Assembly: GCA_944375745.1 (NCBI GenBank)
Contig: CALWAV010000068.1
Location: 1 to 32,045 of the forward strand
Source: an uncultured Merdimonas sp.
Lineage (GTDB): Bacteria; Bacillota; Clostridia; Lachnospirales; Lachnospiraceae
Direction of reading: 5' to 3'
Length of the DNA: 32,045 nucleotides
In this document: piece after piece, positions 1 through 32,045 of the stretch
Layout of the letters: every line of letters starts with the position of its first letter
Position numbering within the stretch: position 1 is the stretch's first letter
The notes under the pieces: generated by a model
The model's input: only the letters and a program-made list of their open reading frames with translations
Databases searched by the model: none
Told to the model about the DNA's origin: nothing
Program-made: the position numbers and the translations under genes

Positions 1-76
1 AGGCGGAACATATCTTTTCTCTCAAGCTTCCACAGCATGTCATCTGCTGTCCGGTGTATTCTTTTCTGCTTCCCGC

Positions 77-643
77 TCAAAATATCACCTTTCCACCTTC
101 AAAAGCCCTGATTCTGGCCTGTGCGTAAACGGGGACTCCCTGATTCTCCAGTTTCTCTCTTCCCGGCTGAAAAGTCTTCTCAATCAGCACACCAATCCCT
201 GCCACTGTGGCATGGGCCTTGCGGATCAGACGGACCGCCCCTGTGGCCGCTTCTCCATTTGCCAGAAAGTCATCCACAATCAGAATATGATCCGCATCGG
301 TAATATAATTTTTTGCCAGAGTCAGCTGATAGGAAGTATCTTTTGTATAGGACACCACCTCTGTCTGCCAGACCTCCGTTCCAAGACTCTCTGCGTTCTG
401 CTTTTTCAAAATCACCAGAGGCACCTCCAGCGCTCTGGCCGTAAAAACCGCGGGAGTGATTCCCGAGGATTCTATTGTGAACACCTTTGTCACTCCCTGT
501 CCCCGGAAATGTTCCGCCATGTCCTTTCCGAGTTCCTCCATAAGAGGGATGTCCACCTGGTGGTTGATAAAGCCGTCCACCTTCAGGATATCTTCCCCCA
601 GCACTTCTCCTTCCTGCAGTATCTTGTCTTCCAACAGTTTCAT
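77..643 (-). CDS. xpt: Xanthine phosphoribosyltransferase
   Basis: This 188-residue protein matches the length and motif pattern of Xpt, which converts xanthine and PRPP to XMP in cytoplasmic purine salvage. The type I PRTase PRPP-binding loop is seen at about residues 120-133 (ILIVDDFLANGEAA), with a conserved N-terminal hood ending in the IESSGITPA segment near residues 57-65. The ATG start is supported by an AAAGGGA ribosome site a few bases upstream. The gene lies 24 bases downstream of the sirtuin gene on the same strand, so the two are probably one transcript from the promoter near 1507-1535. I see no purine riboswitch immediately upstream, although xpt in Bacillus carries one. The function call is firm; the operon link is inference. 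Confidence 0.95.
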   Translation of the reverse strand: MKLLEDKILQEGEVLGEDILKVDGFINHQVDIPLMEELGKDMAEHFRGQGVTKVFTIESSGITPAVFTARALEVPLVILKKQNAESLGTEVWQTEVVSYTKDTSYQLTLAKNYITDADHILIVDDFLANGEAATGAVRLIRKAHATVAGIGVLIEKTFQPGREKLENQGVPVYAQARIRAFEGGKVIF

Positions 644-667
644 AATTCTGTCCCTTTCTGTTCTGTC

Positions 668-1432
668 TTATTTCTTTTGCGTCATTGATTGCCTTCTGCC
701 GTCCGGCCATACAATCTTCGGAAGAGCTGTTTTCACCTCTTCGTTAAGCACCAGATCTGCCTTTTCGTCCGTATAATGCTTCTGAGCGCTGATGATAATC
801 ATGGTCTTTCCTTTGAAATACTGCACGTATCCGTCACAGAGACCGGAATTAATAGAAGTGCCCAGAAGAAGCAGCACCTCCGCCTTCGCAATCTCTTCTA
901 CGGCAGCCGTCATCACCTGATTGTCCACTTGTTCACCGAACAGCAGCACCTTCGGGCGGATCGGAACCATACAGTCCTCACAGAGAGGTACCTTCCTGGA
1001 ATCACGGATATATTCCATGGAATATTTTTTCCCGCACCGGGGGCATTCATTATCATAAATAGTTCCATGCAGATTCAGAATCTTTGTACATCCGGCGCGT
1101 CCCGGAAGATTATGAACATTATTGGCGATGCTGCACTGAAGCTTTCCCTCCTTCTCCAGCTCGGCCAGGGCATAGAATCCTTCACTCGGTTCCAGAGGCG
1201 GTTTCAGCATATACTCTCTGTAATACTGAAAAAAAGTTTCTGTACGGTTTGTATAAAATACAGAAGAAAAAATCTCCTCCGGAGAATATCCGTACTCCTT
1301 CTCCACCTCATAAGCAATCTCCGGAGCTCTGAGGCTCGGCATTCCCGATTCCTTCATCATGTCGGTACCGCACATAGCCACCGTATAGCTGCTCTTGTTC
1401 AGGATATCTCGAATTATCTCATATTTGTCCAT
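668..1432 (-). CDS. Atypical SIR2-family (sirtuin-like) protein
   Basis: The 254 residues have the overall sirtuin plan: an N-terminal nucleotide-site segment, a central LNLHG carrying the catalytic-type histidine, a zinc ribbon of two Cys-X2-Cys pairs (CPRC and CEDC), an FGE motif, and a GTS motif before the last strands. Sirtuins use NAD to deacylate lysines or to transfer ADP-ribose. Several hallmark residues differ here. The GAGIS-type motif reads MCGTDMMKESGMPSLR, and the region equivalent to TQNID reads SIANNV, so the nicotinamide-site Asp is missing. Activity may therefore be altered or lost. A GGGGAGG ribosome site supports the ATG start. It is the first gene of a likely operon with xpt, a nucleobase salvage gene. 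Family membership is confident; the reaction is unknown. Confidence 0.8.
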   Translation of the reverse strand: MDKYEIIRDILNKSSYTVAMCGTDMMKESGMPSLRAPEIAYEVEKEYGYSPEEIFSSVFYTNRTETFFQYYREYMLKPPLEPSEGFYALAELEKEGKLQCSIANNVHNLPGRAGCTKILNLHGTIYDNECPRCGKKYSMEYIRDSRKVPLCEDCMVPIRPKVLLFGEQVDNQVMTAAVEEIAKAEVLLLLGTSINSGLCDGYVQYFKGKTMIIISAQKHYTDEKADLVLNEEVKTALPKIVWPDGRRQSMTQKK

Positions 1433-1506
1433 AAGAAAACCTCCCCGGAAATATCATTTTGGCAGTTCCGGTCTTTCCCCTGCAGTCTGTGTACTACCTT
1501 GTTTTC

Positions 1507-1535
1507 ATTGTGCCACCCATTGTCATTTTTGTCAA
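1507..1535 (-). promoter_or_regulatory. Promoter of the sirtuin-xpt operon
   Basis: On the minus strand a perfect TTGACA (1535-1530) is followed after 17 bases by CACAAT (1512-1507), four of six matches to TATAAT. Transcription would start near 1500, leaving a leader of about 65 bases before the sirtuin ATG. No other candidate of similar quality was seen in this gap. Confidence 0.6.
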
Positions 1536-1576
1536 TATTTTTCAGACTTTCTTTTCCCGTTTTATCAAACATGCAC

Positions 1577-1626
1577 AAAACCTCCCCATCACAGAATCCT
1601 TGTATCTTCTGTGACAGAGAGGTTTT
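1577..1626 (-). terminator. Hairpin terminator downstream of malic enzyme
   Basis: AAAACCTC (1577-1584) pairs with GAGGTTTT (1619-1626), and TCACAGAA (1589-1596) pairs with TTCTGTGA (1607-1614). A 4x4 internal loop and a 10-base apical loop separate them. The A and T runs at the stem base let it act in either direction. The only gene reading into it is the malic enzyme on the minus strand. Confidence 0.7.
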
Positions 1627-1699
1627 CTTTCTTGTCCCGCGTGCCGAAGAAACCGAAAATCACTTATTCTTCAGTCCCAGCAGGCACAGCCTTATGCCA

Positions 1700-2884
1700 T
1701 TAAATGCGGGCTACGCCTGACTTTCTCGCAGCCTCAGCCACTGCCTCCGCAACAGCCTTTCCTACTCTCGGATCGAAAGCAGCCGGAATGATATAATCTT
1801 CAGACAGCTCATCATCAGAAATCAGATTTGCCAGCGCCTCCGCTGCAGCCATCTTCATCTCATCGTTGATATCGCTTGCGCGCACATCGAAGGCTCCGCG
1901 GAAGATGCCCGGGAAGGCCAGAACGTTGTTGATCTGGTTCGGGAAATCGCTGCGGCCTGTGGCAATCACTCTTGCTCCGCCAGCCTTTGCCTCGTCCGGA
2001 TAAATCTCCGGTGTGGGATTTGCGCATGCAAAAATGATAGCATCCTTGGCCATAGTCTTTACCATATCTGTGGTCAGGCTGCCCGGCGCGCTTACGCCGA
2101 TAAACACATCTGCGCCCTTTACGATATCTGCCAGTGTTCCATGAATCTTTTCACGGTTCGTAATCTTTGCGATCTCTTCCTTAATCGGATTCATGCCCTT
2201 CTCACGGCCCTCGTAAATAGCTCCGGTACGGTCACACAGAGTCACATTACGGATGCCTGCGGCAATCAGAAGCTTTGTGATGGAAATCGCGGCCGCACCG
2301 GCTCCGTTTACAGCCACTTTGATATCCTCTTTCTTCTTTCCTACCAGACGCAGAGCGTTGGTCAGTCCTGCCAGAGTGATGACAGCCGTTCCATGCTGAT
2401 CGTCATGGAAAATCGGAATATCACATTTTTCCTTCAGTTTTCTCTCAATCTCAAAGCAGCGGGGAGCAGCGATATCCTCCAGGTTCACGCCGCCGCAGCT
2501 TCCGGAAATCAGATAAATAGTGTTGACGATTTCATCCACATCTTTGCTCTTGATGCACAGCGGGAAAGCATCCACATTGCCAAACTCCTTGAAGAGCACG
2601 CATTTTCCTTCCATAACAGGCATGCCTGCCTCCGGTCCGATATCACCAAGACCCAGGACTGCTGTTCCGTCTGTTACAACCAGGCAGGTGTTCCAGCGGT
2701 TTGTATACACATAGGATTTGCTGATATCCTTCTGAATCTCCAGACAGGGCTGGGCAACACCCGGCGTATACGCCAGAGAAAGATCCTCTTTTGTCTTTAC
2801 CGGAACTCTGGATTTGATCTCAATTTTTCCTCTGTACTTCTCATGAAGCTCAAGGCTTCTTTCGCCAACAGTTTTTTCTGCCAT
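1700..2884 (-). CDS. NAD(P)-dependent malic enzyme (oxaloacetate-decarboxylating)
   Basis: This 394-residue protein is the short bacterial malic enzyme, which oxidatively decarboxylates malate to pyruvate and CO2 and yields NAD(P)H. Visible motifs are the N-terminal AYTPGVAQPCLEI with the catalytic Tyr39, the catalytic-type Lys94 in EGKCVLF, the metal-binding stretch HDDQHGTA at 160-167, and the dinucleotide fold GAGAAA at about 194-199. It resembles the MaeA/YtsJ group of Firmicutes and lacks the phosphotransacetylase extension of long MaeB enzymes. The ATG start follows an AGAGGAG ribosome site. It appears monocistronic, with a candidate promoter upstream and a strong hairpin downstream. 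Cofactor preference cannot be read from the sequence with confidence. Confidence 0.95.
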   Translation of the reverse strand: MAEKTVGERSLELHEKYRGKIEIKSRVPVKTKEDLSLAYTPGVAQPCLEIQKDISKSYVYTNRWNTCLVVTDGTAVLGLGDIGPEAGMPVMEGKCVLFKEFGNVDAFPLCIKSKDVDEIVNTIYLISGSCGGVNLEDIAAPRCFEIERKLKEKCDIPIFHDDQHGTAVITLAGLTNALRLVGKKKEDIKVAVNGAGAAAISITKLLIAAGIRNVTLCDRTGAIYEGREKGMNPIKEEIAKITNREKIHGTLADIVKGADVFIGVSAPGSLTTDMVKTMAKDAIIFACANPTPEIYPDEAKAGGARVIATGRSDFPNQINNVLAFPGIFRGAFDVRASDINDEMKMAAAEALANLISDDELSEDYIIPAAFDPRVGKAVAEAVAEAARKSGVARI

Positions 2885-2914
2885 CGTCGTAATTCTCCTC
2901 TCATATTCTCACTC

Positions 2915-2954
2915 GTATCCGCCAGGCTCCCACTTCCGTCCCTTCCGCGGATAC
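2915..2954 (-). repeat. Inverted repeat in the malic enzyme leader
   Basis: GTATCCGC (2915-2922) and GCGGATAC (2947-2954) form a perfect 8-base inverted repeat with a 24-base loop. It lies between the candidate promoter and the ribosome site of the malic enzyme gene. It could be a transcribed leader hairpin or an operator; nothing identifies a specific regulator. Confidence 0.5.
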
Positions 2955-2973
2955 TGTCATTTTCAACTCTTTT

Positions 2974-3002
2974 ATAATAATACATTTTTCCGGACAGGTA
3001 AA
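2974..3002 (-). promoter_or_regulatory. Candidate promoter of malic enzyme
   Basis: On the minus strand TATTAT (2979-2974, five of six matches) lies 17 bases from a weak TTTACC (3002-2997). The -10 region is in the most AT-rich part of the gap. The weak -35 keeps the confidence moderate. Confidence 0.45.
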
Positions 3003-3028
3003 GCATTTCTTTTACCAAAAGTCTGTTT

Positions 3029-3045
3029 AAAAGGCAGATTTCTGC
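3029..3045 (-). terminator. Weak hairpin after the rsmF-like gene
   Basis: GCAG (3034-3037) pairs with CTGC (3042-3045) around an ATTT loop, followed on the minus strand by four T at 3032-3029. The stem is short, so termination would be inefficient and read-through into the malic enzyme leader is possible. Confidence 0.3.
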
Positions 3046-3050
3046 GCTTT

Positions 3051-4553
3051 TCAGCAGGGCAGGCGCAGTCCCTTGGGATAATGATTTTTCAAAATGCCTC
3101 CAGCCAGCTTTCCCCAGCCCAGCGGGAAACCTCCTGCCAGAACCAGAGCCCAGCCTTTCTCTCCGGCGGCATCCGGTCCCGGATCCAGGCTTTCTCCCCG
3201 AAGGTATGCCCGGATTTCTGCGCAGTCCGCCTCAAAGGAGCATACTCTCCGGGCGTGCTCTCTTTTCAGGGCAAGAGCCAGCGCGTGGGCCGGCTCGAAC
3301 CGGTTTTTCCTGACGGTTCCCAGATGGAGCCCTGCCCGTAGCACTTTCAGCCCCGCCAAATCCAGGCGGCAGGGCATCAGAAACAGCTGTTCTCCAAACA
3401 GAACCGGAATCCCCTCCGGCGCCCATGCCAGATTCTCTCCCGCGAATTCCTGATACAGCCGGAACGCTTCTTTTTCCGCAGAGCCGGATGACATTCTTCC
3501 GGGTTTCCCGGACTTCCCAGACTTTCCAGGCTTCCCGGGCCTTTCCCCTTTTTCGAATCTTCCCGCCGGCATTTCTTCTTCTGCCCCGGCAGGCAGATTC
3601 CAGGCCATGCTTTCTCCTGCTTTTCCAAGGACTGCCAGATAGTGTCCCTCACCTTCCAGCCGGTGGGGCCAGAGCCGGAAAGTATCTTTTATCTGTTCTG
3701 CAGGCTCTTTTCCCCGGATTCCTGACAGGGTTTCCGCACCCACCCATTCCGGATGGCCGGGCGCAAAGCCTTCCCAGGCCTTTCCCTTTTTCACAGAAAA
3801 TTCCGGATGACGGCACAGGAATGCCGCCACGCTTCCCTCGTCTTCCTCCGGCGCGAAGGTACAGGTGGAATATATCAGCGTTCCTCCCGGGCGGAGCATC
3901 TTTGCCGCCTGTTCCAGAATGTCCTGCTGTCTTTCGGCGCACATCTTCACATTTTCCGGGCTCCACTGAAGCACAGCCTGTTCATCCTTCCGGAACATGC
4001 CTTCCCCGGAACAGGGAGCATCCACCACAATCCGGTCAAAAAATCCCGGAAAACGCTCCGCCAGCCGCTCCGGTGTCTCATTGGTCACCACAGCGTTCGT
4101 GATCCCCATGCGCTCCACATTGGAGGAAAGGATTTTGGCCCGGGCAGGATGAATCTCATTGGACACCAGAAGGCCTGTCCCCTCCATGGCCGCAGCCAGC
4201 TGAGTGGTCTTTCCTCCTGGCGCGGCGCAGAGGTCGAGAATCCTCTCCCCCGGCGCCGCGCCTGCCAGGGCTCCCACCGCCATAGCACTGGGCTCCTGTA
4301 TATAATAAAGCCCGGCCTCATGCCAGGGATGTTTTCCCGGCCTGTCTGTCTCTCCATAATAGAAGCCGCCTGGCGCCCAGAGCACCGGGCGCAGTGAAAA
4401 AGGGCTGATATCCTGAAACCTTTGGGGTGACAGCTTGCAGGTATTTACACGCAGAGCCTGACAGGGCCTGCGCTCATAGCTCTCCAGAAAAGCAGGATAT
4501 TCTGCTCCCCGCAGCTCTCTCATTCTGTTTTCAAATTCTTCCGGCAGCCTCAT
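3051..4553 (-). CDS. RsmB/NOP-family RNA (cytosine-5) methyltransferase, RsmF-like
   Basis: This is a SAM-dependent m5C RNA methyltransferase of about 500 residues, similar in plan to RsmF enzymes that modify 16S rRNA. The SAM motif DLCAAPGGKT is near residue 109, and both catalytic-region cysteines are present in DAPCSGEGMF and YSTCTFAPEE. The C-terminal part looks like the pseudo-PUA/RsmF C-terminal domain. A low-complexity Gly-Lys-Pro-Ser linker of about 25 residues (near 337-360) separates the two parts. I chose ATG 4553: the AGGA site lies 9 bases from it but only 3 from the GTG at 4559, which would overlap the upstream stop by 4 bases. It follows the RlmI-like gene directly, so the two are translationally close and probably co-transcribed. 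The exact target cytosine is unknown. Confidence 0.88.
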   Translation of the reverse strand: MRLPEEFENRMRELRGAEYPAFLESYERRPCQALRVNTCKLSPQRFQDISPFSLRPVLWAPGGFYYGETDRPGKHPWHEAGLYYIQEPSAMAVGALAGAAPGERILDLCAAPGGKTTQLAAAMEGTGLLVSNEIHPARAKILSSNVERMGITNAVVTNETPERLAERFPGFFDRIVVDAPCSGEGMFRKDEQAVLQWSPENVKMCAERQQDILEQAAKMLRPGGTLIYSTCTFAPEEDEGSVAAFLCRHPEFSVKKGKAWEGFAPGHPEWVGAETLSGIRGKEPAEQIKDTFRLWPHRLEGEGHYLAVLGKAGESMAWNLPAGAEEEMPAGRFEKGERPGKPGKSGKSGKPGRMSSGSAEKEAFRLYQEFAGENLAWAPEGIPVLFGEQLFLMPCRLDLAGLKVLRAGLHLGTVRKNRFEPAHALALALKREHARRVCSFEADCAEIRAYLRGESLDPGPDAAGEKGWALVLAGGFPLGWGKLAGGILKNHYPKGLRLPC

Positions 4554-4555
4554 TT

Positions 4556-5758
4556 TCACTTTTCCTCACAGACCTGAAAGATATAGAACTTCAGATAATA
4601 AGACTCATCTGCCGCCCAGAGAATCGGATGATCCGGCGCCTGAGTCCGGTATTCCACCTGCCGGAGCCTCTTATGCACGCTTCTGGCCGCCTGCTGCAGA
4701 GTCTGAGTGAAAAGCTCATAAGTCATAAAATGGGAGCAGGAACAGGTGGCCAGAAAGCCTCCGTCCCGCACCAGCTTCATGCCGCGCATATTGATCTCCC
4801 GGTAACCCTTCACCGCGTTTTTTACGGAACTCCGGGACTTGGTGAAAGCAGGCGGATCCAGAATGACCACATCAAACTGCTCTCCCTTTTTCTCCAGCTC
4901 CGGCAAAAGGTCAAAAACGTCCGCGCACTGAAAACGCACCCGGTCCTGAAGGCCGTTCAGTTCCGCGTTCAGCCTGGCCTGATGAACGCCCAGCTCAGAG
5001 GCATCCACGCCCAGTACCTCCCGGGCACCGGCCAGTCCCGCATTCAGGGCAAAGGAACCCGTATGGGTAAAACAGTCCAGCACCCTTGCGTCCCTGCAGA
5101 GCTTCTGCACAGCCAGACGGTTGTACTTCTGATCCAGGAAAAATCCGGTTTTCTGTCCATCCTTCACGTCTACCAGATAGCGCACGCCGTTTTCCGTGAT
5201 TTCCACATTGGTGTCAAAGGGATCTCCCAGAAAGCCCTTAACCCTTTCCATTCCCTCTTTTTCCCGCTCCTTCGCGTCACTTCTCTCATAGACGCCCCGG
5301 ACTCGAATCCCGTCCTCCAGAAGCGCTGCCTTCAGCTCTTCCACTATCACATCCTTCATACGGTCCATGCCAAGAGCCAGTGACTGTATCACAAGCACAT
5401 CAGAAAACTTGTCTGCTACGATTCCCGGCAGGAAATCCGCCTCCCCGAAAATCAGCCGGCAGCTTGCCGTATCCACAGTTCTTTTTCTGTATTCCCAGGC
5501 GTCACGCACTCTTTTTCTTAAAAATTCTCTGTCTATTTCCTGATTTGGATTTCTGGTCAGCATCCGCACACGGATCTTGGAATGGCGGTTAATGAACCCT
5601 TTTCCCATACCATAGCCATCAAAGTCATGGACCTGGACAATGTCCCCGTCCTCAAAGCTTCCCAGCACAGATTCTATCTCATTATCATAAACCCAGGCGC
5701 CTCCAGCCTTCAAAGACCGGCCTTCACCCTTCTTCAATGTCACTATCGCAGTACCCAT
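4556..5758 (-). CDS. RlmI/RlmK-like 23S rRNA (cytosine-5) methyltransferase
   Basis: The 400-residue protein has an N-terminal PUA-like domain (about residues 1-75), a central EEHEE-type domain and a C-terminal Rossmann methyltransferase. The last shows VLDCFTHTGSFAL as SAM motif I, VLGVDASE as motif II and VVILDPPAF as the catalytic motif IV. Family members such as RlmI methylate a cytosine of 23S rRNA at C5. The ORF begins at ATG 5758. The stop codon at 4556-4558 sits next to the start of the RsmF-like gene, so a two-gene RNA-modification unit is likely. Endonuclease III lies 108 bases upstream on the same strand and may share the transcript. Confidence 0.9.
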   Translation of the reverse strand: MGTAIVTLKKGEGRSLKAGGAWVYDNEIESVLGSFEDGDIVQVHDFDGYGMGKGFINRHSKIRVRMLTRNPNQEIDREFLRKRVRDAWEYRKRTVDTASCRLIFGEADFLPGIVADKFSDVLVIQSLALGMDRMKDVIVEELKAALLEDGIRVRGVYERSDAKEREKEGMERVKGFLGDPFDTNVEITENGVRYLVDVKDGQKTGFFLDQKYNRLAVQKLCRDARVLDCFTHTGSFALNAGLAGAREVLGVDASELGVHQARLNAELNGLQDRVRFQCADVFDLLPELEKKGEQFDVVILDPPAFTKSRSSVKNAVKGYREINMRGMKLVRDGGFLATCSCSHFMTYELFTQTLQQAARSVHKRLRQVEYRTQAPDHPILWAADESYYLKFYIFQVCEEK

Positions 5759-5866
5759 TTTCGTTCTCCCCGTCGTTTTCTTCTCCGGTTTTCTTCCCCG
5801 GCTCTCTTTTCCTCTTTTCTTTCAAACCCCATTTTAGTTTTTTCCACACTGTCCTGGACGTTTCTC

Positions 5867-6508
5867 TCAGTTATCCACATCGTTTTTCGCGCAGATGTCG
5901 GACAGACAGCAGCGGTCACAGTGGGGCTTTGTCCTGGCCGTACAGACATCCCGTCCATGATAAACCAGTCTGTGGCAGAAATCGCTGCCTTCCTCCGGCG
6001 GAATCAGCTTCCAGAGAGCCATTTCCACCTTTTTGGGCTCTTTGATATTGTCCACCAGCCCCATTCGGTTTACCAGGCGGATGCAGTGGGTATCCGTCAC
6101 AATGGCAGGCTTTCCAAATACATCGCCCATAATCAGATTTGCGCTCTTTCTTCCCACGCCGGGAAGCTTCAGAAGCTCATCAAAGGTATCTGGAACATTT
6201 CCGCCATACTGTTCCATCAAAATTTTCATGCAGGCGCTGATATCTCTTGCCTTGCTGTGGCCCAGGCCGCAGGGCTTCACGACGGCCTCAATGTCCTCCA
6301 CCGGCGCCTCTGCCAGGGACTTCACATCCGGATATTTTTCATACAGCTTTTCCACCACCACATTCACCCTGGCGTCGGTACACTGCGCCGCCAGGCGCAC
6401 GCTGACCAGCAGCTTCCAGGCCTGGTCGTAATCCAGCGTACAGCCTGCGTCCGGGTACTCCTTTTTCAGTCTTTCTATAATTTCCAGTGCAAGTTTTTCC
6501 TTTGTCAT
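5867..6508 (-). CDS. nth: Endonuclease III (DNA glycosylase/AP lyase)
   Basis: This 213-residue protein has the full Nth plan for base-excision repair of oxidised pyrimidines. The helix-hairpin-helix LPGVGRKSAN spans about residues 115-124, with the catalytic Lys121, and Asp139 lies in VTDTH. The C-terminal 4Fe-4S loop has Cys189, Cys197, Cys200 and Cys206. The first spacing is seven residues instead of the six seen in E. coli Nth. An AGAGGA ribosome site six bases upstream supports the ATG start, and a good promoter lies just upstream. The downstream RNA methyltransferase genes may be read from the same promoter. Confidence 0.96.
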   Translation of the reverse strand: MTKEKLALEIIERLKKEYPDAGCTLDYDQAWKLLVSVRLAAQCTDARVNVVVEKLYEKYPDVKSLAEAPVEDIEAVVKPCGLGHSKARDISACMKILMEQYGGNVPDTFDELLKLPGVGRKSANLIMGDVFGKPAIVTDTHCIRLVNRMGLVDNIKEPKKVEMALWKLIPPEEGSDFCHRLVYHGRDVCTARTKPHCDRCCLSDICAKNDVDN

Positions 6509-6559
6509 AACAATTCCTCTTTATCTTTACTGTATCTGCAGTTTCGTTTTCCGTATAGA

Positions 6560-6588
6560 AGTATAGACTATTTTCAGGGGATTGTCAC
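6560..6588 (-). promoter_or_regulatory. Promoter of nth
   Basis: On the minus strand GTGACA (6588-6583, five of six) is followed after exactly 17 bases by TATACT (6565-6560, five of six). Transcription would begin about 45 bases before the nth ATG. Confidence 0.65.
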
Positions 6589-6817
6589 GCAGAAACCGCT
6601 GGATTCGCCACATTTCACGTTCTTTTTCGTCCTTTTCCGGCGCGGGAAGCTTCTGCCGGGACGCTCTTGCATTTCTGACGCGGCAGCAGTATAATAATTC
6701 TGGCGCCAGTTCCGGGGAGGAGTGCGGTTTTGCCCGTATCGCCGGTGTCCGGTCTCACACATATTTATCCCGAGAACACGCGGCGGCTGGAGCCTTTTGA
6801 AATTGAAAAATAAAAAG

Positions 6818-6856
6818 CGGACAGATTTTCTTTATGAGAGGATCTGTCCGTTTTTT
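6818..6856. terminator. Bidirectional intrinsic terminator
   Basis: CGGACAGAT (6818-6826) pairs perfectly with ATCTGTCCG (6842-6850). Six T follow on the plus strand and a five-base A run precedes it, giving a U tract on the minus strand. It could back up termination of the amino-acid transporter operon. No plus-strand gene reads into it. Confidence 0.8.
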
Positions 6857-6920
6857 ATATAGCAGAATTTCTTTCGCGGTACATGGCAATGAACTCTGCA
6901 CTGCTCATGGCTTACGCGCC

Positions 6921-6946
6921 AAAAAAAGAACCTGGGATACAGGTTC
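6921..6946 (-). terminator. Terminator of the amino-acid ABC operon
   Basis: GAACCTG (6928-6934) and CAGGTTC (6940-6946) form a seven-base-pair stem with a five-base loop. On the minus strand the stem is followed directly by seven T (6927-6921). It lies about 200 bases past the stop codon of the ATPase gene, the only gene reading toward it. Confidence 0.8.
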
Positions 6947-6964
6947 CTGAAATTTCGAGGGAGT

Positions 6965-6988
6965 GGGGGCTTCCTCCCGGAAGTCCCC
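6965..6988. repeat. GC-rich hairpin in the 3' region of the ABC operon
   Basis: GGGGGCTTCC (6965-6974) pairs with GGAAGTCCCC (6979-6988) around a TCCC loop, with one G-T wobble. There is no adjacent U run. It precedes the terminator at 6921-6946 on the minus strand and may protect the transcript 3' end. Confidence 0.5.
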
Positions 6989-7142
6989 GAGTGTTATGAA
7001 TGAAATACTGATATGTGTTCTTGCTACATGTTTAATATAGCAGGAAATTGTGACCAATCTATGTACTCCCTCTAAAAAATGTATAAAGTAGATTAAGAAA
7101 TTCTTACGAAAGACGAAAGAAATCGAAAATCGGATTTTCCTC

Positions 7143-7865
7143 CTATAATACCTTTGACAGGAAGTCCTGAAGTCTCGGATCTTTCGGATGATCGAAGAAC
7201 TCCTTCGGGTCATTTTCTTCCTTGATGACTCCCTCGTCCATGAATACCACGCGGGTTCCCACTTCCCGGGCAAAGCCCATCTCATGAGTTACCACCACCA
7301 TGGTCATGCCGTCATCTGCCAGCCGTTTCATCAGCTCCAGCACCTCGCCTACCATCTCCGGATCAAGGGCTGAAGTCGGTTCGTCAAACAACATAACCTC
7401 CGGATTCATGGCAAGAGAACGGACGATAGCGATTCTCTGCTTCTGTCCGCCGGAAAGCTGGGCAGGATAAGAGTCTGCCTTTTCCTCCAGATTTACAAGT
7501 TTCAGCAGACGCATGGCCTCTGCTTCCGCCTCTTCCTTTGTCTTCAGCTTCAACTGTACCGGCGCCAGCATGATATTCTTCTTCACCGTCAGGTTGGCAA
7601 AGAGATTGAAATGCTGAAACACCATGCCCATCCGGCGTCTGATCAGGTTCACATCCACGCCAGGCGCTGTGATTTCCTGGCCGTCAAACACGATGGAACC
7701 GCCTGTGGGCTGCTCCAGAAGATTCAGGCACCGCAGAAATGTGGATTTTCCGGAACCAGAAGGTCCTACAATAACCACTTTCTCACCCGGCCGGATATGC
7801 ATGTCAATATTGGAGATAACCTGGTTGTCTCCAAATGCTTTCGATAATCCTTTAACGTAAATCAC
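7143..7865 (-). CDS. Polar amino-acid ABC transporter, ATP-binding protein (GlnQ/ArtP type)
   Basis: The 240-residue cytoplasmic ATPase drives amino-acid import with the permease and lipoprotein encoded upstream. It has Walker [10 protein letters not shown] near residue 34, the signature LSGGQKQR, Walker [13 protein letters not shown] and the switch histidine in [10 protein letters not shown]. Length and motifs fit the polar amino-acid uptake family (GlnQ, ArtP, HisP). The start overlaps the end of the permease gene by 14 bases, implying translational coupling. The substrate cannot be decided from the ATPase. The operon ends with the hairpin terminator near 6921-6946. Confidence 0.95.
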
Positions 7866-8583
7866 TCTGTCTCAGCCTCCTCTCTACCTTGCCCAGAATC
7901 CAGGACAGTATCAGCACCATTGCAAGGTAAATCACTGCAATCGCGATATATGGAACAAATGCCTGATAGGTCTTGGTCTGGATAATCATGGCTCCCTTTG
8001 TCAGATCCTTAAGACCGATGACAGTTACTACAGAAGTCTCCTTGAGCAATGTAATCAGCTCATTTCCCAGAGCAGGCAGCACATTTTTGAATGCCTGAGG
8101 GATAATAACATGGCGCATGGTGGCCACGTAGGTCAGTCCCAGTGAACGTCCCGCTTCCATCTGGCCTCTATCGATGGACATGATACCGGAGCGGATGATC
8201 TCCGCCACATAGGCTCCCGAGTTAATGCCAAAGGACAGAATCGCGCAACGGATCATGTTTTCGTCTGTAGACCGGGCGCTGGCCCAGATTACGAACCACA
8301 TAATCAGAAGCTGTACCAGCGTCGGTGTTCCACGAATCACCGTCAGATAAACTTTGCATATCCAGTTCAGAACCCGCAGTACAATTCCCTTTTTCTTTTC
8401 CGGCTGCTGATCATGAGCGGAACGGACAATTCCCACAAATACTCCCAGAGCCAGACCAATCAGCAAAGCAAATGCCGTAACCAGAAGCGTAACCCCTATA
8501 CCCCGGACAAAATACTGATAATTATTGTCCAGAATAAAGGTCTGATAAATGCCCAATTTCAAATCTTCTATAAATCCTTCCAC
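7852..8583 (-). CDS. Polar amino-acid ABC transporter, permease
   Basis: This 243-residue membrane protein has the HisM/GlnP-type permease plan of about five hydrophobic segments. Its EAA loop ([19 protein letters not shown], then EAGRSLGL) contacts the ATPase. The start codon is GTG at 8583, preceded by AAAGGGGG at about nine bases; no ATG is present near the expected N terminus. It lies 193 bases downstream of the substrate-binding-protein gene, a gap holding two strong hairpins that probably lower expression of permease and ATPase relative to the binding protein. A single permease gene suggests it functions as a homodimer. Confidence 0.93.
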
Positions 8584-8615
8584 GCCGCAAGGCCCCCTTT
8601 CGTAATTTTTCCCTA

Positions 8616-8663
8616 ACGTCCGTGTACAAAGGGCAAAATCTTTTGCCCCTTGTATACGGACGT
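8616..8663 (-). repeat. Long near-perfect palindrome upstream of the permease
   Basis: ACGTCCGT (8616-8623) pairs with ACGGACGT (8656-8663). Pairing continues inward through TACAA/TTGTA and GGGCAAAA/TTTTGCCC to a two-base centre, with few mismatches. On the minus strand it is not followed by a U run, so it is more likely a processing or stabilising hairpin than a terminator. It lies just after hairpin 8671-8704 in the direction of transcription. Confidence 0.75.
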
Positions 8664-8666
8664 CAG

Positions 8667-8704
8667 AAAACGAGGGTGTTCAAATCTCCGCCTGAACACC
8701 CTCG
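8667..8704 (-). terminator. Attenuating terminator between binding-protein and permease genes
   Basis: CGAGGGTGTTCA (8671-8682) and TGAACACCCTCG (8693-8704) form a perfect 12-base-pair stem with a 10-base loop. On the minus strand it is followed by TTTT (8670-8667). It lies after the substrate-binding-protein gene and before the permease, where partial termination would give excess binding protein. Confidence 0.8.
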
Positions 8705-8776
8705 CTCGCTGATGCTCTTACAATTCACAGCCGTGTCTCCGGGAAATTCTTCCCATACACCGGCCGTAAATCTGTC

Positions 8777-9655
8777 TTATTCTGCTGTGATATACTTATC
8801 CAGGATTCCCTGAACGGTACCGTCATCAATCAGCTCGTTCAGTGCTGTGTTGATGGCGTCACGAAGACCGGTATTGTCCTTGGAAACAGCGATTGCATAA
8901 TCCTCAACTGCATACTCTGTCTCCAGAATCTTCAGGCCTTCATTCGCCTCCACAAAGTTCAGTGCCGGCTGCTGGTCGATAACCACGCAGTCTACCTTGC
9001 CATCCAGAAGAGCCTGCACAGCAGTAGCGCCATTTGTATACGGAATGACCATATCATCGCCGTAGTCTTCAGAGCAGTACTGCCATCCTGTAGTTCCTTC
9101 CTGTGTTCCGATCAGCTTGCCTTCCAGATCATCTACAGAAGCAATCTCGGAATCCTCTGGCACGATAACAACCTGTACCCCGGTTGCATAGGAGTCTGTA
9201 AAGTCTACATTCTCCAGTCTGTCCGGATCTACGGTCATTCCCGCAATGCCTACGTCTACCTTGCCGCTCTGAACCGCAGTAATGATGGAGTTGAAATCCA
9301 TATCTACAATCTCAAGGCTTAAGCCCAGCTTCTCAGCGATTGCCTGAGCGATCTCAGCGTCGATACCTACGATGGCGTCTCCCTCATAGTACTCGTACGG
9401 CGGGAATGCCGCGTTGGTTCCCATGGTCAGAATGCCTTCGGTCACCGTAGTCACCTCTCCGGATGCTGCAGTGTCAGCTGCCTCTTCTGTATCTGCTGCG
9501 GCAGCGTCATCCGCTGTCTCTTCTGTCTCTTCCGCAGTTTCCTCTGCAGCAGTCTGTGTGTCTGTGGACGCAGCGTCATCAGATGCGCTGGAACCGCAGG
9601 CTGCCAGAGATACGCACATAATACCTGCCAAAAATACAGCTGCTAATTTTTTCAT
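8777..9655 (-). CDS. Amino-acid ABC transporter, substrate-binding lipoprotein
   Basis: This extracellular SBP family 3 protein (292 residues from the chosen start) captures a polar amino acid for the permease and ATPase encoded downstream. The N terminus is a lipoprotein signal with lipobox LAAC, Cys20 being the lipidated residue. A low-complexity Ala/Thr/Glu/Asp tether of about 40 residues follows. The mature domain shows the family pattern ILTMGTNAAFPPYEYYEGD...VGIDAEIAQAIAEKLG and VDVGIAGMTVDPDR. An ATG at 9670 is in frame, but the GGGAGGAA ribosome site lies just behind it and seven bases before ATG 9655, so 9655 is the start. It is the first gene of the operon. Ligand identity (for example glutamine, cystine or arginine) is not decided. 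Confidence 0.93.
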   Translation of the reverse strand: MKKLAAVFLAGIMCVSLAACGSSASDDAASTDTQTAAEETAEETEETADDAAAADTEEAADTAASGEVTTVTEGILTMGTNAAFPPYEYYEGDAIVGIDAEIAQAIAEKLGLSLEIVDMDFNSIITAVQSGKVDVGIAGMTVDPDRLENVDFTDSYATGVQVVIVPEDSEIASVDDLEGKLIGTQEGTTGWQYCSEDYGDDMVIPYTNGATAVQALLDGKVDCVVIDQQPALNFVEANEGLKILETEYAVEDYAIAVSKDNTGLRDAINTALNELIDDGTVQGILDKYITAE

Positions 9656-9712
9656 AGTTCTTCCTCCCATATCATGAAAAATAAGCGAACTACAATAAAT
9701 TCACTCTGCTAC

Positions 9713-9740
9713 ATTTTATCATCATTTCAGAAAAATACAA
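9713..9740 (-). promoter_or_regulatory. Candidate promoter of the amino-acid ABC operon
   Basis: On the minus strand TTGTAT (9740-9735) and TAAAAT (9718-9713, five of six) are separated by 16 bases. The leader would be about 50 bases. The -35 is weak, so an activator or an alternative start is possible. Confidence 0.5.
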
Positions 9741-9827
9741 GAGACAAGACGCATAAATCCGAAGAAAAAATGTATATTTTTTCGTTTCTTATTCATAAAA
9801 CCGCCTCCAGGATACCTTTCTTCGACA

Positions 9828-9855
9828 TTGACAACCAACCGGAGTGTGGTATACT
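9828..9855 (+). promoter_or_regulatory. Promoter of uppP
   Basis: A perfect TTGACA (9828-9833) is followed after 16 bases by TATACT (9850-9855). An extended -10 TG lies at 9847-9848. This should be a strong housekeeping promoter, diverging from the ABC operon promoter. Confidence 0.8.
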
Positions 9856-9870
9856 GAAAATCTGAATAAC

Positions 9871-9905
9871 GGCGTTTTCCCTTCCGAACGGAAGAGAAAA
9901 GCGCC
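9871..9905 (+). promoter_or_regulatory. Leader hairpin upstream of the uppP ribosome site
   Basis: GGCGTTTTC (9871-9879) pairs with GAAAAGCGCC (9896-9905, one bulge), and CTTCC pairs with GGAAG inside, around GAAC. The hairpin occupies most of the short leader and ends eight bases before the GAGGA site. It may tune translation or RNA stability. Confidence 0.6.
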
Positions 9906-9925
9906 GGGAAATGAGGATTTGGAAT

Positions 9926-10750
9926 ATGAATGTTTTGGAATGGCTGAAGGTTCTGCTGCTGGGAATCGTGGAAGGGCTGACCGAATGGCTTCCTATCAGC
10001 AGCACAGGGCATATGATTCTTGTGGATGAATTCATTCACCTGAATGTCAGCGATGAGTTTATGGAAATGTTCCTGGTTGTCATTCAGCTGGGCGCGATTC
10101 TTGCCGTAGTAGTTCTTTATTTCTGGAAGCTGTGGCCCTTTACCACTCCTTCCAAGGGCTGGATCAAAAAGGATACCTGGTCCCTCTGGTTCAAGGTTAT
10201 CGTGGCCGTGCTTCCCGCGGCTCTGATCGGAATTCCCTTTGATGATCAGATTGATGCCATGTTCTATAATTATCAGACAGTAGCCGCCACCCTGATTATC
10301 TATGGCGTTCTTTTCATTATAATCGAAAACCGGAACCGGAACCGCACACCGGTCATTACCTCCTTTCAGGAGCTGAGTTATCCTACGGCTCTTCTGATCG
10401 GCGTCTTCCAGGTGCTTTCCCTGATTCCGGGAACCTCCCGTTCCGGAGCCACGATTCTGGGAGCCATGCTTTTGGGAACCTCCCGCTACATAGCGGCGGA
10501 GTTCAGTTTCTTTCTGGCAATTCCGGTCATGTTCGGCGCAAGCTTTCTCAAGCTGGTAAAATTCGGTTTTCATTTCACGGGAACTGAAGCCGCCATTCTG
10601 CTGGTGGGTATGCTGACCGCCTTTGTGGTATCAGTCCTGGCTATCAAGTTCCTGATGAATTATATTAAGAAAAACGATTTCAAGGCTTTCGGCTGGTACC
10701 GGATCGTCCTTGGAATTCTTGTGATTCTTTACTTCGTATTTGCCGGCTGA
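9926..10750 (+). CDS. uppP: Undecaprenyl-diphosphatase (UppP/BacA)
   Basis: This polytopic membrane phosphatase of 274 residues recycles undecaprenyl pyrophosphate to the monophosphate carrier needed for cell-wall synthesis; family members confer bacitracin tolerance. The catalytic motif [14 protein letters not shown] (Glu16, Glu20, His29) and the second motif PGTSRSG (about 168-174) are both present, with several hydrophobic helices between and after them. An in-frame ATG at 9911 is possible. I chose ATG 9926, because GAGGA lies eight bases before it and the family typically starts with the MNxLE pattern seen here. The gene has its own promoter and terminator and is one of two plus-strand genes in the window. 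Confidence 0.96.
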
Positions 10751-10783
10751 AGTCATACAGACAGAAAACTCTGAGTTCTGAGA

Positions 10784-10825
10784 AGAGCCGGGGGCCATCC
10801 GATTCGGATGGCTCCCGGCTCTTTT
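10784..10825 (+). terminator. Terminator of uppP
   Basis: AGAGCCGGG (10784-10792) pairs with CCCGGCTCT (10814-10822), with an inner GCCATCC/GGATGGC extension and one G-T pair. A short T run follows on the plus strand. It lies about 35 bases past the uppP stop and also separates uppP from the convergent aminotransferase. Confidence 0.85.
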
Positions 10826-10867
10826 CTATGCTCATGGCAGTTCCGCCATTTATCTTTCAGAGGACTT

Positions 10868-12154
10868 TTACATGGTTTCCAGAAGCTTTTCCACGCTTGC
10901 CAGCTTTACACAGAGTACAAAAAGATCTGTGGCCATAGCCAGCTCTTCCTTCGTAGGATAAGAGGGAGCAATACGGATATTGCTGTCCTTCGGATCTTTT
11001 CCATAAGGGTACGTAGCTCCGGCTCCGGTAAGCACTACGCCGGCTTCCTTACACTTCGCTACAATAGACTTTGCGCATCCCTCCATGGAATCAAAGGAAA
11101 TGAAGTAGCCTCCCTTAGGACGAATCCAGCTTCCGATCTCCAGGCCGCCCAGTTCTCTGTCCAGGGTATCCAGCACAGCTTCAAACTTCGGACGCATGAT
11201 GGCTGCATGCTTGCGCATATGTTCATGAATTCCGTCCAGATTCTTAAAGAAACGCACGTGACGAAGCTGATTTACCTTGTCATGCCCGATGGTCTGAACT
11301 GTCAGCTGCTTTCTGATATCCTTCAGATTGTTGGGGGATGCTGCGATACAGGCTACTCCGGAGCCCGGGAATGTGATCTTGGAAGTGGAACAGAATTTAT
11401 ATACCATATCCGGATTTCCGGCTTTTTCACACTCGCCGAGAATCTCAATCAGGAAATCCTGATCATCATCGTAAAGATGATGCACGCAGTAAGCATTGTC
11501 CCAGTAGATACGGAAATCTTCCGCGGCAGGCTTTAATCTGGCAAAACGGCGTACCGTCTCATCTGAGTAAGTGATGCCCTGGGGATTGGAATATTTCGGC
11601 ACACACCAGATTCCCTTAATGGCCGGATCGGAGCTTACCAGCTCTTCCACCATATCCATATCCGGGCCGGTGGGCGTCATCGGAACATTGATCATCTCGA
11701 TTCCGAAGTACTCCGTAATAGTAAAATGACGGTCGTATCCCGGCACAGGGCAGAGGAATTTCACCTTGTCCAGCTTGCACCAGGGAGTGCTTCCCATCAC
11801 GCCGTGGGTCATGGATCTTGCTACAGTGTCGTACATTACGTTCAGGCTGGAGTTTCCGTAAATAATGATCTTATCCGGAGACACCTCAGACATCTGGCCC
11901 AGAAGCTCCTTTGCTTCTTTTACTCCGTCCAAGACACCGTAGTTCCGGCAGTCCACCCCTTCAGAATCTTTCAGATCGGTGCTGCTGTTCAGCACATCCA
12001 TCATTCCCATGGACAGATCCAGCTGCTCTGCGCTGGGCTTTCCACGGGACATGTCCAGATGGAGATCCTTGGCCTGTACCTCACGGTACTGCGCATCCAG
12101 CTCATCTTTCAGTGCCAGCAGTTCTTCCTTACTCATTTCGCGGTACGGTTTCAT
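10868..12154 (-). CDS. Aspartate aminotransferase, type Ic (PLP-dependent)
   Basis: The 428-residue fold-type I PLP enzyme matches the type Ic aspartate aminotransferase group (Asp_aminotransf family) rather than classical AspC. Marks are the N-terminal DMSRGKPS segment, GNSSLNVMYD for phosphate binding, CVPKYSNPQG, the WDNAY segment contacting the cofactor ring, and STSKITFPGSG with the Schiff-base lysine. It interconverts aspartate and oxaloacetate with glutamate and 2-oxoglutarate. An AGGAGG site six bases upstream supports the ATG. Homoserine dehydrogenase and a ppGpp hydrolase lie upstream on the same strand, so the locus groups aspartate-family amino-acid metabolism. A promoter with a perfect -35 sits at the end of the preceding gene. 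Confidence 0.92.
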   Translation of the reverse strand: MKPYREMSKEELLALKDELDAQYREVQAKDLHLDMSRGKPSAEQLDLSMGMMDVLNSSTDLKDSEGVDCRNYGVLDGVKEAKELLGQMSEVSPDKIIIYGNSSLNVMYDTVARSMTHGVMGSTPWCKLDKVKFLCPVPGYDRHFTITEYFGIEMINVPMTPTGPDMDMVEELVSSDPAIKGIWCVPKYSNPQGITYSDETVRRFARLKPAAEDFRIYWDNAYCVHHLYDDDQDFLIEILGECEKAGNPDMVYKFCSTSKITFPGSGVACIAASPNNLKDIRKQLTVQTIGHDKVNQLRHVRFFKNLDGIHEHMRKHAAIMRPKFEAVLDTLDRELGGLEIGSWIRPKGGYFISFDSMEGCAKSIVAKCKEAGVVLTGAGATYPYGKDPKDSNIRIAPSYPTKEELAMATDLFVLCVKLASVEKLLETM

Positions 12155-12187
12155 AATTTTCCTCCTCTTTTTGTTTTTCTCTATAGC

Positions 12188-12216
12188 AGATTATCCTTTC
12201 TCATAAATTTTGTCAA
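12188..12216 (-). promoter_or_regulatory. Promoter of the aspartate aminotransferase gene
   Basis: TTGACA (12216-12211) on the minus strand is followed after 17 bases by TAATCT (12193-12188). The TGA stop codon of the upstream HD gene lies inside the -35 hexamer. The -10 is weak (three of six), so confidence is moderate. Confidence 0.5.
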
Positions 12217-12827
12217 GCTTCATTTTCTCCAGCTTCTTCCGCTTCACCCGTTTCTTTTCCAAAAACCTCCTCCACGAGCCGGTTGTATTCCTGCCACATG
12301 GGGTGGTTCCGAAGCTCCTCCAGTGCCTTCGCAATAGAGCGGTACATCCAGGCATGCATGTTCTTGTCTTTTTCATTAAACCGCTCCCAGACCTTATCGC
12401 CAATAATGCACTGATCCCTGTATATCGCCCGCAGATTGGCCAGCTTGTCGGCCAGCGCCAGCATCTTGGCGTCTGTATCCGCCCGGGTCTCCAGAAATGT
12501 GATCGTCTCCTGTTTGCGCGTCTTCCAGGTCAGCTCCGCGGGAAAATTTCTTCTCTTATCCTCGCTCTCATCCATTACCAGATCGGTAATTCTCCGTCCG
12601 AATCTGGCCAGCAGATCCTCTCTTGTAGCCTCCGTATCCTCAATCACATCATGAAGCACCGCCGCCGCGATCACCTCCTCGTCATCTGTCATGGACGAGA
12701 CAATGGCCGCAGCCTCAATGGGATGTACAATATAAGGAACATTCGTCCCTTTCCGGGTAGTGCCGGAATGTGCCTTTGTAGCAAAAATTATCGCATGATC
12801 CAGTAATGTCAGTGTCTTTTCTTCCAT
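12213..12827 (-). CDS. HD-domain small alarmone hydrolase (MESH1/SpoT-like)
   Basis: This 204-residue protein consists essentially of a RelA/SpoT-type HD hydrolase domain without synthetase, TGS or ACT domains. Residues corresponding to the Rel hydrolase site are present: Arg25 in RKG, His35, His59-Asp60, Glu63-Asp64, and Asp127 with Asn131 in the LADKLANL segment. Such proteins hydrolyse (p)ppGpp at the 3' pyrophosphate, although other nucleotide substrates are possible for the family. The C terminus is acidic (EAEEAGENEA). AAGGAG before the ATG supports the start. It sits between hom and the aspartate aminotransferase, hinting at a link to amino-acid status, which is inference. Confidence 0.85.
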   Translation of the reverse strand: MEEKTLTLLDHAIIFATKAHSGTTRKGTNVPYIVHPIEAAAIVSSMTDDEEVIAAAVLHDVIEDTEATREDLLARFGRRITDLVMDESEDKRRNFPAELTWKTRKQETITFLETRADTDAKMLALADKLANLRAIYRDQCIIGDKVWERFNEKDKNMHAWMYRSIAKALEELRNHPMWQEYNRLVEEVFGKETGEAEEAGENEA

Positions 12828-12909
12828 TTGTCTCCTTTTTATCAGCCTCTCAAGACATTCTTATCAAAAGGATATCCTGCGGGCGCTCTGCCTTCCTCAT
12901 TCCGCCATA

Positions 12910-14199
12910 CTAGCCATAGACCCGCAGCACAGAAGGAATCTCTTTTACCATGGACATTTCCTTTATCACCAGCAGAGCGTCCCTGAAATGGCGCTCTACC
13001 ACCTGATCCGTAATCACCACAAGCTCTGCCGTACCGTCAGACACATTTTTCTGAATGACCTGTGAAATGCTGACGTTATTATTTCCAAAGACAGAAGCGA
13101 TACCTGCCAGCACTCCGGGCCGGTCATCCACGCTGAGCCGGAGAAAATACCGGTTCCGCATCTCTTCCGCCGGTTTCACCGGAAGATTTTTATAGCAGGT
13201 GCAGCTAATCTTTCCGGTACAGCCCGCCTGTATATTTCTGGCAATCTCAAAGACATCTCCCACAACCGCGCTTCCGGTGGGAAGCTTTCCGGCTCCTCTT
13301 CCAAGGAACATGGCGTCATCCACCGCGTCTCCATGGACAAAGACCGCATTGAAAGCGTCATTGACCGTGGCAAGAGGATGAGTGGAGGGAATCAGCATGG
13401 GGTACACTCCCACCTCAATGCCGTCCTCCGTGTTTCTGGCTGCTCCCAGAAGCTTGATCACCATATCCAGCTCAGCCGCATAACGGATGTCGGCCGCTGT
13501 AATTTTGGTAATTCCCTCTGTATACACATCCGGGAAGGTTACCCTGGAATTAAACGCGATAGACGCCAGAATAGCCACCTTTCTCGCCGCGTCATATCCT
13601 TCAATGTCCGCTGTGGGATCTGCTTCCGCATAGCCCAGCTCCGTGGCCAGCGCAAGAGCGTCTGAAAATTCCATATGATCCGCTGTCATCCGGGTCAGAA
13701 TATAATTCGTGGTCCCGTTGACAATTCCCATCACTTCTGAAATGTGATTCGCTGCCAGGCACTGCTTCAGAGGCCGGATAATGGGGATTCCGCCCGCCAC
13801 AGCCGCCTCGAACATCAGATCCCTTTTTTCTTCCTCGGCTGTATCCAGAAGCTCCTGCCCATACTCCGCCAGCAGATCCTTGTTGGCTGTCACCACATTC
13901 TTTCCCGCCCGAAGCGCTTCCAGAATATAGGTTCTGGCAGGCTCTATGCCTCCCATCACTTCTATCACAATCTGTATTTCAGGATCTTCCAGAATCTCTT
14001 TCCAGTCATCCGTCAGAAGACTGCTGTCTATTCCTTCTCTTTTTCTGGTCTTGTCCCGAACCAGTATTTTTTTCAGTTCCACGGACGTTCCAAGCTTCCG
14101 GGGCATCTCATCCTTCTGCCACTCCAGAATCTGGCACACGCCTCCGCCTACCGTTCCCGCGCCCAAAAGCGCGGCCTTTATCACCGGAACACTGCTCAT
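12910..14199 (-). CDS. hom: Homoserine dehydrogenase with C-terminal ACT domain
   Basis: The 429-residue enzyme reduces aspartate semialdehyde to homoserine for threonine and methionine synthesis. The N-terminal nucleotide fold reads LLGAGTVGGGV, the substrate-site motif is GIVNGTTNYIL, and the catalytic stretch includes ADPTADIEGYDAARK. The last 80 or so residues form an ACT domain (LRLSVDDRPGVLAGIASVFG), the usual site of threonine feedback. Length is normal for the monofunctional enzyme. The promoter lies at 14285-14313. The downstream ppGpp hydrolase is 82 bases away without a clear terminator, so co-transcription is possible. Confidence 0.96.
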   Translation of the reverse strand: MSSVPVIKAALLGAGTVGGGVCQILEWQKDEMPRKLGTSVELKKILVRDKTRKREGIDSSLLTDDWKEILEDPEIQIVIEVMGGIEPARTYILEALRAGKNVVTANKDLLAEYGQELLDTAEEEKRDLMFEAAVAGGIPIIRPLKQCLAANHISEVMGIVNGTTNYILTRMTADHMEFSDALALATELGYAEADPTADIEGYDAARKVAILASIAFNSRVTFPDVYTEGITKITAADIRYAAELDMVIKLLGAARNTEDGIEVGVYPMLIPSTHPLATVNDAFNAVFVHGDAVDDAMFLGRGAGKLPTGSAVVGDVFEIARNIQAGCTGKISCTCYKNLPVKPAEEMRNRYFLRLSVDDRPGVLAGIASVFGNNNVSISQVIQKNVSDGTAELVVITDQVVERHFRDALLVIKEMSMVKEIPSVLRVYG

Positions 14200-14284
14200 T
14201 TTCTTTTCTCCCGCCTGTCTTAATCAATCTCTGACCGGCCCAGGCCTCTTTGAACTTCCGCGCCCAGGCCATGCCTCTTTGTTC

Positions 14285-14313
14285 AGTGTACTATGATTTT
14301 TCCGGACTGTCAA
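14285..14313 (-). promoter_or_regulatory. Promoter of hom
   Basis: A perfect TTGACA (14313-14308) is followed on the minus strand after 17 bases by TACACT (14290-14285, four of six). The TGA stop of the upstream repair gene lies inside the -35 hexamer. The leader is roughly 80 bases; I see no S-box, lysine or T-box element in it. Confidence 0.65.
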
Positions 14314-15077
14314 ACCTGAAACTCTGTCATACAGGGCCGGAATCTGAGCGGAAGAAGGTTTTTCTGGCAGGTGGGATTGCGCCGTTCTTCAATGGCAATG
14401 CTCCTGCAGAAGACTTTCCACAATGCCTGAAATTCCGCTTCTGATTCGCTCCGCTCTTCTATCCGGACCGGATTCAGCAGCCCGGCATCCGCCAGAAACC
14501 AGCCAGAGCCTCTTTTATGCACAGCTATCTGTTTTCTTCTTCCGTCATGGATAATCCAGTTCTCCTGAAGCAGTCTGTCTGCAAAATGGGGGGCTATCAG
14601 AGGAAGCACCGCATACGGCGGCTCCATATATGCATAGAGAACTCCGCCTGACAGTTCCTGAAAGCGCAGAAAACCGAGCATCCGCTCTGCTTCATGCCAC
14701 GCTTTATAACGAAGCTTCTCCACCAGCAGCACAGAAGGATTCTGCAGGCAGTTCACTGCCTGGCGTCCGTCTTCCATGGACATTCCCAGAACAATCAGCC
14801 GGTAAATAGCATCCGCTTTTCTTTCATCAGGACAGGCAGCCGCATAGCAAACTGCCTCCTGTGCCTTTTCCCCCATCCTTCTTCTGACTGTGCGCAGAAC
14901 CTTTTCTGCCTTTTCCATATCCGTCCGGACTGTCTGATACTGGCAGAACAGTTCCATTGTGTCGGCTTCGTCCGTTTTAAGCCTTACATTTTCATGGCCC
15001 AGACGGCTGCCCCAGGCTTCATAGACTCCTGTCAGAATTCCATCCAGGCTGTCCTCACATAAAAACACGGTCGTCAC
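14310..15077 (-). CDS. TIGR03915/DUF4130-type DNA repair partner protein
   Basis: The 255-residue protein matches the TIGR03915 (DUF4130) family that almost always accompanies the radical SAM protein encoded just upstream. Typical features are the N-terminal strand FLCEDSLDGILTGVYEAW, the central FLRFQELSGGVLYAYMEP segment, a Phe/His-rich DRLLQENWIIHD region, and the C-terminal RRNPTCQKNLLPLRFRP. In many genomes this family is fused to a uracil-DNA-glycosylase domain; here no such domain follows. Its start overlaps the radical SAM stop by four bases, so translation is probably coupled. The biochemical role is not established in the family; a DNA repair or DNA modification role is inferred from context and from the LexA box upstream of the pair. 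Confidence 0.85.
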   Translation of the reverse strand: MTTVFLCEDSLDGILTGVYEAWGSRLGHENVRLKTDEADTMELFCQYQTVRTDMEKAEKVLRTVRRRMGEKAQEAVCYAAACPDERKADAIYRLIVLGMSMEDGRQAVNCLQNPSVLLVEKLRYKAWHEAERMLGFLRFQELSGGVLYAYMEPPYAVLPLIAPHFADRLLQENWIIHDGRRKQIAVHKRGSGWFLADAGLLNPVRIEERSESEAEFQALWKVFCRSIAIEERRNPTCQKNLLPLRFRPCMTEFQV

Positions 15078-16459
15078 AAAATCCTCCTCTCCCGGGAAAA
15101 GCCTGCCGCGGGCCCGGATTCCCCAACAGTCAGAATCGACTGTTCCTCCGCTGACAAAGGCATCCCGTCATCAAACAGCGAAAGCTGCCTGTAAGTCATC
15201 TCTCCCCGGAGCTCCGGCGGCAGATTTTCCTTCACATACAGCAGATTTCTCGTAATATAATCTTCTTCTATCTTAACCGGATACATGGTTCGGCCTCTGC
15301 AGGTGATAAAATAGAGCGCTCTTTTCAACACCACGCCTATCTTTTTCAGATCCGCAAAATCCAGGCTTCCGAGCCTTCTGGCCTTTACAATTCTCTGGGC
15401 AGACTTTACGCCGATGCCCGGCACCCTCAGCAGAGTCTGATAAGAGGCACGGTTCACTTCCACCGGGAAAAACTCCAGATGGCGGAGGGCCCAGTCGCAT
15501 TTCGGATCAAATACCATATTGAAATTCGGCCTGTCCTCCGAAAGAAGCTCTCCCGCCTCAAAGCCATAAAAACGCAGCAGCCAGTCAGCCTGATAAAGCC
15601 TGTGCTCCCGCAGAAGCGGCGGTCCTCCCGGCAGGGCTGGGAGGGCGCTGTCATCATTGACCCGTACAAAGGCAGAATAAAACACTCTTTTTAAATCAAA
15701 TTTCTGATAAAGAGACTCTGCCACAGAAAGGATCTGAAAATCATTTTCCGGCGTGGCCCCTATGATCATCTGGGTAGACTGCCCAGCCGGCACAAAACGG
15801 GGCGCGCTCCGGTAGAGCGCTATCTCCTGCCGGTTCTCCTCCATCCGGTTCTGTACCTGGCGCATGGGCCTCAGGATCTTATCCCTGGTCTTGGCAGGAG
15901 CAAGCTTCCGCAGACCCTCTGCTGTGGGAAGCTCCAGATTCACGCTCATGCGGTCTGCCAGGAAACCTGTCTTTTCAATCAGCACAGGATCTGCTCCCGG
16001 TATCGCCTTCACATGGATATAGCCGCCAAAATGATATTTGGTCCGCAGCCGGTAAAGGGTCTGATACAAAAGCTCCATGGTATAGTCAGGACTTTTCAGA
16101 ATCCCGGAGCTTAAAAACAGCCCTTCGATATAATTTCTCCGGTAAAAGCCCATAACCAGCTCACAAATCTCATCCGGGGTAAAAGTCGCCCTGGGTACAT
16201 CATTGGAAGACCGGTTCAGACAGTAACGGCAGTTGAAAATACATTCATTTGTGAAAAGGATCTTCAGAAGAGAGATGCAGCGGCCATCCGCCGCGAAGCT
16301 GTGGCAGATGCCTGCTTCAAAACAGCTGCCGATCCCTTTTCCGTTATTCCCCCGGGATGTACCGCTGGAGGTACAGGCCACATCATATTTCGCGGCATCT
16401 GACAGAATCTTCAGTTTTTCCATGACCGGAAGCTGCTCCGGAATTTTTGTATACTGCAT
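15074..16459 (-). CDS. Putative DNA modification/repair radical SAM protein (TIGR03916-type)
   Basis: This 461-residue radical SAM enzyme has the cluster motif Cys73-X3-Cys77-X2-Cys80 (CIFNCRYC) and a C-terminal helix-hairpin-helix DNA-binding motif (RVPGIGVKSAQRIVKARR), typical of the TIGR03916 family. An upstream in-frame ATG at 16483 exists, but it falls inside the LexA-like operator and has no ribosome site. ATG 16459 has AAGGA about seven bases upstream, so it is the start. Four-base overlap with the DUF4130 gene marks a two-gene operon. The promoter and operator imply induction on DNA damage. The reaction catalysed is unknown. Confidence 0.9.
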   Translation of the reverse strand: MQYTKIPEQLPVMEKLKILSDAAKYDVACTSSGTSRGNNGKGIGSCFEAGICHSFAADGRCISLLKILFTNECIFNCRYCLNRSSNDVPRATFTPDEICELVMGFYRRNYIEGLFLSSGILKSPDYTMELLYQTLYRLRTKYHFGGYIHVKAIPGADPVLIEKTGFLADRMSVNLELPTAEGLRKLAPAKTRDKILRPMRQVQNRMEENRQEIALYRSAPRFVPAGQSTQMIIGATPENDFQILSVAESLYQKFDLKRVFYSAFVRVNDDSALPALPGGPPLLREHRLYQADWLLRFYGFEAGELLSEDRPNFNMVFDPKCDWALRHLEFFPVEVNRASYQTLLRVPGIGVKSAQRIVKARRLGSLDFADLKKIGVVLKRALYFITCRGRTMYPVKIEEDYITRNLLYVKENLPPELRGEMTYRQLSLFDDGMPLSAEEQSILTVGESGPAAGFSRERRIL

Positions 16460-16476
16460 ATATATTCCTTTCAAAT

Positions 16477-16490
16477 CGAACATATGTTTG
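16477..16490 (-). promoter_or_regulatory. LexA/DinR (SOS) box of the repair operon
   Basis: The plus strand reads CGAACATATGTTTG, matching the Gram-positive LexA consensus CGAACRNRYGTTYC at 13 of 14 positions and one base from a perfect palindrome. It starts four bases past the -10 element and covers the likely transcription start, the usual place for repression. Confidence 0.8.
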
Positions 16491-16494
16491 TTTT

Positions 16495-16523
16495 AGTGTA
16501 TCACACTGTCCTCACGATTGCAA
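16495..16523 (-). promoter_or_regulatory. Promoter of the DNA-repair operon
   Basis: TTGCAA (16523-16518) and TACACT (16500-16495), each four of six, are 17 bases apart on the minus strand. The LexA box lies immediately downstream. The same TACACT -10 is used by the hom promoter. Confidence 0.55.
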
Positions 16524-16557
16524 GACCTGAAAGGAAATTACCAGGGAACAAAACAGC

Positions 16558-16594
16558 AGCGGCGGGGAACCGGGTAATCCAGCTCTCCGCCGCT
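16558..16594 (-). terminator. Terminator of the BlaI/M56 operon
   Basis: AGCGGCGG (16558-16565) pairs perfectly with CCGCCGCT (16587-16594). On the minus strand the stem is followed by GCTGTTTTG, a modest U tract. It lies about 35 bases past the M56 stop. Confidence 0.65.
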
Positions 16595-16628
16595 CTGAAA
16601 TTATATCCACAATTACAGGGATCACGTT

Positions 16629-18554
16629 TTAAATGATATTCAGAGGATAATCCTCGCAGAGTCTGATGCCCTGCTCATCTTTCTCACGAAGATTAATCAC
16701 CCGGAAGACCAGAGCCGTACCCTCTGGAAGCCCATCAGGAAAAGCATAGGTTTGCGTCCACGTTTCTTGTTCTCCATTGTAATCTCCTTCTCCTATATAA
16801 CCCTCCAGATAATTTCCATCTCCATAGACTGTTCCCTCCTCCGCCAGAATAAATGCTGTATTCTGATAAGCCTCAAGAGCAAGCCCTGACAGATTCACCG
16901 TAAGAGCATCCGGATACATCAGAACCGAATCCAGCATGGCAGTTCCGCCATACACGGCGATTTCCTGATTCAGCACAATTTCTTCCGGCTCCTCTTTCAC
17001 CAACGGCACAGTGTAAGTCAAATCATCTATCGTCACCAAGGCAGAGCCCGATTCTGTACCCCAGAAGTACAGGCCGACCGTATCATTTTCCTTTTCCGTA
17101 GTGTCCGCATAACAGCCCCAGTTAACAGGTTCTTGCGCCTCAAACTCGGCATTCAGCGGAATATCGGCCGGATCCTGTGGAAATATCCGCGGCTCCCCTG
17201 TCTCCTCTATAAGCCGAAAATTCAGTTCCGTATATGGATAGGCGTCCTTTCTGTTTACCAGCTCCAGATGCGCTCCGTCTGAAGCTGGCTCCTCTGCCTC
17301 CGTCCCATTTCCTTCCATTCTGTCTCCCATATATGCCTGTGAATTTTCCTCCGGACTGTCCTGAACGTTTTCTGTCTCTGCCAGTTCCGCAGTTTTTTCC
17401 TGCCCTCTTCCCTGCAGACCTGTATAAGATCCGAGCATTACAGCCCCGGCAATCAGAACCGCCAGTGCCGCAGCCGAGGCCGCCACTGCGGTTCCTGTTT
17501 CTTTTTTAAATTTCATAATAGCACCCAGCCTTTCTTTCAGATGCTCTCCGCCTTCTGACAGGGCTGTAGAGACATAAGAGCTCTGACAGCAGCTTCCCGC
17601 CTTAGCGAAAGCAATCAGCATATCTCCATATCTTTTCTGCTCCATCCTGTCCAGCCCGGAAAGCACAGCCTCGTCACAGGCCAGTTCACACGCCTGGCCA
17701 ATCTCTTTTGCCAGCCTGTATACAAAAGGATTGAACCAGTGCACGCAGATAACCAGCTGAATCATCCATTTGTACAAGCTGTCCCGCCGCCTGCAGTGCG
17801 TCAGCTCATGCCGGAACACGTAGACAAGCGTTTCCTCTGTAAGATTCTCTGCCGGCAGAATCAATGCGGGCTTCCATACTCCCAGCAGCACCGGCGAGGC
17901 AATTTCTGCGCTGCGGTACAGCCTGACTTTTGTTTTCAAGTGCATGGCACTTTCACAGGAATCCAGAATTTTTCGGGCTTTTCCCTCCACAATTTCTTCA
18001 TTTTCCGCCAGCAGACTCCGTGTAAAATTCCTGTAAACCCGCATTTTAAACAGGAAAATCACCACTGCAGCCAGCCCCCAGATAAAAAACAGCACGTTCC
18101 AAAACGCTCTCCCGGGCATCTCCTGATTTTCTCCGCCCGGAGACGGTATGTTCCCTGGCATTTCTTTCTCTACTATACCGCCCGCCGCAGCCTGCTCTGA
18201 AGCGGATTGCTCTGCCTCAGCCTCTTCTGACCGCTGCTGAAAACCAGTGTCCCCTGCCGGCTCTGTTCCGGACTCATTCTGCTCCATGCCTTGTTCCGTC
18301 TCCTGCTGTTCCCCTGTCCGTCCTCCGTCCCCATACTCCTGCACCGCTATTTCCGCACTTGTAAAAAGCCGGTTCACCAAAGTACCTTCCGGAGAAAACG
18401 GGATCAGAAACCGCAGAGCCACAACCAGCCAGACATAATACTGCCAGCACCTGCTGAATTTTTCCCTGTACAAAGGCTTTAAAAGCTTCAGAATCAGGAA
18501 AAGCAGCGTGCCGGAAACGGAAAGGGATATCAGCATTTTCATAAATCCGCTCAT
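16629..18554 (-). CDS. M56 (BlaR1/MecR1-like) membrane metallopeptidase with unrecognised extracellular domain
   Basis: The 641-residue protein has a BlaR1-like membrane protease half. Transmembrane segments lie near residues 7-25, 38-54, 151-171 and 354-377. The zinc motif HELTH is at 249-253, with the downstream ELACDE (290-295) supplying the third ligand. In BlaR1 systems the protease is activated by an extracellular sensor and inactivates the BlaI repressor. Here a long Glu/Gln/Ser-rich loop separates TM2 and TM3. The C-terminal 225 residues are predicted-strand-rich and acidic, without the SxxK, SxN or KTG motifs of penicillin-sensing domains; an Ig-like fold is possible. The start overlaps the BlaI stop by four bases. 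The protease call is firm; the signal sensed is unknown. Confidence 0.88.
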   Translation of the reverse strand: MSGFMKMLISLSVSGTLLFLILKLLKPLYREKFSRCWQYYVWLVVALRFLIPFSPEGTLVNRLFTSAEIAVQEYGDGGRTGEQQETEQGMEQNESGTEPAGDTGFQQRSEEAEAEQSASEQAAAGGIVEKEMPGNIPSPGGENQEMPGRAFWNVLFFIWGLAAVVIFLFKMRVYRNFTRSLLAENEEIVEGKARKILDSCESAMHLKTKVRLYRSAEIASPVLLGVWKPALILPAENLTEETLVYVFRHELTHCRRRDSLYKWMIQLVICVHWFNPFVYRLAKEIGQACELACDEAVLSGLDRMEQKRYGDMLIAFAKAGSCCQSSYVSTALSEGGEHLKERLGAIMKFKKETGTAVAASAAALAVLIAGAVMLGSYTGLQGRGQEKTAELAETENVQDSPEENSQAYMGDRMEGNGTEAEEPASDGAHLELVNRKDAYPYTELNFRLIEETGEPRIFPQDPADIPLNAEFEAQEPVNWGCYADTTEKENDTVGLYFWGTESGSALVTIDDLTYTVPLVKEEPEEIVLNQEIAVYGGTAMLDSVLMYPDALTVNLSGLALEAYQNTAFILAEEGTVYGDGNYLEGYIGEGDYNGEQETWTQTYAFPDGLPEGTALVFRVINLREKDEQGIRLCEDYPLNII

Positions 18555-18919
18555 TTCTGCTCCTCCCAGTATTTTTCTATTTCCTTCAGTTCCTCTGCCG
18601 AAAGCCGGTCCTCCTGCAGAAGCGTGGATACCAGGCTGCGCACGTTTCCTCCGAAAATCCTGTCCAGAAAACTGTTGGTCTGCATGGCCTGATATTCCTG
18701 TTCCGCCACAAGAGCTTCGTATTCATTGCGCCTGCCAATTTTGTTGGTTTTCAGGTATCCCTTCTCCACAAGCCTCGAAAGCAGGGTCAGAACCGTATTT
18801 TTTTTCCACTCATTCTGTTCCTTTTCCAGTTCCTCCATGATGAAAGAGTACAGAGCCGCTCCTCCGTTTCTCCAGATGATTTTCATCAGGACCAGCTCAG
18901 ATTCCGAAATCTGCTGCAT
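18551..18919 (-). CDS. BlaI/MecI/CopY-family repressor
   Basis: The 122-residue protein (MQQISESELVLMKIIW start) is a winged-helix repressor of the BlaI/MecI family, with a Leu-rich dimerisation C terminus (FGGNVRSLVSTLLQ...LSAEELKEIEKYWEE). A longer frame begins at 18991, but AAGGGGG lies eight bases before ATG 18919 and family members begin at this point. It probably represses its own operon through the two tandem operators upstream and is inactivated by the M56 protease encoded directly downstream. The genes it controls beyond itself are not visible in this window. Confidence 0.92.
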   Translation of the reverse strand: MQQISESELVLMKIIWRNGGAALYSFIMEELEKEQNEWKKNTVLTLLSRLVEKGYLKTNKIGRRNEYEALVAEQEYQAMQTNSFLDRIFGGNVRSLVSTLLQEDRLSAEELKEIEKYWEEQK

Positions 18920-18994
18920 CTTTTCTTCCCCCTTTCTTTCAGACAGCCGCAGATCCCTTTCTAAATCTGCGTCCGCTTTTTCAGATATCATTTT

Positions 18995-19040
18995 TATATT
19001 AACATTTTGTAGGCTGATTTTATATTAACACTATGTAGGC
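18995..19040. promoter_or_regulatory. Two tandem BlaI-type operators
   Basis: Two 20-base direct copies, 18995-19014 and 19021-19040, are identical at 18 of 20 positions with a 26-base period. Each contains an inverted core TAACA-N3-TGTAG (19000-19012 and 19026-19038) resembling the TACA/TGTA half-sites of BlaI/MecI operators. The second overlaps the promoter spacer, so binding would block RNA polymerase; the first lies downstream of the -10. Confidence 0.75.
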
Positions 19041-19050
19041 CTTTTGTCAA
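19022..19050 (-). promoter_or_regulatory. Promoter of the BlaI/M56 operon
   Basis: A perfect TTGACA (19050-19045) and TAATAT (19027-19022) are 17 bases apart on the minus strand. One BlaI-type operator fills the spacer. Confidence 0.7.
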
Positions 19051-19096
19051 CAGAAGACTGCATACAGACAAAAGACAAAATATTTTCATAAAACAC

Positions 19097-19146
19097 AAAA
19101 ACGCCTCCGTCAGGCAAAGTAACCTATACTTTGCCCAACGGAGGCG
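19097..19146 (-). terminator. Terminator of the Mrp gene
   Basis: CGCCTCCGT (19102-19110) pairs with ACGGAGGCG (19138-19146), and GGCAAAGT (19113-19120) pairs with ACTTTGCC (19128-19135). On the minus strand five T (19101-19097) follow the stem. It lies about 50 bases past the gene's stop. Confidence 0.88.
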
Positions 19147-19194
19147 CGTCTTGCGTCTTTCTTCACGCATCCACCTCTGCGCGATCTGCTGTTT

Positions 19195-20019
19195 TTACTC
19201 GAAATCCGCCTCAATCCAGGGATTTCTCACTTTGTCGAACTCTCCTGCGTCCGCTGCCTCGGCGTAAGCCGGGTCCATGGGAATTCTGCCGAGAATCTTC
19301 AGATTTTCCTTTTCTGCGATTTCATCCAGATGGCTCTGTCCGAAGGGATACAGCTTCTTTCCGCAGTCCGGGCACTGCAGGTAGGAATAGTTCTCCACAA
19401 CGCCCTTTACCGGAATCTTCATCTGCTCCGCCATGCTCAGCGCTTTCTTCACAATCATCTGTACCAGATCCTGGGGAGAAGTCACCACCACAATCTCATT
19501 GACCGGAAGAGACTGGAAGACAGTCAGCGGCACATCACCTGTTCCGGGCGGCATATCCACCAGAAGATAATCCAGATCGCCCCAAATTACATCAGTCCAG
19601 AACTGCTTTACAATGTTGGCAATGATGGGGCCGCGCCAGATCACCGGGGTATCCTCAGCCGGCAGAAGAAGATTCATGGACATCAGCTTGATGCCGTTTT
19701 TGGTCACACGGGGCTCAATTCCCATATCACTGGCCTCAGCCGGCCCGTGGATGCCGTACATCCGGGGAATGGAAGGACCGGTAATGTCCGCGTCCAGGAT
19801 TCCCACCTGGTAGCCCTTTGCGGCCAGCTCGTTGGCGATGGAAGCCGTCACCATGGATTTTCCCACGCCGCCTTTTCCGCTGACCACGCCGATGACACGG
19901 CGGATACAGCTGTATTCATTGGCGTCCACATGAAAGTCCGCCGTTTTTTTCTCTCTGCTGGGACATCCCTCGCAGCTTGTCTTGTCGCAGCTTGTGCTGC
20001 TGCATGCTTTCTCACTCAT
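19195..20019 (-). CDS. Mrp/NBP35 (ApbC)-family Fe-S cluster carrier ATPase
   Basis: This 274-residue cytoplasmic P-loop protein carries and transfers Fe-S clusters. The deviant Walker A SGKGGVGKS spans residues 47-55, the switch region includes DADITGPSIPR, and DMPPGTGD follows. A bridging Cys216-X2-Cys219 (CPDC) is the cluster-binding pair of the family. The N terminus adds a Cys-rich stretch (Cys6, Cys11, Cys16, Cys19) that could form another metal site. An AGAGAGG site supports the ATG start. It follows trkH by 95 bases and ends with a strong terminator. Whether it shares the trk transcript is uncertain. Likely clients here include Nth, the radical SAM protein and the siroheme/ferredoxin protein, an inference only. 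Confidence 0.92.
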   Translation of the reverse strand: MSEKACSSTSCDKTSCEGCPSREKKTADFHVDANEYSCIRRVIGVVSGKGGVGKSMVTASIANELAAKGYQVGILDADITGPSIPRMYGIHGPAEASDMGIEPRVTKNGIKLMSMNLLLPAEDTPVIWRGPIIANIVKQFWTDVIWGDLDYLLVDMPPGTGDVPLTVFQSLPVNEIVVVTSPQDLVQMIVKKALSMAEQMKIPVKGVVENYSYLQCPDCGKKLYPFGQSHLDEIAEKENLKILGRIPMDPAYAEAADAGEFDKVRNPWIEADFE

Positions 20020-20114
20020 TTTCAGTTACCTCTCTCTTTATCATTTCAAAAATATGCGCGGCAAACCCGCCTTAACCCCGCGTCAGCCCGGTAGCCGGCC
20101 GCAGGGAAACTGAC

Positions 20115-21557
20115 TTAAAATCTCTTTCTCCATGTCTGGGGCGCAAACAGCATCAGAAGCGGCAGAATCTCAAGCCTCCCCAGCAGCATATCCAGACTCA
20201 GAACAATTTTGGAAAAACAGGAGTACGCGGAAAAATTCCTTACCGGTCCCACTGCTCCCAGACCCGGGCCCACATTGTTCAGGGTGGTAAGCACTGCCGA
20301 GAAATTGGTGGTAAAATCAAAATTATCCACAGAAATCAGCAGCACGGAAAAGGCCAGGATCGCAATATAACAGGACATGTAAACATAGACGCCCCGGGTA
20401 TTTTCCTCTGTCAGCCGTTTTCCGTCCAGTCTTACCACATTCACAGACTTCGGATGCAGAACCTGCCGGATCTCCTTCGTCACCGTCCGGGCCAGAATGA
20501 TGATCCTGGATACCTTGATACCGCCGCCCGTGCTGCCGGCACAGGCGCCGATGGCCATAATAATCATCAGAATCGTCTTCGAAAATTCCGGCCACAAATC
20601 AAAGTCCGCAGTCACAAATCCTGTAGTAGTGATAACGGAAGCTACCTGAAAGGCCGCATATCGGAAAGCCTTCAGCGCTGTTCCGTAAATGTGAACAATA
20701 TTCACGGTAATCAGGGCAATGGAAGCGGCTACAATGCCAAGATAGGCCCGCAGCTCCTCACTTTTGAACACTGCCTTGAAATTCTTCAGAAGCAGCAGAT
20801 AATACAGACTGAAATTCACGCCGAACAGAAGCATGAAAACTGTAATTACACCGTCTATGTAGGCGCTGTCATAAAACGCCACATTCGCATTCCGGTTGTC
20901 GAAGCCTCCGGTGCCGGCTGTACTGAAGGTATGCACCAGGGCATCATACAGATTCATGCCGCCTGCCAGAAGAAGAATCACTTCCACCAGCGACAGCGCG
21001 ATATACATTCCATAAAGAATCCGCGCAGTGGAGCGGGCTTTGGGAACCAGCTTGTCACAGGTAGGCCCCGGCATCTCCGCCCGCATCAGAAACATGGAGT
21101 TCTTCGGGCTCAAAGGAAGAATCGTCATAACGAACACCAGCACGCCCATACCTCCAATCCAGTGGGTAAAGCAGCGCCAGAAATTCATGCCCAAGGGCAG
21201 AGCCTCAATGTCTGTCAAAATCGTGGAGCCCGTCGTAGTAAATCCCGACACAATCTCAAAAAGCGCATCGTAATATTTCGGAATACATCCGGAAAACACA
21301 AAAGGAAGCGCTCCAAAAGCTGACCAGAGCACCCAGGCCAGGGCCACAATCACAAACCCTTCCTTCGCGTACAGCGTCATATCCTTCGGCTTCCGGGAAA
21401 GCAGCAGTGACACAGCTGCCAGCAAAGCTATTACAACCAGGAAATACACCCCGCTGCTCTCCTGGCAAAGAAGCGACACAAACGCGGGAATCAGCAGCAG
21501 AACGCCCTCCATCAGAAGCATTTTTCCCACGACATACCTTATCATCCCGTAATTCAT
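20115..21557 (-). CDS. trkH: TrkH/KtrB-family potassium uptake channel subunit
   Basis: The 480-residue membrane protein is a TrkH-type K+ (or Na+-dependent K+) translocating subunit. Four pore loops each show the selectivity-filter glycine in order: TTTGST, AGTGGF, TTTGFV and NNVGPG. The signature GACAGSTGGGIKVSRI precedes the last repeat. It forms a complex with the TrkA gating ring encoded 49 bases upstream. Ion preference cannot be read securely. The gene is part of the likely operon starting at the AI-2E transporter. Confidence 0.94.
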   Translation of the reverse strand: MNYGMIRYVVGKMLLMEGVLLLIPAFVSLLCQESSGVYFLVVIALLAAVSLLLSRKPKDMTLYAKEGFVIVALAWVLWSAFGALPFVFSGCIPKYYDALFEIVSGFTTTGSTILTDIEALPLGMNFWRCFTHWIGGMGVLVFVMTILPLSPKNSMFLMRAEMPGPTCDKLVPKARSTARILYGMYIALSLVEVILLLAGGMNLYDALVHTFSTAGTGGFDNRNANVAFYDSAYIDGVITVFMLLFGVNFSLYYLLLLKNFKAVFKSEELRAYLGIVAASIALITVNIVHIYGTALKAFRYAAFQVASVITTTGFVTADFDLWPEFSKTILMIIMAIGACAGSTGGGIKVSRIIILARTVTKEIRQVLHPKSVNVVRLDGKRLTEENTRGVYVYMSCYIAILAFSVLLISVDNFDFTTNFSAVLTTLNNVGPGLGAVGPVRNFSAYSCFSKIVLSLDMLLGRLEILPLLMLFAPQTWRKRF

Positions 21558-21606
21558 ATTCTGTCCCTCTGATCCTGTAAAAATTCAGTCAGAACGTATC
21601 TGAAGG

Positions 21607-22965
21607 CTACCACATGATATCCTTCAGGTCTTCCAATCCCTGGGCCATGGATACCACGATGACATTATCTCCCACTTCCAGTGTATCCTCGCCGCCCGGT
21701 ATGATGATCCTGCCCTTTCTCACAATGCAGGCCACCAGATGGTTTCTCTTGAGCGTCAGACTTTTAAGCGGAATTCCTGTATACTTTGTCTTCTCTTTTA
21801 TCACAAAACCCAGCGCTTCTATCTTGCCGCCTACCAGCTTGTAGACTGTCTCCACATTGGCGCTTCCCATGGAATTTCTCATAGCCCGCACATAACTGCT
21901 GATCACATTTGCAGTTACGTCTTTGGCAGAAACTACGCTTTCCATACCCAGCTGCCCTACCATGTTTTCCAGTCCCTCATCATTGACTTTCGTTACAATT
22001 TTGGGCACTCCCCGCATCTTCGCGTACATGGACATAATGATATTTTCCTCATCCATGCCTGTAAGCGTCACAAAAGCATCTGCCTTTTCGATCTCTTCCT
22101 CCTCCAGGAGCTCATGATCGGTGGCATTTCCATGGATTATCGTAGCTTTTGGAAGAAGCTCGCTCAGTTCCAGGCATCGCGCTTCATTCTGTTCCACAAT
22201 CTTGACATGCATGCCAAGGCTCAGAAGCTGCCTGGACAGATAATACGCCACTCTGCCTCCTCCGCAGATCATGACATTCTTCGCCATGTTCCGCATGGAA
22301 TTTGTCAAGCGGAAAAATTTTTCTATATCCCTGTGGGAAGCGGCGATATTGATCTTATCCCCTGCCTCCAGCACAAAATTTCCGTCCGGAATATAGACAT
22401 CCTGGCCGCGCTGCACCGCGCAGATCAGCATTTTGATCTGGTATTTTTTATAAAGGCCGCTTAACGGAACTCCCTTAATCACGCTTTTCTCTGTCAGAAG
22501 CACCTCCACCAGCTCCACCCGGCCCTTGGCGAAGGTCTCGATTTTCGCAGCCGATGGGAAAATCAGCACCCGGGAGATTTCCTCTGCCAGCGCCAGCTCC
22601 GGATTCACAGCCATGCTCAGTTTCAAATCGTCCTTCAGCAGATGCATCTGCCCGGCGTAAATCGGGTTCCGCACTCTCGCGATGGTCTGCTTCGCCCCCA
22701 GTCTTCTGGCCAGAAGACAGCAGAACAGATTCATCTCATCTGTGGATGTACAGGCAATGACCAGATCTGCTCCCGGCACATCCGCCTTCTTCTGCACCTC
22801 CGCGCTGCCGCCGTCACCTGCCACACAGGATACATCCATTTCATTTACCGCATCAGACAGCTTTTTTTCGCACTGATCAATCAGCGTGACATTACAATTC
22901 TCCGAGGACAGCTGCATCGCGAGTTTATGTCCTACTTTTCCGTCTCCGATGATTACAATGTCCAC
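21607..22965 (-). CDS. trkA: TrkA potassium uptake regulator (double RCK)
   Basis: The 452-residue cytoplasmic gating protein has two tandem RCK (TrkA-N plus TrkA-C) units, with nucleotide folds at IIGDGKVG near residue 5 and MICGGGRVA near residue 232. It gates TrkH in response to nucleotide binding. The start codon is GTG at 22965, with GGGGGAG five bases upstream. It lies 18 bases after the DUF1653 gene and directly before trkH, the usual pairing. Confidence 0.95.
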   Translation of the reverse strand: MDIVIIGDGKVGHKLAMQLSSENCNVTLIDQCEKKLSDAVNEMDVSCVAGDGGSAEVQKKADVPGADLVIACTSTDEMNLFCCLLARRLGAKQTIARVRNPIYAGQMHLLKDDLKLSMAVNPELALAEEISRVLIFPSAAKIETFAKGRVELVEVLLTEKSVIKGVPLSGLYKKYQIKMLICAVQRGQDVYIPDGNFVLEAGDKINIAASHRDIEKFFRLTNSMRNMAKNVMICGGGRVAYYLSRQLLSLGMHVKIVEQNEARCLELSELLPKATIIHGNATDHELLEEEEIEKADAFVTLTGMDEENIIMSMYAKMRGVPKIVTKVNDEGLENMVGQLGMESVVSAKDVTANVISSYVRAMRNSMGSANVETVYKLVGGKIEALGFVIKEKTKYTGIPLKSLTLKRNHLVACIVRKGRIIIPGGEDTLEVGDNVIVVSMAQGLEDLKDIMW

Positions 22966-22983
22966 TTCTACTCCCCCTGTTCT

Positions 22984-23439
22984 TTATCGAAACCGATTTG
23001 TCTCAAAGTGTTCCATGGTTTTCAGACAGTTCAGAATCTGTCTGTATTTTTCTTTAGTGCTGCCTGCTCCGAGAACAATATCCAGCGACACCGCTATGCT
23101 TTCCAGCAGCTGGTCATCCACATAAGCCTCCCAGGACTGGAAAAGCTCCAGCTTGTCTTCATAGGTCTCCGCGTCCAGGAAACGCAGAAGCAGAGGATTG
23201 GTCTCCCTGGGCTCCTCTATCTTTTCAAAACGGTACTGCTGCTCTGCGTCCGGATATTTGCTCCGGTCCACTTCACTTGCAAACTCCTCATAATCTCTGA
23301 CCCAGAGCTCCTCATCCCCGTACAGAGCCTGATAAACCACCACCGGCCTCTCTGTGCCGGCATCCTTCGCAATCCCGGTCACCTGGTAAAGGCCTCCTTT
23401 AAAATGGCGGTAATATTCTCCTGCTTTTATCTCTCTCAC
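22984..23439 (-). CDS. DUF1653-domain protein
   Basis: The N-terminal 75 residues (GEYYRHFKGGLYQVTGIA, then VVVYQALYGDEELWVRDYEEF) are a DUF1653 domain, a small beta-rich fold of unknown function common in bacteria. The remaining half is helix-rich, without a recognised domain. It sits between the AI-2E family transporter and trkA with short gaps (43 and 18 bases), so it is probably co-transcribed. No function can be assigned. Confidence 0.8.
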   Translation of the reverse strand: MREIKAGEYYRHFKGGLYQVTGIAKDAGTERPVVVYQALYGDEELWVRDYEEFASEVDRSKYPDAEQQYRFEKIEEPRETNPLLLRFLDAETYEDKLELFQSWEAYVDDQLLESIAVSLDIVLGAGSTKEKYRQILNCLKTMEHFETNRFR

Positions 23440-23482
23440 ACAAACCCTCTTTTCTGTCTTATATCATATCCTGCGGGGTTTT

Positions 23483-24634
23483 CTATTCCCCGTCTGTTTC
23501 TATATTTTTCTCTTTCAGCCTCCGGTATACCCATTCGCGCAGCAGCGTGTACAGAACCGACACAATGGGAATAAAGATAAGCATTCCCACAAGCCCCATC
23601 AGATTTCCGCCTACCGTGACGGCTACCAGCACCCAGATAGACGGAAGCCCCACAGAATTGCCCACTACGTGGGGATAAATCAGATTGCCCTCCACCTGCT
23701 GCAGTACCAGAAACAGAATAATAAACGCCAGAGCTCTCATGGGATTCACTACCAGAATCAAAAAAGCGCCTACAGCGCAGCCGATAAAAGCCCCGAATAT
23801 GGGAATCAGCGCCGTAAAAGCTACAAGAACCCCCACAAGAAGCGCATAGGGGAATCTTAAAATGCTCATAACCACAAAAAACATGGTCCCCAGGATGACA
23901 GCTTCCAGACACTGGCCCGTCACAAAATTGGTAAAAGTCTGGTAGCTGAGAGAAAAAATATATAAAATCCTTTCCGCATGTTTTTTCGGAAATACGGCCT
24001 TCAGAAGCTTTCTGGCCTGTATCCGGAGTTTTTCCTTCTGAATCAGCACATAGCAGGAGAATACCACAGCAATCACAAAAGTATAGACCGCACTGATGAT
24101 TCCCCTGGCCACAAGCACCGTGGAAGCCAGAATGCTCTCCGCTCCGGTCTGCAGTACATTCAGCCCCCTCTGTACCATGGCCTCCCAGTTTACTTCCATA
24201 CTGTTAAACCAGGCTGATACCTGCTCATTATCCTGAAAGATTCCGTTCAGCCATTTCTGGGCTCTGGGAACGGCCGCCTCCACCTGGGCCGCCAGACTGG
24301 TGACGGTGGAGCTCAGTTCCGGAACCACCACAAAAATCACAAGCACAATTACTGCAATCACAAGAACGACCGTAAGCAGCAGACTTAAAGGCCGGGCCAG
24401 CTTCTCTTTCCACTTTTCCTCTCTCTTTTCTCCGAACAGCGTTCTCTCCAGAAAAGACATGGGAACGTTCAGGAAAAAGGCTATGGCGCTTCCCAGCACA
24501 AACGGGAAGAAAATCGTCCATACCACATCCAGCGTTCCCAATACCACATCCAGGCGCTGAACACCCACCAGAAGGAAAACGGTAAAAGTAATCAAAAGCA
24601 TCAGCTTTTTCATATTTTCCCGGTCCAGATTCAT
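23483..24634 (-). CDS. AI-2E family transporter (PerM-like)
   Basis: This 383-residue membrane protein has the AI-2E/PerM transporter pattern: two N-terminal helices, a large loop, a cluster of helices, and the conserved segment near FPYALLVGVLVAFTALIPIFGAF and LQQVEGNLIYPHVVGNSVGL. The family includes putative exporters of AI-2 and Na+/H+ antiporters, so the substrate is open. The ATG follows AAAGGAG. It is the first gene of a likely operon with DUF1653, trkA and trkH. Association with K+ uptake makes an ion-linked role plausible; that is inference. Confidence 0.9.
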   Translation of the reverse strand: MNLDRENMKKLMLLITFTVFLLVGVQRLDVVLGTLDVVWTIFFPFVLGSAIAFFLNVPMSFLERTLFGEKREEKWKEKLARPLSLLLTVVLVIAVIVLVIFVVVPELSSTVTSLAAQVEAAVPRAQKWLNGIFQDNEQVSAWFNSMEVNWEAMVQRGLNVLQTGAESILASTVLVARGIISAVYTFVIAVVFSCYVLIQKEKLRIQARKLLKAVFPKKHAERILYIFSLSYQTFTNFVTGQCLEAVILGTMFFVVMSILRFPYALLVGVLVAFTALIPIFGAFIGCAVGAFLILVVNPMRALAFIILFLVLQQVEGNLIYPHVVGNSVGLPSIWVLVAVTVGGNLMGLVGMLIFIPIVSVLYTLLREWVYRRLKEKNIETDGE

Positions 24635-24670
24635 GTGCTCACTCCTTTATGCCGTAAACTCTCTCTAGTG

Positions 24671-24699
24671 AGCATAATCCACCTGCCGGAAAGTGTCAA
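24671..24699 (-). promoter_or_regulatory. Promoter of the AI-2E/DUF1653/trkAH operon
   Basis: A perfect TTGACA (24699-24694) is followed after 17 bases by TATGCT (24676-24671, four of six) on the minus strand. The leader is about 35 bases. Confidence 0.7.
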
Positions 24700-24745
24700 G
24701 TGCCTGGGAAAAAATATTTCTGCCGCACCTCTCCCTGACGGGATC

Positions 24746-24790
24746 AAAAGAATCCGGAGTCCTCTCCGTATAAGAGCGGTCCTCCGGATT
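24746..24790 (-). terminator. Terminator of the Lrp/AsnC gene
   Basis: AATCCGGAG (24751-24759) pairs with CTCCGGATT (24782-24790), with an inner CTCT/AGAG pairing. On the minus strand a CTTTT tract follows. It separates the regulator from the downstream transporter promoter. Confidence 0.78.
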
Positions 24791-24820
24791 TCCGACATAT
24801 TTCCTATACCGTTTTGTATT

Positions 24821-25276
24821 TTACACCACTTTTTCCGGCAGCACGGAAACATCATTTTTTATGGTGGCAAGAACATACAGGGTCTTTGTCCAGGATACCC
24901 CGGGCATCTCCTTGATATCCTGGTGAATCAGCTCCAGACTGTGGGAAGAATCCGTCACAATCTTCAGAAGATAGTCCACATCTCCTGCGATATAATAGCA
25001 TTCCGCAATATTCGGATGGGAAGAAGCCGCCCTGGCAAAGGTCTCTCCGAATTTCGGATGCTCCAGACGCACAGATACAAAGACCGTCAGATCGTTCCCC
25101 AGCTGCTTTTCGTCCAGAACCACTGTGTACTGCTGAATCATCCCTCTGGCCTCCAGCTTCCGTATCCGCTCGATTACAGCCGATACAGACAGATTTATGG
25201 TCTGGCTGATCATCGAGGCCGTCTGCCTCGAATTCTCCTTCAGACATTTCAGAATACTCAGATCAATACTGTCCAT
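24821..25276 (-). CDS. Lrp/AsnC-family transcription regulator
   Basis: The 151-residue protein has an N-terminal helix-turn-helix (SILKCLKENSRQTASMISQTINLSVSAV) and a C-terminal RAM ligand-binding domain with GDVDYLLKIVT. Members respond to amino acids and form octamers. A GGGAGG site supports the ATG. It is monocistronic by its terminator. The regulated gene is not evident; the nearby AI-2E operon and the sulfur locus are candidates only by position. Confidence 0.92.
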   Translation of the reverse strand: MDSIDLSILKCLKENSRQTASMISQTINLSVSAVIERIRKLEARGMIQQYTVVLDEKQLGNDLTVFVSVRLEHPKFGETFARAASSHPNIAECYYIAGDVDYLLKIVTDSSHSLELIHQDIKEMPGVSWTKTLYVLATIKNDVSVLPEKVV

Positions 25277-25368
25277 ACCTTGATACCTCCCTGTAAAATA
25301 TCCTTTCGCTATTCTGTCACATTACTTTTTGCTTTCCTGGTATCTCCACATTTTTCCCCGGAAATGCG

Positions 25369-25399
25369 AAAAGGCAGCCTGCTTTCGCAAACTGCCTTT
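25369..25399 (-). terminator. Probable terminator of the sulfite-reductase-like gene
   Basis: AAAGGCAG (25370-25377) and CTGCCTTT (25392-25399) form an eight-base-pair stem. On the minus strand the stem ends in a short T run (25372-25369). The loop contains TGC-GAAA-GCA, a GNRA-type tetraloop. A competing pairing of GCGAAA with TTTCGC is also possible. Confidence 0.55.
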
Positions 25400-25513
25400 G
25401 TCTACTATGGAAAGTATCATACCAGATAAAATATTTTTTGTCCAGAAGAAATTTGCACAAATTTTTTTATCAGGCTCCGGCTGTACAGGAAGTTTTTCCG
25501 GTTCTTTCCCAGA

Positions 25514-26467
25514 TCAGCAGGTAGCTCCTCCTGTCAGATGCAGCTGTGCGTCCAGAATCTCCTGTTTTCTGGCCAGAATATCATCGGAAAGCAGCTGAGC
25601 CTCCACGTTCTCAAACCCAAGACGCTCAATGGTCGTGGAAAAACGCTCTCCTGTATGGCCCTGCTCACGGTACAGCAGAATTGCCTTCTCAATCACGGAC
25701 AAAGCCTCCTCCTTGTCTGTGAACACCTTGGAAAGGGCTCTTCCCTGCGCCACGTTCTTGCCCCAGCGTCCGCCGATGTAAATCTTATAGCCGTAGGTGC
25801 CGTCCTCAATGCAGTCGAAGGGGCAGCTTCCCACACAGCGTCCGCAGTTATTGCAGATATCAGGATCAATCTCCATAACGCCGTCCACCATTTTTGCCGC
25901 GTGAACCGGACATGTCTTCTCTACGGCGCACTTCTTGCAGCCATTGCAGTCATCAGGATCATAGCTGGGAATCCGCTGTCCGATGATGCCCAGATCGTTC
26001 AGATCCGGTTTTACACAGTTGTTGGGACATCCCCCTACCGCAATTTTGAATTTATGGGGAAGCAGCACCTGGCGGTATCTCTCATAAAATCTGTGGTGAA
26101 TCTCCTCGGACAGCCCGAAGGAATCCAAAAGTCCATACTGGCAGGTAGTTCCCTTGCAGGATACCACCGGACGCACCTTGGAGCCCGTTCCTCCGGTTAC
26201 CAGTCCGGCCTTTCCGATAAATTCACAGAACTCGTCAATCTTCTCATAGGGAACTCCCGGAACCTCTACTGTCAGACGTGTGGTGTAGGTCACTGTGCCG
26301 TTTCCAAATTTCTCCGCCGCTTCCGCGATCACTCTCTGCTGCTCAGCCGTAACCTTTCCGTTTACCGTGATAATACGGGCAGAAAAATTGTCAGTTCCTT
26401 TGTTGCTCAAAAATCCGCGGGCCTTTACCTTTTTTTCATCTGCCGCGCTGATGGTCAGTGTTGCCAT
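25514..26467 (-). CDS. Sulfite/nitrite-reductase-like siroheme and ferredoxin protein
   Basis: The 317-residue protein combines a ferredoxin-like and sulfite-reductase core with two 4Fe-4S ferredoxin motifs. Siroheme/cluster ligands are suggested by Cys104-X4-Cys109 (CKGTTC) and Cys147-X3-Cys151 (CPNNC). The inserted ferredoxin clusters use Cys174, 177, 180, 186 and Cys205, 208, 211, 215. This single-subunit small form resembles AsrC or DsrA-like proteins of anaerobes. It could reduce sulfite or a related oxyanion, with electrons from ferredoxin. The first pair has four residues between cysteines, where classical reductases have five. It lies 93 bases after the CoA-disulfide-reductase fusion gene, likely in one operon. 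Substrate is not established. Confidence 0.8.
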   Translation of the reverse strand: MATLTISAADEKKVKARGFLSNKGTDNFSARIITVNGKVTAEQQRVIAEAAEKFGNGTVTYTTRLTVEVPGVPYEKIDEFCEFIGKAGLVTGGTGSKVRPVVSCKGTTCQYGLLDSFGLSEEIHHRFYERYRQVLLPHKFKIAVGGCPNNCVKPDLNDLGIIGQRIPSYDPDDCNGCKKCAVEKTCPVHAAKMVDGVMEIDPDICNNCGRCVGSCPFDCIEDGTYGYKIYIGGRWGKNVAQGRALSKVFTDKEEALSVIEKAILLYREQGHTGERFSTTIERLGFENVEAQLLSDDILARKQEILDAQLHLTGGATC

Positions 26468-26503
26468 ACTTCATAGTCCTCCTTGTTTTTATCCTCTATC
26501 ACA

Positions 26504-26536
26504 GAAGCGGCGCGCTGTCTTTTGCCGCGCCGCTTC
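26504..26536 (-). repeat. Intergenic hairpin between the two sulfur-locus genes
   Basis: GAAGCGGCGCG (26504-26514) pairs perfectly with CGCGCCGCTTC (26526-26536) around an 11-base loop. No U run follows on the minus strand, so it is more likely a stability or processing element that changes relative expression of the two genes. Confidence 0.7.
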
Positions 26537-26560
26537 CTGACGCCTTGTAACAGCTTCCCT

Positions 26561-28189
26561 CTAGTCCTCTTCTCCGATTTCATTGAAGGTCGTGCCGCCT
26601 TCCAGTACACGGGTATTGGTATAGCCATAGAATTTCAGGCGGTTCTGGGTCATATAAGCGCGTTTTCCTTTTGCGCATACAATCAAAAGCTTTTCGTCTT
26701 TTCCGAAGCCTTCTGCCTCTCCGTCTATCTTGGTCAGATCCAGATAGGGCGCTCCCTTGATGGAGGGCTGGGGAGAAGCGTCTACCAGGCGGTATCCTTC
26801 CGCCGCTCCCGCCTCATACTCTGCCGGCGTAAAGCTTTCCAGTTCTCCGCTCATCTTGTTCAGCAGCACGTTCAGAGCGTGGGCAAAGGGGTGAATCGCT
26901 GTAGAGAAAGGCGGAGCGTACGCGAAATCCAGGTTCTCCAGCTGATCTACGGTAGCATTCAGGGAAATGGCTGTGACGGCAATGTCTGTCACCTTGTCCA
27001 CCGCTCCGCTTCCCAGAACCTGCAGGCCCAGGAATTTCCGCGTGGTTTTGTCCGCAATCATCTTGATAATAAAGTTTCCCGCTCCCGGATAGTAATGAGC
27101 CTTATCATCCACTACAGAAAGAGCTGTGATCACATCATAGCCTGCCTCTTTTGCCGCTGTCTCGGTAAGGCCGGTGCGTCCTGCGTTGATGCCGCCAGGA
27201 AGCTTTGCCACTCCGGTACCCAGCACGCCTGCGTACTCTTTGTTCTTTCCGCAGATATCAGCAGCCAGAACACGTCCCGCGATATTGGCTGTGGAACCCA
27301 TGGGAGACCAGGCCGGTTTTCCTGTCTCACGGTTTGTCACCATAGCGCAGTCACCTACCGCGTAGATATCTTCCACATTTGTGCGCATGTATTTGTCTGT
27401 CAGGATAGTTCCCTTGAACATTTCAATTCCTGTTCCCTCCAGGAATGCAGTGTTCGGGCGGATACCGATGGCGATGACTACCGCGTCTGCTTTCACTGCC
27501 CGCTTGCTGGTCTGTACCTTCTCGACTTTTCCGTCACCGAGAATTCCCTCCAGGGCCACGCCTGTCATGGGGTTTACACCGGCTTCCGCCATCTTGTTTT
27601 CCACATACTCGCTCATCTCCGGATCCAGGAAATTGGGGAGTACATGAGGCGCGAAATCAATCACGTTCACACGAACGCCCTTGTCCGCCAGGTTCTCAGC
27701 CACCTCAAGGCCGATAAAACCGCCGCCGGCCACCACTGCCCGCTTGATTCCGCCGGCTTCCACTGCCGCCCGGAGAGCGATGGCGTCATCCGGTGTTCTC
27801 ATGAAAAACACATTTTCCAGGTCAAGGCCTTCGATCTGGGGCCGGAAGGGAGATGCTCCGGAAGCAATGACCAGCTTGTCATAGGAATAGGTCTTCGTCT
27901 CTCCGTTATGTACAGCCGTCACTGTCTTGGCCGCCGGATCCACAGCTGTCACTTCCGTCTCAGTCTGCACCTTGGCGCCTGTCAGCTTCGAGAATGACTC
28001 CGGCGTGTTCACAATCAGCTGATCCCTTGTGGGAATCAGCCCGCTCACATAATAGGGAAGCCCGCAGCCTGCGTAGGAAATATCCTTTCCCTTTGTCAGA
28101 ATCGTAACCTCACAGCTGCGGTCTTCCCGCTTCAGTTTTGCCGCAACCTTGGTTCCTGCCGCAACTCCCCCGATAATCAATACTTTCAT
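26561..28189 (-). CDS. CoA-disulfide-reductase-like flavoprotein with C-terminal rhodanese domain
   Basis: The 542-residue protein is a pyridine nucleotide-disulfide oxidoreductase: FAD fold MKVLIIGGVAAGTKVA, a single redox cysteine Cys42 in SYAGCGLPYY typical of the CoA-disulfide reductase/NADH oxidase group, a second nucleotide fold near AVVAGGGFIGLE, and the FAD motif NVEDIYAVGDCA. The last roughly 90 residues form a rhodanese-like domain with a cysteine (Cys505) in CAKGKRAY. CoADR-rhodanese fusions in other bacteria handle persulfide or polysulfide, with CoA as cofactor. The active-site loop here differs from the CRxGxR form. The neighbouring sulfite-reductase-like gene supports a sulfur redox role. 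Confidence 0.87.
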   Translation of the reverse strand: MKVLIIGGVAAGTKVAAKLKREDRSCEVTILTKGKDISYAGCGLPYYVSGLIPTRDQLIVNTPESFSKLTGAKVQTETEVTAVDPAAKTVTAVHNGETKTYSYDKLVIASGASPFRPQIEGLDLENVFFMRTPDDAIALRAAVEAGGIKRAVVAGGGFIGLEVAENLADKGVRVNVIDFAPHVLPNFLDPEMSEYVENKMAEAGVNPMTGVALEGILGDGKVEKVQTSKRAVKADAVVIAIGIRPNTAFLEGTGIEMFKGTILTDKYMRTNVEDIYAVGDCAMVTNRETGKPAWSPMGSTANIAGRVLAADICGKNKEYAGVLGTGVAKLPGGINAGRTGLTETAAKEAGYDVITALSVVDDKAHYYPGAGNFIIKMIADKTTRKFLGLQVLGSGAVDKVTDIAVTAISLNATVDQLENLDFAYAPPFSTAIHPFAHALNVLLNKMSGELESFTPAEYEAGAAEGYRLVDASPQPSIKGAPYLDLTKIDGEAEGFGKDEKLLIVCAKGKRAYMTQNRLKFYGYTNTRVLEGGTTFNEIGEED

Positions 28190-28292
28190 CGGTAAAATTC
28201 TCCTTTCTTTTTCTGTACCCTTATCTCTCCATGTACGGTGTATCGTTATTTCATTAACAATTCCCTGCCCACTTCCGTGGCACTTTTGTTTT

Positions 28293-28301
28293 ATTATAGC
28301 A
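28293..28301 (-). promoter_or_regulatory. Extended -10 promoter of the sulfur operon
   Basis: On the minus strand TGC (28301-28299) directly precedes a perfect TATAAT (28298-28293). No good -35 is present at 28316-28321, which falls inside the inverted repeat bound presumably by the LysR protein, a layout typical of activator-dependent promoters. Confidence 0.65.
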
Positions 28302-28302
28302 C

Positions 28303-28331
28303 TTGTATATCAATAATAAAAATGATATTAT
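28303..28331 (+). promoter_or_regulatory. Candidate promoter of the lysR gene
   Basis: TTGTAT (28303-28308) and TATTAT (28326-28331, five of six) are 17 bases apart on the plus strand. They overlap the inverted repeat, so the regulator may repress its own gene. Confidence 0.5.
28307..28328. promoter_or_regulatory. Probable LysR-type operator
   Basis: ATATCA (28307-28312) and TGATAT (28323-28328) form a perfect inverted repeat with a 10-base AT-rich centre, fitting the T-N11-A class of LysR sites. It sits between the divergent lysR and flavoprotein genes and overlaps the -35 zones of both. Confidence 0.6.
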
Positions 28332-28400
28332 TTTATAAAAAACATAGAAAATACCTATTGATTTATTTTGCTTCACACCGGAAAGGGAAAGAAAAATACC

Positions 28401-29312
28401 ATGACTATCCGCCATCTGAAAATTTTCATTGCTGTGGCTGAGACTGGGAAAATGAGCCTGGCAGCCCAAAAGCTTTATCTGACACAGCCCACCGTAAGCC
28501 AGGCCATCCGCGAACTGGAGCAGCATTATGAGACCCGGCTTTTCGACCGTCTTTCCAAACGGCTTTATATCACAGAATCCGGAATTCATCTTCTGAAGCT
28601 GGCAAAGGCCGCAGTCCATGCCTTCGATGACTTGGAGCAGCAGATGCAGAGCGAGACAAAAGTTGAGCATTTCCGGCTTGGCGCCACCGTCACCATCGGT
28701 ACCTGCATGCTCCCTTCTCTGCTGGAAGATTTCCAGAGACTGCTGCCTCACACTGACACCTTTTCCTATATCGGCAATACACAGACCGTGGAAGAAAAAC
28801 TGCTGCGCTCCGAGCTGGATGCCGGCATTGTGGAAGGAGCCGTCAAAAGTCCTGATCTGATCAGCCTTCCTCTGGTAGAAGATTTTCTGGTTCTGGCCTG
28901 CGGCGCCGGCCATCCTTTCGCCGCCCGGAATACTTTTTCCCCTTCTGATCTGAAGGGCCTGCATTTTGTCATGCGCGAAAAAGGGAGCGGCACCAGAGCC
29001 CTGTTTGAAGAATATCTCGAGAGAAACCACATCTCTATCCACTGTCTGATAGAGGCTCCTTTTCCGGAAGCCATGAAACACGCCGTCATTGCCAACCACT
29101 GTCTTGCTGTCATTTCCGTACGCCTCATTGAGGATGAGATCAGAAAAGGCACGATTCATATGCTTCAGGATCCTGAAAACATATGGAACCGTACCTTTAA
29201 ACTGGTCTATCATAAGGACAAATTTATCTCGGAGTCTATCATGACTCTGAAAAAACTGCTGGAACAGTATCCAAAGCCGGAAATTCCCTTTCCGGCAGAC
29301 AGGATAAACTGA
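28401..29312 (+). CDS. LysR-family transcription regulator
   Basis: The protein of about 303 residues has an N-terminal winged helix (MTIRHLKIFIAVAETGKMSLAAQKLYLTQPTVSQAIRELE) and a C-terminal periplasmic-binding-like sensor domain. A TTG upstream at 28368 is in frame, but the family-typical start is ATG 28401, preceded by AAAGGGAAAG. It is divergent from the CoADR-like gene, with a shared inverted repeat between them, so it probably activates that operon and represses itself. The inducer is unknown; a sulfur compound or sulfur-starvation signal is plausible. Confidence 0.93.
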   Translation: MTIRHLKIFIAVAETGKMSLAAQKLYLTQPTVSQAIRELEQHYETRLFDRLSKRLYITESGIHLLKLAKAAVHAFDDLEQQMQSETKVEHFRLGATVTIGTCMLPSLLEDFQRLLPHTDTFSYIGNTQTVEEKLLRSELDAGIVEGAVKSPDLISLPLVEDFLVLACGAGHPFAARNTFSPSDLKGLHFVMREKGSGTRALFEEYLERNHISIHCLIEAPFPEAMKHAVIANHCLAVISVRLIEDEIRKGTIHMLQDPENIWNRTFKLVYHKDKFISESIMTLKKLLEQYPKPEIPFPADRIN

Positions 29313-29350
29313 CGAGAGCCCCAAAGTCCCGGGCTGCTTCTGGACCGGAT

Positions 29351-29376
29351 GTCTGTCAGAAACCGTCTGTCAGAAA
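29351..29376. repeat. Tandem 14-base duplication across a stop codon
   Basis: GTCTGTCAGAAA occurs at 29351-29362 and again at 29365-29376, a 14-base period. The second copy includes the TGA stop (29372-29370) of the COG0523 fusion gene. It is probably a slippage product and may be variable between strains. Confidence 0.7.
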
Positions 29377-30320
29377 TATACCAGCTCTTCTTCCGGGGCC
29401 TGGGCCGATTTTAGGGCTTTCGTATAAAGCACCGGCCCTTCTTCTCCGGAATACTCTTCCCGTTTCTGTACAGATACCTTGGCCGTCACCGTCAGCCACT
29501 GTCCGTTTTTCAGCTTATCCACATTCTGGCTCCGGCAGAGGAAGCCAAGGAACATGGTATCATCTGCGCAGCAGGTCATGGCCCGGCGGCCAGGCACAAA
29601 ATAGCCGGGCGTAATGCCTCTCGGCTTCATGACACGCCCCTTGAACCGGATCGTCTTTCCATCATAATGCTCCGGATGGTCCATGGCATCCACATACCAG
29701 ATGCCGTAATCAATATCGCCAATATCAATGATCTCAGCATTCAAATCGAAGGGAAGCTCTTCCTCATACTCAAACAGCTCTCCGCCTTCCTTCTCAAATT
29801 CCACCTGGGCCCGGGGATTCACCGCCCGGATATTCCGCTTATAGGAAGCTGCCTTTGTACCCTCCACACAGCGGTTGAAAATTACCAGATCAGAATCCTG
29901 CGCCATATCCATAAACATGGATTTCATGTTCTGCATATACAGGTCAAAGGTGCCTGCGTCCACCAGCGTAATGCCCTGGGCCGGGAACCAGCCTCTGGGG
30001 AACTTCATTTCCCGGAAAAGCTGCATGCCCCACATGCCGTTGTACTCGATCATTACCTGAGTCGGCTTATATTTCTTTCTGCACTCCTCAAGGAACTCCG
30101 GCGTAAACTCTTCTTTTCCTTCTACCTGCACCAGCTCTGTGTCATAGGATTCCAGCACATGCAGATCATATTCCTCTTCTCCCTCTTCACAGGCGATCAG
30201 AAGCGTCTTTCCGCCGTCTGAAAAATAGGGATCCGACAGGGTCTCCTGGATGAAGGTGGTCTTTCCGCTCTCCAGGAAACCATTTACAAGATAAACAGGT
30301 ACTTTATTTGCCAGACTCAT
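29370..30320 (-). CDS. COG0523-like GTPase domain fused to a YcgQ/DUF1980-like C-terminal domain
   Basis: The 316-residue protein begins with a G3E/COG0523-like P-loop domain (GFLESGKTT, residues 14-22). It lacks the CxCC metal motif of its neighbour, and its guanine-recognition position reads FNRCVE in place of NKxD. The C-terminal half (about 205-316) resembles the YcgQ/DUF1980 domain: DHPEHYDGKTIRFKGRV, then GRRAMTCCADD with adjacent Cys250-Cys251. That domain is normally found with the YcgR permease in a metal-related system. The gene starts 16 bases after the CobW-like gene, so both are probably one transcript under the CIRCE-bearing promoter. The role is presumably metal handling; substrate and nucleotide are unknown. 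Confidence 0.8.
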   Translation of the reverse strand: MSLANKVPVYLVNGFLESGKTTFIQETLSDPYFSDGGKTLLIACEEGEEEYDLHVLESYDTELVQVEGKEEFTPEFLEECRKKYKPTQVMIEYNGMWGMQLFREMKFPRGWFPAQGITLVDAGTFDLYMQNMKSMFMDMAQDSDLVIFNRCVEGTKAASYKRNIRAVNPRAQVEFEKEGGELFEYEEELPFDLNAEIIDIGDIDYGIWYVDAMDHPEHYDGKTIRFKGRVMKPRGITPGYFVPGRRAMTCCADDTMFLGFLCRSQNVDKLKNGQWLTVTAKVSVQKREEYSGEEGPVLYTKALKSAQAPEEELVYF

Positions 30321-30336
30321 GCTATCCTATCCTCTC

Positions 30337-31461
30337 TTATACCTGAAACAGGCTCTTCAGCGCATCCTCATTCAGTTTGGAACCAATGACGCAGAGACGT
30401 CCCGTATAATCCGGGCTGCCGCCTCTCACCTCATACTCCTCCGGAACAAGGTCAAACTGCATCCAGCTTCCAGCTGTATTCTGAACAATTCCCTTTGCAC
30501 GCAGAATGATGCCGTATTCTTCCGTACCGCTGAGCTTCTCCAGAATCGCTTTCAGCTCCTCTGTACCATAGCGCCGCGGCGTCTCCACGCCCCAGCTGGT
30601 AAAGACTTCGTCCGCGTGATGATGCCCATCATGATGATGGTGATGGTCGTGATCATGGCAGCCGCAGGTACAGCCCTCTCCGTGATCGTGATCATGATGA
30701 TCGTGATCTTCATGATCATGGCCGTGATGATGCTCGTGGCCTTCATGATCATGGTCATGGTCGTGATGCTCGTGGCCTTCGTGGTCATGGTCATGATCGC
30801 AGCCGCACTCTTCATCATGGTCATGCTCTTCCTGATCGTGGTCATGAAGATCTCCCATATCCAGCTCCGCGTGATGCATAGCGTCCAGAATCTGCTTTCC
30901 GTTCAGCTGATCCCAGGGGGTCGTAATCATAGTGGCTTTTTCATTGTGCTCACGCAGAAGAGCCGCTGTCTCCTGAAGCTTCTCCTCTGTCATATTCTGA
31001 GTACGGCTCAGTACGATTGTACCCGCATGCTCTACCTGATTGTTGAAGAACTCGCCAAAGTTCTTCATATACATCTTACACTTCTTTCCGTCTACCACAA
31101 CGATGGCGCTGTCAATATGGACGTCCATACTGCCTGCCACATTTTCCACTGCCTTTACCACATCGGAAAGCTTGCCCACACCGGAGGGCTCAATCAGGAT
31201 ACGGTCCGGAGCATAAGTGTCCAGAACTTCCTTCAGCGCTGTTCCAAAGTCTCCCACCAGAGAGCAGCAGATGCAGCCGGAATTCATTTCATTTACCTGG
31301 ATTCCGGAATCCTTCAGGAATCCTCCATCGATGCCGATCTCGCCGAATTCATTTTCAATCAGTACAATCTTCTCGCCCTGAAAAGCTTCTTCCAGAAGCT
31401 TTTTGATCAATGTCGTCTTTCCGGCTCCCAGAAAGCCGGAGATAATCGTAATCTCTGTCAT
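30337..31461 (-). CDS. CobW/COG0523 metallochaperone GTPase with His-rich stretch
   Basis: The 374-residue protein has Walker A GFLGAGKTT (9-17), the switch EFGEIGIDGG, the family metal motif C63-I-C-C66, and Walker B ILIEPSG. A metal-binding stretch rich in His and Asp runs through residues 206-282, with about 34 histidines and further cysteines (CGC and CTCGC). The CobW C-terminal domain follows (VFTSWGVETPRRY, then YGIILRAKGIVQ). The G4 element reads SRTQ (152-155) where the family usually has NKxD. I chose ATG 31461, which has AAGGAAG six bases upstream; an in-frame GTG at 31488 lacks a comparable site. Related proteins insert Zn, Co, Ni or Fe into enzymes. It leads a two-gene operon controlled by the CIRCE-like element. 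Confidence 0.9.
   Translation of the reverse strand: MTEITIISGFLGAGKTTLIKKLLEEAFQGEKIVLIENEFGEIGIDGGFLKDSGIQVNEMNSGCICCSLVGDFGTALKEVLDTYAPDRILIEPSGVGKLSDVVKAVENVAGSMDVHIDSAIVVVDGKKCKMYMKNFGEFFNNQVEHAGTIVLSRTQNMTEEKLQETAALLREHNEKATMITTPWDQLNGKQILDAMHHAELDMGDLHDHDQEEHDHDEECGCDHDHDHEGHEHHDHDHDHEGHEHHHGHDHEDHDHHDHDHGEGCTCGCHDHDHHHHHDGHHHADEVFTSWGVETPRRYGTEELKAILEKLSGTEEYGIILRAKGIVQNTAGSWMQFDLVPEEYEVRGGSPDYTGRLCVIGSKLNEDALKSLFQV
30616..30846 (-). repeat. Low-complexity His/Asp-coding tract with 36-base repeats
   Basis: The DNA for residues 206-282 is a run of CAT/CAC and GAT/GAC codons. A 17-base block ending in GTGGCCTTC occurs at 30728-30744 and 30764-30780 on the plus strand, giving a 36-base (12-residue) repeat. 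Such tracts change length by slippage. Confidence 0.8.
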
Positions 31462-31521
31462 TATTCTTCCTTCTTTCTCACTTCTCACAGGAGCTTCCGG
31501 CTCCTGCGTCCTGTTTTTCTG

Positions 31522-31548
31522 TTAGCACTCGCTTCTGCACATTGCTAA
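31522..31548 (-). promoter_or_regulatory. CIRCE-like (HrcA) operator
   Basis: The plus strand has TTAGCACTC (31522-31530), a nine-base spacer, and CATTGCTAA (31540-31548). The CIRCE consensus is TTAGCACTC-N9-GAGTGCTAA: the left arm is perfect and the right arm matches 7 of 9, for 16 of 18. It begins at the last base of the -10 element and covers the transcription start of the COG0523 operon, the normal HrcA position. Confidence 0.78.
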
Positions 31549-31575
31549 TTATAGCACGGTTCCTCCGTTTGTCAA
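31548..31575 (-). promoter_or_regulatory. Promoter of the COG0523 operon
   Basis: On the minus strand a perfect TTGACA (31575-31570) and a perfect TATAAT (31553-31548) are 16 bases apart, with an extended -10 TGC (31556-31554). This should be one of the strongest promoters in the window, suited to control by a repressor. Confidence 0.85.
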
Positions 31576-31584
31576 ACAGGAAAC

Positions 31585-31621
31585 AAAAGGACCATCTGTT
31601 CCAGCCGGATACAGACAGTCC
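31585..31621 (-). terminator. Terminator of the rplT operon
   Basis: GGACCATCTGT (31589-31599) pairs with ACAGACAGTCC (31611-31621), with two wobble pairs when read on the minus strand. It is followed by TTTTGTTT (from 31588). It lies about 20 bases past the rplT stop and just before the next promoter. Confidence 0.8.
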
Positions 31622-31640
31622 CTCATATTTTCTGATTATC

Positions 31641-31997
31641 TTATGCAATCTTGCTCTTGGCAACCTCTGCAAGGGTAGCAAAGCCTGCCGGATCATTGAC
31701 TGCCATGTCAGCCAGCACCTTGCGGTTCAGCTGAACCTCAGCCAGCTTCAGGCCGTACATGAACTTGCTGTAGGACAGTCCATTCAGACGGGCCGCAGCG
31801 TTGATACGCGCGATCCACAACTGACGGAACTGACGCTTTCTCTCTTTTCTTCCTGCGTAGGAAGTAGCAAGCGCTCTCATTACAGACTGCTTTGCCACAC
31901 GATACTGCTTGCTTCTTGCTCCTCTGTAGCCCTTCGCAAGCTTCAATACTCTGTTATGTCTCTTCTTAGCGCCTAAACCGCCTTTAATTCTTGCCAT
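31641..31997 (-). CDS. rplT: Ribosomal protein L20
   Basis: The 118-residue basic protein is L20 of the large ribosomal subunit: [30 protein letters not shown] opens the extended N terminus that binds 23S rRNA, and [23 protein letters not shown] is the conserved core. AAGGAGG nine bases upstream supports the ATG. In Firmicutes it normally ends the infC-rpmI-rplT operon; the preceding genes and the L20-responsive leader would lie beyond the right edge of the window. Confidence 0.98.
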
Positions 31998-32045
31998 TTC
32001 TCTTTTCCTCCTTGAAATTTCCCGATTCTACGATATCCCTGAACT

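Follow-up and report, generated by a model that had tools for sequence, protein, structure and literature searches.

A putative HrcA operator at a CobW-type metallochaperone promoter, conserved within a clade of Lachnospiraceae

In the window, the whole 32,045-nt stretch of DNA analysed here, a CIRCE-type inverted repeat lies on the promoter of a CobW-type operon (Table 1). Comparative sequence evidence indicates that the repeat is very probably a genuine HrcA operator, recruited to a metallochaperone-type promoter in one clade of gut Lachnospiraceae, and that the operon is likely under HrcA control. The evidence is best read as an expansion of the HrcA regulon, specific to this clade, that takes in a putative CobW-type metallochaperone and its DUF1980-fused partner.

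Table 1. Features of the cobW region in window coordinates
Feature	Position	Strand	Characteristics
cobW2, 316 aa, weak CobW domain in one chain with DUF1980_C/TIGR03943	29370..30320	-	without CxCC
cobW1, CobW/COG0523 P-loop protein, 374 aa	30337..31461	-	GCICC motif, long His/Asp-rich stretch, CobW_C
Stem-loop in the cobW1 5' leader	31488..31506	-	predicted fold
CIRCE-type inverted repeat, putative HrcA operator	31522..31548	.	TTAGCACTC-N9-CATTGCTAA; sequence and conservation
Promoter of sigma-70/A type, TTGACA-16-TATAAT, TG before the -10	31548..31575	-	12/12 match; kept together with the repeat
Terminator-like hairpin with U-run, between rplT and the cobW promoter	about 31581..31621	-	fold z -4.64
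rplT (ribosomal protein L20), upstream gene	31641..31997	-	translation and profile matches

The repeat and its promoter

Positions 31522-31548 read TTAGCACTC GCTTCTGCA CATTGCTAA and differ from the CIRCE consensus, printed as TTAGCACTC-N9-GAGTGCTAA in excerpts of PMC3842655 and PMC545781, by two mismatches that both fall in the same half. Direct reading of the letters thus bears out the sequence-only reading of this DNA, which had reported agreement at 16 of 18 half-site letters and the exact 9-nt spacer. No other CIRCE match with three or fewer mismatches occurs in the window, and a match at this threshold arose in 1 of 100 dinucleotide shuffles of it. Seven CIRCE sites with at most three mismatches were found in the organism's own genome (2.64 Mb searched, 162 contigs, 83% complete). 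They have 0, 0, 0, 1, 1, 1, and 2 mismatches, the cobW site being the weakest, and the reversed-pattern control gave three matches at this threshold and none at two or fewer mismatches. Across 61 related genomes, 232 forward matches with at most two mismatches stand against 2 reversed-pattern matches (summed), and only 2 of the 61 genomes have no such forward match. CIRCE matches of this quality rarely arise by chance.

The strong TTGACA/TATAAT promoter, with the repeat on its -10 and start, was also described correctly, with all 12 promoter letters in place. The last T of the -10 belongs to both elements (promoter at 31575..31548, minus strand), so that promoter and left half-site overlap by one base. 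Transcription is expected to begin 6 to 9 nt behind a -10, and the end of the -10 and this expected start both lie within the repeat. The putative operator hence overlaps its promoter, as is characteristic of the HrcA/CIRCE regulon.

hrcA and the other CIRCE sites

Two of the three findings named as refuting the sequence-only reading, a genome without hrcA and a repeat not kept in orthologous promoters, were looked for, and neither was made. The genome encodes hrcA (E 4.1e-67), followed by frames that read by eye as grpE and dnaK. The genome-wide search returned the seven CIRCE sites, and the six besides the cobW site all lie at heat-shock loci: groESL, htpG, the stretch that separates hrcA from a divergent clpB, and three hsp20 loci, one with a DnaJ-domain gene behind hsp20. 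The cobW operon is the sole non-heat-shock target among the seven sites found in this 83% complete genome. One of the three hsp20 loci, at L005:1501-1759, has its CIRCE before a remnant in which just the C-terminal portion of hsp20 is left (HSP20 profile positions 46-101), possibly a broken gene that still has its own operator.

The cobW site shares the operator sequence, the spacer, the promoter overlap, and the presence of hrcA in the genome with the HrcA/CIRCE class I regulon (groESL, hrcA-grpE-dnaK-dnaJ). It differs in that the target is a metallochaperone-type operon instead of a chaperone or protease, and in that one half-site is imperfect. Descriptions of HrcA regulons mostly concern chaperone genes, although single predicted non-chaperone members exist (PMC545781, PMC3842655). 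In these sources, groESL is the only constant HrcA regulon member of delta-proteobacteria (PMC545781), and an integrase gene is a predicted non-chaperone member in L. plantarum (PMC3842655).

The cobW genes

The operon had been read as a pair of COG0523 genes, which is correct for cobW1 and too generous for cobW2. Both genes lie on the minus strand with a gap of 16 nt. The start of cobW1 was set at the ATG that aligns across 16 congeners; the ORF listing opens the same frame at an earlier GTG. The CobW1 protein matches PF02492 (E 3.3e-39) and PF07683 (E 2.7e-07) and combines the CobW P-loop domain, CxCC motif, and CobW_C domain that mark COG0523. Its GCICC motif is kept in all 109 relative loci. 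Escherichia coli YjiA (PDB 1nij, 4ixm) is homologous to the P-loop domain (residues 4-169, E 1.8e-21); the match is confined to the N-terminal domain, and the comparison concerns protein sequence. In cobW2, the CobW domain is weaker (E 1.3e-07) and fused to a TIGR03943/DUF1980 domain, which scores above the NCBIfam cut-off (E 7.1e-26). TIGR03943/DUF1980 proteins have this same C-terminal domain, here joined to a CobW-like domain in one chain. The gene is called a CobW-DUF1980 fusion on the basis of these profile matches, and it is not counted as a COG0523 member because its translation contains no CxCC motif and its CobW domain is weak.

The [N/T]KxD motif confers nucleotide specificity. It was not found in cobW1, where SRTQ at residues 152-155 stands opposite TKTD of YjiA, and S[RH]T-x is usual at this position among the 109 relative loci. 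The motif was not treated as family-defining for COG0523. Since SRTQ replaces TKTD and S[RH]T is usual in the relatives, CobW1 may have a nucleotide preference unlike the one typical of G3E GTPases, and its use of GTP is in doubt.

Family membership suggests a role of cobW1 and cobW2 in metal handling. The literature connects COG0523 proteins with zinc, and frequently with Zur as well (PMC2770081, in part). A Zur-regulated example from the same excerpts, yciC of Bacillus subtilis, also encodes a CobW-domain P-loop protein with the GCICC metal motif. In contrast to yciC, the cobW operon has a CIRCE on its promoter, and no close match to the Zur consensus strings used was seen there.

Conservation within the clade

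All 16 congeneric genomes contain cobW1. An alignment of the orthologous promoters, proposed as a check, showed that 13 of the 16 keep the repeat together with the promoter. One additional lineage, L162, which on the cobW1 tree falls together with G028, a member of another genus, brings the number of carriers to 14. Records named Lachnoclostridium sp. An138 and An131 have the site. All 14 carriers have GAGTGCTAA as the right half; the left half is imperfect in every one of them and reads TTAGCAGTG in eight, TTAGCAGTA in three, TTGGCAGTG in two, and TTAGCAATG in one. Among the half-site columns 15 of 18 are invariant, compared with none of the nine spacer columns, and 11 different spacers occur. 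Mean information is 1.81 and 2.0 bits in the halves, 1.05 in the spacer, and 0.24-0.34 in the flanks; the spacer is the fairer yardstick because indels lower the flank values. Unlike the promoter and repeat, the flanking intergenic DNA of the carriers does not align. L016 has an intact repeat with an extra 3 nt between it and the -10, so the repeat is more than a piece of the -10.

The three remaining congeners (G002, G012, G014) lack both promoter and repeat, and their cobW1 begins shortly behind the rplT terminator hairpin. Both elements are absent as well from G028 (L067, also L128), a related lineage. At L011, L012, and L013, cobW1 follows the rplT terminator hairpin directly, and the promoter block seen in the congeners is missing. 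The locus L153:2700-3060 has the same promoter, TTTGACAA...CGTGCTATAAT, and no CIRCE right half; it is a natural operator-free version. The absence of promoter and site from three congeners and G028, and of the repeat from L153, implies that the control is dispensable. On the cobW1 tree (22 rows, poor support at 9 of 19 inner branches), site presence requires four changes, at least two of them on well-supported branches, and this patchy presence suggests that the site was lost more than once.

In the family as a whole, 173 of 200 genomes (the own genome included) have a cobW1 match, and the upstream regions of 89 of the 172 others (29 + 60) were inspected. CIRCE was absent upstream of the cobW1 relatives in all 89, which belong to other genera; the best match had at least six mismatches, within the range of shuffled sequence. 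A cobW2 relative is present in the locus in 27 of the first 29. A set of 80 cobW1 loci comprised 11 with two mismatches, 2 with three, and 67 with five or more. Judged by the letters of the site, 12 of the 13 close matches repeat congeners already counted, and the new one is L162. Because the site is absent from the 89 other-genus regions examined, the putative CIRCE control of the cobW operon is a clade-limited feature.

The imperfect half-site

The site might be of HrcA origin and now weak or decaying, with HrcA contributing little and the operon being nearly constitutive. This alternative is unlikely; it overlaps with the best explanation, so the odds of the two are not exclusive. It would fit the rank of the cobW site as the weakest of seven, the mismatches in the carriers (two in 12 congeners, three in L019 and L162), and the several losses implied by the tree. 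Against decay, the right half is invariant and the left half nearly so, and the spacer is free to vary. The same imperfect half is also in use elsewhere. The 200 family genomes contain 20 instances of the variant TTAGCARTR-N9-GAGTGCTAA and no control matches. One is the window site, and the other 19 precede heat-shock genes (11 hsp20, 4 groESL, 3 clpB, and 1 lon). The lon protease gene behind the variant (L103:1501-3025) was seen in one family member, G108.

At 18 of these 19 sites, the changed half contains TTGACA on the other strand, and this overlap would account for the change; L100 is the exception, and the window site likewise has no such overlap. An overlapping -35 was considered as the reason for the imperfect cobW half and fails, since the window site has no TTGACA on the opposite strand, a point that counts against the HrcA reading. 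The cobW variant differs from these 18 heat-shock variants in that its changed half lies on the -10 and start instead. The changed letters at cobW1 fall where transcription would start, and one may guess, though only guess, that a purine at the transcript start explains them.

Other regulators, RNA, and chance

Zur, another Fur-family protein, or CtsR might control the promoter, the likeness to CIRCE being incidental. Predicted Zur sites precede COG0523 genes in many bacteria (PMC2770081, excerpts), the genome has four Fur-family matches, and a loose Fur-type palindrome with two or fewer mismatches occurs in 7 of the 89 other-genus upstream regions compared with 280 of 8900 in a Markov control, a mild excess. 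In the same 89 regions, four of five consensus strings showed no clear or a very small excess, and Fur/PerR at two mismatches was found in three. One of the seven, in G088 (L231), matches the loose Fur-type palindrome perfectly, as TGAAAATCATTTTCA, 109 nt upstream of the cobW1 relative. The regulator of the cobW1 relatives possibly changed within the family. For the operon studied here, however, control by another such regulator is very unlikely: the best Zur-, Fur/PerR-, and CtsR-like matches in its own upstream region have 5 to 10 mismatches to the consensus strings used, which may not represent the Zur box of this clade, and in 13 carriers the promoter and repeat form the only conserved block between rplT and cobW1, the ribosome-binding region aside.

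Alternatively, the repeat could work mainly in the RNA leader, through mRNA stability or translation, and not as a DNA operator. If the whole repeat were transcribed, six outer base pairs would form in the predicted fold (z -3.35), and the cobW1 leader contains a further, strong hairpin (Table 1), also present in L009, L010, L014, L019, and L020 with different bases in the stem. No Rfam family matched in the window at the gathering threshold. Action mainly in RNA is nevertheless highly improbable, because the expected transcription start falls inside the left half and leaves most of the left arm outside the RNA, and because half-site positions 7 and 9, whose letters are common to the clade, are unpaired; the repeat may still have some role in RNA. 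Last, the two mismatches, the one-base overlap of promoter and left half, and the three control matches with at most three mismatches in the own genome could hint at a chance repeat on a strong promoter, an origin that has next to no probability and is rejected given the control counts (232 to 2), the conservation in 13 of 16 congeners, and the 15 of 18 invariant half-site columns.

Proposed regulation and its meaning

A recruited HrcA operator would place the cobW operon under the logic known from B. subtilis, where HrcA is stabilised by GroEL and the titration of GroEL by unfolded proteins frees the HrcA-repressed genes (PMC5727486, in part). By this same GroEL-HrcA logic, the operon would be kept repressed while cells grow and switched on together with the class I heat-shock genes. 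GroEL would maintain HrcA in its active form during normal growth, and HrcA would occupy the repeat across the -10 and start and block RNA polymerase. Unfolded proteins that occupy GroEL would cause the release of HrcA from the repeat, and cobW1 and cobW2 would be induced alongside groESL, the hrcA operon, htpG, and hsp20. The CobW proteins might then deliver or rescue metal, most likely zinc, for damaged or newly folded clients. We infer HrcA binding, repression, heat induction, and metal delivery at this operon from the site and the gene families. Tentatively, the level of free GroEL, not zinc status, might set the metallochaperone pair; the class I heat-shock response could then include metal delivery, in which CobW1 and the CobW-DUF1980 fusion would restore metal to clients that GroEL and DnaK release.

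Among the matches listed by a literature search, whose reach left out most subscription journals, none linked HrcA or CIRCE with COG0523 or CobW. In the text available from each source, cobW and hrcA are separate rows of one expression table without a link (PMC5480029), hrcA occurs in a reference only and without a COG0523 link (PMC4176598), and "heat shock" denotes a transformation step (PMC12208494). A connection between COG0523 and heat has precedent outside bacteria, because excerpts of Haas et al. (PMC2770081) mention an Arabidopsis COG0523 gene that is induced by heat and a yeast mutant that is sensitive to it.

The cobW site is a CIRCE-type operator, real and conserved, on an unexpected target, a CobW-type operon. 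Its position suggests a coupling of protein damage to metal delivery in these cells, a physiological link that would follow from the predicted control. The conserved CIRCE would offer a direct genetic handle on whether metal insertion belongs to the unfolding response.
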